From the NCBI RefSeq assembly GCF_037094465.1, contig NZ_CP146609.1:1365501-1429500 (forward strand): 64,000 nucleotides of DNA. Reading direction: 5' to 3'. Position numbers and translations under genes: made by a program. The stretch comes from Pseudodesulfovibrio sp. 5S69. GTDB lineage: Bacteria; Desulfobacterota; Desulfovibrionia; Desulfovibrionales; Desulfovibrionaceae. Below are positions 1-64,000 of this stretch, piece after piece. The notes beneath the pieces are model-generated. The model was not told where the DNA came from, ran no database searches, and was given only the letters and a program-made list of their open reading frames with translations. Within the stretch, counting starts at the first letter, position 1, and each line of letters opens with the position of its first letter.

Positions 1-555
1 ATCATCGCAGCCACCAACCAGGAGCTGGAGCAGCGGGTCCGGGACGGCGAGTTCCGCAGCGATCTATACTATAGACTGAATGTGGCCACCTTGATCCTGC
101 CTCCCCTGCGCGAGCGCAAGTCGGACCTGCCGCAGCTGGCCGAGTTCTTCCTGGACCGGGCCAACCGCCGGCTCGGCACGGACATCACCGGGGTTTCCTC
201 GGAGGCCATGGAGATATTCTTCAACTACGACTGGCCGGGCAACGTGCGCCAGTTCGCCAACGCCGTGGAGCGCGCGGCCATCTTCTGCACCTCCACCCGG
301 ATCACCCCGGCCGAGGTGGACCAGGCCTTCTCCAACACCCGGCCCGCCGAGGACAGCGGCGTGTACGTGCCCACCGGCGAGGGGCTGCCCCTGAAACAGG
401 CCCTCATGGAATACGAGAAGACCCTGATCGAGAACGCGCTCAGGGCCTGCGGCGGGGTCCAGACCGAGGCCGCGACCGCCCTGGGCGTGTCGGCCAAGAA
501 CCTCTGGAACAAGCTCCGTAAGCACGGTATCGATCCGGTATTGTTCAAGAAGTAG
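1..555 (+). CDS. Sigma-54-dependent activator, C-terminal part (5' end outside window)
   Basis: The reading frame is open from base 1, so only the last 184 residues are present. They start inside the AAA+ sigma-54 activator domain: AATNQELE (sensor I region), FRSDLYYRLN, then the R-finger-like stretch LPPLRERKSDLP. WPGNVRQFANAVERAA follows near the end of the AAA domain. The last 45 residues form a Fis-type helix-turn-helix (ALMEYEKTLIENALRACGG, then AATALGVSAKNLWNKLRKHG). Such proteins bind upstream enhancer DNA and use ATP to open sigma-54 RNA polymerase promoters. A consensus sigma-54 promoter lies about 375 bases downstream, before the pilin gene, so this gene is the obvious candidate regulator of the Tad locus (inference). 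The N-terminal input domain cannot be seen. Confidence 0.93.
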   Translation: MIAATNQELEQRVRDGEFRSDLYYRLNVATLILPPLRERKSDLPQLAEFFLDRANRRLGTDITGVSSEAMEIFFNYDWPGNVRQFANAVERAAIFCTSTRITPAEVDQAFSNTRPAEDSGVYVPTGEGLPLKQALMEYEKTLIENALRACGGVQTEAATALGVSAKNLWNKLRKHGIDPVLFKK

Positions 556-640
556 CCATTCACCCGTCCTCGCGCCGCCGCTCAGGGCTCCCCGGCGAGA
601 AGAGAACATCCACATTTTGTGGTCCCGCCACACCAGGTAG

Positions 641-673
641 ATCCCCTCTTAAAGGGGATTTTCCTATCTTTTT
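641..673 (+). terminator. Rho-independent terminator after the sigma-54 activator gene
   Basis: A 7-bp perfect stem (ATCCCCT / AGGGGAT) with a 5-base loop is followed by a T-rich run ending in TTTTT. It lies about 85 bases after the activator stop codon and would separate that gene from the pilin transcription unit. Confidence 0.7.
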
Positions 674-777
674 GCCCTGAAAAATCGGGCTCAAGTGGTC
701 GATCCATTCGTTATCTATAAAAAATAGACTAAAATAACATACTGATTTTACATATAAAAAGATTTCAGGGGGCATGG

Positions 778-797
778 GGAGTCTGTGGGGAGACTCC
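778..797. promoter_or_regulatory. Inverted repeat, candidate activator-binding site
   Basis: GGAGTCT-GTGGGG-AGACTCC is a perfect 7-bp inverted repeat with a 6-base spacer, 133 bases upstream of the sigma-54 promoter of flp. It has no T-run, so it is unlikely to be a terminator. Position and dyad symmetry fit an enhancer site for a dimeric activator. The protein that binds is unknown. Confidence 0.4.
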
Positions 798-929
798 ATA
801 TTTCGTGGATTATGCGCTCTCGGAAGGGTTCCCGAACCGGTCCTGGCACGACCGTGCCGCGTATTTGTAAATTTTATTTCAAGCGATGACGGGCGGTTGC
901 AAACAAAGTTTCAACGCGGTTTTCCGCGA

Positions 930-945
930 TGGCACACGGGTTGCT
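930..945 (+). promoter_or_regulatory. Sigma-54 (-24/-12) promoter of the flp pilin gene
   Basis: TGGCACACGGGTTGCT matches the sigma-54 consensus TGGCACRNNNNTTGCW at every specified position, with GG at 931-932 and GC at 943-944 in the required 10-base spacing. Transcription should start near 956, giving a leader of about 63 bases before the flp start at 1019. The nearest upstream gene encodes a sigma-54 activator. Confidence 0.85.
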
Positions 946-1018
946 GTATGGTGGGCGTGGCTGGTGCTGAAAGGCACTAAAAAAATTTAAGACCCGAATT
1001 TAAACCAAGGAGAACGAC

Positions 1019-1201
1019 ATGACCAAGCTGATGAACCTCATCCGTGACGAAGAAGGCGCGACCGCCATTGAATACGGCCTGATCGCCGCCCTGATCGCCG
1101 CCGGTATCGTTGCCGCCACCAAGGCCCTGGGCGACCAGGTCGTGAGCACCTTTAGCTACATCACGACCAAGATGTCCGAGGCCACCACCTCCGGTAGCTA
1201 G
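1019..1201 (+). CDS. flp: Flp-type pilin (type IVc major pilin)
   Basis: A 60-residue prepilin forming the Flp pilus fibre. The N-terminus is a short charged leader ending in EEG, followed by ATAIEYGLIAALIAAGIVAATK, which is the Flp hallmark. Cleavage after Gly13 would give a mature pilin of 47 residues with Glu5 and Tyr6 of the mature chain conserved. The hydrophobic helix spans roughly residues 17-35, and the C-terminus is Ser/Thr-rich. The ribosome-binding site AAGGAG lies just upstream. It is first in the tad cluster, directly behind a sigma-54 promoter, and is followed by a strong hairpin that probably lets pilin transcript exceed that of the assembly genes. Confidence 0.95.
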   Translation: MTKLMNLIRDEEGATAIEYGLIAALIAAGIVAATKALGDQVVSTFSYITTKMSEATTSGS

Positions 1202-1248
1202 AAAAGAAATTAATGCTAACCGTTTAACGGAAGCAGCCAGAGCAGCCG

Positions 1249-1288
1249 AACCGGGGCTTTCGGGATGGTCCCGTAAGCCCCGGTTTTG
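1249..1288 (+). terminator. Hairpin after flp, probable partial terminator
   Basis: AACCGGGGCTT and AAGCCCCGGTT form an 11-bp stem around an inner CGGGA/TCCCG hairpin, followed by TTTTGT. It sits between flp and cpaA. Because the assembly genes follow on the same strand with no other clear promoter, partial read-through is likely. Confidence 0.65.
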
Positions 1289-1342
1289 TCTCCGGGGGAA
1301 AGCGGAGACAACAAGCGGCCGGTCCGGCACCTCGGGGGAACC

Positions 1343-1891
1343 ATGGACATTCTCATCGCCATCGCGCTCGCGACCTCTCTGGTGACGGCCGCCGTCACCG
1401 ACATCCGCAACCAGCGCATCTACAATTGGCTGACCTTCCCGCTCATTCTCGCGGGATTCGCCACGCACATCGTGTTCGGCGGCTTCGCCGGGCTGAAGTT
1501 CGCCGCGGGCGGCTTCGCCCTCGGGTTCGTGGCCATGGCCGTTCCGTATTTTCTGGGGGTCATGGGCGCGGGCGACGTCAAGCTCATGGCCGGCATCGGC
1601 GCCTGGCTCGGCGTGGAAGCGACCCTCGTCGCCTTCCTCTTCACCTGCATCGCCGGCGGCGTCTACGCCCTGGTGGTCCTGGCCTTCAATCCGAGCATGT
1701 GCAAGACGGTCCTCCGAAACATCGCCTACACGTTCCTGGTCTTCATCGGAACCCGCCAGTTCAATTTCGCCTCTGCCGACGAGCAGCAGGCCTTGCCCCG
1801 GCTGTGCTACGGCGTGGCCATCACCGTTGGAACCATAGGCGCCATGGCCATATTCGCCTGGGAGTCCGGTTCCATCTTCGTCGGTTACTAA
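1343..1891 (+). CDS. cpaA: Prepilin peptidase CpaA/TadV
   Basis: An A24-family aspartic peptidase of the inner membrane (182 aa) that removes the leader from Flp prepilin. The two catalytic aspartates are visible: Asp20 in VTDIRNQRIYN and Asp78 in MGAGDVKLMAGIG. The protein is a compact multi-pass membrane protein with about six hydrophobic segments and lacks the N-terminal methylase domain of PilD, as is normal for TadV. An in-frame upstream ATG exists at 1286, but the ATG at 1343 follows a GGGGGA ribosome-binding site and starts at the expected membrane segment. Confidence 0.93.
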   Translation: MDILIAIALATSLVTAAVTDIRNQRIYNWLTFPLILAGFATHIVFGGFAGLKFAAGGFALGFVAMAVPYFLGVMGAGDVKLMAGIGAWLGVEATLVAFLFTCIAGGVYALVVLAFNPSMCKTVLRNIAYTFLVFIGTRQFNFASADEQQALPRLCYGVAITVGTIGAMAIFAWESGSIFVGY

Positions 1892-1904
1892 AAGGAGGGG
1901 TCCC

Positions 1905-2726
1905 ATGAGCAAGTCCAAGAGAGCCCTCATCCAGATCACCCTGTCCCTGATCCTTGCGATCATCGCGGGCGTGGTCATCTTCAAGTGGACCAACGGCGTG
2001 AAGCACACCGCCCCTGTGGCCGCGGTCGAAGAGACCGTGCCCGTGGTCGTGGCCAAGACCGACCTGGGACGCGGCGTCAAGCTGACGGATGAGATGCTCG
2101 AGGTGCGCAAGTTCACCAAGGCGTCCCGTCCCTCCGGGGCCTTTGCCGAAATCGCGCAGCTCGAGGGCCGGGTGCTGAATCAGGCCGTGGGCATGGGCGA
2201 CGCCCTGACCCCCATCAAGCTGGCCGACAAGTCCATCATGGGCGGCGGCGTGTCCGCGCTGATCACGCCGGGCAAGCGGGCCATGGCCGTCAAGGGCAAC
2301 GAGGTCATGGGGCTGTCCGGTTTCGTCCGCCCCGGCGACCGGGTGGACGTCATCGTCTCCCTGACCGTGGGCCGCGACGAGAAGCCGGTGACCAAGCTGG
2401 TCCTGGAACGGGTCAAGGTCATCGCCACCGGAACCCAGCTGACCCCGCCCAACGAGGAAGGCAAGACCGCGTCGGTCGGCGTGTACACCCTGGAGCTGAG
2501 CCCGGCCGAATCCGAACGCCTCGCCCTGGCCTCCACCCAGGGGACCCTGCATTTCGCCCTGCGCAACGAGCAAGACAACGCCGACGTGCGGACCACCGGG
2601 ACCACGGTGCCCCAGACCCTGGCCGCCCTGCGGCCCAAGCACAAGGCCGAGCAGGTCCGGCAGACCCGACGCCGCATCAGCATCGAAGTCATCACCGGCA
2701 CGAACCGTTCGTCGGTCAAGTTCTAG
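1905..2726 (+). CDS. cpaB: Flp pilus assembly protein CpaB/RcpC
   Basis: A 273-residue periplasmic pilus assembly factor. An N-terminal signal anchor at residues 8-27 is followed by an SAF-type domain (VPVVVAKTDLGRGVKLTDEML, residues about 45-110), then the RcpC/CpaB region with FVRPGDRVDVIVSL near residue 145. CpaB proteins are thought to assist the outer-membrane secretin, possibly through peptidoglycan contact. The AAGGAGGGG site before the ATG is strong. The gene lies 13 bases after cpaA and 11 before the secretin gene, so it belongs to the same operon. Confidence 0.9.
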   Translation: MSKSKRALIQITLSLILAIIAGVVIFKWTNGVKHTAPVAAVEETVPVVVAKTDLGRGVKLTDEMLEVRKFTKASRPSGAFAEIAQLEGRVLNQAVGMGDALTPIKLADKSIMGGGVSALITPGKRAMAVKGNEVMGLSGFVRPGDRVDVIVSLTVGRDEKPVTKLVLERVKVIATGTQLTPPNEEGKTASVGVYTLELSPAESERLALASTQGTLHFALRNEQDNADVRTTGTTVPQTLAALRPKHKAEQVRQTRRRISIEVITGTNRSSVKF

Positions 2727-2737
2727 GAGCGGATGCG

Positions 2738-4168
2738 ATGAAAAACACAAGGACCATACAGTATACCCTGGTCATCCTGCTCGCCTGCCTGACCGTGCTG
2801 ACCGCCTCCGTGGCCTGGGCACGCGTGGTCAGGTCCGACAAGCCGGACATGATCTCCATGATCGTCGGCGAGTCCACCGTCATCACCACGGACAAGGCCG
2901 TCAGCCGCATTTCGCTCGGCTCGGACACCGTCTGCTCCATCGTGGTCATCTCCCCGAAGCAGATCTACCTGACCGCCAACGAGATCGGCTCCACCACCCT
3001 GACCCTGTGGGCCGGGGACAAGGTCTCCGAAATCTACGACATCGCGGTTGACCCGGACACCACCCGGCTGAAGCGGATGATCTACGACCTGCTGCCGGGC
3101 GAGAGCAATATTCGCGTGCTGACCAACGGCAACTCCGTGACCCTGTCCGGACAGGTCTCCAGCGCCGCCAACCTGGCCTCGGTGGTCGCCCTGGCCGAGG
3201 CGGCCGCACCGGACCGCGTGGTCAACCTCCTGACCGTGGGCGGCATCCAGCAGGTCATGCTGGAGGTCCGCGTGGCCGAGATGTCCCGCTCCGTGACCAA
3301 GCGCCTGGGCATCAACTTCGCGGCCATCGGCTCCAACTTTTCCATCTACTCGATCATCAACAACCTGACGAGCTACGACGCCGAGCACGACCGCTTCACG
3401 CTGACCGACAACATCAACTTCACCGGCACCTACCGGACCGGCTCCACGGCCCTGTTCGGCATGATCGACGCGCTCAAGGCCAATGGCCTGGTGCGCATGC
3501 TGGCCGAGCCGAACCTGACCTGCGTGTCCGGCGAGTCCGCCGAGTTCCTGGTGGGCGGCGAAGTGCCCATCCCCATGCCGAGCGCTCTCGGAACCGTGGG
3601 CATCGACTACAAGCCGTTCGGCATCTCGCTGAAGTTCACGGCCACGGTCATGTCGTCGGGCCACATCAACCTCCAGGTCAATCCCGAGGTCTCCGAACTC
3701 GACTACTCCAAGTCCCTGCCCGTGGAGGGCTACGAAATCCCGACCATCTCCACCCGCCGGGCCAACACAGTGATCGAGCTGGGCGACGGTCAATCCTTTG
3801 CCATCGCCGGGCTGATCAGCGACTCCCTCAAGGAAAACAGCAACAAGTTCCCGGGCTTGGGCGAGGTTCCCGTGCTCGGAAGCCTTTTCAGCTCCAAGGA
3901 CTTCGCGTCCAACAAGACCGAACTGGTCGTCCTGGTCACCGCCCACCTGGCCAAGCCGGTGGATATGGCCTCCCAGACCCTGCCCACGGACGGGTTCCGC
4001 GAGCCGGACGACAAGGAGTTCTATCTCTTCGGGCTGCTGGAGGGACAGGGTGATTCCAGCGGGAGCGGAACCACCCATACCGCAGCCAAGGGCGCCGCCG
4101 ATCCGGGCACCGTGATCCGTCCGGAATCCGGCTTCGACGGGGAATTCGGCCACTCCTGGCCCAACTAG
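2738..4168 (+). CDS. cpaC: Tad pilus secretin CpaC/RcpA
   Basis: The 476-residue outer-membrane channel of the Tad pilus. A signal peptide ends near ASVAWA (residues 1-29). It is followed by the pilus-secretin N-terminal domain (SMIVGESTVITTDKAVSRIS), a BON-like segment (DLLPGESNIRVLTNGNSVTLSG), and the secretin core with VEVRVAEMSRS-like and LAEPNLTCVSGESAEFLVGGEVPIP motifs. The final beta region includes GDGQSFAIAGL and ELVVLVTAHLAKP, which are typical secretin signatures. Length is normal for the family. It sits between cpaB and a small lipoprotein gene that may act as a secretin partner. Confidence 0.93.
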   Translation: MKNTRTIQYTLVILLACLTVLTASVAWARVVRSDKPDMISMIVGESTVITTDKAVSRISLGSDTVCSIVVISPKQIYLTANEIGSTTLTLWAGDKVSEIYDIAVDPDTTRLKRMIYDLLPGESNIRVLTNGNSVTLSGQVSSAANLASVVALAEAAAPDRVVNLLTVGGIQQVMLEVRVAEMSRSVTKRLGINFAAIGSNFSIYSIINNLTSYDAEHDRFTLTDNINFTGTYRTGSTALFGMIDALKANGLVRMLAEPNLTCVSGESAEFLVGGEVPIPMPSALGTVGIDYKPFGISLKFTATVMSSGHINLQVNPEVSELDYSKSLPVEGYEIPTISTRRANTVIELGDGQSFAIAGLISDSLKENSNKFPGLGEVPVLGSLFSSKDFASNKTELVVLVTAHLAKPVDMASQTLPTDGFREPDDKEFYLFGLLEGQGDSSGSGTTHTAAKGAADPGTVIRPESGFDGEFGHSWPN

Positions 4169-4190
4169 AGCGCAAGCGCGGAGGAACGTC

Positions 4191-4469
4191 ATGCAGAACA
4201 TCCTGATCTACATCGCCATGGTGGGCATCATGCTCCAGGCCGGTTGCGGCACCATGTTCGAAGGCGAGCGGAGCACGCCGCCCTTCGGCAGCTCGGTGCA
4301 CATGGCAGTGGCCAGCCAGACCGCCAATCCCGAGGCCGGCGGCGACGCCCCGGTGCTCGGCCTGGACGGCAAGTACGCGGACGCGGTCGTGAAGAAGCAC
4401 CAGGAAGGCCCCAGGGAAAAGAGCGAGAGCAAGGCCGATTCGACGTTCGGCGTGGTCGAGGTCCAGTGA
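4191..4469 (+). CDS. Small Tad-locus lipoprotein
   Basis: A 92-residue protein with a hydrophobic N-terminus ending in LQAGC (Cys19), a usable though not perfect lipobox. The mature part contains SVHMAVASQTANPEA and PVLGLDGKYADAVVKK, a pattern I recall from short lipoproteins of other Tad loci, where they occupy the CpaD-like position after the secretin. An outer-membrane location and a secretin pilotin or stabiliser role are inferred from the lipobox and position only. It starts 22 bases after cpaC with GGAGG at a good distance. Confidence 0.7.
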   Translation: MQNILIYIAMVGIMLQAGCGTMFEGERSTPPFGSSVHMAVASQTANPEAGGDAPVLGLDGKYADAVVKKHQEGPREKSESKADSTFGVVEVQ

Positions 4470-4647
4470 TGCGCGGCCGGGAGTGCTGCGAACACCGGCG
4501 TGAGCCGGTGCCTGCGCTCCTGATGGCGTCCGTGCCCCGCAGCGGCACGACAATGTTTGAAACCATGCGGTCCGACGGGGAAAACGGGGGTCGATCGATC
4601 ACCGTAGTCGGAGCCTACCAGCAAAGGACAGGGGGAAAGGGGGAACC

Positions 4648-5841
4648 ATGAACAACAGAGTGATACCCATATCGCTGGCCGTCATCGACAAGGAGCAGCG
4701 CGATCGCCTGGAAAAGATGATCGCCGCCAATCCCATGGTCCGGCTGGTGGGCGAGGACGCCGAAGAGATGGGCGTGCTCATCTACGAGCCCGGCGACTCC
4801 GTCGAAGAGGACATGCCGCACATCATCCACGCCCTGGAATCGGGGCAGGCCGAGGACGTCTACCTGGCCGGCAACGTCGCCGACCCCGAGATCCTCATCC
4901 GGGCCATGCGCAGCGGCATCCGCGAATACCTCAAGTTTCCCGTGGACGAGAACGACCTGCGCGCCGCGGTCGTGCGCACGGCCATGCGGCTGAGCCTGGG
5001 CGTGGACGACAGCGACAAGGGCCGCATATTCACGGTCCTGGGCTGCAAGCCCGGCGTGGGGACCACCTCCCTGGCCGTGAACATGGCCTGCGTCCTGAAC
5101 GAGCGCGCCCCCGGCCGGACCGTGCTCCTGGATCTCCGCCAGCCCATGGGCGAGATCCCCTATTTCCTGGACCTCAAGTACGAATACACCTGGGGCGACC
5201 TGGTGGACGACATCTCCCGGCTGGACGCCACCTACCTGCGCAGCGTCATGGCCGAGCACGAGTCCGGCCTGCACGTCCTGCCCGGCCCCGCCTCGGGCGA
5301 GCGCCCCGACGAGCACACCCTGTTCCTCATCCTGGAGCAGCTCCGCCACAGCTACGACTTCGTGGTCGTGGACGCGGCCACCCCCGGCGAGGACGAACTG
5401 CCCAAGGAAGTGGAGCTGGCCGATTCCATCCTGATGACCATGCAGCTCTCCCTGCCGTGCCTGGCACGGGTCTCCCGGCTGGCCGACTCCATCGGCGGCC
5501 AGGACCCGGACGCCGACCGGCGCATGCGCCTGGTGGCCACCCGCGTGGCCCGCAACGGTTCCATCGGCGTGTCCGAGGCCGCCGAGGTCCTGGGCCGCGA
5601 GATCGCCTGGTCCATCCCCGAGGACGGCGAGACCGTGCTCTCTTCCATCAACCAGGGCACGCCCCTGGTCCAGGCCTACCCCAAGTCCACGTCGGCCAAG
5701 GCCGTGCAGGCCCTGGTCAAGGACCTGGCACCCAAGGCCAGGAAGCCCCGCAAGGGATTGTCCCTGCCGTTCTCCTCGCTCTTCCGCAAGAAGGGCAAGG
5801 ACTCGGATTCCAATGACAATCTGGCAGGAGCGACCTTATGA
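4648..5841 (+). CDS. cpaE: Pilus assembly ATPase CpaE/TadZ
   Basis: A 397-residue MinD/ParA-like protein that positions the Tad machine in the cell. Residues 1-120 form a degenerate receiver-like domain ([18 protein letters not shown], then [18 protein letters not shown]). From about 130 the ATPase domain carries a deviant Walker [14 protein letters not shown], and the switch region [12 protein letters not shown]. The C-terminus is basic. A 178-base gap separates it from the lipoprotein gene. I see no clear promoter there, only a strong GGGGGAAAGGGGG region before the ATG. The gene overlaps cpaF by four bases (ATGA), indicating translational coupling. Confidence 0.9.
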
Positions 5842-7271
5842 ACCTCGCGGAAAGACTGAACCGGAACGCGGCCAAGCGCAGCGCCCAGGCGACCGCGCCC
5901 GTCAACGCCAAGCCAGACGCCAAGCCCAAGGCGGCCCCCAGGGCCAAGCCCCAGCCCAAGGCCACCAAGGTCGAGGCGGCGGAGCACTATTTCGACCTCA
6001 AGACCCGCATCCACGACCGGCTCATCGACATGATCGACCTGTCGCTCCTGGACTCCCTGAGCGAGTCCGAGATGCGCAGCGAGATCGCCAAGGTCACCGA
6101 GGGGCTGCTCTGGGGCGAGTTCCGCAACGCGCCGCTCAACCTGGCCGAGCGCAAGCGCATGCTGGCCGAGATCCAGGACGAAGTCATCGGCCTCGGGCCG
6201 CTGGAACCCTACGTCCAGGACCCCACGGTCAACGATATCCTGGTCAACGGCTACAAGCAGATCTACGTGGAGCGTTCGGGCAAGCTGGAGCTGACCCCGG
6301 CGCGGTTCAAGGACGACGACCACCTGCGCAAGATCATCGACCGCATCGTCTCCATGGTCGGGCGGCGCATCGACGAGTCCCAGCCCCTGTGCGACGCGCG
6401 CCTGCTCGACGGCTCGCGCGTCAACGCGGTCATCCCGCCCCTGGCCATCGACGGCCCCTCGCTGTCCATCCGTAAATTTTCCAAGGACCCGCTGGAAGTG
6501 GCCGACCTGATCGGCTTCAACTCCCTGACCCCGGAGATGGCCCTGCTCATGAAGGGCATCGTCCAGACCCAGCTCAACGTGCTCATCTCCGGCGGTACCG
6601 GCTCGGGCAAGACCACGCTCCTGAACTGCCTGTCGCGCAACGTGCCCGAGGACGAACGCATCGTGACCATCGAGGACGCGGCCGAGCTGCAGCTCAAGCA
6701 GGAGCACGTGGTCCGGCTGGAGACCCGCCCGGCCAACATCGAGGGCCGCGGCGAGATCACCATGCGCGACCTGGTCAAGAACTGCCTGCGCATGCGCCCG
6801 GACCGGATCATCGTCGGCGAGGTCCGTTCCTCCGAGGCCCTGGACATGCTCCAGGCCATGAACACCGGCCACGACGGCTCTCTGACCACCATCCACGCCA
6901 ACACCCCGCGCGACGCGCTCATGCGCCTGGAGACCATGATCTCCATGGCCGGACTGAACCTGAACCCCCTGTCCATGAAGCGCTACATCTCCTCGGCCAT
7001 CGACGTCATCATCCAGGCCACCCGCATGGTGGACGGCACCAGAAAAGTCATCTCCATCCAGGAAGTGACCGGCATGGAAGGGGAGATGATCACCATGCAG
7101 GAGATCTTCGCCTTCGAGCAGACCGGGATGACCGCCGACGGCAAGGTGGACGGCTACTTCAGCGCCCGCGGCATCCGACCCAAGTTCGCGAGCAAGCTCG
7201 AACGCATGGGCTTCCCGTTCCCCATGGAAATGTTCAACGTCACCCCCAGACCCCCGAAGAACAAGGAGTAG
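5838..7271 (+). CDS. cpaF: Tad secretion ATPase CpaF/TadA
   Basis: The 477-residue hexameric ATPase that powers Flp pilus assembly. An Ala/Lys/Pro-rich N-terminal tail (residues 10-45) precedes the helical N-domain. The catalytic part has Walker [13 protein letters not shown], the Asp box [11 protein letters not shown], Walker [16 protein letters not shown] and the His box [15 protein letters not shown], all intact. In other Tad systems this single ATPase can drive both extension and retraction. It starts in the cpaE stop codon and ends 3 bases before tadB. Confidence 0.96.
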
Positions 7272-7274
7272 GCC

Positions 7275-8249
7275 ATGTCCATGACACTGATCATCGCGGC
7301 CGTGGCCGTGCTCATCGTCTTCCTGCTGGTCATGGGCATCGGCTCGCTCATGCAGTCCGGATCGGACAAGGCCGAGCGGCGCGTTAAGGACCGCCTCCGG
7401 GCCATGGCCCTGACCGCCGACATCGACGCCGCCTCCGTGGACCTGGTCCTGCGCGAGTCGGCCATGAGCGAGGTGCCGCTGTTCAACCGGCTGCTCGAGA
7501 GCATGCGCTGGTCCACCAACCTGAGCCGTCTGCTGTATCAGGCCGACGCCAAGGGCTCGGCGGGCGTGTACCTGCTCGTCTGCATGCTCCTGGCCGTGGT
7601 CGGCTTCTACGCCGGGACCTTCTCGGGTCGGCTGTGGGTCTCGGTGGCCGGGGCGATCATGCTCGGCTACATCCCCGTCTGGGGGTTGCAGGGGAAGAAG
7701 CGCAAGCGCATGAACCGCTTCCAGAAGCAATTGCCCGAGGCGCTGGACCTCATGGCCCGCGCGCTCAAGGCCGGGCACACCTTCGGCGGCGGCATGCGCA
7801 TGGTGGCGGATGAGTTCGACGGCCCCATCGGCCCCGAGTTCGGCAAGACTCTGGACGAGATGAACTACGGCATGGACGTGGACCGCGCGCTGAGCAACCT
7901 GCAGGGTCGGGTGGACTGCCCGGACCTGAAGTTCTTCGTGGTCTCGGTGAACATCCAGCGCGAGACCGGCGGCAACCTGGCCGAGATCATCGCCAAGATC
8001 GCCGGTCTGGTGCGCGAGCGGTTCGCCCTGTTCGGCAAGATCCGGGTCCTGTCCGCAGAGGGCCGGGTGTCCGCATACATCCTCATCGCCCTGCCGTTCC
8101 TGCTGACCGGCATCCTGTACGTGATCAACCCCGACTACGTCAGCCTGCTGTGGACCCGCGAACTGGGCCAGAACATGGTCTGGGGCGCGGCCATCTCCAT
8201 GGTCATCGGCTGGGTCATCATCCGCAAGATCATCCAGATCAAGGTGTAG
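7275..8249 (+). CDS. tadB: Inner-membrane platform protein TadB
   Basis: A 324-residue type II secretion F family protein. An N-terminal membrane segment (residues 4-24) is followed by a cytoplasmic domain, two helices around residues 95-135, the T2SSF domain (PEALDLMARALKAGHTFGGGMRMV, residues about 155-290) and a C-terminal pair of membrane segments. With TadC it forms the platform moved by the CpaF ATPase. The gene lies between cpaF and tadC with gaps of 3 and 10 bases. Confidence 0.92.
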   Translation: MSMTLIIAAVAVLIVFLLVMGIGSLMQSGSDKAERRVKDRLRAMALTADIDAASVDLVLRESAMSEVPLFNRLLESMRWSTNLSRLLYQADAKGSAGVYLLVCMLLAVVGFYAGTFSGRLWVSVAGAIMLGYIPVWGLQGKKRKRMNRFQKQLPEALDLMARALKAGHTFGGGMRMVADEFDGPIGPEFGKTLDEMNYGMDVDRALSNLQGRVDCPDLKFFVVSVNIQRETGGNLAEIIAKIAGLVRERFALFGKIRVLSAEGRVSAYILIALPFLLTGILYVINPDYVSLLWTRELGQNMVWGAAISMVIGWVIIRKIIQIKV

Positions 8250-8259
8250 GGAGGCAGCC

Positions 8260-9216
8260 ATGGACATCCAGATCATTCCCCTGTTCGCGGCCGGCGTCGG
8301 CTTCGTCTCCGTGCTCCTGGCGGGCTACGGCCTGATAGGCTACCTGAGCGGCGCCAGCGATTCGGCACGGCTCAAGGAGCGGGTCTCGGGCACGGCGGTC
8401 AAGCGCTCGGACGCCCTGGCCGCGCCGCTGGCCAACGCGGTCAAGGGGGCCGTGGACTTCTTCGGGCGGCTGGGCACCAAGATCGGCCCCACCGAGACCG
8501 AGGAGATCGACAAGGGCCGCCTGCGCCTCATCCAGGCCGGGAAGCGCAAGCCCGACTCGTACAAGATTTTCCAGGGCCTCAAGGGGTTCCTGGCCGTGGG
8601 CCTGGCCGGGGGCTTTCTGGCCGTCCGTTTCCTGTTCCTGGACGACATGTCCCTGGGCATGACCTGCTTCGGAGCGGTCCTGCTTGCCGCGGCGGGCGTG
8701 TACGGGCCCGAGATCTGGCTGTCCAGGAAGATCAAGGCGCGCAAGATGGCCGTGAGCGACGAGCTGCCCGACGCCCTCGACCTCCTGGTGGTCTGCGTGG
8801 AATCCGGCATGGGACTGGACCAGGCCGTGGACCGCGTCTGTCATGAGCTGCGCAACTCCGGCCCGATCATCAGCTCCGAATTCAAGCTGCTCACCCTGGA
8901 GCTGCGTGCGGGCAAGTCCCGCATCGAGGCCCTCCGGTCCCTGGCCGAGAGGGTGGGGCTGGACGACCTGAACAGCCTGACCTCCCTGCTCATCCAGGCC
9001 GACGCCTTCGGCATCAGCGTCGGCAGGACCCTGCGCGTCTACTCGGACGCCATGCGCGTCAAGCGCTCCCAGCGCGCCGAGGAAAAGGCCGCAAAGATGC
9101 CGGTGCTGCTGCTTCTTCCGCTCGTGGCGTTCATCCTCCCGTCCCTGTTCGTGGCCATCCTCGGACCGGCGGTGATCATGAGCATGGACATGTTCCTCCA
9201 GATGAACAGCCATTAG
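8260..9216 (+). CDS. tadC: Inner-membrane platform protein TadC
   Basis: A 318-residue T2SSF-family partner of TadB. The conserved core DELPDALDLLVVCVESGMGLDQAVDRV begins near residue 168, and LRVYSDAMRVKRSQRAEEKAAKMPV precedes the last two membrane segments. It has the usual N-terminal membrane helix and a central pair of helices. AGGGAGGCAGCC supplies the ribosome-binding site. It ends 22 bases before the TPR lipoprotein gene. Confidence 0.92.
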   Translation: MDIQIIPLFAAGVGFVSVLLAGYGLIGYLSGASDSARLKERVSGTAVKRSDALAAPLANAVKGAVDFFGRLGTKIGPTETEEIDKGRLRLIQAGKRKPDSYKIFQGLKGFLAVGLAGGFLAVRFLFLDDMSLGMTCFGAVLLAAAGVYGPEIWLSRKIKARKMAVSDELPDALDLLVVCVESGMGLDQAVDRVCHELRNSGPIISSEFKLLTLELRAGKSRIEALRSLAERVGLDDLNSLTSLLIQADAFGISVGRTLRVYSDAMRVKRSQRAEEKAAKMPVLLLLPLVAFILPSLFVAILGPAVIMSMDMFLQMNSH

Positions 9217-9238
9217 GGCAAAAGCCAAGGAGACCATC

Positions 9239-10594
9239 ATGAAAAAGTTTTCCGTCATCGCCATGACCATCTTCGCCGGGGTCATCCTGTCCGGCTGCAT
9301 GGGCAAGTCTTATGACGACAAGACCTTCGACCAACTGGCCTACGGGGAGGAATCCCCGGTCAACCTGACCAGCGAGCAGCACGAGCAGGTCGGCGACGGC
9401 TACGTCCGTCGCGGCAAGCCCGAAATGGCCCTGGTCCACTTCAACAAGGCCATCGAGCTCGACCAGGACAACCTCGACGCCCGGGTCAAGCGCGGCAACC
9501 TGCTGGTCGCCCAGGGCCTGGACGAGCAGGCCCTGTCCGAATTCAACAAGGTCCTGGAAAAGGACCAGGACCACGCCATCGCCAACGAGGCCGCGGGCTG
9601 CGTGTACTTCCGGGCCGGGCTGTACGACGAGGCCAAGGCGCATCTGAACCGCGCCGTGGCCCTCAATCCCATGCTCTGGAAGGCCCACAATTTCCTGGGC
9701 ATCATCTATGACCGCGACCGGGACTACGACCAAGCCGCCCAGGAGTTCGCGGCCGCTCTGGAGCTGCACCAGGGCACCGGCGTGGACGAAATCTACAACA
9801 ATCTTGGCGTGGTCCACATCGCCCGCAAGCAATACGCCCAGGCGGTGGAGACCTTCCGCCAGGCGCTCCACTCGGGCGGCGTGTCCGAGCGCACCTACAA
9901 CAACCTGGGCCTGGCCCTGGCCCGCATGGGCCGCCTGGACGAGGCCCTCGAATCCTTCAAGTACGCCGGCGGCGAAGCCAAGGCCAACAACAACCTCGGA
10001 TACGTCCTCTTGACGGAGAACCGGCCCGCCCAGGCGGTGCCCTATTTCGAGAAGGCCATCGAGCTCTCCCCCAGCTACTACGTGAAGGCCGCCGACAACC
10101 TGAAGCGTGCCCGTCTGGCGGCCCGCTTTCAGGAAGGCGCCACCCAAATCAGCGGTTCCACCCCGAACCCTCTGCTTCGTCAGTCCTTCCCCGACTCGAA
10201 GCAGAACCCCGGCGAGCCTGCGGCATCTCCCGCGTCCGCAGGCTCGCCTCCCCCCTCCGCCAAGGTCGTCACGGCGGCCTTGGAGGAGCCGGGTTCCGGG
10301 GATCAGACCATAATTCCCCATGAGAAGACCTACGGCCTGCACGTCAGCTCCTGGCGCGACCACAAGAACGCCTTCGCCCACTGCGAGAAGCTCAAGGCGC
10401 AGGGATTCGCCACCTGGATCAACCAGGTCGACCTCGGCGACAAGGGCATCTGGTATCGCGTCCTGGTGGGCAAGTTCGGCTCGGTCAAGGAGGCCAAGGC
10501 CGAACGGCCGGACGTGCTGGCCATCCTGAACCTGGACAGCGCCCCGGTCTTCGAGCGCGTGGACCCCAGGCCCGTGGTCTCGGCCCAACTCTAG
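9239..10594 (+). CDS. tadD: TadD-like TPR lipoprotein with a C-terminal SPOR domain
   Basis: A 451-residue secreted lipoprotein. A signal sequence ending in LSGC (Cys near 19) indicates membrane anchoring. Residues about 45-290 hold at least six tetratricopeptide repeats (for example GKPEMALVHFNKAIELDQDN and DEIYNNLGVVHIARKQYAQA). A Pro/Ser-rich linker follows, and residues about 363-445 are a SPOR domain (YGLHVSSWRDHKNAFAHCEKL, then IWYRVLVGKFGSVKEAKAE). SPOR domains bind glycan strands stripped of stem peptides. Ordinary TadD is TPR only, so the fusion suggests the assembly factor is tethered to septal or remodelled cell wall (inference). It is last in the tad operon, before a large hairpin. 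Confidence 0.88.
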   Translation: MKKFSVIAMTIFAGVILSGCMGKSYDDKTFDQLAYGEESPVNLTSEQHEQVGDGYVRRGKPEMALVHFNKAIELDQDNLDARVKRGNLLVAQGLDEQALSEFNKVLEKDQDHAIANEAAGCVYFRAGLYDEAKAHLNRAVALNPMLWKAHNFLGIIYDRDRDYDQAAQEFAAALELHQGTGVDEIYNNLGVVHIARKQYAQAVETFRQALHSGGVSERTYNNLGLALARMGRLDEALESFKYAGGEAKANNNLGYVLLTENRPAQAVPYFEKAIELSPSYYVKAADNLKRARLAARFQEGATQISGSTPNPLLRQSFPDSKQNPGEPAASPASAGSPPPSAKVVTAALEEPGSGDQTIIPHEKTYGLHVSSWRDHKNAFAHCEKLKAQGFATWINQVDLGDKGIWYRVLVGKFGSVKEAKAERPDVLAILNLDSAPVFERVDPRPVVSAQL

Positions 10595-10633
10595 CGACGG
10601 CACGAATGTCTTGAACGGCACCGGCCCACACGC

Positions 10634-10700
10634 CACCCCGGACAGGCTGCCACACGCCGCCTGTCCGGGGTGTCCGCGTGGCGGACGAACCTTCCCTTTT
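10634..10700 (+). terminator. Double hairpin ending the tad operon
   Basis: A perfect 13-bp stem (CACCCCGGACAGG pairing with CCTGTCCGGGGTG, 10634-10646 and 10660-10672) is followed at once by a 6-bp stem (GTCCGC-GTG-GCGGAC, 10672-10686) and a CTTCCCTTTTT run. The first hairpin has no T-run, so termination may depend on the second. A possible GTG start of the next frame at 10670 lies inside the stem, which argues against it. Confidence 0.7.
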
Positions 10701-10774
10701 TCGGGGGATTTCCGTATGTTTCCCCCGGAGGCACGACGCCCGCTTCGGGCCTGAACCCACCGGGGAGATGCAAC

Positions 10775-12922
10775 TTGGCAGCCGACCGCACCAAACACTT
10801 TCGCGTACTCGCCGTGGACCAAGACGAGTCCATGCTCATGCTCTACCGCGACATTCTTTGCTTCGAAAGCGAGGAACCGGCCGCCCTGGAGGCGCTGTTC
10901 AACGACGACGCCCGGCTGCCGTCCCGCGAGGAGATCGACGAGGACGCGGCCCGGCCGGTCTTCGAAGTGGTCCAGGCCTCCGGCGCCCGGGGCGGCCTCA
11001 AAGCCATGGACCACGCCCTCGATGGCGGCGAGCCGTTCGCCATCGCGCTCGTGGACATCCATCTGTCCGACCTGGGCGAACAGCTCCTGGGCATCGATCT
11101 GGCAGAGGCCCTGCGGGAACGCGATCCGCACGTGGAGATCGTGCTCCTGTCGGCCCGCCACAAGGTCCCCCTCAAGGAATTCAACAAGCGGGTCCAGCCG
11201 CCCGAGAAGCTGCTCTACATCCAGAAGCCGTTCCGCTCGCCGGAGCTCAAGCAGATCGCCTTGTCCCTGGGCTCCAAGTGGGACGCGGAAAACCGCCTGC
11301 GGGACCTGAACGAGACCCTGGCCTCCAAGGTCGAGGCTCGGACCAGCGAGCTCAACGCGGTCAACCGGCGGCTGCGGCTCGACATCGCCAAGCGCGCCGC
11401 GGTCCTGCGCGAACTCCAGGCCTCGGAGCAGCGCTACCGGCTGCTCTTCGAGCAGAACATCACCGGTAACTTCGCGGCGGACGGCCAGGGGCGCATTCTG
11501 GACTGCAACTTGGCCTTTGCCGAAATGTTCGACTTCCGCCTGCCCGACGACGCGCTGGGCGCGAACATCTTCGACCTCTGGGACCGGGCCGGGGGCGGGG
11601 AGTCCCTGCGTACCCTGCTGGCCGATACCGGGCGGGTGTCCAACCAGGAGATAATTTTCACGCGCGGGGCGCTCAAGCGGCACCTGATGGTCAGTTGCGA
11701 CACGGTGGCCGAGGGCGAGGGCGGCCTGGAGGAGTTGCGCGGGTACCTGTTCGACATCTCCGAGCCCAAGCGGCTGGAGGACCAGTTGCGCCAGTCCCAG
11801 AAGATGGAGGCGCTCGGCACCCTGGCCGGGGGCATCGCCCACGACTTCAACAACATCCTCGGCGTCATCCTGGGCTACGCCGAGATCATCGAGTCCGGGG
11901 CCGAGCCGGACTCCGGCCTGGCGCGGCGCATCGGGGAGATATCCCGGGCGGGACGGCGGGCACGCGACCTGGTCACCCAGATCCTGAACTTCTCCCGGCA
12001 GGGCCCCCAGGAGCGGCACGCCATGACCCTGACTCCGCTGATCAAGGAAGCGCTGAAGCTGCTGCGGTCATCGGTGCCGAGCAACGTGGCCATCTACACC
12101 CGGCTCCAGACCAGCCGGGATCAGGTCATGGCCGACCCGACCCAGATGCACCAGATCCTGCTCAACCTTTGCGGCAACGCCTCCCAGGCCATGCAGGACA
12201 CGGGCGGGACCATGACCATTACCCTGGCCGATGTGTTCCCGGACGATCCCGTGGTCCCGCCCGAGGACCTGGGCAAGGCCGAGCGGTTCGTGCGCCTGAC
12301 CGTGGCCGACAACGGACCGGGCATCGACCCGGAGGTGGCCGAGCGGGTCTTCGATCCCTTCTTCACCACCAAGAAGCAGGGCGAGGGGACGGGCATGGGA
12401 CTGGCCATGGTCCACGGCATCGTCAAGCGGCACGACGGCTACCTGGAACTGGAGAACGATCCCGGCCGGGGCGCGGCCTTCCACGTCTTTCTGCCGCGCA
12501 GTTCCGAGATGGCCCGGCCCGAGGCGGACATCCCGGCCGACCTTGTGTTCCGCGACGGGCGCATCCTGTTCGTGGACGACGAAAAGCCGCTCACGGACAT
12601 CGGCCGCGAGATGCTCGAAGCCATCGGCTTCGAGGTGGTCACCCGGACTTCGTCCATCGAGGCGCTGGAGGCCTTCAAGTTCAAGGCGGGCGACTTCGAC
12701 CTGATCATCACCGACCAGTCCATGCCGAACATGACCGGCATGGAGTTCGCCCGCGAGGTCCTCAAGATTCGGCCCGACATTCCGATCATCCTGTGCACCG
12801 GCTTCTCGGACGCCGTGTCCTACGAGCGGCTGCGCGACGTCGGCATCGGCGATTTCATCATGAAGCCGATCCTCAAACACGACCTGATGGCCTCCATCGG
12901 CCGCCTGCTGTCGCCCAAGTAG
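10775..12922 (+). CDS. Hybrid sensor histidine kinase (REC-PAS-HisKA-HATPase-REC)
   Basis: A soluble 715-residue kinase with receivers at both ends. The N-terminal receiver ([20 protein letters not shown]) carries a long insert before its phosphoacceptor ([10 protein letters not shown]) and ends with YIQKPF. A coiled coil leads to a PAS domain ([17 protein letters not shown]). The kinase core shows [18 protein letters not shown] (His box), [30 protein letters not shown] and [12 protein letters not shown]. The C-terminal receiver has [16 protein letters not shown] and IMKPI. No membrane segment is seen. A TTG start at 10775, seven bases after GGGGAG, is preferred over a GTG at 10670 within a hairpin. 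The target is unknown; the tad operon lies just upstream. Confidence 0.9.
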
Positions 12923-13088
12923 CCGCCGCCCCGAGCCGCGGCCGCCGTGCCACGGCTCCCGATCCTCCGTCACCAAACAGTCTCCGGGTTGCCGCGCCGC
13001 CGCAATGCGCGCGGTTTTTGCGGCGTGCTATGTTCCGGCGGATGTTCCGTTCACCGTCCGAACCTCTTACCGCTTTTCGGAGGATACG

Positions 13089-14327
13089 ATGCGCTTCAAA
13101 ACATTGATCGTCGCGGCCGCCGCCTGCCTGTTGGCGTCCGTTGCCGGGGCCATGGCCGGGGAGAACGTCCAGGTCGGTCCCCGGCCCTATTACCTGATCG
13201 AAAACATGGACGACGGGCCGCTCAAGGAGTCCTTGCGGCTGTGCGAGGAGAGACCGCTCCAGCGGACCGCCTTCTCCATCGGCCACCGGGGCGCGCCCAT
13301 GCAGTTCCCCGAGCACACCAAGGAGAGCTACGAGGCCGCCGCGCGCATGGGCGCGGGCGTCATCGAGTGCGACGTGGCCTTCACCAAGGACCGCCAACTG
13401 GTCTGCCGCCACTCCCAGTGCGACCTGGCCACGACCACCAATATCCTGGCCATTCCGGAACTGGCCGCCAAATGCTCCAAGCCGTTCACGCCCGCCAAGC
13501 TCGACCCGGCCACGGGCGAGGTCCTGGAACCGGCCACGGCCATGTGCTGCACCAGCGACCTGACCGTGGAGGAGTTCAAGCGCCTCAAGGGCAAGATGGA
13601 CGCCTCCAACCCGGCGGCCGCCACCCCCGAGGAATTCCTGGCGGGCACCCCGGCCTGGCGTACGGAGCTGTACACGGCCACGGGCACGGTCATGACCCAC
13701 AAGGAGTCCATCGAGCTGTTCAAGAAGCTCGGCGTGAAGATGACCCCGGAACTCAAGACTCCGAGCGTGGCCATGCCCTTCGACGGCGACTACACCCAGG
13801 AGCGGTACGCCCGGCAGATGCTCGACGAGTACCGCCAGGCTGGCGTGGACCCGTCCATGGTCTTTGTCCAGTCCTTCCGCCTGGCCGACATCCTGTACTG
13901 GCTGAAAAACGACCCGGAGTTCGGCGCGCAGGCCGTTTTCCTGGACGAGGACGGGCTTGCAGGCTTCAACCAGGACAAACCCGAGACCTGGTCCCCGACC
14001 CCGGCCGAACTCGCGGCCGACGGGGTGCGGATCGTGGCCCCGCCCCTGTGGGTCCTGGTCACGGTGGAGGACGGCAGAATCGTGCCCTCGGCCTATGCCA
14101 GGGCGGCCAAGGACGCGGGATTGAAGATCATCACCTGGTCGCTGGAGCGCTCCGGACTCCTGGCCGACGGCGGGGGCTGGTACTACCAGTCCGTCAAGGA
14201 CGCGGTCCGCAAGCCGGGCGACATGTTCACCCTGGTGGACGTCCTGGCGCAGCAGGTGGGCGTCATCGGCATCTTCAGCGACTGGCCCGGCACCGTGACC
14301 TACTACGCCAACTGCAAGGGCCTCTAG
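13089..14327 (+). CDS. Secreted glycerophosphodiester phosphodiesterase
   Basis: A 412-residue exported GDPD (GlpQ-like) that splits glycerophosphodiesters into glycerol-3-phosphate and an alcohol. The signal peptide is [18 protein letters not shown] and cleavage is likely after AMA. Catalytic features: His66-Arg67 in SIGHRGAP, the [12 protein letters not shown] segment, and [10 protein letters not shown] with metal-binding Glu and Asp. PELKTPS and the closing [15 protein letters not shown] agree with the family. A start at 13005 is open, but GGAGG precedes the 13089 ATG and the signal peptide begins there. Downstream are a PP2C phosphatase and an ABC transporter, which may handle its phosphorylated products (inference). 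A strong terminator follows. Confidence 0.9.
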
Positions 14328-14349
14328 TCCCGCTGTCCGCGGAATCATC

Positions 14350-14380
14350 GGGGCCGGAGTCCGCTCCGGCCCCGTTTCCT
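14350..14380 (+). terminator. Rho-independent terminator after the GDPD gene
   Basis: A 10-bp perfect GC stem (GGGGCCGGAG / CTCCGGCCCC) with a 4-base loop is followed by GTTTCCTT. It is 22 bases after the stop codon and separates the gene from the PP2C/transporter unit, which must have its own promoter in 14381-14525. Confidence 0.8.
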
Positions 14381-14525
14381 TGCGGGCGGGAAAGCCTCCG
14401 TGAAATCGGGAGATTACGCAGCTCAATCGAATATATCTATATGAACGTCTGCTCAATAGACGGTATCAATTTGACAGAACGGTGACGCCGGTACCAGTGT
14501 GGCAGGGACCGGAAAAGGACAACCC

Positions 14526-15332
14526 ATGAGAATCGATACCGTTTTTGAGCAGGGGACCGGCCTGCTGAACGAGGACTTCCTGGTCGTGGACAAGAACCTG
14601 TTCGGCGTGTTCGACGGGGCCACCAGCCTGTCCCCGGCCCGCTTCGGCCACGGCCTGACCGGGGGCTACCTGGCCTCGACCGTGGCCGGGAGCGCCTTCC
14701 GCGGGAGCGACCGGCCGCTCGGGGAGCTGGCGGACAGGGCCAACCGGGCGATCATGGAGGCCATGCTGAAGCACGGCGTGGACCTGGACGACCGGGCGAA
14801 CCTGTGGTCCACCAGCGCGGCCGTGGTCCGGGTCCTGGAGGACCGTTTCGAGTGGGTCCAGATCGGCGACTGCCTGGTCATGACCCTGCTTGAGGACGGC
14901 TCCCACCGGGTGCACTGCGCCGAATTCAACCACGACCTCGAAACCCTGACCCTGTGGCGGGAGGCCTCCTGCGGGAGCGAGGGGGCGATCCTCGACGTCA
15001 TGCACGAGCAGATCGTCAAGGTCCGCCGGGGCATGAACGTGACCTACGGCGTATTCAACGGGGAGCCCGCGGCCATGGATTTTTTGAACGCCGGATCCCT
15101 GCCCCTTGAAGGGGTCACGGACATCCTGCTCTTCACCGACGGCCTGTTCATCCCCAAGCGCGACCCCGGCGAGCGGGAGGACTTCCACCTGTTCGCCGAG
15201 CTGTTCCGCGCGGGCGGGCTCAGGGGGGTCCTGGACCACATCCGGAGCACGGAGGCGGAGGACGCGGCATGCACCCGCTATCCCCGGTTCAAGGTCCACG
15301 ACGACGTAGCGGCCATTTCCATAGCGCTGTAG
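14526..15332 (+). CDS. PP2C-family protein phosphatase
   Basis: A 268-residue cytoplasmic metal-dependent phosphatase. The PP2C motifs are all present in variant form: LNEDFLVVD (first metal Asp), FGVFDGATSLSP (DG motif), WVQIGDCLVMTLL (GDS-like), LLFTDGLFIPK (DG motif) and VHDDVAAISI (final DD). The intact aspartates suggest activity. The next gene, 52 bases downstream, encodes a solute-binding protein and the rest of an ABC transporter, so it probably regulates that system or acts on a low-molecular phosphate ester. Neither is shown. A GTG at 14499 is possible, but the 14526 ATG follows AAAAGGA. A TTGACA box at 14471-14476 could be a -35 element, without a clear -10. Confidence 0.82.
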   Translation: MRIDTVFEQGTGLLNEDFLVVDKNLFGVFDGATSLSPARFGHGLTGGYLASTVAGSAFRGSDRPLGELADRANRAIMEAMLKHGVDLDDRANLWSTSAAVVRVLEDRFEWVQIGDCLVMTLLEDGSHRVHCAEFNHDLETLTLWREASCGSEGAILDVMHEQIVKVRRGMNVTYGVFNGEPAAMDFLNAGSLPLEGVTDILLFTDGLFIPKRDPGEREDFHLFAELFRAGGLRGVLDHIRSTEAEDAACTRYPRFKVHDDVAAISIAL

Positions 15333-15384
15333 GCCCGGCGGAGCCCGCGGCGGAACCATACTGCAACCGATTTGGAGGAAAGCG

Positions 15385-16413
15385 ATGAAACGGATTTTCT
15401 GTTTGCTGTCGAGCCTGGCGCTCGTGGTCCTGTGCGCCTCGGCCGCGTTGGCCGCAAAGCTCGAGGACAAGGTGGTCGTCTACTCGACCCACGGCGAGTC
15501 CCTGCTGGAAGCGGTGGCCGACGCCTTCGAGGCCAAGACCGGCGTGGCCGTGGAGTTCCTGAACCTCAAGGGCGAGCTGGCCGACCGGGTCCGCGCCGAA
15601 AAGGCCAACCCCCAGTCCGACGTCATGTACGGCGGCCCGTCCTCCGTCTACCAGGAGCTCCAGGCCGAAGACCTGTTCGAGCCCTTCACGCCCACATGGG
15701 CCGCCAAGGTCAACCCCCTGTTCAAGGACAAGGACGGCTACTGGATCGGGACCATCCAGACCCCGGTGCTGCTGTTCTACAACACCGAGATGCTCACCGC
15801 GGCCGAGGCCCCCAAGGACTGGAAGGACCTGGCCGCCCCCCGCTACAAGGGCATGCTCGTCTTCCGCAACGCCCTGTCTTCGTCCGCCCGGGCCACCTAT
15901 TCCGCCCTGTTGCAGCAGTACGAAAAGAAGGGCGAGCTGGACAAGGGCTGGGCCTTCCTCAAGGCCGTGGACGCCAACACCAAGCGCTACTACGGCAGCG
16001 GCTCCCTCCTGTTCCAGGCCGTGGGCCGCAAGGAGGCCGCCATCAGCTTCTCGGTGCTCAACGACATCATCGACAACATGACCAAGAACAAGATGCCGCT
16101 CCAGTTCATCGACGCCACGAGCGGCTCCCCGGTCATCACCGACGGCATCGCCCTGATCCGGCACGCCAAGCACCCCGAAGCGGCCAAGGCCTTCGTGGAG
16201 TTCGCGGGCAGCGCCGAGGTCCAGGCCATGCTGGCCCGGAAATTCAACCGCATGCCGACCCTGCCCGACGCCCTGGCCGACGCTCCGGCGTGGATGGGCA
16301 AGGTCAAGTTCAAGGCCATGGACGTGAACTGGGGCGAACTGGCCTCCCGCCAGTCGGCCTGGATGCAGAAGTGGGACGCCGAGGTCAAGGACTCGGCCAA
16401 GGACAAGAAGTAG
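15385..16413 (+). CDS. ABC transporter periplasmic binding protein, ferric/AfuA type
   Basis: A 342-residue exported binding protein with a clear signal peptide (MKRIFCLLSSLALVVLCASA, cleaved near ALA-AKL). It has the fold pattern of the ferric-iron/phosphate-ester class 1 family: VVVYSTHGESLLEAVADAFEAK at the N-terminus, SDVMYGGPSSVYQELQAE, and TPVLLFYNTEML. Members bind Fe(III), thiamine, 2-aminoethylphosphonate or sugar phosphates. Pairs of tyrosines that bind Fe(III) in FbpA are not obvious (KRYYGSG is the nearest), so an organophosphate ligand is at least as likely given the GDPD and phosphatase neighbours. GGAGG precedes the ATG. It forms an operon with the ATPase and permease genes. 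Confidence 0.85.
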   Translation: MKRIFCLLSSLALVVLCASAALAAKLEDKVVVYSTHGESLLEAVADAFEAKTGVAVEFLNLKGELADRVRAEKANPQSDVMYGGPSSVYQELQAEDLFEPFTPTWAAKVNPLFKDKDGYWIGTIQTPVLLFYNTEMLTAAEAPKDWKDLAAPRYKGMLVFRNALSSSARATYSALLQQYEKKGELDKGWAFLKAVDANTKRYYGSGSLLFQAVGRKEAAISFSVLNDIIDNMTKNKMPLQFIDATSGSPVITDGIALIRHAKHPEAAKAFVEFAGSAEVQAMLARKFNRMPTLPDALADAPAWMGKVKFKAMDVNWGELASRQSAWMQKWDAEVKDSAKDKK

Positions 16414-16420
16414 CCCCGCC

Positions 16421-17476
16421 ATGGACGAAGTGGTCCTCAGGGGGGTGACCAGGACCTTCGGCTCGACCACGGCCTGCGCCGACGTGGACCTCTCCGTCGG
16501 GCGGGGCGAGCTGTTCACCTTTCTGGGCCCGTCCGGCTGCGGCAAGACGACCATTCTGCGCCTGATTGCGGGGTTTCTGACCCCGCAGTCGGGCGCCATC
16601 CTGCTCGGCGGCCGTGACATCACCGGCCTGCCGCCCGAGAAGCGGGAGGTGGGCATGGTCTTCCAGAACTACGCCCTGTTCCCGTACCTGACCGTGGCCC
16701 GCAACGTGGAGTACGGCCTGCGCGTGCGCCGCCGGACCAAGGCGGAGATACGCGCCACCGTGGCCCGCTACCTGGACATGGTCGGGCTGTCCGGCTTTGA
16801 GGAGCGGCGCATCGACGAGTTGTCCGGCGGCGAGCAGCAGCGGGTGGCCCTGGCCCGCTCCCTGGCCGTGGAGCCGCGCGTGCTCCTGCTCGACGAGCCG
16901 CTGTCCAACCTGGACGCCCGGCTGCGCGACCACACCCGCGAGGAACTCCGGAACCTCCAGCGCGAGCTGGGCATCACCACCATCTTTGTGACCCACGACC
17001 AGAACGAGGCCCTGACCCTGTCCGACCGCATCGCCGTGTTCGACCGCGGCCGGGTGGTCCAGACCGGCACCCCGGCCGAAATTTACGGCCGCCCTCGCAA
17101 CGGCTTCGTGGCCGGGTTCGTGGGCGACACCAATCTCATCGAGGCGGCCTGGCGCGACGGCCTGGCCGTGACCCCGGACGGGCTGACCGTCCGGGCCGAG
17201 ACCTCCGGGCCGGGGCGGTACGTGGCCGTCAGGCCCCAGGACGTGCGCCTGTCGCCGCCGGACACCCCCCCATCCCCGGGCGACGACAACGCGTTCGAGG
17301 GGCTGGTCACGGACGCGCAGCTCAACGGGGTGTGGATCGACTATCGGGTCCGGGTGGGCGACATGGTCTTGCGCGCCGCCGCCCTGAACACCCTGGCCGA
17401 CGGCTTCGCGCCGCGTCCGGGCGACCGGGTGCGCGTGTCCTTCGCGGCCCGGTCGGCCATGGTCCTGGAGGAGTAG
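16421..17476 (+). CDS. ABC transporter ATPase, FbpC/PotA type
   Basis: A 351-residue ABC ATPase for the adjacent importer. Walker A is GPSGCGKTTILRL, the Q-loop is VFQNYALFPYLTV, the signature LSGGEQQRVALARSL, Walker B VLLLDEPLSNLD, and the H-loop TIFVTHDQNEAL. Residues after about 240 form a TOBE domain (YVAVRPQDVRLSPP), which in this family often has a regulatory or ligand-sensing role. It begins 7 bases after the binding-protein gene and ends 6 before the permease gene. Confidence 0.93.
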   Translation: MDEVVLRGVTRTFGSTTACADVDLSVGRGELFTFLGPSGCGKTTILRLIAGFLTPQSGAILLGGRDITGLPPEKREVGMVFQNYALFPYLTVARNVEYGLRVRRRTKAEIRATVARYLDMVGLSGFEERRIDELSGGEQQRVALARSLAVEPRVLLLDEPLSNLDARLRDHTREELRNLQRELGITTIFVTHDQNEALTLSDRIAVFDRGRVVQTGTPAEIYGRPRNGFVAGFVGDTNLIEAAWRDGLAVTPDGLTVRAETSGPGRYVAVRPQDVRLSPPDTPPSPGDDNAFEGLVTDAQLNGVWIDYRVRVGDMVLRAAALNTLADGFAPRPGDRVRVSFAARSAMVLEE

Positions 17477-17482
17477 GGAGCC

Positions 17483-19180
17483 ATGCGCGTGGACAGGCGG
17501 CGGCTCCCGCTCTGGCTGCTTACGGCGGCCCTGGTCTGGTTTCTGACGGGCTTCATCCTGCATCCGGCCCTGTCCACGCTGCTGGTCAGCCTGGCGCCCG
17601 GGGAGGGGGCGTCCGGCGGGGCGGGGCTGGCGCGCTACCTGGCCTTCTTCTCTTCCTCCACGGACCTGTCCGTGCTCTGGAACTCCGTGGTCCTCGGGCT
17701 GCTGACCGTGCTCGCCTGCGGGGTGACCGGCACGGCGCTGGCCTTTTTCGTGCATTATTTCGAATTCCCCTTGCGCGGTGTGGTGGACAAGATCCTGCTC
17801 CTGCCGGTGATGATGCCGGGGATCATCATCGTCTTCGCCTTCGTCCAGCTCTACGGCGAGAGCGGGCTGGTGACCAAGACCGTGGAGACGTGGCTGGGGC
17901 TGGGCTCCCCGCCGTGGGACTTCGCCGGGCTGCCGGGCATCCTGTTCGTGCACACCTACACCCAGTACGTCTATTTCTACATCGCGGTATCCCTGGCCAT
18001 TCGGCACATCGACGGCTCGGTGGTGGAGAGCGCGCGCGCCCTGGGCGCGTCCCGGCTCAAGGTCTTCACCTCGGTTATCCTGCCGTTCCTGGCCCCGGCC
18101 CTGATCACCGCAGCGGCCGTGACCTTCATGACCGGCATCGGCTCGTTCACCGCGCCGAGCATCATCGGCGGGCCGTACAAGGTCCTGACCACCCAGATAC
18201 TTCTGGCCAAGGCCAACAACTACATGGGGCTGGCCGCCGTGCAGGTGGTCGTGCTGACCGTCATCTCGCTGCTCTTCTTCGCCGTGCTGCGGCACTACGA
18301 GCGGGGGCGCATCTTCGCGGCCCAGGTCAAGGGGACGTCCATGCGCCCGGCGGTCGTGCGCAACCCCCTGGCCCGGTACGCCATGCGCGGCGCGGCCTGG
18401 TTTCTGGTGGTCATGGTCGTACTGCCGTTTGCGGCCATCATCCTGCTTTCCTTCGTGGATTCGGCCTCCTGGATGGTCAGCATCTACCCGCAGCATTTCT
18501 TCCTGGACAACTTCGAGGCGGTCTTCACCCGGGCCCGGAAGTTCCGGCCGTTCCTGAACAGCGTGAACATGTCCCTGCTGGCCGCCCTGGGCTGCATGGC
18601 GGTGGCCGTGCCCGCCTCGTTCATCATCGAGAAGACCCGCATGAAGCTGCGCTGGCTCATCGAGTTCCTGGTCATCCTGCCCTGGGCCATGCCCGCCAGC
18701 GCCATCGCCGTGAACCTGATCAACGCCAACAGCACGCCCAACGTCTTCGCCTTCAACGCCATCCTGCTCGGCTCCTATTTCCTCCTGCCGTTGGGCTACT
18801 TCATCAAGTCCCTGCCCATCGTGGTCAAGATCGTCCACGTCTCCTTCCAGAACCTGAGCACGACCCTGCTGGAGGCCTCGTCCAGCCTCGGAGCGAGCCG
18901 GTTCCAGACCTTCAGGGGCGTGGCTCTGCCCATGCTCTCGCCCGGCCTGCTGGCCGGGTTTCTGCTGGTCTTCATCAACAGCGTGGGGGAGTACACCGTG
19001 TCCGCCTTCCTCTACACCGCCTCGAACAAACCCATGTCCATCGCCATGGTCAACGCCATCTTCGAATACGAGATCGGGCTGTCCATGGCCTACGGCACGC
19101 TGCTGTTGGTCCTGACCGGCGCGCTCGGCGGGGTCATCGGCCTGGTGCGGCGCGACGCCTTAGCCGGGGGGGATCGCTAG
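17483..19180 (+). CDS. ABC transporter permease, fused two-domain type
   Basis: A 565-residue inner-membrane permease made of two fused BPD-type halves (about 12 hydrophobic segments). Each half has an EAA-like loop: VESARALGASRLKVFTSVILPFLAPAL in the first and LEASSSLGASRFQTFRGVALPMLSPGL in the second. This is the FbpB/AfuB layout. It completes the binding protein/ATPase/permease set. Its last four bases overlap the end of the convergent HD-GYP gene, so the two transcripts run into each other with no terminator between them. Confidence 0.92.
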   Translation: MRVDRRRLPLWLLTAALVWFLTGFILHPALSTLLVSLAPGEGASGGAGLARYLAFFSSSTDLSVLWNSVVLGLLTVLACGVTGTALAFFVHYFEFPLRGVVDKILLLPVMMPGIIIVFAFVQLYGESGLVTKTVETWLGLGSPPWDFAGLPGILFVHTYTQYVYFYIAVSLAIRHIDGSVVESARALGASRLKVFTSVILPFLAPALITAAAVTFMTGIGSFTAPSIIGGPYKVLTTQILLAKANNYMGLAAVQVVVLTVISLLFFAVLRHYERGRIFAAQVKGTSMRPAVVRNPLARYAMRGAAWFLVVMVVLPFAAIILLSFVDSASWMVSIYPQHFFLDNFEAVFTRARKFRPFLNSVNMSLLAALGCMAVAVPASFIIEKTRMKLRWLIEFLVILPWAMPASAIAVNLINANSTPNVFAFNAILLGSYFLLPLGYFIKSLPIVVKIVHVSFQNLSTTLLEASSSLGASRFQTFRGVALPMLSPGLLAGFLLVFINSVGEYTVSAFLYTASNKPMSIAMVNAIFEYEIGLSMAYGTLLLVLTGALGGVIGLVRRDALAGGDR

Positions 19181-20439
19181 GAACCGGGTTCCACGTAGTA
19201 GGTGATGCGGGTGCGGGGGGAGAGGTATTCGAGCATTTCCGGGGTCAGCTGGGCCAGGCGGATGGATTTCTCAACACGCAGGTCCGGCTCGTCGGCCAGG
19301 TCCACGATGAGCGCCTCCTTCTTGGGCACATCCGGATCGTAGAGCATGACGCTCGGGTTGAGTTGGTTCTTGGGGTTCACGGCCATGACCATGCCCACCT
19401 CGCCGTTGGACAGTTCCACCACGGTGCCCGGCGGGTACACGCCCAGGCAGCGGATGAACAGGGCGAGCAGCTCCACGTCGAAGAGGTGCTTCTGCTGGCC
19501 GAACATGTAGGACAGGGCCAGGTACGGGGTCAGGGACTCCATGGGGTCGGGCCGGTTGCAGTGGTTGTCGTAGGCGTCGGCGATGGCCACCATGCGCGCC
19601 AGCCGGTCGATGCCGTCGCCGGCCAACCCCTTGGGGAAGCCCGAGCCGTCCATGCGCTCGTGGTGCTGGGCCACCACACTGGCCGCGCCGCGCGGGAAGA
19701 CGTCGATGTCGGCCAGCATGGCCGCGCCGTACGCCGGGTGCCGTTCCAGCAGTTCCTGTTCGGGCCGGGTCAGCTCACCGCGTTTTTTCAGTATCTTTTT
19801 GGGGATGCGGTCCTTGCCGATGTCGTGGAACAGCGCGCCCAGGCCGAGCACGGTCAGCTCTTCCGCGTTCAGCCGGGCCTCCTTGCCCACGATCATGGAC
19901 AGCACGGCCACATTCATGGGGTGCGAGTAGGCAGACTCGCCCCGGTCCACCACGTTCATCAGGTGCAGGGTGGACTCGCGGTCGTCCAGGAAATAGTCGG
20001 TCAGGCGGGACACGAAATCCGCCGCCGCCACGGCCGCCTCGGCCTGTCCGGCGATAACGCCCTTGAGGATGTCGTTGAAGGTCTTGATGCAGGTGTTGAA
20101 GCGTTTTTCGCACAGGGCGATGCGCTCCTTCTTCTGTTTCAACCGCCGGGTGCGCTCCTTCTTGACCGCCCACAGCCGGTCGATGACCTCGCGCGGGACC
20201 GGCTTTTCGGCCACGGGAACCCCCTGGGGAGACTTGGGGGGAGCGGCGGGCAGGACATCGGATTTCTCTGGAATGCAGACGACATGGGTGATGCCCAGGC
20301 TCTTTATCAGGGCGATCTGGTCCGCGTCCTTGACCTTGAAATTGCTGAACAGGAAAGGGTGCTCAAACCAGCTGGTCTTTTCCAGCCGGATGAAGACGCC
20401 CGGTCGGAGCTGGTCCACCGAGATACGGATTTCGGGCAT
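19177..20439 (-). CDS. HD-GYP c-di-GMP phosphodiesterase with DUF3391 domain
   Basis: A 420-residue cytoplasmic protein. Residues 1-60 match the DUF3391 domain found before HD-GYP domains (ISVDQLRPGVFIRLEKTSWF). The catalytic part has SHPMNVAVLSMIVGKEA, LFHDIGKDRIP (HD) and QHHERMDGSGFPKGLAGDGI (GYP motif as GSGFP). These domains hydrolyse cyclic di-GMP. The ATG at 20439 follows GGAGCAAAAC and begins the domain. Longer in-frame starts at 20454 and 20514 lack a ribosome-binding site. Its upstream region carries a 7-bp inverted repeat (20508..20530) that could be an operator. Confidence 0.9.
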   Translation of the reverse strand: MPEIRISVDQLRPGVFIRLEKTSWFEHPFLFSNFKVKDADQIALIKSLGITHVVCIPEKSDVLPAAPPKSPQGVPVAEKPVPREVIDRLWAVKKERTRRLKQKKERIALCEKRFNTCIKTFNDILKGVIAGQAEAAVAAADFVSRLTDYFLDDRESTLHLMNVVDRGESAYSHPMNVAVLSMIVGKEARLNAEELTVLGLGALFHDIGKDRIPKKILKKRGELTRPEQELLERHPAYGAAMLADIDVFPRGAASVVAQHHERMDGSGFPKGLAGDGIDRLARMVAIADAYDNHCNRPDPMESLTPYLALSYMFGQQKHLFDVELLALFIRCLGVYPPGTVVELSNGEVGMVMAVNPKNQLNPSVMLYDPDVPKKEALIVDLADEPDLRVEKSIRLAQLTPEMLEYLSPRTRITYYVEPGS

Positions 20440-20507
20440 GTTTTGCTCCGTCATGATGGGCCAACATACAACAACGGGATGTATCCGACAACCGTTAAGG
20501 ATTGAGG

Positions 20508-20530
20508 TAATCAATTAAAACGCTTGATTA
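20508..20530. promoter_or_regulatory. Inverted repeat in divergent promoter region
   Basis: TAATCAA and TTGATTA form a perfect 7-bp dyad with a 9-base spacer, in the 285-base AT-rich gap between the HD-GYP gene (minus) and the membrane-protein gene at 20725 (plus). There is no T-run. A repressor or activator site controlling one or both genes is plausible; the binding protein is unknown. Confidence 0.4.
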
Positions 20531-20724
20531 ATAGTGAATTCATAAAGAATGCGACCGGTATTGTTGAAAAGTGGCGTTCGACGTGCGTATGGAGCCATGC
20601 GGAGCCGAAAAAACGCATCAAAAAGCATTGCCAAGATGCGTGAAATGGTTTAATTCTCAATATACCTGGTGTGTTTTCCACATTCTTTCATGTTGGAAAA
20701 ATTGACTTTAAGGCGGATTACTTT

Positions 20725-21213
20725 ATGCCGAAGAAGGCAGGTTCCGGGAGGCGATTCCCGGTAGGCTCATTGGCCATATTCTTTTTTTTCGTTGCCGTGG
20801 CCGGGCTGGTTTATTTTCAGACGGACCTGTTCCGCCTGGCTTCGCCCAAGCGCGGACTGTCGGGCCTGGTGTCCGTCCGGGGCTCTGTCTCCCTCGAACG
20901 GCTGGCCCTGTCCGAACAGGAAATCGGCATTATCAACCAGGCCGTGGCCCAATACCGCGACACCTTTTCCAAGGTGGACCTGATCGTGGATACCGTGGGC
21001 CATGTGGACAAAATCACCCCGAACACCGTCCTCGTCTTTGCCGTGGAGCTGCAGACCAACGGCGACCTGGTGGTCAAGTCCTGGAGCCGCAAAGTCCCGC
21101 GCGCCAACATAGTCTCCCAGCTGGTCGGCTACATGGGTAAGGCGGCCGGCGAGTACAAGGAATTCAAGCGGTTCCCCGACGTAAAACAGAATTTCAAGAT
21201 CCTCTACATCTAG
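20725..21213 (+). CDS. Hypothetical single-pass membrane protein
   Basis: A 162-residue protein I do not recognise. It has a basic N-terminus (MPKKAGSGRRFPVG), one hydrophobic segment (residues about 14-33, with FFFFVAVAGLVYF) and a soluble mixed alpha/beta domain, probably periplasmic, that contains IVDTVGHVDKITPNTVLVF and ends NFKILYI. A longer frame from 20671 has no ribosome-binding site; AAGGCGG lies before the 20725 ATG. It stands alone, with an AT-rich upstream region and a strong terminator after it. Confidence 0.65.
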   Translation: MPKKAGSGRRFPVGSLAIFFFFVAVAGLVYFQTDLFRLASPKRGLSGLVSVRGSVSLERLALSEQEIGIINQAVAQYRDTFSKVDLIVDTVGHVDKITPNTVLVFAVELQTNGDLVVKSWSRKVPRANIVSQLVGYMGKAAGEYKEFKRFPDVKQNFKILYI

Positions 21214-21241
21214 CCGTCTCCGCCGTTGACGCACGCAGAAA

Positions 21242-21268
21242 GGGCCCGGACACTGTCCGGGCCCTTTT
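21242..21268 (+). terminator. Rho-independent terminator
   Basis: GGGCCCGGAC-ACT-GTCCGGGCCC is a perfect 10-bp stem followed by TTTT. It lies 28 bases after the stop codon of the gene at 20725..21213. Confidence 0.85.
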
Positions 21269-21273
21269 GCGTT

Positions 21274-21500
21274 GCCTCCGGCGGCCGGGGCGCTGCCCTG
21301 GACCTTCCCAAACTTCTTGTGTGCCTTCGGCAGAGGCGTGCGAGTGCCTCGGACCGTGCTGAAAGTTTTGAGAAAAAGGAAGCCTTCCGCGCTATCGCTA
21401 TCCGCGAAGCGGCCCAAAAGGCTTGGGAGGGAAGAGGGATGGAGGTCCGGGGAAGGGAGAAGGGAAGCCCTTTTCAAAGGGTTCCCTTCTCCCTTCCCCC
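21274..21500. repeat. Palindromic intergenic repeat, copy A
   Basis: A non-coding GC-rich block. It begins with GCCTCCGGCGGCCGGGGCGC, has a variable middle, and ends in a long imperfect palindrome (21449-21473 against 21476-21499, one bulged G) built from GGGGAAGGGAGAAGGGAA and its complement. The same modules occur inverted at 59071..59369, including ATCCCTC-type and CTTCTCC blocks. All six frames give low-complexity proteins, so the small open frames here are not genes. Confidence 0.75.
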
Positions 21501-21519
21501 GGCCGCCGGAGGCGCTTTT

Positions 21520-21912
21520 CTACCGCTGCTCCATGTCCTTGAGCAGGATGTCGAGGGCGTTGAGGGAGATGCGGATTTCCAGGAAGGAGTAGAACATGGA
21601 CAGGATCAGGAAGAGCAGGCTGACGCCGAAGAGGATCTGCCCAGCCAGTTCGAACTCCTGGAAGATGCAGATCATGGAAAAGATGCAGGCGAGCATGGAC
21701 ATGACCCCGAAGCCCTGCATGTGCCGGATCATGTGTACCCTTTTGCGCAGGTTGTCGATCTGGGCGAGGATGGTCTGATCGGGCTGCTGCCGATACTGGT
21801 CGTGCAGGGTGCGGATGCGCGCGGCCAGGGACAGGAACCGGTTGGTGAAGGCGAGCATGAACAGGGAGATGGCCGGGAAGAGCAGGGCCGGGGTGGTGAC
21901 GGTCATCTGCAT
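21520..21912 (-). CDS. DUF2721 family membrane protein
   Basis: A 130-residue inner-membrane protein of unknown function. The start MQMTVTTPALLFPAISLFML and the following NRFLSLAARIRTLHDQY are the family signature as I know it. Three hydrophobic segments lie near residues 8-28, 68-88 and 92-112, separated by a charged helical loop, and the C-terminus LDILLKDMEQR is charged. GGAGG-like AGGGGCTCC lies before the start. It stands alone between a repeat element and the sugar dehydrogenase gene. Confidence 0.75.
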   Translation of the reverse strand: MQMTVTTPALLFPAISLFMLAFTNRFLSLAARIRTLHDQYRQQPDQTILAQIDNLRKRVHMIRHMQGFGVMSMLACIFSMICIFQEFELAGQILFGVSLLFLILSMFYSFLEIRISLNALDILLKDMEQR

Positions 21913-22058
21913 GGAGGAGCCCCTTGTCGCGTCCGGGCTGGAGTTCCGTACGGCTGGTTTTATTGAGGTTATTGCATCGGGTCCGGGCCTCCGCGCAGGA
22001 GGCCCGGACCCGTATCATGCTAGCCGATCGGGTGCCGGAAGTAAATCGGCGGCTCGCT

Positions 22059-23210
22059 CTAACGCGGTTCCAGCCGGATCAGCCTGCCGTCGTCCTCGTC
22101 GGTGAGCACGTAGACCAGGCCGTCCGGTCCCTGCCGGATGTCGCGGACGCGGTGGCCCATGGGCAGGTCCTTGTCGCCCAGGACCGTGCCGTTCCGGTCG
22201 AGTTCGATGAGCCGGATGGTCTCGCTGCGCAGGCCGCCTGCCAGGAGATCGCCCTTCCAGGCCGGGAAGGCGTCGCCGGTGTAGACCATCAGCCCGGAGG
22301 GCGCGAACCGCCACTTCCAGACCACGGCCGGGTCGGTCATGCCGGGCAGGGAGTGGTGGTCGGCCACGTCCATGGGCAGGGTGTACTCCTTGCTCCAGGA
22401 CGCCTTGGGCCAGCCGTAGTTGCGGCCGGGTTCGATGCGGTTGATCTCGTCGCCGGTGCGGGCGGCGTGCTCGCTGACCCACAGGGTCCCGCGCAGGGGA
22501 TCGAAGGCCATGCCCTGGATATTGCGGTGGCCCATGGTGTACAGGCCGGGCGCGGCGTCCGGGCCGGGGAAGGCCGGCGGCCCGGCCGGGGTGCCGTCGT
22601 CCTTGAGGTGGATGAGCTTGCCTTGGTGCGTGGCCGGGTTCTGGGCTTGGTCGCGGGCGAGCATCCCGTCCACGCGCTGGGGCGGATTGCCGCCGTCGCC
22701 CACGGACAGGACCAGGGTCCTGTCCGGCAGCCAGGCCAGGCGAGAGCCGAAGTGCTGGCCCCCGGACTTGGCCGGGGAGGCGGTGAAGATCACCTCGGCG
22801 CCGCTGAACCGGGCGCCGTCGAAGCGGGCGCGCCCCAGGGCGGTGCGGTTGGCCGTTTTCGTGCCCGTGGCCAAGGTGAAATAGACCAGCCGGTTTTCCT
22901 CGAAATCGGGGTGCAGGGCGATGTCCAGGAGCCCGCCCTGGCCGTACGCCAGGACCTCGGGCGCGCCGGGGATGGGGGTCAGCCTGCCGTCCTTGAACAG
23001 ACGCACCCGGCCGGGCCGCTCGGTGATCAGCAGGCCGCCGTCCGGCAGCCAGGCCATGGACCACGGGTGGTCGAGACCGGAGGCCAGGGTGGCCGCCCGG
23101 ACGTTCTGCACGGGTTCCGTCCTCTCCGGCGAGAAGTACGGTTCGGCTCCGGCCCGCACGGGGGCGAGGAAGAGCAGGAGAAACGGGACGAAAAGTATAT
23201 CTCGGCGCAT
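22059..23210 (-). CDS. Soluble PQQ-dependent aldose/glucose dehydrogenase (YliI/Asd type)
   Basis: A 383-residue periplasmic protein with the soluble glucose/sorbosone dehydrogenase beta-propeller. A signal peptide (MRRDILFVPFLLLFLAPV, ending ARAGA) is followed by LDHPWSMAWLPDGGLLITER, GGLLDIALHPDF, LVYFTLATG, LVLSVGDGG, HRNIQGMAFDP and SEHAARTGDEINRIEPGRNYGWP, all family landmarks. These enzymes oxidise aldose sugars with PQQ and calcium. A PQQ synthesis gene is not seen here, so the cofactor source is open. The ATG at 23210 follows GGAGG; an in-frame start at 23279 has no site or signal peptide. Confidence 0.88.
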   Translation of the reverse strand: MRRDILFVPFLLLFLAPVRAGAEPYFSPERTEPVQNVRAATLASGLDHPWSMAWLPDGGLLITERPGRVRLFKDGRLTPIPGAPEVLAYGQGGLLDIALHPDFEENRLVYFTLATGTKTANRTALGRARFDGARFSGAEVIFTASPAKSGGQHFGSRLAWLPDRTLVLSVGDGGNPPQRVDGMLARDQAQNPATHQGKLIHLKDDGTPAGPPAFPGPDAAPGLYTMGHRNIQGMAFDPLRGTLWVSEHAARTGDEINRIEPGRNYGWPKASWSKEYTLPMDVADHHSLPGMTDPAVVWKWRFAPSGLMVYTGDAFPAWKGDLLAGGLRSETIRLIELDRNGTVLGDKDLPMGHRVRDIRQGPDGLVYVLTDEDDGRLIRLEPR

Positions 23211-23488
23211 TGCTGCCTCCGGGTCCGTGTTGGCGCGCCGTTCGGGAGGGAGGGCGCGGGTTCTGTGATTATAGCACAAGCAGGCGGATTTGGACAGGCG
23301 GGGAGCGCGGCTGCGTGATCAGGCCTGGAAAGGCTGCTGTGCCGGCGATGCCTGCGAAATTATATCGGCTGTCCGATTATTGTTGCCACGGAAGCGAATT
23401 TGTGCTTTCACTACCGCACCGGTTCTTTTTATTCCCAGGCAGGCGGCCTCCTTTCCCGGCCCCTGTGCAGCAACGGATCAGTCAGGCA

Positions 23489-24412
23489 ATGCGCAATCAT
23501 CTCAATGGTTTTTTTTTCGTTCTCGCCTTGCTCGTCGGCGCGGCGGGCGGGGCCCGTGCGGGAGAGAAGCCGGTGCTCTACTGGCCCTATTTCAACTTCC
23601 CGCCTTATTTCATCACCGCCCCCGGCGCGCAGCCCGAGGGCATGGGCATCGATGTGGCCCGCGCCCTGCAAAAGGAGATGCCCGGATACGAGCACGTCTT
23701 CATCCATGCCAGCCCCCAGCGCATCGCCGAGGAGCTGCAAACCGGGCGGGAGCCGTTCGCGGTCAGCGGGTTGCTCAAGACCCCGGAGCGGGAGGGCCAC
23801 ATCCTCTATGCCGACATCCCGTGCAGGGTGACCTTTACCGTGATGGTCGTCATGCGCCGCGAGGACCTTTGGAGGCTGGCCCCGAACGGCAACGCCTCCC
23901 TGGCCTATCTGGCCGCCGACAAGGGGCTGACCTTCGGCTACGTCCCCGGCCTCAGTTACGACCTCGCCAGACCGTTCGTGGCCCGGTTGATCTCCACCGC
24001 GGGAGGGCAACGCGCCACGACCGCCCACGACGTGGGGCATCTTCTGGACATGCTGGCCGAGAAGCGGATCGACTGGTTCGTGCACGACAGCCTGAGCATC
24101 CGGTACGTCCTCGACGCGCGGCACATGCAGGAGCGCATCGCCGTGGTCAATGCCGAGGAATGCCCTCCGTCGCCCATATTCGGCTATATGGCCTGCGCCT
24201 GGACCGAGGAGGGGGCAGCGATCATGGCGCGCATCAACGGGGCCATGGCCCGGCTGGTGGCCTCGAACCGGCTATGCGAGACGCTCAGGAAGTGGATCCC
24301 GGAGCAGTTGGACACGGTCTTTGAGCGGGCCTACGCCCGGCGCATCCTGACCGCGGCGCACCTGGCCGCCGATGGCGGGGCCTGCTGTCGGGAAGAGACC
24401 GCACACCCCTGA
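23489..24412 (+). CDS. Periplasmic family-3-like solute-binding protein (TIGR02285-like)
   Basis: A 307-residue exported protein. The signal peptide is MRNHLNGFFFVLALLVGA, cleaved near ARA. The mature N-terminus KPVLYWPYFNFPPYF and PEGMGIDVARALQKEMPGYE resemble family-3 binding proteins, and more closely a stand-alone group of periplasmic proteins I know as TIGR02285. No permease or ATPase gene is nearby, so a sensory or chaperone role is as likely as transport. Two adjacent Cys near the C-terminus (GGACCREE) are unusual. A 278-base gap upstream, shared with the divergent dehydrogenase gene, must hold both promoters. Confidence 0.68.
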   Translation: MRNHLNGFFFVLALLVGAAGGARAGEKPVLYWPYFNFPPYFITAPGAQPEGMGIDVARALQKEMPGYEHVFIHASPQRIAEELQTGREPFAVSGLLKTPEREGHILYADIPCRVTFTVMVVMRREDLWRLAPNGNASLAYLAADKGLTFGYVPGLSYDLARPFVARLISTAGGQRATTAHDVGHLLDMLAEKRIDWFVHDSLSIRYVLDARHMQERIAVVNAEECPPSPIFGYMACAWTEEGAAIMARINGAMARLVASNRLCETLRKWIPEQLDTVFERAYARRILTAAHLAADGGACCREETAHP

Positions 24413-24450
24413 AACGAAAACCGGCCGGACAGCGACTGCCCGGCCGGATT
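24413..24450. terminator. Bidirectional terminator
   Basis: CCGGCCGG arms (24421-24428 and 24440-24447) with an inner CAG-CGA-CTG hairpin. T-rich runs flank it: AAAAC before it (T-run for the minus strand) and GGATTCTC after it. It serves the convergent genes ending at 24412 (plus) and 24469 (minus). Confidence 0.75.
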
Positions 24451-24468
24451 CTCAAGAGGACCCGCGCG

Positions 24469-24789
24469 TCATTTCGTCAGGTCCCGCTTCATCTGTTCGT
24501 ATTGTTCCTTGTCGATCTCCCCGGCGGCGTAGCGCCGCTTGAGGATGTCCAGGGGCGTTTCGGCATGGCTCTCCGGGCCGCTCCCGAAGGTGCTCCCCGT
24601 GGAGTTTCCCTTGCCGAAGCTGCCCTTGAAGATCATGGCGACGGCGACGACGACAACGACCAGGAGCAGGATCATGAACCACCCGCCAAACGGCGAATAC
24701 ATCATGTTCATTCCCCCGCCCCAGCCGGGGCCGCCGCCCCCGTTGTACATGGGTTGCTGGGCGGTCAGGAAGAGGTAGGTGTCGGTCAT
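24469..24789 (-). CDS. SHOCT-domain membrane protein
   Basis: A 106-residue protein. A Gly/Met/Pro-rich N-terminal part (YNGGGGPGWGGGMNMMY) precedes one membrane segment (residues about 36-54, WFMILLLVVVVVAVAMIF). The C-terminus is a short SHOCT helix pair: PLDILKRRYAAGEIDKEQYEQMKRDL. SHOCT domains are common at C-termini of membrane proteins and are thought to mediate oligomerisation. It lies 18 bases after a ZraP/Spy-like gene with a similar Gly/Met-rich composition, so both probably respond to the same envelope or metal signal. Confidence 0.8.
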   Translation of the reverse strand: MTDTYLFLTAQQPMYNGGGGPGWGGGMNMMYSPFGGWFMILLLVVVVVAVAMIFKGSFGKGNSTGSTFGSGPESHAETPLDILKRRYAAGEIDKEQYEQMKRDLTK

Positions 24790-24807
24790 GGCGTCTCCTT
24801 CGGGCGC

Positions 24808-25323
24808 TTATTGCTGCGCGCCGCCGTATCCGTATCCGCCGTGGTATCCATGGCCGGGTCCCATCATGCCGGGTCCCATCATGCCGCCGTACATGCCGCC
24901 GCCCATCATGCCCATGCCGTAATAGGAGAAGCCCTTTTCGCGCATGTCGATGAGCATGTTCACGCGGGTTTCAAGAGCCTGGGCGGACAGGGCGCCGATC
25001 TCCTTGGCCAGGGACCGGGCCTGCCCGGCGTCGATCTTGTCCTGGGCCAGCACGGCGTTCAGTTGGGCGTGCTTGGTCCACATCTGTTCGGACAGTTTGG
25101 CGAACTGCGCCTGGTATTTGGCCGAGATTTCCTGGTAGGCCTTCTGCTGTTCCGGCGAGAGCTGGTAGTTGCCTCCGCCATAGCCGGGACCCATCATGCG
25201 GCCGTAGCCGGGACCGCCGCCCATCATGCCGCCGCCGGGCCCCATGCCCATCTGGGCGGATGCGGGAATGCTGAGGAGCAGCACGAACGCCAGTGACACC
25301 AAAGTGATGAATGAATTTTTCAT
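24808..25323 (-). CDS. ZraP/Spy-like periplasmic Gly/Met-rich protein
   Basis: A 171-residue exported protein with signal peptide MKNSFITLVSLAFVLLLSI-PASA. The central helical region (YQLSPEQQKAYQEISAKYQA to REKGFSYYGM, residues about 52-135) has the LSPEQQ motif of the CpxP/Spy/ZraP group. Gly/Met-rich stretches flank it (MGPGGGMMGGG and GGGMYGGMMGPGMMGPG), with His at the C-terminus. ZraP is a zinc-binding periplasmic chaperone, and the Met/His-rich tails suggest copper or zinc binding here (inference). A strong site (TTAGGAGG) precedes the ATG. It is first in a two-gene unit with the SHOCT gene. Confidence 0.82.
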   Translation of the reverse strand: MKNSFITLVSLAFVLLLSIPASAQMGMGPGGGMMGGGPGYGRMMGPGYGGGNYQLSPEQQKAYQEISAKYQAQFAKLSEQMWTKHAQLNAVLAQDKIDAGQARSLAKEIGALSAQALETRVNMLIDMREKGFSYYGMGMMGGGMYGGMMGPGMMGPGHGYHGGYGYGGAQQ

Positions 25324-25436
25324 GGTAAAGCCTCCTAAGGGGTATTTAGGCTGTCACCTTAGCACACTCAGGCGAAATGAGCATTATTATTCCTTCGAGA
25401 GCGTGCGTGTCTCACGCTGGACAGAGGCCCGGCGCG

Positions 25437-25472
25437 AAAAGCCCCCGCATCCAAAAGGATGCGGGGGGCTTT
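25437..25472. terminator. Bidirectional terminator after the GlmS-like gene
   Basis: GCCCCCGCATCC-AAAA-GGATGCGGGGGGC forms a 12-bp stem with AAAA before and TTT after. On the minus strand it ends the transcript of the gene stopping at 25521, about 50 bases downstream of its stop codon. Confidence 0.85.
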
Positions 25473-25520
25473 GGGTCTGCGGATGCGCCGGAAATGGCCC
25501 GGATCGGTCCTGGGGCCATG

Positions 25521-28346
25521 CTACCCCTGGGGCCTGCTGATGCCGACGGTGACGGTTTTGGCCTGGTGGCGGATGGTGTCGATGGGGCGGGTCATTTCCT
25601 CGATGGCCTTGTTCAGGATGGTCAGGATGTCGGCCAGGCGGGCCTCGGCGGCCTGGATGTCCTGGGACTGGTTGACCAGCCAGAGCATGTAGTTGGCCAG
25701 GGATGCGGGCACGCGGGCGGGCAGGGCTGAGTCCGTGGCGCCCGAGGCGATGCGGTCGACGCATTCGTTCAGGGCGATGAGCAGGGCGCCCCGGTCGAAG
25801 GTGGTCGTGTCTTCGAGCATCTCCGCGATGCGCACCCGCGCCTTGCGGAACGGCTCGGCGTGGCTGTCGATGGCCTTGGCCGCGGACACGCCCCACCAGT
25901 GCCCGGCCACGGTCTCCAGCACGAAATCCAGGCCGCCGCCCGCGCGGGGGACCTTGACCGTGGCCTCGGCCACGCGGTCGAAGCGGTCCTCGTCCTCGGC
26001 GCAGAACACGATGGGCGAGCCGTTGTGCGCCTTGAAGATCGTCGTCTCCTTGACCGTGTCCATGACGACCATCTCGGGCAGGTCCGAGGCCATGACCAGG
26101 GTCAGGGGCTCGGTGGACAGGTCGATGTGCTTCTTGTCCTCCGTGATGTCGCACGGAATGGATTTATAGCATAATTCCGACAGCTTGATACGGACTTCTT
26201 GGGCCGCGATGCAGTTGGCGCCGTTGCCGACCAGGGCCCAGTAGCGGTGCACGGGCGCGTACTTGCGGGCGACTTCCGCGATCGATTCCTTGTTCTCCAG
26301 GACCTTGTCGATCTTGTCTGGAAGTCCTTCCAACGCCTCTATTTCATGGAGGATGTACGGCTTATCCATGCTCCCCAGGATGTCGGCCAGCCAGAGCGAG
26401 AGCAGCTTGCCCGCCGCTATCTGGGAGTAGAACGCCTTGGTCGAGGCCACGGCCATCTCCACGTCGCGGCCGTTGCTGGTGTAGATGTGCGAGTCCGATT
26501 TCTGGACCAGGGGCGAGTTGCGCCGGTTGACGATGCAGTTGACCCACGCGCCCCGGTCGCGGCACAGGTCCACCACCCGGTTCGTGTCCGTGGTCGTGCC
26601 CGACTGCGACACCGGGATCAGGAACACGTCGTCCATGCGCTCGTCGCCCATGAAGCCGATGAGTTCGCTGCCGGTGTAGGACTCGATGGACATGCCCGTG
26701 TCCGCCAGGGTGCGGCGCAGGAGCTGGGCCACGGCCATGGCGGCCACGGCGGCCGTGCCCTGGCCCACGCAGATGATCCGCCGGATGGGCCGGGAGCCGT
26801 CCCGGAACCGCTCGACCAGGGCCGGGCCGCGCCCGAACCCCTCGGGCAGGAACTCCACCTCGCCGTCTTTCTTGAGATATTTTCCGTGCAGGGTGTTGCG
26901 CACCGAGTCCGGGGCCTCGTGGATTTCCTTCTCGATGTAATGGGCGTACTCGCCCCGGAAGATGTCGCGCGAGAAGATCTCGATCTTCTCCTCGGCCAGC
27001 TCCACGGGCTCGCCGTTGTCCAGGTACCGGGCCACGGGCACGGCCCCCTCGGGGTCGGTGTCGCGCAGGACCACGGACACCCCGCCCTGCCGGTGCACGG
27101 CCACCGGGAAGGACGAGCGCGCCCGCGCGGCCATGCCGTAGGCCTCGCTCGCCACCAGCCAGCCGTCATTGGTCCGGCCGATGTAGAAGGACTGGCCCGA
27201 GCCCTTTTGCGCCAGGAACTGGGAGTCGAAATCGTTCAGGTTCTGCATGACCACGGCCAGGGACCCCTCGCAGCGCCGGAGCACGTTGCGGAACCGCTCC
27301 TCGGCGTCGCCCAAGTCCTCCACGCCCAGGTGGAAGAGCACGGGCAGGATCTTGGCGTCGGTCGAGATGGCCGGCGGGATGTGCGCGCCCTTGGCCAGGA
27401 CCGTCTCCTCGACCAGGGTGCGGTAGTTGTCCACGTCGCCGTTGAGCACGAACATGGTCTTTTCCAGGCCCGTGGACATGTCCCCCTCGACCAGCCCGTC
27501 CACCGGGTGGCAGTTGGGCACCGAGATGATCCCGTTGGAGGCCCAGCGGGTGTGGGCGATGATGTTGAGCGTTTGCAGGCCTGCGGACATGGCCCACAAC
27601 AGTTCGTCATGCTTGATGAATTCTCTGAGCGCCGCGCCGTTGTCCCCGAGCTGGCCGACCAGTTGGGCGACCTTGTACAGGAAACGGCAGGCGGTCCGGC
27701 CGTCGTCCAGCTTGCGCACCAGCACCTGCCGGGTGTCCGCGTTGTTGATGGACGAGCGGTCGGCCAGCTCCTGTTTCTGCGTCGGGGTCAGACCGGCCTC
27801 GGGGTCCACGCCCGCGGGCAGGACAAAGGCCAGGGCCACGCCCGCCGAGTCGCGGCCGCGCACCTCAAGCTTGTCGATGGACTGGAGCACCTGCTCGGCC
27901 CCCCAGGCCAGGAAATGCCGGTCGCGGACCTCGACGTCCGCGGCCAGATCGGCGGGCATGAGCGCCAGCGTCCGGTCCACGTTGACCAGCACCTCGCGCT
28001 CGATCTGCCACAGATAGTCGTCCAGCGCCTCGCGCAGCGACTCCAGCTCGTCCGTGCGCGGCCCCTGCTCCAGCTTCACGGCCGCCGCGTTGCGCAACGC
28101 CCGGAGGGTGTCCCGGATGCTCGACAGCGCCCGCCGCGCCTCGCCGTCCTCCACCAGCCGCATGTGCAGCCCGAAGGACATGAGTTCGTAAAACCGCCCG
28201 GCCAACTCCCCGAGCGGCGTGGCCGCCGCCAGGAGATCGTCTCCGCTGTTGGCCTCGGCAAAGGACACTTCAAGGCCGCCGAGCCAGGCCGTGTCCGGCA
28301 TTTTCAACCACTTTTTATTGCTTAAGAAACTGGCGATACCACACAT
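25521..28346 (-). CDS. Large GlmS-like glutamine amidotransferase/SIS-domain protein
   Basis: A 941-residue relative of glucosamine-6-phosphate synthase, about 330 residues longer than ordinary GlmS. The N-terminal nucleophile is Cys2 (MCGIASF). A mainly helical insert of roughly 140 residues follows before the glutaminase motifs RGRDSAGVA (163-171), HTRWAS (265-270), NCHP and LNGDVDNY. The isomerase part has YIEKEIHEAPDSVRNTL, VSQSGTTTDTNRVVDL, AVASTKAFYSQIAAG and a C-terminal HQAKTVTVGISR. All key motifs are retained, so both half-reactions are plausible, but the substrate may not be fructose-6-phosphate. The start at 28346 is needed to place Cys2. It is monocistronic with a terminator. Confidence 0.85.
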   Translation of the reverse strand: MCGIASFLSNKKWLKMPDTAWLGGLEVSFAEANSGDDLLAAATPLGELAGRFYELMSFGLHMRLVEDGEARRALSSIRDTLRALRNAAAVKLEQGPRTDELESLREALDDYLWQIEREVLVNVDRTLALMPADLAADVEVRDRHFLAWGAEQVLQSIDKLEVRGRDSAGVALAFVLPAGVDPEAGLTPTQKQELADRSSINNADTRQVLVRKLDDGRTACRFLYKVAQLVGQLGDNGAALREFIKHDELLWAMSAGLQTLNIIAHTRWASNGIISVPNCHPVDGLVEGDMSTGLEKTMFVLNGDVDNYRTLVEETVLAKGAHIPPAISTDAKILPVLFHLGVEDLGDAEERFRNVLRRCEGSLAVVMQNLNDFDSQFLAQKGSGQSFYIGRTNDGWLVASEAYGMAARARSSFPVAVHRQGGVSVVLRDTDPEGAVPVARYLDNGEPVELAEEKIEIFSRDIFRGEYAHYIEKEIHEAPDSVRNTLHGKYLKKDGEVEFLPEGFGRGPALVERFRDGSRPIRRIICVGQGTAAVAAMAVAQLLRRTLADTGMSIESYTGSELIGFMGDERMDDVFLIPVSQSGTTTDTNRVVDLCRDRGAWVNCIVNRRNSPLVQKSDSHIYTSNGRDVEMAVASTKAFYSQIAAGKLLSLWLADILGSMDKPYILHEIEALEGLPDKIDKVLENKESIAEVARKYAPVHRYWALVGNGANCIAAQEVRIKLSELCYKSIPCDITEDKKHIDLSTEPLTLVMASDLPEMVVMDTVKETTIFKAHNGSPIVFCAEDEDRFDRVAEATVKVPRAGGGLDFVLETVAGHWWGVSAAKAIDSHAEPFRKARVRIAEMLEDTTTFDRGALLIALNECVDRIASGATDSALPARVPASLANYMLWLVNQSQDIQAAEARLADILTILNKAIEEMTRPIDTIRHQAKTVTVGISRPQG

Positions 28347-28633
28347 GGCGGTCGTGTACTCCTGATGGATGGTTTGGATAAATGGGCGGCAGGGCGGCGC
28401 GGGAAGCCCGGTGCGCCGGCGTCCTGCATGCGTCCGTTGAAGTACTGTACATGCCGGGCCTTGGCAAGGGTGCGGACGGGCGTGAAAGGGGGGCTGAAAA
28501 TCTCGATTAACCGGGCGCATTTTCATAGGGAAAGTGATTAAAACAATCTTTTCAACATGTAATGGACATGATATGGTCCTCTCAAAATTATAGACAATGA
28601 GTGGGGGGACATGGCGAAACGGGTGGGCGCGGC

Positions 28634-29890
28634 ATGATATCCGGCGGGGCGCATTGGCGGTCCATCCTGCTCGTCCTGTGCCTGGCGTGCCTCGCCTGCC
28701 GGGGCTCCGAGGCCCTGGCCCAAGGACGGGGCGGTTACGCGCTCGGCATGTCCGCGGCCTTCAGCGGCCCCAGCGACGGCCTGGGGGTGGAACTCTACCG
28801 GGGTTCCATGGCCTACTTCACCTATCTCAACGCGCACGGCGGCATCCACGGCAAGCCGGTCTCCATCAGCATCCTGGACGACGGCTACCAGCCCGGCCCG
28901 GCCATCGACAACACCATCCGATTTCTGCAGGGGGACGAGCCCCTGTGCCTGTTCGACTATGTGGGCACGCCCACGGTGACCCGCATCCTGCCCCTGCTCA
29001 AGGGCTACGGCGGGCGGCGAAAGCTCCTCTTTTTCCCCTTTTCCGGGGCCGAGCCCCAGCGCGAGCCCCCCTATACCCGGTACGTGTTCAACCTGCGCGC
29101 CTCCTATCGCCAGGAGCTGGCCGGGCTGGTGGACCGCTTCCTGGCCCTGGGCCGCAGGCGGCTGGCGGTCTTCTACCAGGCCGACGCCTTCGGCCGCAGC
29201 GGCTGGGACGGGGCGCACCGGGCGCTCAAGTCGCACGGGTACTCCCTGGTGGGCGAGGCTACCTACCGGCGCGGGACGCGCTTTGCCGAGTCCATGAAGC
29301 AGCAGGTGGACATCCTCATGCACGCCAACCCGGACGCGATCCTGTCCATCGGCTCGTACGCGGCCTGCGCGGCCCTGATCCGGGACGCCCGCGACATGGG
29401 GCTGGCCGTGCCCATCGCCAACGTCTCCTTCGTGGGCAGCGAAAAGCTGCTCTACCTGTTACAGGAGGCGGGGCGCGAAAGGGGGCGCGACTACACCTCG
29501 AACCTGGTCAACTCCCAGGTGGTCCCGAGCTACGAGGACCTGAGCCTGCCCGCGGTGCGCGAGTACCGCGAACTCATGGACCGCTACGCGCCGGAAGCCC
29601 CGGCCCTGGCCGACGGGAACTACGAGCCCCTGCGCTACAGCTTCACCAGCTTCGAGGGGTTCCTCAACGCCAAGGCCATGGCCCGCATCCTGGAGACCTA
29701 TGACGCGAACCCCGCGTCGGGGCTGCGGGCGGCGGCGGAATCCCTGGCCGAGGCGGACATCGGCATCGACGAGCCCCTGCGCTTCGGCCCGAACCGGCAC
29801 CAGGGGCTGGACCGCGTCTATTTCACCACCGTCCGGGACGGCAAGTTCGTGCCCATGGACGAAAGGCAGTGGCAGGCATGGCAGCGATAA
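28634..29890 (+). CDS. Periplasmic ligand-binding protein (Peripla_BP_6), probable sensor partner
   Basis: A 418-residue exported protein of the type used for branched-chain amino acids, urea or amides. After a signal peptide (hydrophobic core ILLVLCLACLAC, ending near ALA) come YALGMSAAFSGPSDGLGVELYRG, VSISILDDGYQPGPAIDN, LFDYVGTPTV and YEDLSLPAVREYRELM, all normal for the fold. There are no permease or ATPase genes. Instead the 3' end overlaps a membrane hybrid kinase gene by 13 bases, so this protein probably presents a ligand to that kinase. The start is uncertain: the ATG at 28634 overlaps the stop of a nine-codon reading frame starting at 28611, and a GTG at 28601 is also open. Confidence 0.82.
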   Translation: MISGGAHWRSILLVLCLACLACRGSEALAQGRGGYALGMSAAFSGPSDGLGVELYRGSMAYFTYLNAHGGIHGKPVSISILDDGYQPGPAIDNTIRFLQGDEPLCLFDYVGTPTVTRILPLLKGYGGRRKLLFFPFSGAEPQREPPYTRYVFNLRASYRQELAGLVDRFLALGRRRLAVFYQADAFGRSGWDGAHRALKSHGYSLVGEATYRRGTRFAESMKQQVDILMHANPDAILSIGSYAACAALIRDARDMGLAVPIANVSFVGSEKLLYLLQEAGRERGRDYTSNLVNSQVVPSYEDLSLPAVREYRELMDRYAPEAPALADGNYEPLRYSFTSFEGFLNAKAMARILETYDANPASGLRAAAESLAEADIGIDEPLRFGPNRHQGLDRVYFTTVRDGKFVPMDERQWQAWQR

Positions 29891-32382
29891 GGGGCATGTC
29901 CCTGTTCAAGAAGACCGGCCTGATCGTGTTCTGCCTGTTCGGGGTCATCGCGAGCCTGACCTCGGCAATGACCGCCTGGACCCTGTACGGGATGATGACC
30001 CGTGAATACGTCAGCAAGGGTACGGCCATCGCCCAATCCATCGCCGGGGCCAGCCAGGAGATTCTGCTCAACCGCGACGCGGCCACGGTCCAGTCCATGA
30101 TCGACCAGTACCTGGATATCGAGGGGGTGGCCTATGTCTTTGTCGTGGACGCCGACGGGCTGGTGGTCTCGCACACCTTCGTGCCCGAGTTCCCGCCCAT
30201 GCTGCACGAGGTCCGGGGGTTGAAGCACGAGACGACCATCTCCTCCCTGGTGATCCCCCCCTACGGGCGGGTCCTCGACATCTGCACGCCGATCCTGGCC
30301 GGGTTGGCCGGGCATGTGCACGTGGGCATGGGCAAGGAGCTGATCATGGCCTACTTCTGGAAAGTGGTCTTCAGGATGCAGATCCTGCTCTTTTTCATCT
30401 TCTGGGGGTGCGTGGGCATCCTCTACCTGATGATGCGCCGCGTCTCCCGTCCCCTGGGGCAACTGACCGACTTCGCCCGCAAGCTGGCCGCCCACGATTT
30501 TTCGGCGACCATCGACATCCGCACCCGGGACGAGCTGGCCGTGCTCGGCCGGGCCATGATGTCCATGGGCCAAGAGCTTGCCCTGCTCTTCTCCGAGATG
30601 GAGAGCGAGGTGGGCAAGGCCACCGCCGACCTGCGCGACCACATGGCCTACCTGGCGGCCATCATCGACAACCTGGCCGACGGGCTGCTGGTGGTGGACG
30701 TGACCGGCGCGGTCTCGGTCATCAACCCGGCCATGCGCGAATTCTTCGACCTGGGCGACACGCCGTGCAAGGGCCGGTCCCCGGCCCGGCTCTTTCCCGA
30801 AGAGGTCACGGCCATGGCCGACCGGATACGGCGCTGCACCACCGATGTGCTGTCCGCCGAGATTCCCCTGGCGCGCGGGCGGACCGGCAAGGCGGTGGGC
30901 TCGTCCATCTTCGCGGAGACCCCGGACCGCCAATGCCTGGGCGGGGTCCTGCTGATCCGCGACATCACCCGCGAGAAGGAGCTGGACCAGCTCAAGACGG
31001 ATTTCATCTCCACGGTCTCTCACGAATTGCGCACGCCCATGACCTCGGTGCTCGGCTTTTCCAAGATCATCCGCAAGAAGCTGGACCGGGCCGTGTTCCC
31101 TCTGCTCGACGGGGAAAAGAGCGTGGAGAAGCCCATCAGTCAGGTGCGCGGCAACATGGACATCATCGTGGCCGAGGCCGAACGGCTGACCGAGCTGATC
31201 AACGACGTCCTGGACATCGCCCGCATGGAGGCCGGGGAGATCCAGTGGCGGGACGAGAACGTGTCCATGGCCGGGATCCTGCACCAGTCGGTGGAGGCCA
31301 CGCGCGGCCTGTGGGAGGCCAAGGGGCTCGAGGTCGAGGTCGACGCCGCGGAGGGGCTGCCGATGGTTCGCGGCGACCGCGACCGGCTGGTCCAGGTGGT
31401 GGTCAACCTCCTGTCCAACGCGGTCAAGTTCACCGACGTGGGGCCCATCCGCTGCTCGGCGGTGCGCGAGGGCGAATACGTGCGGGGCTCGGTGGCGGAC
31501 AACGGCTCGGGCATCGACATGGCCGACATGCGCATGGTCTTCGACAAGTTCAAGCAGGTGGGGGACACCCTGACCGGCAAGCCCGAGGGGTCCGGCCTGG
31601 GGCTGCCCATCTGCCGCCAGATCGTGGAGCGCCACGGCGGATCCATCTGGGTCGAGAGCGAGCCGGGCCGGGGCAGCGTCTTTTCCTTCACCATCCCCCT
31701 GGCCGGGCTGGAGCCCCTGGTCATTCCGGAGGGCGCGTCCGCCCCCTGCCGCGGGGCCGGGGACGCACCGGGCGGCCGGGCGCGGACATCCCCCCTGGTC
31801 CTGGTGGTGGACGACGACCCCTCCCTCATCGAATATCTCTCCCAGGTCTTCGAGGAGCAGGGCTTCACGGTGTGCGAGGCGGCCAACGGCCCGGACGCGG
31901 TGGCCGTGGCCCGGTCCGTGCTGCCCGACCTGATCACCATGGACATCATGATGCCGGGCATGGACGGCCGCGAGGTCATCGCCCGGCTGCGGGCCATGGA
32001 CGAGACCCGGGACATCCCCATCCTGGTCATCACCGCCCTGAGCGGAACCGAGGGCGAAGCCGGGGACATGGCCCTGGTCAAGCCCGTGGACGACGCCACG
32101 GTGCTCGAGGCCGCCGAGGCGCTGCTCCGCGGCAAGGCCTACGGCGCCGCCTGCATTGTGCTCGGCGGGCACAGGGAATGCGACCTGAACGGGCTGCGGG
32201 TCATGTGCGCGGGCGAGGTGACCTTTGCCACGGCCGAGGAGTTCTGGCCCCTGGTGGAGGACGGGTTCCGGGGCACGGTGTTCGTCTCCTCAGAGGTCGT
32301 GGGCGAGGTGGAGCTGGAGCGGCTGGCGCGGCTCGACGGGGTGTCGGTCATCATCCTCCCGCCCTTTGCTTGCAGGGGATGA
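29878..32382 (+). CDS. Membrane hybrid sensor histidine kinase
   Basis: An 834-residue kinase. Two membrane helices (residues about 14-36 and 161-181) enclose a periplasmic sensor domain containing YVFVVDADGLVVSHTF. Then come HAMP (RRVSRPLGQLTDFARKLA), a PAS-like domain (AAIIDNLADGLLVVDVTGAV), HisKA (FISTVSHELRTPMTSVLGF) and HATPase (NLLSNAVKFT, DNGSGI, GSGLGLPICRQIV). A receiver follows (LVLVVDDDPSLIEYL, MDIMMPGMDG), and a 70-residue C-terminal tail of unknown fold. It overlaps the binding-protein gene and is followed by a lone receiver and an HD-GYP gene, suggesting a phosphorelay that controls c-di-GMP (inference). ATGs at 29878 and 29896 are both possible starts. Confidence 0.9.
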   Translation: MAAIRGMSLFKKTGLIVFCLFGVIASLTSAMTAWTLYGMMTREYVSKGTAIAQSIAGASQEILLNRDAATVQSMIDQYLDIEGVAYVFVVDADGLVVSHTFVPEFPPMLHEVRGLKHETTISSLVIPPYGRVLDICTPILAGLAGHVHVGMGKELIMAYFWKVVFRMQILLFFIFWGCVGILYLMMRRVSRPLGQLTDFARKLAAHDFSATIDIRTRDELAVLGRAMMSMGQELALLFSEMESEVGKATADLRDHMAYLAAIIDNLADGLLVVDVTGAVSVINPAMREFFDLGDTPCKGRSPARLFPEEVTAMADRIRRCTTDVLSAEIPLARGRTGKAVGSSIFAETPDRQCLGGVLLIRDITREKELDQLKTDFISTVSHELRTPMTSVLGFSKIIRKKLDRAVFPLLDGEKSVEKPISQVRGNMDIIVAEAERLTELINDVLDIARMEAGEIQWRDENVSMAGILHQSVEATRGLWEAKGLEVEVDAAEGLPMVRGDRDRLVQVVVNLLSNAVKFTDVGPIRCSAVREGEYVRGSVADNGSGIDMADMRMVFDKFKQVGDTLTGKPEGSGLGLPICRQIVERHGGSIWVESEPGRGSVFSFTIPLAGLEPLVIPEGASAPCRGAGDAPGGRARTSPLVLVVDDDPSLIEYLSQVFEEQGFTVCEAANGPDAVAVARSVLPDLITMDIMMPGMDGREVIARLRAMDETRDIPILVITALSGTEGEAGDMALVKPVDDATVLEAAEALLRGKAYGAACIVLGGHRECDLNGLRVMCAGEVTFATAEEFWPLVEDGFRGTVFVSSEVVGEVELERLARLDGVSVIILPPFACRG

Positions 32383-32494
32383 GGACGGCCGACGTTATTC
32401 CAATTGCGATACCCCGCCCTCTTGTGGCATGGTCGTGTCATTGGGGGTAGAGATCGCATTTCATTTCAACCGGTATGCTTCAAGGAGATGAGTG

Positions 32495-32875
32495 ATGGCC
32501 AAGAAGATCCTCATAGTTGATGACGAGGTCCACATCAAAATGCTGCTCGAGCAGACGCTCGAGGAGCTCGAGGACGAGTTCGAAGTGGACCTGTATACGG
32601 CTTCGGACGGCGAGGAAGGGCTCGAGTTCATCCGGGGCAAGCGCCCGGACCTGGTCTTCCTCGACATCATGATGCCCAAGATGAACGGCTACGAGGTCTG
32701 CCGGATCATCAAGGACGACCCGTCCCTCAAGGACGTGAAGATCATCCTGCTCACGGCCAAGGGGCAGGAGGTGGACCGCAAGCAGGGACTGGAGCTGGGG
32801 GCCATGATGTACATGACCAAACCCTTTGATCCGGACGAAATTCTGCGCGTCTCCAAGGAGCTGCTCGAACTGTAG
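32495..32875 (+). CDS. Single-domain response regulator
   Basis: A 126-residue receiver with no output domain. The acidic pair and phosphoacceptor are clear: ILIVDDEVHIKMLL, LVFLDIMMPKMNGYEV, then ILLTAKGQ and MYMTKPFDPDEIL. It is of the CheY/DivK-like relay type. AAGGAG lies seven bases before the ATG. It is between a hybrid kinase gene and an HD-GYP gene on the same strand (112 and 30 bases away), so it probably carries phosphate from the kinase to, or past, the HD-GYP protein. Confidence 0.9.
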   Translation: MAKKILIVDDEVHIKMLLEQTLEELEDEFEVDLYTASDGEEGLEFIRGKRPDLVFLDIMMPKMNGYEVCRIIKDDPSLKDVKIILLTAKGQEVDRKQGLELGAMMYMTKPFDPDEILRVSKELLEL

Positions 32876-32905
32876 CCGGGTTGCCCCCGGCCCGATCCCT
32901 TCGGC

Positions 32906-34645
32906 ATGACACCTTTGAAGAAATACATACGTCCCGGTGTCTTGCGCAACCTTCTCCGCAAGGCCGCCGAGTTGGCGGGCGGACGGTGCTCCCTGGCCAT
33001 CAGCTTCGAAGGCGAGGTCGCCATCGTGGAGGGCCCGGCCCCGGCGGCCGCGTTCGGCGAGGACGAGCCGGGGGTGGTCGGCGTCCCCATCCGATTCGAC
33101 GAGCTCCACTCGGGGCGGCTGTTCATGCTCATGGACGAGCCCGAGGACCGGGAAAATCATACCAAGATTCTGAATTTCATCAGCTATTCTATTCAGGAAC
33201 TCGTGGACATGGAGTACGCCCGGCGGTCCATCGCCGAGGAGGCCCTGGCCAAGTACCGCGAATTGGCCCTGTTCCACCGCTCGGTGCCGAACATCAACAC
33301 CTCCCTGCACATGCGCGACGTGGTCAACGCGCTCATCGACGAATGCCGCCTGGAAAACTATCCCGGCGAGCTGGGCATGATCTTCCTGCTGGAGCCCTCC
33401 CGCAAGATATTCCGCCTGGCCGTGCAGTTCGGCTTTCCCTTCGGCACCTACCTGCAGCCCATGGTGGACAGCGTCCTGTTCCATGAGGTGGTTGCTTCGG
33501 GCCGGGGCGAGATCGTCAACGACCTGGAAAAAGAGGTCCGCTGGGACAACGAGCTGCCCGGCCTGGGGTCCATGATCCTCATCCCGATCAACTCGCCCAA
33601 CCGCTGCGAGGGCGTGCTCATCCTGGCCTCCAGGAACACCGGGGTGTTCGAGGCCGCGCACCGGCGCAGCCTGTCCACCCTGGCCTCGGTGGCGGGCATC
33701 TCGGTCTCCAACGCCTTCAACTTCGAGGGCATCCAGAAGCTGATGAACGCCATCCTCCAGGCCCTGGCCGAGGCCATCGACTCGCGGGACCCGTACACGG
33801 CGGGCCACTCCGAGCGCGTGGCCCATCTGGCCGTGGCCTTCGGGCACACCCTGAACGAAGCCGGGGGCTACCGGGGACGGGTCTTCAGCGACGACGAACT
33901 GCGTGAGATTTATTATGCGGGCATCCTGCACGACGTGGGCAAGATCGGCATCAAGGAGGACGTCCTGACCAAGCGCACCCGGCTGCCCGAGCGGCGCATG
34001 GACGTGGTCCGGGCGCGGTTCCAACTCCTGGGCCAGTTCGACGGGTTCGACTGGGGGCATGCCTTCGAACAGTTGTGCGGCGTGAACAAGGCCATGGTCC
34101 CGGATGAGACCGCCCTGGAATTCGTCCGCGAGCTTGGCGGCAGGGTCATGCGCCGGAACGGGACCACCCTGCGCTACCTCTACGACGACGAGTTGGAAAA
34201 CCTGCTGTTGTCCTACGGCAACCTGACCCGCGACGAGCGCCGGGAGATCCAGCGCCACCCGGCCGAAAGCGAGCGCATCCTTCAGCACATCCCCTTGCAG
34301 GATTCCTATGCCAACCTGCTGACCATCATCCGCCAACACCATGAACGCATGGACGGATCGGGCTACCCCGACGGGCTCAAGGGCGAGGAGATCCTGGCCC
34401 AGAGCCGGTTGATGGCCATTGTGGACATCTACGACGCGGTCACCCAGGAGCGCCACTACAAGCCCGCCTTCACCCGCAGCGAGGCCATGAAGATCCTCCG
34501 CCAGGAGGTGGACGAGGGTAAGCTGGACAGTGACCTGACTGACTTCTTCCTGAACAATATCGAGAGCATCGAGATGCTCTCCGAGCAGGTCAAGGTGACC
34601 AAGGGCACGCACCTGTCGGCCCTGGGCAACCTGTCCAGCCTCTGA
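32906..34645 (+). CDS. GAF/HD-GYP phosphodiesterase with an insertion
   Basis: A 579-residue soluble protein. The N-terminal 100 residues are unassigned. Residues about 125-275 form a GAF domain (NTSLHMRDVVNALIDECRL to ILIPINSPNRCEGVLILAS). The HD-GYP domain begins with ALAEAIDSRDPYTAGHSERV, has the metal motif ILHDVGKIGI, and ends with QHHERMDGSGYPDGLKGEEI. About 80 residues (FDGFDWGHAFEQL to YLYDDELENLLLS) are inserted between the HD metal motif and the GNLTRDERREIQRHP helix. Catalytic residues are intact, so c-di-GMP hydrolysis is likely. The ATG at 32906 has only a weak ribosome-binding site. Confidence 0.87.
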   Translation: MTPLKKYIRPGVLRNLLRKAAELAGGRCSLAISFEGEVAIVEGPAPAAAFGEDEPGVVGVPIRFDELHSGRLFMLMDEPEDRENHTKILNFISYSIQELVDMEYARRSIAEEALAKYRELALFHRSVPNINTSLHMRDVVNALIDECRLENYPGELGMIFLLEPSRKIFRLAVQFGFPFGTYLQPMVDSVLFHEVVASGRGEIVNDLEKEVRWDNELPGLGSMILIPINSPNRCEGVLILASRNTGVFEAAHRRSLSTLASVAGISVSNAFNFEGIQKLMNAILQALAEAIDSRDPYTAGHSERVAHLAVAFGHTLNEAGGYRGRVFSDDELREIYYAGILHDVGKIGIKEDVLTKRTRLPERRMDVVRARFQLLGQFDGFDWGHAFEQLCGVNKAMVPDETALEFVRELGGRVMRRNGTTLRYLYDDELENLLLSYGNLTRDERREIQRHPAESERILQHIPLQDSYANLLTIIRQHHERMDGSGYPDGLKGEEILAQSRLMAIVDIYDAVTQERHYKPAFTRSEAMKILRQEVDEGKLDSDLTDFFLNNIESIEMLSEQVKVTKGTHLSALGNLSSL

Positions 34646-34666
34646 TTCTGCGTTTTCTCCGGATAT

Positions 34667-36256
34667 TCAGCGCACCGGGCGCCGGGCGATGATGGACAGG
34701 GGCAACTGTCCGTCCGCGAACAGGGCCTTGCAGAAGAGCGGCAGGTCCAGCCGCCACTCGCGGCGCAGTTCGGTCAGCTCGTGCAGGCCGAGCACGGGCA
34801 TGGTCCGGTGGCCGGGGGCCGTGCGGATCAGCCTGACCTCGCCCAAGGCCTCCTCGCGGGTGAATCCGGCGCGGTCCAGAATGTCCAGGCAATGGTCCTG
34901 GTCCAGACCGCCCACGGCCAACTCGGTGTCGATGCGGGCCAGGGCCGCCCGCCTGAGGCCGCGCACGTGGCGGACCAGCCGGTCCAGGTCGGTCTCCAGG
35001 TAGCCCAGTTCGTCCAGCAGGTGTTCGGCAAAGGCCAGCCAGCCCGCCACGAACACGGGGTTGGTCACCTGGCATAGGCATGGATCGGCCAGGGCGCGGC
35101 GCTGGGAGTCGAGCAGGTGGCGGCCCGGGTAGGTCTGGGCCGCGGCCAGGAAGGGGAATTCGCGGCGCATGCGGGCTAGGTGGGCCGGGGTGTCGCGGAA
35201 CCGGTTGCCGGAAAATATCTGCGGGTTGACGTAGCAGCGGGACGGCTCGTTTTCCCAGGCCCCGAGCACGGGGTCGTGGTGGATGGGGCGCAGGGTGGAG
35301 GCCAGGTGCCGGGGCTGGGGATCGATGCGCAGACCGGAGTCGGCGAACACGCCCGCCAGGGGACCTTCCAGCACAAAGGCGCGTAGCCGGTGTATCTCGC
35401 GGATGATCAGATCCAGGGGGGCCAGGCCGTCGGCGGGCGGGCCCTCGTATCCCTCGTACAGCTCCCGCCAGGTCCCCCCGCCTATCTCGGCCTCAAGCCG
35501 GTGCAGCGAGGTCAGCCGGGCCTCGAATTCGGCCTCGGCCAGGTCGCGCAGCTCGTTGACGGAGCGGTCCGTGCCCAGCACATGCTCCGCAGTGTAGCGG
35601 AATGAAGGGCCGTCGGGATCGGGAATTTCCGGCCGGGAAGTGACGAAGCGGTCATATTCGCGCAGGGCCGCCAGGGCGTCGGCCAGGAAGCGGGGGGTCT
35701 TGCCCGCCTTGCCCAGCTCCTGGCCGCCCAGTTCGGTCAGGTAGCGGGCGCAGTCCCGGATCATGGTCTGGGAAGTGGCCCGGCTGGCCGTGCTGGCGGC
35801 CTCGATGTTCTCGGTGGCCTGGGTCAGCAGGGCGGGGATGGCCTTGAGGCGGCTGATGAACCGCTTCTGCCGCGCCCGGTCGTTCTTGGCGGGCAGGTCG
35901 GCGGCCTGTTCCAGCCCGGTAAAGGCCACCTGCAGGTAGAGTTCCGGGGCGTGCTCCCAGGCGCGGATGCCGTCCAGCTCGGCGATGACCCCGCCCGCGT
36001 TCATGGCCAGGGTCAGTGCCCGCGCCTTGTCCGCCGGGTCCGTGGCCTTGTCCGCCTCGACCAGGAAGTTCTGCCGGAAGGTTTGCAACGCGGCCACATG
36101 GCGGGCGATGGACCGGCCGGAAAGGTCGTCCAGGCGGTCCAGCCACTTGGAAGCGTCGGCCACGGGGGGCATGAGCGGGAAGGCGCCGGAGGCGCACATT
36201 ACCGGATAGTGCTTGGCCAGGTAGGCGAAGAACTTCTTGGCAACTGCGGGCTTCAT
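34667..36256 (-). CDS. DUF885-family protein with degenerate metal motif
   Basis: A 529-residue protein resembling the DUF885 family (all-helical, metallopeptidase-like). In active-looking members the signature is an HEAYPGHHLQ-type zinc motif. Here the matching site reads AAQTYPGRHLLDSQ (Tyr376-Pro377-Gly378-Arg379-His380), so the HE pair and one of the two following His are lost. There is no signal peptide. It is unlikely to be a zinc enzyme and may be a structural or regulatory relative. It starts 26 bases after cheV ends, on the same strand, and may be co-transcribed. Family assignment is from pattern memory. Confidence 0.6.
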   Translation of the reverse strand: MKPAVAKKFFAYLAKHYPVMCASGAFPLMPPVADASKWLDRLDDLSGRSIARHVAALQTFRQNFLVEADKATDPADKARALTLAMNAGGVIAELDGIRAWEHAPELYLQVAFTGLEQAADLPAKNDRARQKRFISRLKAIPALLTQATENIEAASTASRATSQTMIRDCARYLTELGGQELGKAGKTPRFLADALAALREYDRFVTSRPEIPDPDGPSFRYTAEHVLGTDRSVNELRDLAEAEFEARLTSLHRLEAEIGGGTWRELYEGYEGPPADGLAPLDLIIREIHRLRAFVLEGPLAGVFADSGLRIDPQPRHLASTLRPIHHDPVLGAWENEPSRCYVNPQIFSGNRFRDTPAHLARMRREFPFLAAAQTYPGRHLLDSQRRALADPCLCQVTNPVFVAGWLAFAEHLLDELGYLETDLDRLVRHVRGLRRAALARIDTELAVGGLDQDHCLDILDRAGFTREEALGEVRLIRTAPGHRTMPVLGLHELTELRREWRLDLPLFCKALFADGQLPLSIIARRPVR

Positions 36257-36282
36257 GGGTTCTTTGCCTTTGCCGTTTCGGG

Positions 36283-37236
36283 CTAGCCGGCCTGCTCTTC
36301 GAGCAGTTTCAGGGCCCTGGGCGCGAGTTCGCCCAGTTCGGCCTTGGACACCTGGGCGTCGGCGCCCACGGCGATGCCCTTGTGGTGCAGGGTCTCGGTG
36401 ATGATGGAGGAGCAGAGGATGACCGGAAGGTGGCGCAGGCCTGTGTCGTCCTTGATGCGCCGGGTCAGGGTATGGCCGTCCATGGAGGGCATCTCGATGT
36501 CCGAGACCACCAGGTTGACGTATTTATCCAGGGGATGACCCTCGGCCTCGGCCAGGGCCTTGATCTTGAGCAGGTATTGCAGGGCGAGCTCGCCGTTTTC
36601 CTCGGTGTGGACCTTGAATCCGGCCGAGGTCATGATATTGGCGATCATCTTGCGCGCCATGTTCGAGTCGTCGGCCAGGAGCACCCGGTAGGTCTTGTGG
36701 GCGATGGCCTCGCGGACCGTGTCCGTGGCCTCCAGGTCCGGCTCGCCGCCGGGGTTCAGGTCCATGCAGATCTTTTCCATGTCCAGGATGAAGGTGATCC
36801 TGCCGGCGATCTTGACCACACCGGTGATGGAGTTGACCGTCAGGGAGGAGACGTAGTTGGTCGGGGCCTCCACCTCCTGCCAGCCGATGCGGTGGATGCG
36901 CGTCACGCCCGAGACCAGGAAGGCGCTCTTGGTCCGGTTGAATTCGGTGACGATGACCTTGGGCGGCTCCTTCTCGGCGCGGTTCTTGTGCAGCCACCCG
37001 GCCAGGTCGATGAGCGGAATGATCTCGTTGCGCAGGTTGAAGGCCCCGAGCACGGACGCGTGGGCCGCTTCGGGCATCTCGGTCAGTTCCGGCCTCTGGA
37101 TGATCTCCAGGACCTTGGCCACGTTGATGCCGTAATAGCCCCGGTAGTCGCCGCTCGCACGCGATTCGTCGAGATAGAATTCGACGATCTCGAGCTCGTT
37201 GGTGCCCGACTCCAGCAGGATCTTGGTTTCGCTCAT
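36283..37236 (-). CDS. cheV: Chemotaxis coupling protein CheV (CheW-REC)
   Basis: A 317-residue fusion. Residues about 15-170 are a CheW domain (LEIVEFYLDE, YYGINVAKVLEIIQ, FNLRNEIIPLIDLAGWL), and residues about 185-315 are a receiver (VLLADDSNMARKMIANIM, LVVSDIEMPSMDGHTL, VSKAELG with the conserved Lys). CheV couples chemoreceptors to the CheA kinase and uses its receiver for adaptation. The start at 37236 follows TGGAG. A longer frame to 37314 has no site. Other chemotaxis genes are not in the window, so CheV acts with an array encoded elsewhere. Confidence 0.93.
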   Translation of the reverse strand: MSETKILLESGTNELEIVEFYLDESRASGDYRGYYGINVAKVLEIIQRPELTEMPEAAHASVLGAFNLRNEIIPLIDLAGWLHKNRAEKEPPKVIVTEFNRTKSAFLVSGVTRIHRIGWQEVEAPTNYVSSLTVNSITGVVKIAGRITFILDMEKICMDLNPGGEPDLEATDTVREAIAHKTYRVLLADDSNMARKMIANIMTSAGFKVHTEENGELALQYLLKIKALAEAEGHPLDKYVNLVVSDIEMPSMDGHTLTRRIKDDTGLRHLPVILCSSIITETLHHKGIAVGADAQVSKAELGELAPRALKLLEEQAG

Positions 37237-37349
37237 GAACAGATTTCTCCAGGGCCGCTGCAGGCCCGACGGTAACGAGACCATGAACATATACAAGCGG
37301 TTTGCCGGGCGCAACCCCGGACATGCGCCTATTTGCGGCGGATATCCTG

Positions 37350-38726
<1,377 letters not shown>

Positions 38727-38737
38727 CATGGTCCTCG

Positions 38738-40153
38738 TCAGGCGGTTGCGGGCAGGGTGAAACAAAAGGTGGAGCCTTGGCCCGGTTCGCTCTCGACCCA
38801 GATACGCCCGCCGTGGGCCAGGACGATGCGCCGGGAAATGGCCAGGCCCAGCCCGGCTCCGTCGATGCTGCCGCGCACGCCGGGCTCGCGGTAGTACTTG
38901 AGAAAGATGCGTTCCCGCTCATCCTCGGGGATGCCCGGCCCGTTGTCGCGGACGCGGAAGAGCGCCTCGCCCCCGTTGCGCGCGGCGTTCACCCGGACCA
39001 CGCCGCCCCGGCCGGAGAACTTGATGGCGTTGCCCACCAGGTTGGTCAGCACCTGGCTGACGTGCGCGGGGTCGGCAGTCACGGCCAGCCCGGGCTCGAC
39101 CTCGGCCTCCAGGGTCGCGTCGGCCCCCCTGGCCGTGGGTGCCAGCCGCTCCAGGGCGGAATCCACCAGTGCGGCCGCGTCCACGCGCTCCGGGTTCAGC
39201 TCCAGCTCCTGGGTCTCCATGCGCGAGACGGACAGCAGCCGGGCGAGCAGGTCGGACAGCCGTTCGGCCTCCTGCTCGGCTATGTCCAGGAACCGCTTCT
39301 GCTTCTCGTTGACCTCGCCGAAGGTCCCGGCCCCGATGAGGTCCACGGCCTCGCGCACCGAGGTCAGCGGGGTGCGGATCTCGTGGGAGAGCATGGCGAT
39401 GAAGTCGGCGCGCATGCGCTCCTCGCGCCGCAGCCGCGAGGCCATGGCGTTGAAGGCCAGGGCCAGCTCGCCCAGTTCGTCGTTCGACAGGATGCGCACG
39501 TCGCGGGGCGTGGCCCCGGTGCCCAGCTCGCGGATGCCCCGGCGCACCTCGCCGAGCGAGCGGTTCAGGGTGTAGGCCAGAAACAGGCTGCCGCCCACGC
39601 CGAGGACCAGGCAGAAGGCCAGGCCGTACATGCCCACGTCCGCCGCGTGGCGGCCCGCGTCGCGGAGGCTGGTCAGGCGCGCCTCGGTGTCGGCCTGGTT
39701 GTCGAGCAGGGACTGCTCCAGGATGTCGGTCCAGTTGCTGACCGTGTCGTCCGGGGTCAGGTTCTCGCCGGGGGTGTTGGCCGGGTCCAGGGTGATCTCG
39801 TATTCCGAGGTCAGCTCCTTCCACTCATCGGCGTAGCGGGGGTGCTTCTCGATGGTCTTGTTGAGGATCTCGCCGAACCGGGTCAGGTCCTCGACGATGA
39901 AGCCCACGGCGGCCTGGTCGCCGCCCAGGATGCGGTAGCGGCGGATGTTGTTCTGCACGTTGTACAGCCGTTCGAGCATGCGCTGGATGGCCGAGTCCAG
40001 GTCGTGGTTCTCGGTGACCATGAGGCTGGAGATTTCCGCGTCCCGGCGGACCTGGTGGAAGAGGTAGGCCGAGGTGGCGAAGAACACCGCGATCAGGGAA
40101 CAGGCCCAGATGGTCAGCTTGGTGGCGATGTTCAGGTGGCGGGCCTTGGGCAT
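38738..40153 (-). CDS. Membrane sensor histidine kinase
   Basis: A 471-residue kinase, first in a kinase/regulator operon. Two membrane helices (residues about 10-32 and 178-198) flank a helical periplasmic domain of about 145 residues (MVTENHDLDSAIQRMLERL). HAMP (NRSLGEVRRGIRELG) is followed by HisKA FIAMLSHEIRTPLTSVREAVD and the ATPase boxes NLVGNAIKFS, RDNGPGIPEDERERIF and DGAGLGLAISRRIV. The layout resembles GlrK/QseE-type kinases, which also pair with sigma-54 regulators. The stimulus is unknown. Confidence 0.92.
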   Translation of the reverse strand: MPKARHLNIATKLTIWACSLIAVFFATSAYLFHQVRRDAEISSLMVTENHDLDSAIQRMLERLYNVQNNIRRYRILGGDQAAVGFIVEDLTRFGEILNKTIEKHPRYADEWKELTSEYEITLDPANTPGENLTPDDTVSNWTDILEQSLLDNQADTEARLTSLRDAGRHAADVGMYGLAFCLVLGVGGSLFLAYTLNRSLGEVRRGIRELGTGATPRDVRILSNDELGELALAFNAMASRLRREERMRADFIAMLSHEIRTPLTSVREAVDLIGAGTFGEVNEKQKRFLDIAEQEAERLSDLLARLLSVSRMETQELELNPERVDAAALVDSALERLAPTARGADATLEAEVEPGLAVTADPAHVSQVLTNLVGNAIKFSGRGGVVRVNAARNGGEALFRVRDNGPGIPEDERERIFLKYYREPGVRGSIDGAGLGLAISRRIVLAHGGRIWVESEPGQGSTFCFTLPATA

Positions 40154-40204
40154 GGCGCGAATCCTACTGTATTCTCAGGGGCGGGGCAAACCGTGTCCGG
40201 CGCC

Positions 40205-40246
40205 CAAAAAAATTCCGCCCGTCACGCCGGGGGGCGCGGCGGGCGG
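40205..40246 (-). terminator. Terminator after the acylphosphatase-like gene
   Basis: Read on the minus strand, CCGCCCGCCG pairs with CGGCG-TGA-CGGGCGG across a C-rich loop and is followed by AATTTTTTT. It lies 25 bases past the stop codon at 40271. Confidence 0.75.
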
Positions 40247-40270
40247 GCCGATGGATCCGGGGTGACGGGA

Positions 40271-40543
40271 TCAGCCCCGGATTTCAAAGACGTTGAAGAC
40301 CTTGTCGTATTCAATGGTATTGCAGGTTATTTCACCCCGGTCCACGATGGGGGCCTCCGCCAGGAGGTGTTCGCGGAAGGAGTTGAACTTGTCGGCATCT
40401 CCCTGGAGCAGAATCTCGGCCTTGCGGTCGGCAATGTTGCGGACCCAGCCGGTCAGCCCGAGCTGTTGGGCCATGTCCTGGACCCAGGATTGGAAATTGC
40501 CGCCCGTGACCTTTCCTTCGACAACGCATGTGTAGCTCAGCAT
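40271..40543 (-). CDS. Acylphosphatase-like protein lacking the catalytic Arg
   Basis: A 90-residue protein with the acylphosphatase fold pattern: VVEGKVTGGNFQSWVQDMAQQLGLTGWVRN, split here as VVEGKVTGGNF plus QSWVQDMAQQLGLTGWVRN. The catalytic Arg of the usual VQGVGFR motif is replaced by Gln18, while the second catalytic residue, Asn36 in GWVRN, is kept. LLQGDADKFNSFREHL matches the later helix. It is therefore probably not a normal acylphosphatase and may bind an acyl phosphate or act otherwise. The ATG at 40543 is six bases from GGAGG. A longer frame to 40618 lacks a site. Confidence 0.8.
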   Translation of the reverse strand: MLSYTCVVEGKVTGGNFQSWVQDMAQQLGLTGWVRNIADRKAEILLQGDADKFNSFREHLLAEAPIVDRGEITCNTIEYDKVFNVFEIRG

Positions 40544-40716
40544 GATGAACCTCCGATTTCGTGTTTCCGCTTTACCCGAATATAGGCCAAAATCGAAAAA
40601 GTGAAAAGGGTGCGGCAAAAGAAAATGGACCTCTTAGCGGTTGCCTGGTCCGGCCGTCTGGTGTATTGTTGGGTCCTGCTCTGAGCGCTTCGCATTCGTG
40701 AAGCGGAGGAATCCCC

Positions 40717-41325
40717 ATGCGCGCGTTGTTTTTTCTCGTCGCCTTTCTCGCGATGATCGTTTTCTCTGCCCCGGCCTGGGCGTCGCTGCCCTATTACAAT
40801 GCCGAAATGGGCTACACCATCTGGCTGCCCAAGGGCTGGAGTGAGGCCCCGCCGGACTCCCTGGACGCCTTCGGGCGGACCGGCGGCGCCTGGTCCGTGC
40901 AGGGCGCGGCCCCGGACCGGCGGGCCGGCTACGTGGACCCCGGCCGCGGCCGGACGTGCAGCCTCGTGGTGGAGGTCAAACCCGGCCGGACCATGCGGAC
41001 CGCCGACATCTCCAACTTCAACAACTTCCTGGTCCGCTCCCTGACCCGGTCCATCCGCGAGGAAGTCCGGCTGCCCGGCGACCCGGTGACGGTCTTCAAG
41101 GACGCCACCTATTTCCGGGAGAAGCGGACCCTGCGCATCGAGACCGAGGTGGCCCGAAGCGGCGTGACCATGCTCAGCCTGGCCTACATCGTCTACACCC
41201 GGAAGGGCATGTTGACGTTCACGGCCCTGGTCGATCCCGCCGACAGGGAAGCCCGGCTGGCCGTGGACAAGGCCGTGCTCTCGGTCTACCTGGACGAAAG
41301 GGTGCGCTACGCTGCCTACCGTTGA
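40717..41325 (+). CDS. Hypothetical secreted protein
   Basis: A 202-residue exported protein. Signal peptide MRALFFLVAFLAMIVFSAPAWA is followed by SLPYYNAEMGYTIWLPKGWSE. A Gly-type beta start with PxGW is seen in PsbP/DUF1795-like small periplasmic proteins, so that fold is possible but not established. Later segments include TCSLVVEVKPGRTM and YIVYTRKGMLTFTALVD, giving an alternating beta-rich pattern. GCGGAGG precedes the ATG. No partner is evident; a second small secreted protein gene follows 161 bases downstream. Confidence 0.65.
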   Translation: MRALFFLVAFLAMIVFSAPAWASLPYYNAEMGYTIWLPKGWSEAPPDSLDAFGRTGGAWSVQGAAPDRRAGYVDPGRGRTCSLVVEVKPGRTMRTADISNFNNFLVRSLTRSIREEVRLPGDPVTVFKDATYFREKRTLRIETEVARSGVTMLSLAYIVYTRKGMLTFTALVDPADREARLAVDKAVLSVYLDERVRYAAYR

Positions 41326-41486
41326 CGGGCCGCGGCGGGCCGGATACCATTGCCCCGAGCGGGAACGGATGGTTCCCTGTGCGCACTTTTGGGTGCGCAC
41401 GGACTGCACGGACAGGGACAGCCTCCCGGAATCCTTGTCGTTTTATGGCGGCACGTCCCTTGCTCCGTACGGCGTAGGAGGCCCGA

Positions 41487-41729
41487 GTGAAGAAGATTAT
41501 CGCGGCAACAGTCCTCACTCTCTTGATGCTCTCCCCGGTCTGGGCGGCGGACGTCCGCTTCCCGTCGGGTTCTTTGCTCGCGGCCTCCAAACAGGATGAC
41601 CGGAACAACCAATACGGCCGCGAGGACCAGGGCAGGAAAAAGCCGCCCATGGTCATCATCAAGGGCAAGGGCGGCAAGGTCACCGGCGTGGAAAGGGAAC
41701 CGGAAAAGCGGCGGCAGAAGAAGCGCTAG
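41487..41729 (+). CDS. Hypothetical small secreted basic protein
   Basis: An 80-residue protein starting with GTG at 41487, six bases after a perfect AGGAGG. Signal peptide MKKIIAATVLTLLMLSPVWA gives a mature protein of about 60 residues that is highly charged and ends in a basic tail (EREPEKRRQKKR). The middle has KPPMVIIKGKGGKVTGVE. I do not recognise the family. A strong terminator immediately follows, which supports expression. Confidence 0.65.
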   Translation: MKKIIAATVLTLLMLSPVWAADVRFPSGSLLAASKQDDRNNQYGREDQGRKKPPMVIIKGKGGKVTGVEREPEKRRQKKR

Positions 41730-41745
41730 CGCTGCGGCCCCACGC

Positions 41746-41783
41746 AAAAAGCCCCCGGAACCGATCGGTTCCGGGGGCTTTTT
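41746..41783. terminator. Strong bidirectional terminator
   Basis: AAAAAGCCCCCGGAACC and GGTTCCGGGGGCTTTTT form a perfect 17-bp dyad with a GATC loop. It separates the convergent genes ending at 41729 (plus) and 41803 (minus). Confidence 0.92.
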
Positions 41784-41802
41784 GCCTGCCGTGGAGGGCG
41801 GG

Positions 41803-42306
41803 CTACTGGGCGGTGCCGCAGGACGGGACCTGCGGGTCCGCGCCGCTTTCGAGCAGCTTGGTGCGGTACTCCTTGACCTCGTTCATCGAATTCCAGCCCG
41901 AGTACATCTCCAGCCATTCGCCGAACTCCATGAAGGCCTCGTCAAGGTGGGGTTCGTGCATCTTCAGCCAGACGTTGAACAGGTACATCTCGACCTTGAA
42001 CTTGGCGTCGTCGAAGACCTGGGGCAGGACCGTGGGTTCGTATTTCTGCCCGTCCAGGCGGGCGGCCACGAAGGTGCAGACGTTGTCCTGGGAACGCTGG
42101 TAGTCGAGCTCGGCGTCGTTGACCATGTCGGCGTAGCGGAACAGGTCGGGGTGGTCCTCCTCGATCTTCTTCAGCTTGTCGTCCGGGATCTCGATCCAGA
42201 GCTTGTCGTCCTTTTCGACCACGAAGTAGAAACGGAGCCACTGGTCGAATTGGAAGATTTCGACGGCATCCTTGATCGCATTTTTCACGCTGACGCTTCT
42301 GAGCAT
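41803..42306 (-). CDS. Hypothetical cytoplasmic protein
   Basis: A 167-residue acidic soluble protein with no signal peptide or membrane segment and no motif I recognise. It is rich in aromatic residues (FQFDQWLRFYFVVE, FNVWLKMHEPHLDEAF, EWLEMYSGWN) and ends with QVPSCGTAQ. The start is followed by VSVKNAIKDAVEIF. GAGAGGG-like purines precede the ATG. It ends at a bidirectional terminator. The gap to the next gene on the opposite strand (174 bases) must hold divergent promoters. Confidence 0.65.
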   Translation of the reverse strand: MLRSVSVKNAIKDAVEIFQFDQWLRFYFVVEKDDKLWIEIPDDKLKKIEEDHPDLFRYADMVNDAELDYQRSQDNVCTFVAARLDGQKYEPTVLPQVFDDAKFKVEMYLFNVWLKMHEPHLDEAFMEFGEWLEMYSGWNSMNEVKEYRTKLLESGADPQVPSCGTAQ

Positions 42307-42394
42307 TGCACTGACCCTCTCGAATATAGGCTTGGAGACGGGAATATGGACATCATACCGTTTGGAGTCAAGGGGAAATCGGGCGCGCCGGGGG

Positions 42395-42422
42395 TAGACA
42401 AAGCGGTCGCAGTTGTTATATG
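42395..42422 (+). promoter_or_regulatory. Candidate sigma-70-type promoter
   Basis: TAGACA (42395-42400) and TATATG (42417-42422) with a 16-base spacer, about 59 bases upstream of the small basic protein gene at 42481. Match is moderate; no experimental support. Confidence 0.4.
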
Positions 42423-42480
42423 AAGTGCGGCTCGCAAGACAGAAAAGCCCTTACCGGGCCGTAATATCAAGGAGACAATC

Positions 42481-42591
42481 ATGGCACGCCACAAGAAGCA
42501 CGAACGCAAGAAAGAACTGGACCGCAAGCGCCAGCGCCGTCAGAAGGCCATCAAGGCCCGCATCAAGGAAGCCAAGGCCGCCAAGGCCTAG
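42481..42591 (+). CDS. 36-residue Lys/Arg-rich protein
   Basis: A very short gene: MARHKKHERKKELDRKRQRR followed by QKAIKARIKEAKAAKA. AAGGAG lies seven bases before the ATG. Roughly half of the residues are Lys or Arg, and the pattern favours one continuous helix. Such composition is typical of ribosome-associated or nucleic-acid-binding small proteins, but no family is claimed. It follows a candidate promoter and lies 145 bases before an fmdB-type gene. Confidence 0.7.
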   Translation: MARHKKHERKKELDRKRQRRQKAIKARIKEAKAAKA

Positions 42592-42735
42592 CCAGTCGTT
42601 CGCGTGCGCCGCGTTTGCGGCGGCGCATCGCGTCAGCCGGGCCGCCGATACCGTCGTGCGGCGCCGGATTTCAGCCGCGCCCCGCATGAGGCGCAGAGAA
42701 TATTTGCCTTTGCCGTCGAAGGAACACGTTACGTC

Positions 42736-43053
42736 ATGCCTATCTACGAGTACCAATGCCAATCCTGCCACGCCATTTTCGAGGAGTGGCAGTCCGGGTT
42801 TGAAGACCAGGAAGTGCCCTGCCCCGAATGCGGGGGAGAGTCCAAGAAACTCATTTCACATTCCTCCTTCCATCTGAAGGGGGGCGGCTGGTACGCCGAC
42901 GGCTACGGCGGACACAGCGCCGGGAACCAGCCCGGCGAAGCGCAGACGCCCGCCGACAAGGCCGGTTCCGACGCAGCGGCCAAACCCGAATCGGCCCCGG
43001 CCTCGACCTGTCCCGCCAAGTCGGACACGTCCAGCGCGGGGTCCGCGTCCTAG
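42736..43053 (+). CDS. FmdB-type zinc-ribbon protein
   Basis: A 105-residue protein. The N-terminal 50 residues are the FmdB/CxxC regulatory zinc ribbon: MPIYEYQCQSCHAIFEEWQS, then VPCPECGGESKKLIS, giving two CxxC knuckles. The remaining half is low-complexity, rich in Gly, Ala, Ser and Pro, and carries one further Cys (STCPAK). FmdB proteins are small, widespread and functionally unproven; the first was described as a regulator of amidase/formamidase. It starts inside the expected position, with an in-frame extension upstream ignored. A terminator follows. Confidence 0.85.
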   Translation: MPIYEYQCQSCHAIFEEWQSGFEDQEVPCPECGGESKKLISHSSFHLKGGGWYADGYGGHSAGNQPGEAQTPADKAGSDAAAKPESAPASTCPAKSDTSSAGSAS

Positions 43054-43062
43054 ACACGCGCC

Positions 43063-43088
43063 AAAGGCAGCACCCGCTGCCTTTTTTT
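43063..43088 (+). terminator. Rho-independent terminator after the FmdB-type gene
   Basis: AAAGGCAGC-ACCC-GCTGCCTTT is a 9-bp stem continuing into a run of T, 10 bases after the stop codon. Confidence 0.88.
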
Positions 43089-43179
43089 ATGGGTTCGCGC
43101 CCCTTGAGTTTTTGCGGCACCGTTGCCATAGTATGCCGTTCGCGCGGCCGAGCACCCCTAACACGGAGAGAACAAGACG

Positions 43180-44478
43180 ATGCTTGAACGGTATTCCCGT
43201 CCCGAGATGCGGGCGTTATGGACCCTGGAGAACAAGTTCCGGGTCTGGCTGGAGGTTGAGCTGGCGGTGGTCCGGGCCTGGACCGAGATGGGCGAGGTCC
43301 CGCAGGCCGCCTGCGACGAGATCCACGACAAGGCGGATTTCGACGTGGACCGCATCCTTGAGATCGAGGAGACCACCAAGCACGACGTCATCGCCTTTTT
43401 GTCCGCCGTGGAGGAAAAGGTCGGGCCGAGTTCCCGCTACATCCACCTGGGCTGCACCTCCTCCGACATCGTGGACACGGCCAACGGCCTGCTCCTGACC
43501 CGCGCCGGGGGGATCATCGCCGAGGGCATCGACCGTCTGCTCGCGGTCCTTAAGGGATTGGCCTTCAAGCACAAGGGGCTGCTGTGCATGGGCCGGACCC
43601 ACGGCATCCACGCCGAGCCGACCACCTATGGCCTGAAATTCACCGGATTCTACGCCGAGTTCGCCCGGCACAAGGTCCGGTTCGAGGCGGCCAGGGAGAA
43701 CATCCGCGTGGGCAAGCTGTCCGGCGCGGTGGGCACCTTCGCCCACTCCGGCCCCGAGCTGGAGGAGCGCACCTGCGCCTACCTCGGCCTGACGCCCGAC
43801 CCGCACTCCACCCAGATCGTCCAGCGCGACCGCTACGCACAGTATTTCACCGCCCTGGCCATGCTGGCCGGGGGCATCGAGCGCCTCGGCCTGGAGCTGC
43901 GGCACCTGCAGCGCACCGAGGTCTCCGAGGTGGAGGAGGGCTTCACCAAGGGCCAGAAGGGCTCCTCGGCCATGCCCCACAAGAAGAATCCCATCTCCGC
44001 CGAGAATCTCTGCGGCCTGTCCAGGGTCCTGCGGGGCAACGCCCTGGCGGCCATGGAAGACCAGGCCCTGTGGCACGAGCGGGACATCTCCCATTCCTCG
44101 GTGGAGCGGGTCATCATGCCGGACTCCACCGCGCTTATCGACTACATGCTCCACCGCATGGCCGGCGTGCTCGAACGGCTGGTGGTCAAGGAAGACGTCA
44201 TCGAACGCAACATGTTGAGTTCATTCGGCCTCTTCTACTCCCAGCGGGTCCTGAACAAGCTCATCAACACCGGTCTCAAACGCCAGGAGGCGTACGAGAT
44301 GGTCCAGAAGGTGGCCATGCGCTGCTGGGAAAACCGCGTCCAGTTCGAGGATGAGATCCGTAACGATCCGGAAGTAAACAACCATCTCGATTCTAACGAT
44401 CTTGACGAAGCTTTTGACCCTTCGTATTACAAACGGTATGAGGACGTGATCTTCGATCGCGTTTTTGAGGGAAAATAG
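43180..44478 (+). CDS. purB: Adenylosuccinate lyase
   Basis: A 432-residue enzyme of purine synthesis that forms AMP from adenylosuccinate and AICAR from SAICAR. The N-terminus MLERYSRPEMRALWTLENKF, HLGCTSSDIVDTAN, GRTHGIHAEP (catalytic His) and the signature GSSAMPHKKNP (residues 261-271) are diagnostic. Length is normal for the short bacterial form. It ends one base before the pyrE start, so purine and pyrimidine genes are joined in one transcript, which continues into cell-wall genes. Confidence 0.97.
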   Translation: MLERYSRPEMRALWTLENKFRVWLEVELAVVRAWTEMGEVPQAACDEIHDKADFDVDRILEIEETTKHDVIAFLSAVEEKVGPSSRYIHLGCTSSDIVDTANGLLLTRAGGIIAEGIDRLLAVLKGLAFKHKGLLCMGRTHGIHAEPTTYGLKFTGFYAEFARHKVRFEAARENIRVGKLSGAVGTFAHSGPELEERTCAYLGLTPDPHSTQIVQRDRYAQYFTALAMLAGGIERLGLELRHLQRTEVSEVEEGFTKGQKGSSAMPHKKNPISAENLCGLSRVLRGNALAAMEDQALWHERDISHSSVERVIMPDSTALIDYMLHRMAGVLERLVVKEDVIERNMLSSFGLFYSQRVLNKLINTGLKRQEAYEMVQKVAMRCWENRVQFEDEIRNDPEVNNHLDSNDLDEAFDPSYYKRYEDVIFDRVFEGK

Positions 44479-44479
44479 G

Positions 44480-45037
44480 ATGAAGGAACTGAAATCAAGG
44501 CTGGCCAAGCTTCTGCTCGAACTCTCCTACAAGGAGGGTGACTTCACGCTGACGTCGGGGAAAAAGAGCGACTATTATTTCGACTGCAAGCAGACGGCGC
44601 TGAACGCCGAGGGCGGCTACCTCATCGGCCGGCTGTTCGTCGAAATGCTCAAGGACTACGCGGTGCAGGGCGTGGGCGGCATGACGCTGGGGGCGGACCC
44701 GCTGGTCACCTCGGTGACCGTGGTCTCCTTTCTGGAGGGGCGCCCCCTGCCGGGGTTCATCATCCGCAAGAAGTCCAAGGGGCACGGCACCAACCAGTAC
44801 CTCGAAGGGCTGGCCAACTTCAGCGAAGGCGACAAGGTCGTCCTGCTGGAGGACGTGTGCACCACCGGCGGCACGCTGATCACGGCGGCCGAGCGGGTGC
44901 GCGATGCCGGGCTCGACATCGTCGGCGTCCTGGCCGTCCTGGACCGCGAGGAAGGCGGCCGGGAGCGCTTGAAGGAGGCGGGGCTCGAACTCAACGCTAT
45001 CTTCACCCGCCAGGAACTGCTGGCTGCAGGGAAATAG
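44480..45037 (+). CDS. pyrE: Orotate phosphoribosyltransferase
   Basis: A 185-residue enzyme that joins orotate to PRPP to make OMP in pyrimidine synthesis. SGKKSDYYFDCKQTALN and GGMTLGADPLVTSV match the family. The PRPP-binding loop is VVLLEDVCTTGGTLI, with DVCTTGG intact, and RKKSKGHGT is the flexible catalytic loop. The start at 44480 follows AGGGAAAATAGG. It is immediately after purB and 59 bases before the Csd6-like gene. Confidence 0.95.
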   Translation: MKELKSRLAKLLLELSYKEGDFTLTSGKKSDYYFDCKQTALNAEGGYLIGRLFVEMLKDYAVQGVGGMTLGADPLVTSVTVVSFLEGRPLPGFIIRKKSKGHGTNQYLEGLANFSEGDKVVLLEDVCTTGGTLITAAERVRDAGLDIVGVLAVLDREEGGRERLKEAGLELNAIFTRQELLAAGK

Positions 45038-45096
45038 GGTTCGCCGGGGAGACGCGAGGTCCGGTTCGGGGTAACCAGGAGCGGTAGAAAGAGTAT

Positions 45097-46356
45097 ATGC
45101 GGGTAGTTTTCATCATCCTGACAATCATCTTGTCCGCAGCCACGGCCCTGGCCGGCGGCTGGACGCCGTTGCTCTCTTCCCATACCTACGGGCCGAAGCG
45201 GATCATCGCCGTGGACAAGGAGGCCCAGGAGCTTATCGTTCTCGAACAGCAGTCCCCCCTGCACGAGGTGCGGCGCTTCCCCTGCACAACCGGCCAGTCC
45301 GCGGGCGACAAGGCCGTGGAAGGCGACATGCGTACCCCCGAGGGCGTGTACTTCGTGGGCCACCGCATCAACCGCAAGCTGGACTGGGGGTTGTACGGCA
45401 ACATCGCCTATTCCCTCAATTATCCCAACCCCATCGACCGCATCAAGGGCAAGACCGGGTCCGGCATCTGGCTGCACGGCCGGGGCAAGACCTTCCTGCC
45501 GCGCGACACTATGGGCTGCGTGGCCCTCAAGGTCCCGGACATGAAGGACGTGGCCCTGGATGCCGTCTACGGCACCCCGGTGGTCATCGCCGACGACGTC
45601 AACTGGTCGGGCGAGCCGGGCGAGAGCGAGGTTACGGCCCTGACCCTGGCCAAGACCCTTGAGGCCTGGGCCCGCGACTGGGGCGCCAAGGACGATAAAT
45701 TCTTCTCCTATTACGACGCCCCGCTGCTGGAACTGTCCGAAGGGCTGGATTTCGCCGGGTTCGAGGAGAACAAGCGTAACATCTTCGCCTCCCAGCCCTG
45801 GATTCAGGTCATGGTCGACAACGTCCGGGCCGTCCCCGGCCCCGGCTACTGGGTGACCTGGTTCGACCAGTACTACCGCACCAAGGGCATGGCTTCGACC
45901 ACGGGTAAACGGTTTTACTGGATCAAGGACGACCAGGGCGACTGGCGCATCGCCGGGCGCGAGTACGTCCCGGCTTCGGAGCAGCTGGACGCCAAGTACC
46001 TGGCCTCCAAGACCGGACAGGCCGAGGCCCTGGTCGAGAAGTGGCGCGAGGCGTGGCTCGCAGGGGACGTGGAAGCCTACGAGAAATTTTACGAATCCGA
46101 CGCCGAACAGGGCGGCCGCAAGGGCGCGGCCAGCATCGCCGAATACAAAAAGACGTTGTGGGAGGAGAAGCCTCCTGTTAGGTTGGAGGTTGATGATTTG
46201 AAAGTCGCTTTGCATCCCATGGGGCTCAAGGTGGCCTTTGACCAGGTGTTCGCCGACGCCAGCGGCTACTCGGACCGGGGCCGCAAGACCCTGATCCTGG
46301 TGCCCAAAGGCGATACCTGGAAAATCGACAGCGAGCAGTGGAGACGGATGAGATGA
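45097..46356 (+). CDS. Csd6/Pgp3-like LD-carboxypeptidase (YkuD + NTF2-like)
   Basis: A 419-residue exported protein. The signal peptide (MRVVFIILTIILSAATALA) leads into a YkuD domain with catalytic His127 (GIWLHGRGK) and Cys141 (DTMGCVALKVPD). Residues about 300-419 form an NTF2/SnoaL-like domain (KWREAWLAGDVEAYEKFYES to DTWKIDSEQW). This YkuD plus NTF2-like layout is that of Helicobacter Csd6 and Campylobacter Pgp3, which trim muramyl tetrapeptides to tripeptides and are needed for helical shape. The gene overlaps the next by four bases and is two genes upstream of a Csd4-like enzyme that acts on the tripeptide. A cross-linking activity cannot be excluded. Confidence 0.85.
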   Translation: MRVVFIILTIILSAATALAGGWTPLLSSHTYGPKRIIAVDKEAQELIVLEQQSPLHEVRRFPCTTGQSAGDKAVEGDMRTPEGVYFVGHRINRKLDWGLYGNIAYSLNYPNPIDRIKGKTGSGIWLHGRGKTFLPRDTMGCVALKVPDMKDVALDAVYGTPVVIADDVNWSGEPGESEVTALTLAKTLEAWARDWGAKDDKFFSYYDAPLLELSEGLDFAGFEENKRNIFASQPWIQVMVDNVRAVPGPGYWVTWFDQYYRTKGMASTTGKRFYWIKDDQGDWRIAGREYVPASEQLDAKYLASKTGQAEALVEKWREAWLAGDVEAYEKFYESDAEQGGRKGAASIAEYKKTLWEEKPPVRLEVDDLKVALHPMGLKVAFDQVFADASGYSDRGRKTLILVPKGDTWKIDSEQWRRMR

Positions 46357-47063
46357 GCGATTCCAAGTACAGCGTGCTCTTCATGCGCGACGACCGGGAC
46401 GTGACCCGGTATCGCCTCAGCCCGTTCTGGTTGAAGATGTTCGTCTTCAGCCAGGTCTTTCTCCTGCTCTGCGCCGTGGGCGGCATCTACATGGGCGTGC
46501 GCGGCTTCCGGGTCAACGCGGCCCTCCAGTCCCAGAAAAAGGACCTGGAGCAGCGGCTGGTCGACGCCGAGGTCCGTCTGGAGCGGCTGGGCAACATGGA
46601 GAAGATCCTGGAGTCCTACGACCCGGCCGAGTTGCAGTCCCTGCTGTCCGCGGCCACCACGGAGGCGGAGCAGCAGCCCGAGCCGCGCGAAGAGATCAAC
46701 CTGAACAAAATATTCACCCGCACGGACACCCGCCAGGTGGGGGTGGAGAACATGCAGGCCAAGCTGGCTGGGCGCAAGCTGACCGTTTCCTTCGAGCTGA
46801 ACAATTTGCAGGCGTCCAAGTCCATGGCCGGGCAGGCGGACTTCATCTACCTGACCAAGAGCGGCCAGACCGAGGACGCCCAGACCAACAAGGACGACCT
46901 CTCGTTCCAGATTCAACGCTTCAAGCGCATCCGGACCACCTTCCTCCTGCCCGAAGGCATGGAGCGCAAGGATCTCTTCGGGTTGCGTCTTGAGATAAAG
47001 GGAAAGGATGGCGATGTCATTTTTGCCGAGACGTATCCCTTCTATCACATTCTGGCTTCTTAG
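46353..47063 (+). CDS. Membrane-anchored coiled-coil protein between the Csd6- and Csd4-like genes
   Basis: A 236-residue protein with a 25-residue cytoplasmic start (MSDSKYSVLFMRDDRDVTRY), one membrane helix (about 28-49), a coiled coil (LQSQKKDLEQRLVDAEVRLE), an acidic linker (EAEQQPEPREE) and a periplasmic beta-rich domain (KLTVSFELNNLQ to YPFYHIL). The start resembles membrane anchors of M23 peptidases as I remember them, but no peptidase domain is present. It starts in the stop codon of the Csd6-like gene and overlaps the Csd4-like gene by 56 bases, so all three are translationally coupled. A scaffold role for the two carboxypeptidases is inferred from position. Confidence 0.75.
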   Translation: MSDSKYSVLFMRDDRDVTRYRLSPFWLKMFVFSQVFLLLCAVGGIYMGVRGFRVNAALQSQKKDLEQRLVDAEVRLERLGNMEKILESYDPAELQSLLSAATTEAEQQPEPREEINLNKIFTRTDTRQVGVENMQAKLAGRKLTVSFELNNLQASKSMAGQADFIYLTKSGQTEDAQTNKDDLSFQIQRFKRIRTTFLLPEGMERKDLFGLRLEIKGKDGDVIFAETYPFYHILAS

Positions 47064-48762
47064 CCTGATCCTCCTCGCCGCCGCCTCCCCCGCCCTTGCC
47101 GGGTCGTGGGAGCATTCCTTTTTTGCGGGCACCCAATATCCGCTCAGGGTCGTCTACCTCCAGGGCGAACAGCCCGGCCCCACGGTCATGGTCCAGGGCG
47201 GCATCCAGGGCGACGAGTCCTCGGGCTACATCACGGCCCAACTGCTGTCCAAGGGCAGGGTCCTGCGCGGCAACCTGATCGTCCTGCCGCGGGCCAACGT
47301 GCCGTCCATCAATCTGTGCAAGCGCCAGATCAACGTGGACATGAACCGGCGCTTCGACCAGAACTACAACCGCTTCTACGAGGACCGCGTGGCCCGGGTC
47401 ATCCGCTTCCTGCTCAACCAGGCGGACGCCTTCATCCACCTGCACGAGGGCAGCGGCTTCTACAACCCGACCTATGTGGACAACCTGCGCAATCCCAAGC
47501 GCTACGGGCAGTCCATCATCGTGGACACCCTGGTCTACAACAAGATCGACCTGGCCCGGACCGTGAACCCGGTGCTGGACGAGCTGAACAACGAGATCGG
47601 CGCCAGCGACTACAAGTTCCGGCTGTTCAACACCCGGACCTTCGACAAGGGGACGAGCTATCCCGAGATGCGCAAGTCCCTGACCTGCTACGCCCTGGCC
47701 GAGCACAACATCCCGGCCATGGCCGTGGAGGTCTCCAAGTCCATCCGGCAGATCGCCTGGAAGGTCCGCCAGCAACTGACCGCCACGCGCATGCTCCTGC
47801 ACCGGTTCGGTGTGGAGGTCGCCCCGCCCGAGTTCTCGGACGAGGACGTCCGGGCCTACGCCCGCACCGGGGTCGAGGTCACGGTCAACGGCCGCACGCT
47901 CGGCCGCGACGGGGTCATCAACCTGGCGCCGGGCACGACCCTGGCGGTCAAGCCCGTCTCCTCGGGCCCGAGCGAATTTTCGCCGGAGCTGGCCCTGTTC
48001 GCCTCGGACCGGCCCGGCGTGAACCTGATCAACGCCCGGCGCATGGTCCTGGAGCCGTTCTCCGAGTTGGAGCTGCGCTCGGACGGCAGCAAGGTAGCCG
48101 AGGCCAAGATCCGTTGGACCGGCAAGCTGCCCAACGCACCCAGCGACGACACCCCGGTGTTCGTCTGCTGGCTCAACGGTAACCCGGTCTTCGTGCGCGA
48201 CGGCGAAACCCTGAAGGCGGTGCTCGGCGACCAGCTCATCCTTGAGGGCATGTGGGGCAGCGATCTCAAGGAAGTGATCAACCTCAAGGGGTTCGTGGCC
48301 ATTCCCTGGGCCAACAACGGCCAGGATCTGGGCTGGGAGATCATCCTGGACCCGGACAATTTCATGGCCAAATACGCGCTCAAGTCCGACCAGGCGGGCG
48401 GCGCCCGCTTCCGGGTGGTCCGCGAGACGCCCGGCGCACCCCAGGCGTCGTTCTACGTGGACATCCGGCCGCGTACGGTTCTGGCCCTGCGGCTGGGCGA
48501 CGAGCATGGCCAGAACCTGCTCGTCCCCTGGATCGCCGGCGGCAGTTACCGGCTCCCCGAGGGGCAGTACGTGTTCGAGTCCGCCTGGAGCAACGGCCCG
48601 GACGACAAGCTGGTGGCCACGGCCGGGGACAGGCCCCTCAACGAGGGCCAGTCCTTCACGGTGGACTACGGCACCCCGCTCAAGCTGACCGTGCGCCAGG
48701 CCACCACCTTCGGCGACATCGGGACCATGACCTTCACCGCGAGCGGCCTGGCCAGCCGGTAG
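47008..48762 (+). CDS. Csd4/Pgp2-like M99 DL-carboxypeptidase
   Basis: A 584-residue exported zinc carboxypeptidase. A signal peptide ends near SPALAG. Zinc ligands match Helicobacter Csd4, which uses Gln in place of the usual first His: Gln67 and Glu70 in GGIQGDESSG and His146 in FIHLHEGSGFY. DMNRRF, YVDNLRNPKRYGQSIIVD, NTRTFDKGTSYPEMRKSLT and the general-base region AVEVSKSI also agree. Csd4 removes mDAP from muramyl tripeptides and is required for helical shape. The C-terminal 280 residues are beta-rich, longer than in Csd4. ATGs at 47008 and 47014 are both usable. A large terminator follows. Confidence 0.85.
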   Translation: MAMSFLPRRIPSITFWLLSLILLAAASPALAGSWEHSFFAGTQYPLRVVYLQGEQPGPTVMVQGGIQGDESSGYITAQLLSKGRVLRGNLIVLPRANVPSINLCKRQINVDMNRRFDQNYNRFYEDRVARVIRFLLNQADAFIHLHEGSGFYNPTYVDNLRNPKRYGQSIIVDTLVYNKIDLARTVNPVLDELNNEIGASDYKFRLFNTRTFDKGTSYPEMRKSLTCYALAEHNIPAMAVEVSKSIRQIAWKVRQQLTATRMLLHRFGVEVAPPEFSDEDVRAYARTGVEVTVNGRTLGRDGVINLAPGTTLAVKPVSSGPSEFSPELALFASDRPGVNLINARRMVLEPFSELELRSDGSKVAEAKIRWTGKLPNAPSDDTPVFVCWLNGNPVFVRDGETLKAVLGDQLILEGMWGSDLKEVINLKGFVAIPWANNGQDLGWEIILDPDNFMAKYALKSDQAGGARFRVVRETPGAPQASFYVDIRPRTVLALRLGDEHGQNLLVPWIAGGSYRLPEGQYVFESAWSNGPDDKLVATAGDRPLNEGQSFTVDYGTPLKLTVRQATTFGDIGTMTFTASGLASR

Positions 48763-48792
48763 AGGCCCGGCCCGCACCGGGCCGCGCCGCGG

Positions 48793-48842
48793 CCACGCGA
48801 CGAGCCCCGCCCGGACGCGTCCGGGCGGGGCTTGTCGCGTGG
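48793..48842. terminator. Large hairpin terminator after the cell-wall cassette
   Basis: An almost perfect dyad of about 24 bp per arm (CCACGCGAC then AGCCCCGCCCGGAC, pairing with GTCCGGGCGGGGCT then GTCGCGTGG). It has no T-run on the plus strand. It separates convergent genes ending at 48762 (plus) and 48854 (minus). Confidence 0.7.
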
Positions 48843-48853
48843 CGGCCGGGCCT

Positions 48854-49105
48854 TCAGCCCATGAACAGCCCGACGAGGGCGAGCGGCACGCCCAGGCAGA
48901 GGAGTACTGCCGCGAACGTGGCGGCCCCGTACACGAACAGAAGCGCGGCGGTGGCCACGAGCAGCGCGCCGCAGGCAGCGGCTACGCGCGGAGACAGGGT
49001 CATTTTGCGCTGGAGGGCGTCGCTGGGCCGGGACGCGGCCAGGCCGCAGCGACGGCATGCGCGGTCTTGCGGCTGGAGGGCCGCGCCACAGTTGTCGCAC
49101 TTCAT
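48854..49105 (-). CDS. Small zinc-ribbon membrane protein
   Basis: An 83-residue protein. A zinc ribbon at the N-terminus (MKCDNCGAALQPQDRACRRCG; Cys3, Cys6, Cys17 and Cys20) is followed by a short linker and two hydrophobic helices (about 40-60 and 63-82). This zinc-ribbon plus membrane hairpin design is common in small bacterial proteins of unknown role. It is separated from the next upstream gene by about 60 bases and stands alone. Confidence 0.7.
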   Translation of the reverse strand: MKCDNCGAALQPQDRACRRCGLAASRPSDALQRKMTLSPRVAAACGALLVATAALLFVYGAATFAAVLLCLGVPLALVGLFMG

Positions 49106-49166
49106 GGACAGGCCGTTAGCACAGGTCTCGCTCAGGGAAAAGTTTTTTATTCTGGATTGTTGTGCA

Positions 49167-49799
49167 TCAATTCTCGCGCGGGGTCATCGCCCGAGGGCGG
49201 AGCAGCCGCCACCCCCAGACGGCGGCGGTCACGCCGATGAACGCGCCGAAGAGCACGTCCGAGGGGTAGTGCCGCAGGGCGAGCACGCGGCTCGCGCCCA
49301 CGGCCAGGGCCAGGGCCAGGGCGGGTACGCGCAGACGGGGCAGGATCAGGCCCAGGGCGGTCATGGACGAGAAGATGCGCAGGGTGTGCCCGGAAGGAAA
49401 GGAGGAGTGCATGTCGCCCCCGGCGAGGGGGAAGAAGCCGTATACGCCCTTGGTGAAGAGCAGGGGCGGGCGGGCCCGGCCGAAGAACTCCTTGAACACG
49501 TCGCCGACCAGCATGGCGCAGGCCACGGCCAGGCAGAGATAGAGCAGGCCGCGTGAGCGGTCCGTCAACCCGTTGACCAGCCCGTCCACCGAGCCGATGA
49601 CCAGCCCACCGGCCACCAGGACGTTGAAGAACAGGTGGTTGGCCGCCTGCGACAGCCCCTTGGCCACGCTGTGCCAGGCCGTATCGCGTAGGGTCAGGGC
49701 CGCCTCGGCCACGGGCCGGTCCACGAACAGGTAGCAGATGACGATGAGCAGCCCCACGGCCAGGGCGGCCCACCCGGTCCGGGTCAGGGTGGTGTGCAT
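49167..49799 (-). CDS. PAP2-family membrane phosphatase
   Basis: A 210-residue inner-membrane phosphatase with about six helices. The three catalytic motifs are intact: KEFFGRARPP, SFPSGHT, and SRVLALRHYPSDVLFG. PAP2 enzymes remove phosphate from phosphatidic acid, PGP or undecaprenyl diphosphate at the periplasmic face. AAGGAG precedes the ATG. It is third in a run with glycerate kinase and hydroxypyruvate reductase, 29 bases after the kinase gene, though a functional link is not obvious. Confidence 0.9.
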   Translation of the reverse strand: MHTTLTRTGWAALAVGLLIVICYLFVDRPVAEAALTLRDTAWHSVAKGLSQAANHLFFNVLVAGGLVIGSVDGLVNGLTDRSRGLLYLCLAVACAMLVGDVFKEFFGRARPPLLFTKGVYGFFPLAGGDMHSSFPSGHTLRIFSSMTALGLILPRLRVPALALALAVGASRVLALRHYPSDVLFGAFIGVTAAVWGWRLLRPRAMTPREN

Positions 49800-49828
49800 G
49801 ATCTTTCTCCTTGGTGGCCGTGTTCCGG

Positions 49829-51172
49829 TCAGGCCGGGTCCACCAGCACGGCGGCCACGTCCATGACGTTGGTCCGTGTGGGGCCGGTCTTGAGCAGGGT
49901 GCCCGCGCTGTCCAGGAAGTGGTAGGCGTCGTTGTCGGCCAGAGCGCGCCCGGCGGCCTCGGTCTGCTCGCCGCAGGCCGTGTCCGGGAAGGCCATGCCC
50001 CCGGCCGCGTCCGTGGGGCCGTCCGTGCCGTCGGTGCCCAGGCTCATGGCCGAGATGCGTTCGCCGGCGGGGCCCAGGGCGGTGAGTTCCAAGGCCGCGG
50101 CCAGGGCCCATTCCTGATTGCGGCCGCCCTTGCCGTTGCCCTTGATGGTCACCGTGGTCTCGCCCCCGGCCAGAAGGCAGACGGGCGGCTGCGTTTCGCC
50201 CCCGCCCAGGCCGTATTTCCCGGCCAGGCGGATGAGTCGGGTGGCCTGGTCGCGGGCCTCGCCCTCCATGGCCAGGTCCACCACCACCGGGGTGTAGCCC
50301 AGGCGGCGGGCGGCAACGGCCGCGCCGTCCACGGCCATGGCGTTGCCCGCCACGATGGTGTTGCGCACCCGCTTGAAGCAGGGGTCGCCCGCCTTGCGCG
50401 TCTCCGGGGCCCGCCCGGCGCAGCCGTCGGCCACGGCCTGGACCACGCTGTCCGGCATGCGGTGGCACAGCCGGTACCTGTCCAGGATGGCCTGGCAGTC
50501 CAGGAAGGTGGAGTCGTCGGGCGCGGTGGGGCCGGAGCCGATGACGTCCAGCCGGTCGCCGACCACGTCCGAGATGATCAGGGTGGCCACGGTGGCCGGG
50601 GCCAGGGTCTCGGCCAGGTGCCCGCCCTTGAACCGGGAGAGGTGCTTGCGGATGGCGTTGATTTCGCCGATGGCCGCGCCGCATTCGAGCAGTCTGCGGG
50701 TGGCCTCCTGCTTGTCGGCCAGGGAGACCGCGTCGAGCGGGGAGGGCACCAGGGCGCTGGCCCCGCCGGACAGGAGGAAGAGGACCAGGTCCCGCTCCCC
50801 GGCGTCGGCGGCGCGTTCAAGCAGGGCGTCGCCGGCGCGTACCCCGGCCTCGTCGGGCACGGGGTGGCCGGACTCCATGACCTCGGTTTTGGCCAGGGCC
50901 AGGCCGTGGCCGTACTTGGTGGCCACCAGTCCGGAGTCCAGCCGGTCGCCCAGGATGTCCTCCATGGTCGCGGCCATGGCCGCCGAGGCCTTGCCCGCGC
51001 CGAGCAGGAGTACCCGGTCGTAGTCGTTCAGATCATATTCCCGGTCGTCCACGGCCAGGACGTTCCCCTCTCGTTTCACGGCCGCCCTCAGGGCGGGGTC
51101 CGGGGCCACGGCCTGGAGCGCACCGTCGACGATGCGCAGCAGGCGGGCCTTTTTTTCGGCGTAAGCGGTCAT
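49829..51172 (-). CDS. Glycerate 2-kinase (MOFRL/DUF4147 family)
   Basis: A 447-residue kinase that makes 2-phosphoglycerate from D-glycerate and ATP. VLLLGAGKASAAMA, LFLLSGGASALVPSP, INAIRKHLSRFKGGHLA, SDVVGDRLDVIGSGPT and the C-terminal MOFRL part (GGETTVTIKGNGKGGRNQE, LGTDGTDGPTDAAGG) are diagnostic. It follows the hydroxypyruvate/glyoxylate reductase gene by 12 bases. Together they convert hydroxypyruvate (or tartronate-derived intermediates) to a glycolytic intermediate. Confidence 0.93.
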   Translation of the reverse strand: MTAYAEKKARLLRIVDGALQAVAPDPALRAAVKREGNVLAVDDREYDLNDYDRVLLLGAGKASAAMAATMEDILGDRLDSGLVATKYGHGLALAKTEVMESGHPVPDEAGVRAGDALLERAADAGERDLVLFLLSGGASALVPSPLDAVSLADKQEATRRLLECGAAIGEINAIRKHLSRFKGGHLAETLAPATVATLIISDVVGDRLDVIGSGPTAPDDSTFLDCQAILDRYRLCHRMPDSVVQAVADGCAGRAPETRKAGDPCFKRVRNTIVAGNAMAVDGAAVAARRLGYTPVVVDLAMEGEARDQATRLIRLAGKYGLGGGETQPPVCLLAGGETTVTIKGNGKGGRNQEWALAAALELTALGPAGERISAMSLGTDGTDGPTDAAGGMAFPDTACGEQTEAAGRALADNDAYHFLDSAGTLLKTGPTRTNVMDVAAVLVDPA

Positions 51173-51184
51173 GTTCTCTTGGGT

Positions 51185-52165
51185 CTAGTCGTAGATTTCG
51201 GGGTTCAGGCAGGTCTCGGGCTTGTCGCCCTTGAGCATGGCCAACATGTTGCGGGCGGCCAGCACGGACATGTCCGTGCGCGCGGACTCGGTGCCCGAGC
51301 CGATGTGCGGCAGCAGGACCACGTTGTCCAGCTCGGCCAGGCCGGGGGTCAGGGCGGGCTCGTTTTCGTACACGTCGAGCCCCGCGCCCGCGATCTCGCC
51401 GGACTTGAGGGCCGCGAGCAGGGCCTGCTCGTCGATGACCGGGCCCCGCGCCGTGTTGACGATGTAGGCGGTCTTCTTCATGCGCTTGAAGGCCTCGGCC
51501 CCGAACAGGTGCCGGGTGCCGGGATTCAGCGGGGTGTGCAGGGAGATGAAGTCCGACTGCTCCAGCAGTTCCTCGAAGGAGACTAGGCGCGCGCCCAGCT
51601 CGGACTCCAGGGTCGCGTTTTTGCGGCCCGAGGAGCTGGTGTACAGGACCGGCATGTCGAAGCCCCGGCTCATGCGGGCCATGGCCGTGCCGATGCGGCC
51701 CGCGCCCACGATGCCCAGGGTCTTGCCGGTCACGTCGCCGCCGATGAACTGCATGGGGCCCCAGCCGGGCCAGGAGCCCGAGCGCATCACCTTGTCCGAC
51801 TCGACCACCCTGCGGGCCACGCTGAAGAGCAGGGACCAGGCGCACTCGGCCGTGGCGTTGGTCAGCACGTCCGGCGTGTTGGTCACGGGCAACCCGCGCC
51901 GGGTGGCCTCGGGCACGTCGATGTTGTCGAAGCCCACGGCGTAGTTGGCGTACCCCTTGAGGTTCGGGGCCGCGTCGAAGAATTCGGCGTCGATCCGCTC
52001 GGTGAGCAGGCCGATGACGCCCTGGCAGTCCTGGATGATCTTGAGCAGCTCCGCGCGGGGCACGGGGCTGTCTTCCGGGTTGACTTCCACCACGGCCGCC
52101 TGCCGGAGCAGGTCGAGCCCCTGTTCGGGGATCTGCCGGGTGACATATACTTTGGGTTTGTCCAT
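51185..52165 (-). CDS. D-glycerate dehydrogenase / glyoxylate-hydroxypyruvate reductase
   Basis: A 326-residue D-2-hydroxyacid dehydrogenase. The nucleotide motif is GIVGAGRIGTAMA, and the catalytic set includes the Arg in NTARGPVIDE, the Glu in DVYENEP and the His in LPHIGSGT. The end of the second Rossmann strand reads YTSSSGRK: the acidic residue of NAD enzymes is absent and Arg/Lys follow, which favours NADPH. The substrate is probably hydroxypyruvate or glyoxylate because glycerate kinase is the next gene. The start at 52165 has AAGGAGG five bases upstream. Confidence 0.9.
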   Translation of the reverse strand: MDKPKVYVTRQIPEQGLDLLRQAAVVEVNPEDSPVPRAELLKIIQDCQGVIGLLTERIDAEFFDAAPNLKGYANYAVGFDNIDVPEATRRGLPVTNTPDVLTNATAECAWSLLFSVARRVVESDKVMRSGSWPGWGPMQFIGGDVTGKTLGIVGAGRIGTAMARMSRGFDMPVLYTSSSGRKNATLESELGARLVSFEELLEQSDFISLHTPLNPGTRHLFGAEAFKRMKKTAYIVNTARGPVIDEQALLAALKSGEIAGAGLDVYENEPALTPGLAELDNVVLLPHIGSGTESARTDMSVLAARNMLAMLKGDKPETCLNPEIYD

Positions 52166-52239
52166 TGTTGCCTCCTTGGTGTTCCCTCTAAGGATGCGGC
52201 CCATTGGCCGTGGAGTCAATGGGGGATCGGCAACAACGA

Positions 52240-52271
52240 AAAGCCCCCTCACCGGTCGGTGAGGGGGCTTT
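52240..52271. terminator. Bidirectional terminator next to tRNA-Arg
   Basis: AAAGCCCCCTCACC-GGTC-GGTGAGGGGGCTTT is a perfect 14-bp stem. On the minus strand it follows the tRNA 3' end by 7 bases and runs into TTTTCG. Confidence 0.9.
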
Positions 52272-52278
52272 GCTATCG

Positions 52279-52355
52279 TGGTGCGCCCGGCACGATTCGA
52301 ACGTGCGATCTTTCGGTTCGTAGCCGAATGCTCTATCCAGCTGAGCCACGGGCGC
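52279..52355 (-). tRNA. tRNA-Arg (anticodon ACG)
   Basis: Read on the minus strand, the 77-base sequence folds into a full cloverleaf: acceptor GCGCCCG / CGGGCGC, D-arm GCTCAGCTGGATAGAGC, anticodon arm TTCGG-CTACGAA-CCGAA with anticodon ACG, T-arm GCACG-TTCGAAT-CGTGC, and an encoded ACCA end. ACG (wobble A to inosine) reads CGU, CGC and CGA. The gene has its own terminator. Confidence 0.95.
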
Positions 52356-52407
52356 GCAAACGAAGTGAATGTCTATGCTCAAGCGCGGTCCACGTCAAGG
52401 GATTTTT

Positions 52408-52839
52408 TCAGGAATTTTTCAGTTTGGTGGTAAAAACGTCCTCGATCCCCGTGGACAGGCACGCCTCGACCCCGTTGACGCGGATGAGCATAGCGTCGGG
52501 GTGGGCCGCCAGATCGGCCATCTGCGGGAATTTCATCAGGAAGAGTCGGGTGATCGCCTCCGTGGTCTGCCGCTTTTTGACGGGCGAGTGGACCCCCTGG
52601 ATGCTCAGGGCCAGGCCGTCCTGCCGCCGGTCGATCAGCAGGGATACGTGGGGGTGCTCCCGGATGTTCCGGCAGAGGTGCGAGGAGTCCTTGGCGAAGA
52701 AATAGAATTTCATGGCCGCATGGTCCGCGAAGAAGTACATGAGGGAGCTGTGCGGACGGATGCCGTCCGAAGTGGCCAGCACGCAGGTCTCTTCGCGGGT
52801 GATGAGGTCGTCGATAAGATGGAGTTTTTCCTTGCTCAT
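52408..52839 (-). CDS. Pyridoxamine 5'-phosphate oxidase-like flavin protein
   Basis: A 143-residue protein with the split-barrel fold of flavin-binding PNPOx-like proteins. ETCVLATSDGIRPHSSLMYFF, KFYFFAKDSSHLCRNIREHPHVSLLIDR and LSIQGVHSPVKK are family landmarks. It is shorter than true PNPOx and lacks its C-terminal domain, so a general FMN- or F420-binding role is likely and pyridoxal synthesis is not. Divergent to the APS-reductase-like gene with 56 bases between them, so their promoters must overlap. Confidence 0.82.
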   Translation of the reverse strand: MSKEKLHLIDDLITREETCVLATSDGIRPHSSLMYFFADHAAMKFYFFAKDSSHLCRNIREHPHVSLLIDRRQDGLALSIQGVHSPVKKRQTTEAITRLFLMKFPQMADLAAHPDAMLIRVNGVEACLSTGIEDVFTTKLKNS

Positions 52840-52895
52840 GGAGTTGCTCTACGGCAACTTCGGGTGGTCTGCCATTATAATGAAGCGAGCGCCCC

Positions 52896-53585
52896 ATGCC
52901 TACTCTCGAAGAAAAAATCCTGCACAGCGAATCCCTTCTGTCCGGCCTGTTGGAACAGGCGCGCCGGGGCGCCGGGCCCGAGCGTGTGCGCGTGGCCTGG
53001 ACCGGAGGCAAGGACTCCACCGTGGCCCTGTTTATCTGGAAGCTGTTGGTGGAAGACGCCGGGGCCGGGCCGGTGCGCGCGATCACCCTGGACACGGGGT
53101 GCAAGTTCCCCGAGGTCCTGGCCTTCCGCGACCACATGGCCGCCGAGTGGGGCGTGGACCTGTGCATCGCCCGGCCCGGGGTCTCCCTGGACGGCTACCC
53201 CCTGGCCGAGGATCCGCTCAAGTGCTGCCGCGAGCTCAAGGTGGAGCCGTTGAAGGAGGCGCTGCGGGCCACCCGGGCCACCCACCTCGTGACCGGAATC
53301 CGTCGGGACGAGCACCCGGACCGCGCCGGACGGCGGGAATTCGAGACCCGGACCGACCCGGAGCACACCCTGGTCAACCCGCTGCTTGACTGGACCGAGA
53401 CCGACATCTGGGCCTTCCACGCCCGCTTCGGTCTGCCCCATTGCGGGTTGTACGACCAGGGGTACCGCTCCCTGGGCTGCCGCCCCTGCACCACCTTGCC
53501 CGACGCACGGGGCGGGGAGCGGTCCGGGCGCGCCCGGAACAAGGAAGCGGTCCTGTCCGCTTTGACCGGACTCGGATATTTTTAA
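52896..53585 (+). CDS. APS/PAPS-reductase-like Fe-S protein lacking the catalytic tail
   Basis: A 229-residue member of the PAPS reductase/ATP-PPase family. The nucleotide loop is WTGGKDST (35-42). The [4Fe-4S] ligands of assimilatory APS reductase are present as Cys110-Cys111 (LKCCRELK) and Cys195/Cys198 (GCRPCT). The C-terminal ECGLH-type segment with the catalytic Cys is missing; the protein ends ALTGLGYF. It may therefore bind APS or another adenylate without normal reductase chemistry, or use a partner thiol. A sulfate reducer would use AprAB for dissimilation, so this protein has another job. Confidence 0.8.
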   Translation: MPTLEEKILHSESLLSGLLEQARRGAGPERVRVAWTGGKDSTVALFIWKLLVEDAGAGPVRAITLDTGCKFPEVLAFRDHMAAEWGVDLCIARPGVSLDGYPLAEDPLKCCRELKVEPLKEALRATRATHLVTGIRRDEHPDRAGRREFETRTDPEHTLVNPLLDWTETDIWAFHARFGLPHCGLYDQGYRSLGCRPCTTLPDARGGERSGRARNKEAVLSALTGLGYF

Positions 53586-53911
53586 TCCGCAAAAATGTTC
53601 AAATGGAGAACACCCCGGAGCCCCCGTCGAGCGGGCCTTGTCCTTTTTTTCACAAAATTCCATACTATTTTGATACCAGTTTTTCAAAAACGTAATTCGG
53701 TGCAAAATCGCGTGTAGATACAATCAGTTGCAGCAAGAAAAAGGATGAGGCAAAAGTCCGGTTTGGGTCTTGACCTGGGGGTCAACTTCACCTAAGGACA
53801 ATTGTTTACTAGGCTAAGGGTTAAGTGCAAACGCACTGGTTTTCGGTTGGAGGTGAACCGGCTGCCAGGTGCCTGCTGTACTCGTTCTCCATCTTCTGAA
53901 ACGAGGTCTTC
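53586..53911. other. Intergenic region upstream of the ech operon
   Basis: A 326-base, AT-rich gap without a gene. A weak hairpin followed by CCTTTTTTT at about 53620-53650 may end the upstream transcript. Two inverted repeats (53770..53785 and 53824..53837) lie in the second half, which must hold the ech promoter. I see no match to the sigma-54 consensus and no clear -10 box. Confidence 0.6.
53770..53785. promoter_or_regulatory. Palindromic operator candidate upstream of ech
   Basis: TTGACC-TGGG-GGTCAA is a perfect 6-bp dyad spanning 16 bases, with the TTGAC/GTCAA half-sites of the CRP/FNR superfamily at CRP-type spacing. It lies 127 bases before echA. A CRP/FNR-type redox regulator is a reasonable candidate. 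A second dyad, AGTGC-AAAC-GCACT, lies at 53824..53837. Confidence 0.5.
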
Positions 53912-55813
53912 ATGTCAAATCTGTTAGTGCTTCTCATCCTGCTGCCGGCGGCAGCGGCGCTGGTCTGCTATTTCGTTCGGTCCACGGCCGTTCGGAAGCT
54001 GACCGTGCTCGCCACCGGAGGCATCCTGACGCTCTCGGCGTTGGGGCTGCTCGCGCAGGGGGTGTTTGCGCCGATCGAGGTCGGCTCATTCCTGGGCATA
54101 GGCAGCGATTTCCTGGTCACGGTCCTGGATTTCGTCCTGCTGGGTGTCATTTACTTCTACGGTTACAAACACAAGAGCCTGCTCATCCAGGGGTTCACCC
54201 TGGCCCAGGTCGTCCTGCTCGCCTGGTTCGAGGGGGTCTCGGTCGGCCATGAGGCGGTTCCGGCCCTGATGGGCGACCAGCTCTCCCTGATCATGGTCCT
54301 GGTCATCTCGATCATCGGCTCCCTGATCTGCATCTTCGCGCTCCCCTACATGAAGGAACACGAAGAGCACCTGCACCTGAAGAAGACGCGCCAGCCGAGG
54401 TTCTTCTTCTTCATGCTCATCTTCCTCGGCGCCATGAACGGGCTGGTCCTGTCCAACAACATCCTGTGGATGTACTTCTTCTTCGAAGTGACCACCTTCT
54501 GTTCCTTCATGCTCATCGGCCACGACGCCACCGAGATCGCCACCAAGAACGCGGTCCGCGCCCTGTGGATGAACGCCCTGGGCGGGCTGGCCTTCGTCGT
54601 CGGCATGATGCTGGTCTACTCCCAGGCCGGAACCCTGAACATCAGCGCCATCCTGGCGCTCGGTTCGACCAGCGCGGTGATGCTCACCGGGCTGGCCTTC
54701 CTCTGCCTGGCCGGATTCACCAAGGCCGCCCAGGTGCCGTTCCAGTCCTGGCTGCTCGGGGCCATGGTCGCCCCGACCCCGGTGTCCGCGCTGCTGCACT
54801 CCTCGACCATGGTCAAGGCGGGCGTGTTCGTGGTCCTGCGGTTCGCCCCGGCCTTTGCCGGAACCTTCCTGTCCACGGGCGTGGCCGTTTGCGGCGCGTT
54901 CACCTTCCTGGCCTGCGCCGCGCTCGGCATCGGCCAGTCCAACGGCAAGAAGATCCTGGCTTATTCCACCGTGGCCAACCTCGGCCTGATCATCTGCTGC
55001 GCGGGCATCAACACCCCGTTGGCCCTCACCGCGGCGATCATGCTCATCCTCTTCCACGCCATCTCCAAGTCGCTGCTCTTCCTGTGCGTCGGCACCATCG
55101 AGCAGGCCATCGGCTCCCGCGACATCGAGGACATGCGCGGCCTGTACGGCACCAACCCCCGCACGGCGTTGATCACCATCATCGGCATCCTGACCATGAT
55201 GCTGCCGCCGTTCGGCGTGCTGCTCGGCAAGTGGATGGCCATGGAGGCCTCGGCCGACAGCAACATCTTCATCGTGGTCATGCTGGCCATGGGCTCGGCC
55301 ATGATGGTCGTGTACCTGGCCCGCTGGGCCGGTTCCATGATGGGCACCCGCGAGCCGGGCGCCAAGGCCGAATCCCAGCCTCTGCTGACCCGGCTGCCGC
55401 TGATAACCCTGTGCCTCGGCGCGGTGCTCCTGTCCCTGGCCTCGCCGTGGATCTACAATTCCATGCTGGCCCCCTGGATCGGCTCGGCGCCCTTCGTGGT
55501 CGGCTTCGGCTCCCTGGAATCCGCGCACGGCACCTTCGTGGTCGTGCCCCTGTTCCTGGTGCTCGGGCTGGGCCTGCTCTACGCGGTCAAGGCCGCCTCG
55601 GGCTACCGCAGGGTCAAGATCATGCCGCCCTACGTGAGCGGGGCCAACTCCGCCTCCGGCGACGGCACCTACGTCGGTCCCATGAACGGCGACGTGCCGT
55701 TCTCCGCCGGCAACCTGTACCTGGGCGAGATGTTCGCTGAACCCAAGCTCACGCCCATCTTCAATGCACTGGCGGTCGCGCTGATCGTCCTTATGCTGGG
55801 AGGGGCGCTCTAA
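53912..55813 (+). CDS. echA: Ech hydrogenase membrane subunit EchA
   Basis: A 633-residue antiporter-like inner-membrane subunit (NuoL/MrpA family) thought to move ions during hydrogenase turnover. About 15 membrane helices are visible. The conserved block includes ILWMYFFFEVTTFCSFMLIG, AAQVPFQSWLLGAMVAPTPVSALLHSSTMVKAG and KILAYSTVANLG. Lys and Glu in membrane segments are kept. It ends without a long lateral helix. The stop codon overlaps the echB start by one base. It is first in a six-gene operon. Confidence 0.94.
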   Translation: MSNLLVLLILLPAAAALVCYFVRSTAVRKLTVLATGGILTLSALGLLAQGVFAPIEVGSFLGIGSDFLVTVLDFVLLGVIYFYGYKHKSLLIQGFTLAQVVLLAWFEGVSVGHEAVPALMGDQLSLIMVLVISIIGSLICIFALPYMKEHEEHLHLKKTRQPRFFFFMLIFLGAMNGLVLSNNILWMYFFFEVTTFCSFMLIGHDATEIATKNAVRALWMNALGGLAFVVGMMLVYSQAGTLNISAILALGSTSAVMLTGLAFLCLAGFTKAAQVPFQSWLLGAMVAPTPVSALLHSSTMVKAGVFVVLRFAPAFAGTFLSTGVAVCGAFTFLACAALGIGQSNGKKILAYSTVANLGLIICCAGINTPLALTAAIMLILFHAISKSLLFLCVGTIEQAIGSRDIEDMRGLYGTNPRTALITIIGILTMMLPPFGVLLGKWMAMEASADSNIFIVVMLAMGSAMMVVYLARWAGSMMGTREPGAKAESQPLLTRLPLITLCLGAVLLSLASPWIYNSMLAPWIGSAPFVVGFGSLESAHGTFVVVPLFLVLGLGLLYAVKAASGYRRVKIMPPYVSGANSASGDGTYVGPMNGDVPFSAGNLYLGEMFAEPKLTPIFNALAVALIVLMLGGAL

Positions 55814-56661
55814 TGGAAACACTCATTCTCGTCATCATCGGTCTTGTGGGCGCGCCGCTCGCGGGCGGCCTGATCGCCGGCCTGGACCGCCGGGTCACCG
55901 CCTGGTTCCAGTCCCGCCAGGGGCCCCCGATCATGCAGGCCTTCTATGACGTGGCCAAGCTCTTCGGCAAGGAGAAGATGGTCGTCAACCAGTGGCAGAT
56001 CCTCTGCGCCTGGGTGTACCTCATCGCCGCGGCCGTGTCCGTGGCCCTGTTCTTCGCCCAGGGCGACCTGCTGCTTGTCTTCTTCGTGCAGGCCATCGGC
56101 GCGGTCTTCCTGGTCATGGGCGCCCTGTCCGCCAAGTCCCCGTACTCCCAGGTGGGCGCGCAGCGCGAGCTGTTGCAGATCCTGGCCTACGAGCCGATCC
56201 TCATCCTGGTCTTCGTGGGCTTCTACATGGTCACCGGCTCCTTCTCCATCCACGCCATCTGGGCGCAGGACATGCCGCTGCTGGCCAAGATGCCCCTGCT
56301 CTACCTGGCGCTGGGCTACGCCCTGACCATCAAGCTGCGCAAATCCCCGTTCGACTTCTCGACCTCCCATCACGGGCACCAGGAATTGGTCAAGGGCGTG
56401 CTCACCGAGTACTCCGGCCCCTACCTCGGCCTGATCGAGATGGCCCACTGGTACGAGACCGTCCTGGTGCTCGGCCTGTGCGCGCTCTTCTGGCACACCA
56501 ACGTGGGCTGGATGGCGCTCTTGCTCGTGGCCACCTACATGCTCGAAATCCTGGTGGACAACACCATGGCGCGCATGACCTGGCGCTGGATGCTCAAGCG
56601 CGTCTGGCTGCTCGGCATGGGCATGTCCGTCGTTAACCTCATCTGGCTGTACGCGGGGTAA
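55813..56661 (+). CDS. echB: Ech hydrogenase membrane subunit EchB
   Basis: A 282-residue NuoH-like subunit connecting the soluble hydrogenase arm to the antiporter arm. Eight or so helices are seen. GLIAGLDRRVTAWFQSRQGPPIMQAFYDVAKL is the NuoH N-terminal signature (the quinone-site region in complex I), and KSPFDFSTSHHGHQELVKGVLTEYSGPYLGLIE is the second conserved loop. Starts at the last base of the echA stop codon and ends three bases before echC. Confidence 0.95.
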   Translation: METLILVIIGLVGAPLAGGLIAGLDRRVTAWFQSRQGPPIMQAFYDVAKLFGKEKMVVNQWQILCAWVYLIAAAVSVALFFAQGDLLLVFFVQAIGAVFLVMGALSAKSPYSQVGAQRELLQILAYEPILILVFVGFYMVTGSFSIHAIWAQDMPLLAKMPLLYLALGYALTIKLRKSPFDFSTSHHGHQELVKGVLTEYSGPYLGLIEMAHWYETVLVLGLCALFWHTNVGWMALLLVATYMLEILVDNTMARMTWRWMLKRVWLLGMGMSVVNLIWLYAG

Positions 56662-56664
56662 ATC

Positions 56665-57108
56665 ATGTTCGGATCATTCATCAAGAAATCTCGCGCCAAG
56701 TCACCGTGGATCATGCACTTCGACTGCGGTAGCTGCAACGGCTGCGATATCGAGGTCCTGGCCTGCCTGACCCCCCTCTACGACGTGGAGCGGTTCGGGA
56801 TCATCAACGTCGGCAACCCCAAGCACGCCGACGTGCTCCTGGTCACCGGCACGGTCAACCACCGGAACAAGAAGGTGCTCAAGAACATCTACGATCAGAT
56901 GCCCGAGCCCAAGGCCGTCATCGCCATCGGCGCGTGCGGCAACACCGGCGGCATCTTCCGCGAGGCCTACAACGTCGTGGGCGGCGTGGACAAGGTCATC
57001 CCCGTGGACGTCTACGTCCCCGGCTGTCCGGCCAAGCCCGAAGCCATCATCGACGGCGTCGTGGCCGGGCTCGCCAAGTTCGCCCAGAAAGTGGAAGAAG
57101 CCAAGTAG
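56665..57108 (+). CDS. echC: Ech hydrogenase small subunit EchC
   Basis: A 147-residue NuoB-like subunit carrying the proximal [4Fe-4S] cluster. Ligand motifs are FDCGSCNGCDIEVLAC near residue 20 and, later, AIGACGNTGGIF and VYVPGCPAKPEAI. It passes electrons between the EchF clusters and the NiFe site in EchE. Compact length is normal for Ech. Confidence 0.95.
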   Translation: MFGSFIKKSRAKSPWIMHFDCGSCNGCDIEVLACLTPLYDVERFGIINVGNPKHADVLLVTGTVNHRNKKVLKNIYDQMPEPKAVIAIGACGNTGGIFREAYNVVGGVDKVIPVDVYVPGCPAKPEAIIDGVVAGLAKFAQKVEEAK

Positions 57109-57126
57109 CTTCACGCGAGGTACATA

Positions 57127-57492
57127 ATGCAAGGTAAAGTTATCGACGTGACCCTCGACACCGTTGTCGGCGAGGTCATGAACATGAAGAACGACGGGCA
57201 GAGGCTGGTCACGTTCTCCACCTATCAGGAGGGGGACAAGATCGGCATACTCTACCACTTCGACAAGAATCTGGAGACCACCCACCTGCGGCTTTTGGCC
57301 GACATGGACAAGCCCATTCCGAGCGTGTCCGGCGTCTACTTCGCCGCCCTGCTGGTGGAAAACGAAATCCGCGACCAGTGGAACGTCGAGTTCGACGGCC
57401 TGGTCCTCGACTTCAACCGCACGCTCTTGCTTGACCCCGAGGTCACCCAGGTACCCCTGGTGTCCAACGTCAAGATCGAGCCCAAGAAATAG
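57127..57492 (+). CDS. echD: Ech hydrogenase subunit EchD
   Basis: A 121-residue NuoC-like subunit. It lacks metal motifs, as expected. The segment RLVTFSTYQEGDKIGILYHFDKN and the closing FNRTLLLDPEVTQVPLVSNVKIEPKK match the short NuoC domain. It sits between the small and large subunit genes, the usual ech order. Confidence 0.88.
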   Translation: MQGKVIDVTLDTVVGEVMNMKNDGQRLVTFSTYQEGDKIGILYHFDKNLETTHLRLLADMDKPIPSVSGVYFAALLVENEIRDQWNVEFDGLVLDFNRTLLLDPEVTQVPLVSNVKIEPKK

Positions 57493-57501
57493 GGGGCTGA
57501 A

Positions 57502-58581
57502 ATGGCAACCACCGTTATACCCTTCGGCCCGCAGCATCCCGTCCTGCCCGAACCCGTCCACCTGACCCTCAAGGTCGAGGACGAGATCGTCAAGGAGGCC
57601 ATCCCGGCCCTGGGCTACGTCCACCGCGGCCTGGAAAAGCTGGCCGACATCCGCGACTTCCATCAGATGATCAACGTCTGCGAGCGCGTCTGCGGCATCT
57701 GTTCCATGATCCACGGCACCTGTTACTCCGAGTCCATCGAGGAGCTCATGGGCATCGAGGTCACGGACCGCGCCAAGCTGCTGCGCGTCATCTGGAGCGA
57801 ACTGCACCGCAGCCACTCCCACCTGCTCTGGCTGGGCCTGTTCGCCGACGCCTTCGGCTTCGAGTCCCTGTTCATGCAGTTTTGGAAGGTCCGCGAGCGG
57901 ATCATGGACATCAACGAGGCCACCACCGGCAGCCGCGTCATCGTGTCCGTAAACGTCATCGGCGGCGTCCGCGCCGACCTCTCCCCGGAGCAGATCCGCT
58001 GGATCCTGTCCGAGATCGAGATCGTCGAGAAAGAGGTCAAGGCCATCCAGGACACCATCATGAACGACTACACCGTCAAGTCCCGCACCGTGGGCGTCGG
58101 CGTGATGACCAAGGAACAGGCCTGGGAACTCGGCGCGGCCGGTCCGACCCTGCGCGGTTCCGGCGTGGCCCAGGACATGCGCCAGCAGGGCTACGGCGGC
58201 TACTCGTTCCTGGACTTCGAGCCCGTGGTCGAGACCGCCGGCGACTGCTGGGCGCGCTCCACCGTGCGCTTCCGCGAAGTGCTCCAGTCCATCGATCTGG
58301 TCCGCCAGGCCATTGCCAAGCTGCCCGAGGGCGAGCTGGCCGTGAAGATCAAGGGCAACCCGCCCGAGGGCGAGGTCTACCACCGGGTGGAACAGCCGCG
58401 CGGCGAGTGCGTCTACTACATCCGCGGCAACGGCACCAAGAACCTCGACCGCCTGCGCATCCGCACGCCCACGTTCGCCAACATCCCGCCGCTCCTGGCC
58501 ATGCTGCCGGAGTGCGAGTTGGCCGACGTGCCGGTCATCGTGCTGTCCATCGACCCGTGCATCAGCTGCACCGAACGCTAG
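57502..58581 (+). CDS. echE: Ech [NiFe]-hydrogenase large subunit EchE
   Basis: The 359-residue catalytic subunit. Both Ni-binding CxxC pairs are present: Cys64/Cys67 in ERVCGICSMIHG and Cys353/Cys356 in DPCISCTER at the extreme C-terminus. This distinguishes it from NuoD of complex I, which has lost them. There is no extension after the last CxxC motif, so no C-terminal peptidase cleavage is needed for nickel insertion. Ech couples H+/H2 chemistry with ferredoxin to ion movement. Confidence 0.97.
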   Translation: MATTVIPFGPQHPVLPEPVHLTLKVEDEIVKEAIPALGYVHRGLEKLADIRDFHQMINVCERVCGICSMIHGTCYSESIEELMGIEVTDRAKLLRVIWSELHRSHSHLLWLGLFADAFGFESLFMQFWKVRERIMDINEATTGSRVIVSVNVIGGVRADLSPEQIRWILSEIEIVEKEVKAIQDTIMNDYTVKSRTVGVGVMTKEQAWELGAAGPTLRGSGVAQDMRQQGYGGYSFLDFEPVVETAGDCWARSTVRFREVLQSIDLVRQAIAKLPEGELAVKIKGNPPEGEVYHRVEQPRGECVYYIRGNGTKNLDRLRIRTPTFANIPPLLAMLPECELADVPVIVLSIDPCISCTER

Positions 58582-58590
58582 GAGGACCGC

Positions 58591-59010
58591 ATGCAGTTTA
58601 CACCCACCGTCATCAAGAACCTGCTCAAGAAGCCCGCCACCCGGAAGTATCCCTATGAGGTGCGCGAGCCGTTCCCCATGTACCGCGGCGAGCTGGTCAT
58701 CGACATCGACAGGTGCATCTTCTGCGGCATGTGCTCCCGCAAGTGTCCCAGCCAGTGCATCACCGTGGACAAGGCCGCCGGCACCTGGCAGTGCGACCCG
58801 CACGCCTGCGTCTACTGCGGCCTGTGCCGCGACCACTGCCCGACCAAGTGCCTGTCCATGAAGGACGTGCACCGCAAGCCGGTGACAGAGAAGGTCACCT
58901 GGATCGAACACGGCAACCCGCCCAAGCCCAAGGTCAAGGCCGCCCCCAAGGCCGAGGCCAAAGCCGAAGCCAAGCCCGGGAAAAAGGCCGACAAAAAGGA
59001 CGGCAAGTAA
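58591..59010 (+). CDS. echF: Ech hydrogenase ferredoxin subunit EchF, with Ala/Lys-rich tail
   Basis: A 139-residue polyferredoxin that accepts electrons from, or gives them to, soluble ferredoxin. Two complete [4Fe-4S] motifs: CIFCGMCSRKCPSQC and CVYCGLCRDHCPTKC. The last 30 or so residues (from NPPKPKVKAAPKAEAKAEAK) are a low-complexity Ala/Lys/Pro tail not needed for the fold, which could steer docking of acidic ferredoxin (inference). It is last in the operon and followed by a terminator. Confidence 0.94.
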   Translation: MQFTPTVIKNLLKKPATRKYPYEVREPFPMYRGELVIDIDRCIFCGMCSRKCPSQCITVDKAAGTWQCDPHACVYCGLCRDHCPTKCLSMKDVHRKPVTEKVTWIEHGNPPKPKVKAAPKAEAKAEAKPGKKADKKDGK

Positions 59011-59029
59011 CCGTCTTTGCAATGTGAAT

Positions 59030-59064
59030 AAAAAAGCCCCGCGCATGTTGTCGCGGGCTTTTTG
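59030..59064. terminator. Terminator of the ech operon
   Basis: AAAAAGCCCCGCG and CGCGGGCTTTTT pair as a 12-bp stem with one bulge and an 8-base loop, 20 bases after the echF stop codon. A- and T-runs on the two sides make it usable in both directions. Confidence 0.85.
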
Positions 59065-59070
59065 CCTCGC

Positions 59071-59369
59071 GCCGGGGAAGGGGAGAAGGGAACCCTTTGA
59101 GAAAAGGGTTCCCTTCTCCTCCCCGGACTCCCATCCCTCATCCTTCCTAAACTTTTTGTATACGCTTTCGCGTGTGCGGCAGGGGCGGGAGAGAGTGCCT
59201 CTTACAAGAGCATGGTGGGAGAGCCGCTAGGTGGTGAGCCCGGCACGGCAGTAGTTCCCACGCGGGCCCCGCGAAGCGGTGCTAGAAGGCTTTGAAGGGA
59301 GTCCAGAGGGGAACCTTTCCGGAAGTTTCCCTCTGGCGGGTCCGGGGCAGCGCCCCGGCCGCCGGAGGC
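59071..59369. repeat. Palindromic intergenic repeat, copy B (inverted relative to copy A)
   Basis: Non-coding block with two palindromes. The first has perfect 17-bp arms (59082-59098 and 59103-59119, arm GGAGAAGGGAACCCTTT) with a 4-base loop. The second (59303-59336) has arms CCAGAGGG/CCCTCTGG. It ends with the complement of GCCTCCGGCGGCCGGGGCGC, the module that begins copy A at 21274. The open frames across it are low-complexity and unsupported. The gap between echF and fmdE (59011-59378) holds only this block and the ech terminator. Confidence 0.8.
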
Positions 59370-59378
59370 ATTCTTTCC

Positions 59379-59918
59379 CTACAGCTTCTGGTCGATATCC
59401 GTGAAGCAGGGGATGCAGTAGGTCTTTCCGGCGAACCGGCGGGTGCGGGATTCCATGGTCATCTCGCCGCATTGTGCGCAGCGCAGGCTTTGCAGCACGG
59501 CGGCGGGCCGTGGCGGGGGGCAGTCGAGGGGAGTGACGGCGAACATGTCGTCAAGGGGCAGGGCCGTGAAGCGGTCGATACCCGCTTGCCGGGTCTCTCC
59601 GGGCGCGCCCATGGCGGAATCCCTGAGCACGGCGCGGAACCCCTTGCCGGACTTGCGGTCGAAGAAGTTGAAGGCGCGTTTGCCATAGTCGCGGTGGATG
59701 AAGTTGCCCTTGCCGAAGGTGCAGTCGGTCAAAAACTGGATGGCGTCCACGCCGCACATGTCGGTCTCGGCCACGGCGACCAGGTCCAGGGTGTCCAGGT
59801 CGCCGAGTTCGCGGCGGGCCAACTCCACGGCGCGGATGCCGATGGTCAGGCCGGGACAGTGGTGGCCGTGGAAGGCGATGGTGGCGTCCAGTTTCTCCTG
59901 GGGAATGGTGCCGGGCAT
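59379..59918 (-). CDS. FmdE-family protein with C-terminal zinc ribbon
   Basis: A 179-residue protein. The FmdE domain begins with the metal-binding motif AFHGHHCPGLTIGIRAVE (His17, His19, His20, Cys21) and includes VAETDMCGVDAIQFLTDCTFGKGN. A zinc ribbon follows (CAQCGEMTME to TYCIPCF). FmdE was named for formylmethanofuran dehydrogenase, but such stand-alone proteins occur in bacteria without that enzyme. It is last in an operon with a FecBCD-type ABC transporter (20 bases after the ATPase gene), so a role in handling the imported metal or metal complex is likely. AAGGAG precedes the ATG. Confidence 0.87.
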   Translation of the reverse strand: MPGTIPQEKLDATIAFHGHHCPGLTIGIRAVELARRELGDLDTLDLVAVAETDMCGVDAIQFLTDCTFGKGNFIHRDYGKRAFNFFDRKSGKGFRAVLRDSAMGAPGETRQAGIDRFTALPLDDMFAVTPLDCPPPRPAAVLQSLRCAQCGEMTMESRTRRFAGKTYCIPCFTDIDQKL

Positions 59919-59938
59919 GGGATTCTCCTTGTTCTTGG

Positions 59939-60694
59939 CTAGGCGGCCGGGACCACCATGGGGTGGCCCTGGATGTGGTGGATATGCACGGGCAGGCCGT
60001 AGACCTCTTCGACCACGTCGGAGGTGACCTCGCAGGCCGGGCCGGTGGAGTGGATGCGCCCGTCCTTGAGGAACAGGACCTTGTCGGCGTAGCGCAGGGC
60101 GGTGTTCAGGTCGTGCATGGTCATGATCGCGGCGATGCGGTGTTCGTCCACCACCCGGCGGAGCATGGTCAGGATGTCCACCTGGCTCTTGAGGTCCAGG
60201 CTGGAGGTGGGCTCGTCCAGGAGCATGAGGCGCGGCTCCTGGACCAGGGCGCGGGCGATGGCCACCTTTTGCAGTTCGCCGCCGGACAGGCAGTCGATGT
60301 AGCGCAGGGCGAGGCGGGTCATGTGCAGACGCTTCAGGGCGGAGTCGACCATCTTGAGGTCTTCCTCTCCCACCCGCCAGACGATGTGCGGCTTGCGGCC
60401 CATGAGCACGGCGTCGAACACGGTCAGGCGGGCGGCCTCGCTGCGCTGGGCCACGTAGCCGATGCCGAGCGCGATCTCGTGCGGGCGCATCCTGAGCACA
60501 TCGCGGTCTTCGACCAGGACCTTGCCCGCGCACGGGGCGTGGATGGCGTTGATGCATTTGAGCAGGGTGGTCTTGCCCACGCCGTTGGGGCCGAGAATGG
60601 CCAGGAGTTCCCCGCCGTCCAGGTTGAACTGTACGTCGCGCAGGACCTTGGAGCCGTTGTAGGCGAAGTCGAGATCGTTGACCGAGAGGATCAT
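59939..60694 (-). CDS. ABC transporter ATPase, FecE/BtuD type
   Basis: A 251-residue ATPase of an iron-complex/cobalamin-type importer. Walker A is GPNGVGKTTLLKC, the Q-loop GYVAQRSE, the signature LSGGELQKVAIARALV, Walker B RLMLLDEPTSSLD and the H-loop MTMHDLNTAL. It overlaps the permease gene by four bases. Confidence 0.93.
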   Translation of the reverse strand: MILSVNDLDFAYNGSKVLRDVQFNLDGGELLAILGPNGVGKTTLLKCINAIHAPCAGKVLVEDRDVLRMRPHEIALGIGYVAQRSEAARLTVFDAVLMGRKPHIVWRVGEEDLKMVDSALKRLHMTRLALRYIDCLSGGELQKVAIARALVQEPRLMLLDEPTSSLDLKSQVDILTMLRRVVDEHRIAAIMTMHDLNTALRYADKVLFLKDGRIHSTGPACEVTSDVVEEVYGLPVHIHHIQGHPMVVPAA

Positions 60695-61761
60695 CGCCGT
60701 TGCCCCCTTATGATGAGATAGATGAAGACCGGCGCGCCCATGAACGCGGTCAGGACCGAGACCGGCAGCATGTGCGGGGCCAAGACCAGCCGTGCCGCGG
60801 TGTCCGAAACGAGCAGGAGCAGGCCGCCCGCCAGGATGGAACCCGGCAGCAGGAATCGGTGGTCCGAGCCGATGATCCGGCGGACCATGTGCGGGACCAC
60901 CAGGCCGACGAAGCCGATAATGCCCAGGAAGGCGATGACCACGGCGGTGAGCATGGAGGCGAGCATCATGCCGATGAGCCGGACCCGGTCCACGCGCACG
61001 CCCAGCCCCTTGGCGGTCTCGTCGCCCGCGTCGATGGCGTTGTAGTTCCAGCCGTTGGCCAGGAAGTAGAGGGAGGTGGCCGCGGTCACTCCGGCCATGA
61101 CGCCCAGTTCGGTCCAGGAGGCCCGGGCCGTGTCGCCGAAGGTCCAGAAGACCATGGCCGCCAACTGTACGTCGTCGGCGAAGAATTGCAGGAACATGGT
61201 CCCGGCGGTGAACAGTGCGCCGAGCGCGACGCCGGTCAGGATCATGATCTCGGGCGAGGACCCGCGCAGCCGGGAGACTCCCACGATGACCCCGGCGGCG
61301 GCCAGGCTGAAGAGGAAGGCCACGGCTGTGGTCAGGTACGGGTTGGTGATGCTCACGGCGTCCGCGTTGGAGGAGCCCATTATCCCGCCGCCCAGGACCA
61401 TGACGGACAAGGCCGCGCCGAAGGCCGCCGCGTGGGAGATGCCCAGGGTGAAGGGCGAGCCGAGCGGGTTGCGCAGGATGGACTGCATGACTGTCCCGGC
61501 CACGGCCAGCCCGGCCCCGGCCACGATGGAGGCCAGGGCCTGGGGCAGGCGGATATTCCAGACGATCACGTCGAACCGCTTGGACACGGCCCAGCCCATG
61601 AGGGTCTTGGCCACGTCCGCGATCGGGATGTTTGCTGCGCCCAGGGAGATGGAGACCACCAGGGCCAGGGCGAGCAGTCCGCCGGTCAGGCAGACCACGG
61701 CGAGCTTGACGCCGATGTATCGCCGGTATTCGGCGGGCACCTGTCCGTCGGAGAAGTGCAT
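60691..61761 (-). CDS. ABC transporter permease, FecCD family
   Basis: A 356-residue permease with about ten membrane helices. RLPQALASIVAGAGLAVAGTVMQSILRNPLGSPFTLGIS and IIGFVGLVVPHMVRRIIGSDHR are the FecCD/BtuC signatures. It forms homodimers in importers for siderophores, heme, cobalamin or metal oxyanions. The gene is directly after the binding-protein gene (stop codon at 61762, start at 61761) and overlaps the ATPase gene. Confidence 0.95.
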   Translation of the reverse strand: MHFSDGQVPAEYRRYIGVKLAVVCLTGGLLALALVVSISLGAANIPIADVAKTLMGWAVSKRFDVIVWNIRLPQALASIVAGAGLAVAGTVMQSILRNPLGSPFTLGISHAAAFGAALSVMVLGGGIMGSSNADAVSITNPYLTTAVAFLFSLAAAGVIVGVSRLRGSSPEIMILTGVALGALFTAGTMFLQFFADDVQLAAMVFWTFGDTARASWTELGVMAGVTAATSLYFLANGWNYNAIDAGDETAKGLGVRVDRVRLIGMMLASMLTAVVIAFLGIIGFVGLVVPHMVRRIIGSDHRFLLPGSILAGGLLLLVSDTAARLVLAPHMLPVSVLTAFMGAPVFIYLIIRGQRR

Positions 61762-62868
61762 CTAGTTAACCGGGACGGGCTTGAAGGCCATGCCGTGGAA
61801 CAGGGCGTCCATGTCCTTGAAGACCGGCTTGCCCACCAGGAAGGTATATATCTCGTCGGCCTTGGCCGCCGGGTCCACGTCCGCGAACCGGTCGGGGTAG
61901 AGGACCTTGCCGATGAAGTAGGCGTCGGCCAGGATGGAGCCGAAGTTCTGGGTGTACCAGTTGTACGGCAGCACGCCGTAGACGCGGCCCTGCTTCACGG
62001 CGTCGAGCAGGCGGTAGGCCGGGTCGGTGCGCAGCTCGAACAGCCCGCCCGCGTCGTCCCCGAGTTGCAGGGTGGCCAGGTCCAGGAAGAGCACGTCCGG
62101 GTCCCATTCGACGATCTTTTCCTTGGCGATATCGGACTGGGACAGGCTCTTGCCCGCCTTACCGGCCTCATAGGCAAGGTTGATGGCATTGACGAACTGG
62201 AACGGGGGATAGGCGGGCTCGGTGGACTGGAAGCCGTGCGGTCCGCGGAAGGCCACGCCGCCCAGGTAGACCGTGGACCGCTCCTGGCCCGGCACGCTGC
62301 CCGTGCGGCGGCTCAGGTCGGCAATGAGCCCGTCGATGTACGTGATGATCTCCTCGGCCCGCTGCTCCTTGCCCATGACCTTGGCCATGATGCGCAGGCT
62401 CTTGTACAGGACTGGCCGGGCCTTGCCCAGGTTGCCGTAGTCGAGGACCACCACCGGGATGCCGGTCTTGTCCTGAAGCTCCTGGGGATCGTAGCCCATG
62501 GACGAGGTGTAGGTCTTGAAGATGACCTGGGGCTGGGGCTCCAGGGTCAGGATCAGCTCGGGGTTGTCGTGGCCCCGGAACTCGCCGAAGATGGGCATTT
62601 TCTTGAACTGCGGGTTGGCGATGGCGTAAGGCCGGGCGTCGAACTTGCGGCGGCGGACCTCAATGTCGTCCACGGCCACGATGCGGTCCTGGGCCCCGAG
62701 ATAGGTCAACAGGCGCAGGCACCCGGAGCCGGAGCAGATGACGTGCTCGACCTTGTCGGGGATGTCGTTCTCACGGCCGTTGGAGTCGGCCAGGGTGCGC
62801 GCCGATCCGGTCGCGGGCAGGGCCAGAAGGAGCAGGAGGATGGCGCAAATAATATGAAGTTTTTTCAT
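61762..62868 (-). CDS. ABC transporter periplasmic binding protein, class III (FecB-like)
   Basis: A 368-residue exported binding protein. Signal peptide MKKLHIICAILLLLLALPAT is cleaved near GSA. The start of the first lobe is DKVEHVICSGSGCLRLLTYLGAQDRIVAVDD, the usual class III pattern, and the second lobe has WDPDVLFLDLATLQLG. Ligands in this class are iron siderophores, heme, cobalamin, or molybdate/tungstate. FmdE as partner favours a metal such as Mo/W or Ni, but the ligand is unknown. The ATG at 62868 follows AAGG; an upstream ATG at 62892 lacks a site. Confidence 0.88.
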   Translation of the reverse strand: MKKLHIICAILLLLLALPATGSARTLADSNGRENDIPDKVEHVICSGSGCLRLLTYLGAQDRIVAVDDIEVRRRKFDARPYAIANPQFKKMPIFGEFRGHDNPELILTLEPQPQVIFKTYTSSMGYDPQELQDKTGIPVVVLDYGNLGKARPVLYKSLRIMAKVMGKEQRAEEIITYIDGLIADLSRRTGSVPGQERSTVYLGGVAFRGPHGFQSTEPAYPPFQFVNAINLAYEAGKAGKSLSQSDIAKEKIVEWDPDVLFLDLATLQLGDDAGGLFELRTDPAYRLLDAVKQGRVYGVLPYNWYTQNFGSILADAYFIGKVLYPDRFADVDPAAKADEIYTFLVGKPVFKDMDALFHGMAFKPVPVN

Positions 62869-63051
62869 TTGAACACCTTGCAATGCATACAAAGAAGAGA
62901 TTGCAACCCGATAGTTGCTACGAATATATAAAATGTAACACTATGGTCTTCCTAAATAAAAGCGGGAAGGGCGTCAAGAGGGAAATGAAAACGGACTATT
63001 GCGGTCAGTTTTTACGGGCCCGGGGGTGAGCCACCGACGAGCGGGGTGAAG

Positions 63052-63092
63052 AAAAATGAAAAGGCGGCCCCTCTCACCTTGAGCGGGGCCGC
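63052..63092 (-). terminator. Minus-strand terminator in the ispG upstream region
   Basis: Read on the minus strand, GGCGGCCCC pairs with GGGGCCGCC across a 12-base loop and is followed by TTTTCATTTTTCTTC. It implies transcription on the minus strand from beyond 63115, where no ordinary gene is found. Confidence 0.75.
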
Positions 63093-63114
63093 CGTGTTAT
63101 CGGTCGGGACGGGA

Positions 63115-63284
63115 TCAGAACCGTTCGAAATCGGCGTCGTCGCGGCCGTCCATGTCCAGATCCATCCCGCCGGGAGCGGCTTTGCCGGATAGCTCGGGCA
63201 GGGCGGCGGGCCGCCTGGCCGCACCGTGGCACGGTCCGCGCCGGTGTTCTCGCGGATGCGTTCGGTTTACTTATTATGATTATA
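63115..63284 (-). ncRNA. Possible small transcript or gene remnant on the minus strand
   Basis: A perfect TATAAT at 63279-63284 (minus) and the terminator at 63052-63092 bracket about 200 bases. A reading frame ends at 63115 with MDLDMDGRDDADFERF, a 16-residue acidic peptide with a GGCGGG stretch before its ATG. Upstream the same frame is closed and neighbouring frames are Arg-rich. It could be a small RNA, a tiny protein gene, or the tail of a decayed gene. No -35 box is convincing. Confidence 0.3.
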
Positions 63285-63394
63285 AATCGAAGGCCATTAT
63301 TCATCGGTCACGGTTCGGTGTCGGCTCCCTTCCCCGTTTGCCCGCGCCGGACCGCTTGGCTTGGCCGGGGAAATTGCGTAACGTGCCAATCCTT

Positions 63395-64000
63395 ATGCAG
63401 CGAAAGCAGACAAGAGTGGTAAACATCGGCGGCGTGGGCATCGGCGGGGACAACCCGGTCCGGGTCCAGTCCATGTGCAACACGGACACGCGCGACGTCG
63501 CGGCCACGGTCGGGCAGATCAACCAACTGGCCGGGGCCGGGTGCGAGATCGTGCGCCTGGCCGTGCCCGACGAGGCGGCGGCCGCCGTGCTCGCCGACAT
63601 ACGCGGACAGTCGCCCGTGCCGCTCATCGCGGACATCCACTTCGACCACCGCCTGGCCCTGGCCGCGTTGGACGCGGGCTTCGACGGCCTGCGCATCAAC
63701 CCCGGCAACATCGGGGACGAGGCCAAGGTGGACGCCGTGGTCCGTGCTGCCGCGGCGCACAATACGCCCATCCGCATCGGGGTCAACGGCGGGTCCCTGG
63801 AAAAGGACCTGTTGAGACAATACGGCGGCCCCACGCCCGAGGCCATGGTCGAGTCCGGCCTGAGGCATGTGCGCATGCTCGAAAACCGTGGCTTCCACGA
63901 CATCAAGATTTCGCTCAAGACCTCGTCCGTGCTCAAGACCGTCGCGGCCTACCGGCTCATGTCCGAGCAGGTGGATTACCCGCTGCACATCGGCATCACC
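63395..64000 (+). CDS. ispG: 4-hydroxy-3-methylbut-2-en-1-yl diphosphate synthase (3' end outside window)
   Basis: The first 202 residues of IspG/GcpE, the [4Fe-4S] enzyme of the MEP isoprenoid pathway that converts methylerythritol cyclodiphosphate to HMBPP. MQRKQTRVVNIGGVGIGGDNPVRVQSM, CEIVRLAVPDE, PLIADIHFDHRLAL, GLRINPGNIGD and IRIGVNGGSLEKDLL are diagnostic of the TIM-barrel domain. The cluster-binding cysteines lie in the missing C-terminal part. No strong ribosome-binding site is seen before the ATG. Confidence 0.96.
   Translation, partial: MQRKQTRVVNIGGVGIGGDNPVRVQSMCNTDTRDVAATVGQINQLAGAGCEIVRLAVPDEAAAAVLADIRGQSPVPLIADIHFDHRLALAALDAGFDGLRINPGNIGDEAKVDAVVRAAAAHNTPIRIGVNGGSLEKDLLRQYGGPTPEAMVESGLRHVRMLENRGFHDIKISLKTSSVLKTVAAYRLMSEQVDYPLHIGIT

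Follow-up and report, generated by a model that had tools for sequence, protein, structure and literature searches.

It is fairly likely that three overlapping genes of Pseudodesulfovibrio sp. 5S69, located within a 64,000-nucleotide stretch of contig NZ_CP146609.1 (the window), constitute a single cell-curvature module. The genes (ORF1–ORF3; + strand, 45097–48762) encode two predicted peptidoglycan carboxypeptidases and a membrane protein, ORF2, which in this reading is anchored to bactofilin and places the LD-carboxypeptidase (ORF1) and the DL-carboxypeptidase (ORF3) on one side of the wall. The support comes from protein families, catalytic residues, gene order, gene fusions, linkage to bactofilin genes outside the order Desulfovibrionales and co-occurrence with bactofilin inside it. 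In the open-licence literature no publication was found that combines csd6, csd4 and Desulfovibrio, and a search for Desulfovibrio with bactofilin, judged by titles, found nothing related.

Locus organization and the two predicted carboxypeptidases

All three reading frames are open and, as an earlier sequence-only reading had described, they overlap; the overlaps measure 4 nt (ORF1/ORF2) and 56 nt (ORF2/ORF3). ORF1 occupies 45097–46356, ORF2 46353–47063 and ORF3 47008–48762, all on the + strand; the ORF2 start codon (ATG, 46353) sits inside an ATGA that contains the ORF1 stop, and ORF3 has an alternative ATG start at 47014. Upstream on the same strand are purB, coding for adenylosuccinate lyase (43180–44478; Pfam Lyase_1 and ADSL_C), and a pyrE-like phosphoribosyltransferase gene (44465–45037; Pfam Pribosyltran) that is separated from ORF1 by 59 nt. 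The purB gene is a conserved neighbour, with purB-like ORFs also upstream of the cassette in the relatives' loci examined, and a pyrE-like gene precedes the ORF1 relatives in several such loci. PADLOC gives no matches for the ORF1, ORF2 or ORF3 proteins, and the possibility that the cassette is a defence system was rejected on this basis.

ORF1 is predicted to be a secreted LD-carboxypeptidase of the Bd1075/Csd6/Pgp2 kind, on the strength of Pfam and PDB entries 7o21, 4xzz and 6xj6. It contains a YkuD catalytic domain (residues 35–164; 45199–45588) followed by two NTF2-like domains, the first assigned to Csd6_C (residues 184–285; 45646–45951) and the second extending close to the C-terminus (residues 311–417; 46027–46347). 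Pfam scores are 64.7 bits for YkuD and 89.8 bits, in two stretches, for the Csd6_C NTF2 family. The catalytic His127 (45475–45477) and Cys141 (45517–45519) are kept in 85 and 84, respectively, of 90 distinct homologues. The sequence-only reading had proposed a YkuD/NTF2 enzyme like Csd6; the families are confirmed and Csd6 is among the solved relatives (80 bits, followed by Pgp2 with 76), but ORF1 has two NTF2 domains where Csd6 and Pgp2 carry one, and PDB 7o21 scores higher (121 bits).

Entry 7O21 is Bd1075 of Bdellovibrio bacteriovorus according to PMC8938487, where the protein is described as an LD-carboxypeptidase that curves the cells and whose location at the convex face needs the NTF2 domain and W303. 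Bd1075, from a vibrioid host, resembles ORF1 in its YkuD and NTF2 domains, catalytic His/Cys pair and C-terminal NTF2 tryptophan, but has one NTF2 domain rather than two. ORF1 W415 (46339–46341), within the second NTF2-like domain, aligns with W303 at the end of the C-terminal NTF2 domain. Among proteins with a residue in this column, Trp is present in 49/52 from the order and 19/22 from other Desulfobacterota, the column being gapped in 12 of 64 and 4 of 26 proteins of these two groups. The main text of PMC8938487 contains neither 'operon' nor 'Csd4', and no partner membrane protein was noticed there.

ORF3 codes for a 584-residue M99 carboxypeptidase with a signal peptide that is probable by eye and a catalytic domain at residues 57–271 (47176–47820). 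Profile searching places it inside M99 and not outside (Peptidase_M99, 105 bits versus a Pfam cut-off of 27), and the zinc-site residues named in the sequence-only reading, Gln67 (47206–47208), Glu70 and His146, are all present together with the catalytic Glu241. Across 81 distinct M99 proteins, Gln67 is conserved in 76 and both Glu70 and His146 in all 81. Csd4 entries head the structure search (E 1.5e-21), with a loose whole-chain fit (TMq 0.41, rmsd 17). The proposed likeness to Csd4 holds for family and zinc site, but sister genera encode another, much more Csd4-like M99 (255–292 bits, against 107 for ORF3) elsewhere in the genome, and ORF3 looks like a diverged M99 protein rather than simply a Csd4. 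The cassette-type and Csd4-like forms never occur together (0/62 genomes with M99). A search of 35 genomes behind named loci gives 7 M99 matches, all labelled Desulfo- or deltaproteobacterial. ORF3 is dispensable, since G080 (P. pelocollis) and G086, both from Pseudodesulfovibrio, keep ORF1 and ORF2 and have no M99 match.

The same two enzyme families and the Gln zinc ligand are found in Csd6/Csd4 of Helicobacter and Pgp2/Pgp1 of Campylobacter, with which the series from tetra- to tri- to dipeptide is likely shared, although ORF3 looks like a diverged M99. The Helicobacter csd6 and csd4 genes lie apart, as do pgp2 and pgp1 of Campylobacter, unlike those of the cassette.

ORF2, a candidate membrane adaptor

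ORF2 (236 aa) is a bitopic membrane protein and candidate adaptor with a conserved cytoplasmic tail (residues 1–27; 46353–46433; R12, D13, R19 and R21 invariant), a transmembrane segment leading into a long helix or coiled coil (residues 24–88; 46422–46616; structure model m560ec04667cd) and a periplasmic Ig-like beta domain (residues 129–229; 46737–47039). It has no Pfam family above cut-off; even at a threshold of E 10 Pfam gives a single, weak match, to DSHCT, and Foldseek gives weak, mixed matches only. Matches to DSHCT and MiaB (E about 0.1, below cut-offs) were rejected, as was DUF6776, which is absent among 25 of 27 families listed. Twenty-nine homologues have no Pfam match better than E 0.003, again among 25 of the 27 families listed. 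A survey of 120 Desulfovibrionales genomes finds homologues in 70, so ORF2 is not a chance ORF. Middle proteins from outside the order form one family with it (hhalign probability 99.7, E 1e-25; 47 order and 19 phylum proteins gathered by an iterated ORF2 profile, two M23 proteins excluded), and the family is spread through the Desulfobacterota.

In three genomes (L309, L310 and L311) an ORF2-type periplasmic Ig-like domain is fused to a YkuD-NTF2 enzyme (iE 5e-25 to 3e-28), and Pfam finds both YkuD and Csd6_C in the fusion proteins. The earlier suggestion that the middle protein holds both enzymes gains support from these fusions and from the conserved gene order, with ORF2 as the putative binding partner.

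The architecture agrees, in the structure model, with that of LmdC of Hyphomonas and Rhodospirillum, which PMC10945521 describes as bitopic with a periplasmic coiled coil and a short cytoplasmic hairpin tail that binds the bactofilin BacA; the ORF2 hairpin is not confidently modelled (residues 1–16 pLDDT under 50, no hairpin visible). The tails of ORF2 and LmdC-like M23 peptidases show a modest likeness (hhalign probability 4–42; HMM E 1e-5 to 6e-4), equalled by 19 and 50 of 100000 permutations. ORF2 is not itself an LmdC because it has no M23 domain, Pfam finding none in ORF2 or, among 25 of 27 families listed, in the 29 homologues. LmdC bears its own M23 peptidase, whereas ORF2 has the Ig-like domain instead and its presumed cargo is two separate enzymes of other families. 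Csd5 of Helicobacter pylori crosses the membrane once, as ORF2 does, and contacts the bactofilin CcmA through its cytoplasmic N-terminus (PMC9507126). Csd5 has a periplasmic SH3 domain with MurF and ATP synthase as partners, whereas the ORF2 periplasmic domain is Ig-like, and no SH3 domain is found by Pfam in ORF2 or in 29 family members (25 of 27 families listed). The account in PMC9507126 also has H. pylori Csd6 not observed with CcmA.

Gene order and linkage to bactofilin

The gene order is not confined to the sulfate reducer studied: among 33 M99 loci from beyond the order, the complete trio or a fused form of it is present in 21, and the middle protein is missing from 12. In every genome with both ORF2 and a cassette-type M99 (29/29), the M99 match begins 101–310 nt behind the ORF2 match. 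Two genomes of a Desulfomicrobium-type genus (G052 and G014; g26) keep a YkuD gene and lack the rest of the module.

Outside the order a bactofilin gene lies beside the cassette in 13 of the 33 M99 loci, representing 7 of 19 families, and 20 loci have no neighbouring bactofilin. The 13 neighbours are all on the same strand, 11 of them within 118 nt, and Pfam confirmed bactofilin for all 11 that were tested. An adjoining bactofilin gene, such as LmdC has, accompanies some of the ORF2 relatives outside the order, but not ORF2 inside it, where the nearest same-contig pair is 30 kb apart (70 genomes). The cassette's own genome encodes bactofilin elsewhere, with one copy behind mreC, PBP2 and rodA. 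Among 120 genomes of the order, bactofilin accompanies ORF2 in 69 of 70 cases and M99 in 61 of 62, these being counts from related genomes and not independent samples. On a 34-row PurB tree the state in which all are absent requires six changes, at least three of them forced. Bactofilin also does other work, because seven genomes have it with none of the other three genes.

Judged from these relatives, ORF2, unnamed until now, probably ties the enzymes to the bactofilin skeleton. The 30 kb separation inside the order, the copy behind mreC, PBP2 and rodA, and the modest likeness of the tail to M23 proteins would also suit an ORF2 that joins both enzymes but is placed by the elongasome, MreB or lipids, with bactofilin co-occurring as a general shape gene. 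We regard this as unlikely, since bactofilin adjoins the cassette in seven families outside the order and is almost always present where ORF2 is.

Proposed mechanism and significance

For the bactofilin-anchored module we infer a mechanism in which ORF1 would convert stem tetrapeptides to tripeptides in the periplasm, by LD-carboxypeptidase activity, and ORF3 would convert tripeptides to dipeptides as a DL-carboxypeptidase. ORF2 would pass through the inner membrane a single time. In the cytoplasm its short hairpin tail would dock on bactofilin filaments; in the periplasm its Ig-like domain would hold ORF1, and ORF3 either through ORF1 or directly. With trimming thereby concentrated at one side of the wall, the cell would bend.

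The enzyme families by themselves leave a role in shape unfixed, and the cassette could instead serve the turnover or remodelling of the wall (e.g. division, osmotic or flagellar) by trimming stem peptides, without setting curvature. The M99 founders set cell shape, however, and the targeting Trp of Bd1075 and the linkage to bactofilin likewise make this reading quite improbable. The characterised ORF1 relatives Csd6, Pgp2 and Bd1075 also set shape, as reported in PMC8938487. A weak match to the NCBIfam DpaA/LdtF model (25 bits versus a cut-off of 365) speaks for ORF1 being an LD-transpeptidase or a DpaA-like enzyme freeing proteins from peptidoglycan, but this is very hard to credit, as ORF1 matches Bd1075 and Csd6 across the YkuD and NTF2 domains.

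Data on cell shape come from a handful of named species. Cells of P. methanolicus are 'straight or slightly curved', which counts against the curvature reading.

A broader form of the curvature module, on which the case is evenly balanced, is a shape machine already present in ancestral Desulfobacterota. In it, ORF2-type proteins would form a dedicated family of bitopic adaptors through which a bactofilin filament directly positions two enzymes, an LD-carboxypeptidase of the Bd1075 type and a DL-carboxypeptidase of family M99, at one side of the wall.

The authors of the Bd1075 study state in their Discussion that the mechanistic basis for targeting a protein to one lateral side-wall is not known (PMC8938487). 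Here, gene order, fusion, and joint presence and loss link a Bd1075-type enzyme both to bactofilin and to a hitherto unnamed adaptor family, and the question of one-sided targeting becomes directly testable in tractable, non-pathogenic sulfate reducers. If the ancestral shape machine is real, it would unite stem-peptide trimming and bactofilin-guided M23 cleavage, curvature mechanisms described separately so far, and would offer an explanation of how enzymes like Bd1075 reach a single face of the cell. For the vibrio shape behind the name Desulfovibrio, the cassette is a candidate as the genetic basis.

Organization of the cassette and its two enzymes

The sequence-only reading had placed three overlapping genes at 45097–48762, and all three are open there. 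ORF1 (45097–46356, plus strand), encoding a YkuD-NTF2-NTF2 protein of the LD-carboxypeptidase kind, shares an ATGA with the start of ORF2 (46353–47063, plus strand), a candidate bitopic membrane adaptor; ORF3 (47008–48762, plus strand) overlaps the 3′ end of ORF2 by 56 nt, or by 50 nt from an alternative ATG at 47014. Upstream are purB and then a pyrE-like gene (Pfam). The genome is a single contig of 4,161,161 bases, the window has 65.4 percent GC, and a Pseudodesulfovibrio hydrargyri protein is 97 percent identical to ORF2. A terminator-like hairpin with a T run lies just 5′ of purB (43063–43084, plus strand) and might bound the transcription unit on its upstream side; terminator-like sites are no commoner in our scan than in shuffles (3 vs 4.0). 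A small minus-strand ORF (48854–49105), convergent to ORF3, begins like a zinc ribbon (CDNCG..CRRCG) and includes hydrophobic segments.

ORF3 was correctly proposed as an M99 carboxypeptidase (Pfam profile, 105 bits). Its best match is Csd4 both by sequence (6.5e-23) and by structure model (1.5e-21; pLDDT 82, with a loose whole-chain fit). The proposed Gln67/Glu70/His146 site is present and is kept in 76/81, 81/81 and 81/81 of the M99 proteins compared, as is E241 in all 81.

ORF1 matches YkuD and, in two stretches, Csd6_C (Pfam; a genome search puts both in ORF1). Among solved structures the Bdellovibrio LD-carboxypeptidase Bd1075 (PDB 7o21) ranks first at 121 bits, ahead of Csd6 (80) and Pgp2 (76). 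At the end of the second NTF2 domain EQWR of ORF1 aligns with EEWA of Bd1075, whose Trp is W303 when counted from the catalytic Cys (chain position 151 is residue 156). According to the Bd1075 study, homologues from Bdellovibrio conserve W303, other LD-carboxypeptidases lack it, and truncation before it abolishes convex-face targeting (PMC8938487). Among distinct proteins from the loci, Trp occupies this column in 49/52 from the order Desulfovibrionales and 19/22 from other Desulfobacterota, leaving out those with a gap there (12/64 and 4/26); counts before stricter removal of repeats were 53/55 and 20/23. The YkuD catalytic His is kept in 85 and the Cys in 84 of 90 distinct ORF1 homologues. 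Several Desulfovibrio-type genomes have a much longer ORF1-relative frame of 749–886 aa (loci L092, L098, L099, L250 and L251), apparently with an insert between the NTF2 domains, although part of the extra length may be false upstream extension.

Two M99 groups and joint presence in the order

A profile search finds M99 in 62/120 genomes of the order, in two score groups: 34 genomes with best scores of 73.6–131.3 bits and 28 with 255–292 bits, never both together (0/62). The low-score enzyme starts 101–310 nt behind ORF2 (match to match) in all 29 low-score genomes that match ORF2, and M99 is behind ORF2 in none of the 21 high-score genomes that do. G053 has a second, weaker copy that is not behind ORF2. 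The remaining five low-score genomes lack an ORF2 match, M99 directly following a YkuD gene in three of them (G008, G028, G047). The two groups seem to be interchangeable solutions to a single task. The M99 of the 28 genomes (sister genera, L022-L049), which is much more Csd4-like and lies away from the cassette, looks like a replacement, perhaps gained by transfer; these genomes never carry the cassette type. Profile searches give no M99 match in P. pelocollis (G080) or G086, both with ORF1 and ORF2. Family f5 (L100, L101, L052-L059) is likewise without an M99 match; its genomes have, at another site, a YkuD-NTF2 gene closer to Csd6, which in L101 adjoins flagellar-looking genes (by eye); in L100, the sole f5 ORF2 locus inspected, no ORF1 relative precedes ORF2.

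Bactofilin accompanies ORF2 in 69/70 genomes (the exception, G069, is 77 percent complete), M99 in 61/62 and Csd6_C in 78/82. All four are absent from 28/120 genomes and bactofilin occurs alone in 7/120, with ten weak Csd6_C matches (all genus g26, of Desulfomicrobium type; at least two above the Pfam cut-off) and the bactofilin matches of G009, G041 and G070 (the last above cut-off) scored absent; if the ten and the G070 match are rescored as present, 17 genomes lack all four. With weak matches scored absent, the all-absent state (11 rows) requires 6 changes on a PurB tree of 34 genomes, at least three of them forced by well-supported branches. ORF2, M99 and bactofilin are gone from g26, and in G014 and G052 a YkuD gene persists after pyrE, its NTF2 faint or missing; the g26 genes in this position (L248, 641–1807; L263, 722–1945) have NTF2 lost or barely recognisable.

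The ORF2 family and bactofilin

Against 198 Desulfobacterota genomes a plain ORF2 profile matches six, all in the window's own family, and an M99 profile matches 42, of which 35 are outside it. Loci were taken around M99 in 33 of these 35 (G120 and G159, with matches under cut-off, were left out), up to about 6 kb either side and shorter at contig ends. YkuD-NTF2 and M99 genes occur together in 25/33 loci and M99 alone in 8/33; a middle gene is also present, or its domain fused, in 21/33 loci and 11/19 families, and in L309, L310 and L311 its beta domain is fused behind YkuD and NTF2. Profiles of the order and phylum proteins recover each other fully (47/47 and 19/19; worst E 9.5e-6 and 2.5e-3), with an hhalign probability of 99.7, and judged by these profiles the middle proteins outside the window's family are relatives of ORF2.

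In 13/33 M99 loci (7 families) a same-strand neighbour encodes bactofilin, at a distance of 118 nt or less in 11 and 904 nt in two; Pfam confirms its identity in all 11 tested. A study of LmdC, the M23 peptidase of the bactofilin module, describes bactofilin binding by its cytoplasmic tail, for which beta-hairpin residues are needed (PMC10945521). The ORF2 tail aligns without gaps to that of the order's LmdC-like M23 proteins, a fit equalled in 19/100000 column permutations (50/100000 with hydrophobic classes kept), and a profile built solely on the 19 middle proteins of the phylum set matches three LmdC-like M23 proteins (1.3e-5 to 5.6e-4), the matches being confined to their first 90 residues. 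This likeness is suggestive, not proof, of an LmdC-like bactofilin link for ORF2. The 5S69 genome has two bactofilins, one behind the MreC, PBP2 and RodA genes (L090, G000:C1:858500-868500, between rodA and atp-like genes, the latter by eye) and one at G000:C1:132878-133165. Its own LmdC-like M23 peptidase (G000:C1:2767210, L117) has a cytoplasmic tail resembling that of ORF2, and its gene is near neither bactofilin gene. Across the 70 genomes of the order with ORF2, 38 pairs of ORF2 and bactofilin matches share a contig, and in none are the two closer than 30 kb.

Cell shape and the combination of known parts

The cassette is present in P. cashew (probably G094), described as cashew-shaped (PMC7922080); P. 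karagichevae, for which the analysis covered ORF2 only, is described as curved (PMC11678503). Published descriptions give the genus as vibrios or curved rods and P. methanolicus as straight or slightly curved (PMC11505543), and Desulfomicrobium baculatum (probably G044), with no ORF2, M99 or bactofilin match in profile searches, as a short rod (PMC3035215). Cassette and shape agree in these few species, far too little for a correlation.

The enzymes are from known families; the combination of two stem-peptide carboxypeptidases with an unnamed candidate adaptor family and bactofilin was not found in the literature searched and exceeds what has been published on Csd6 in H. pylori. On a bold reading, a bactofilin-anchored adaptor would place both carboxypeptidases on one side of the wall.
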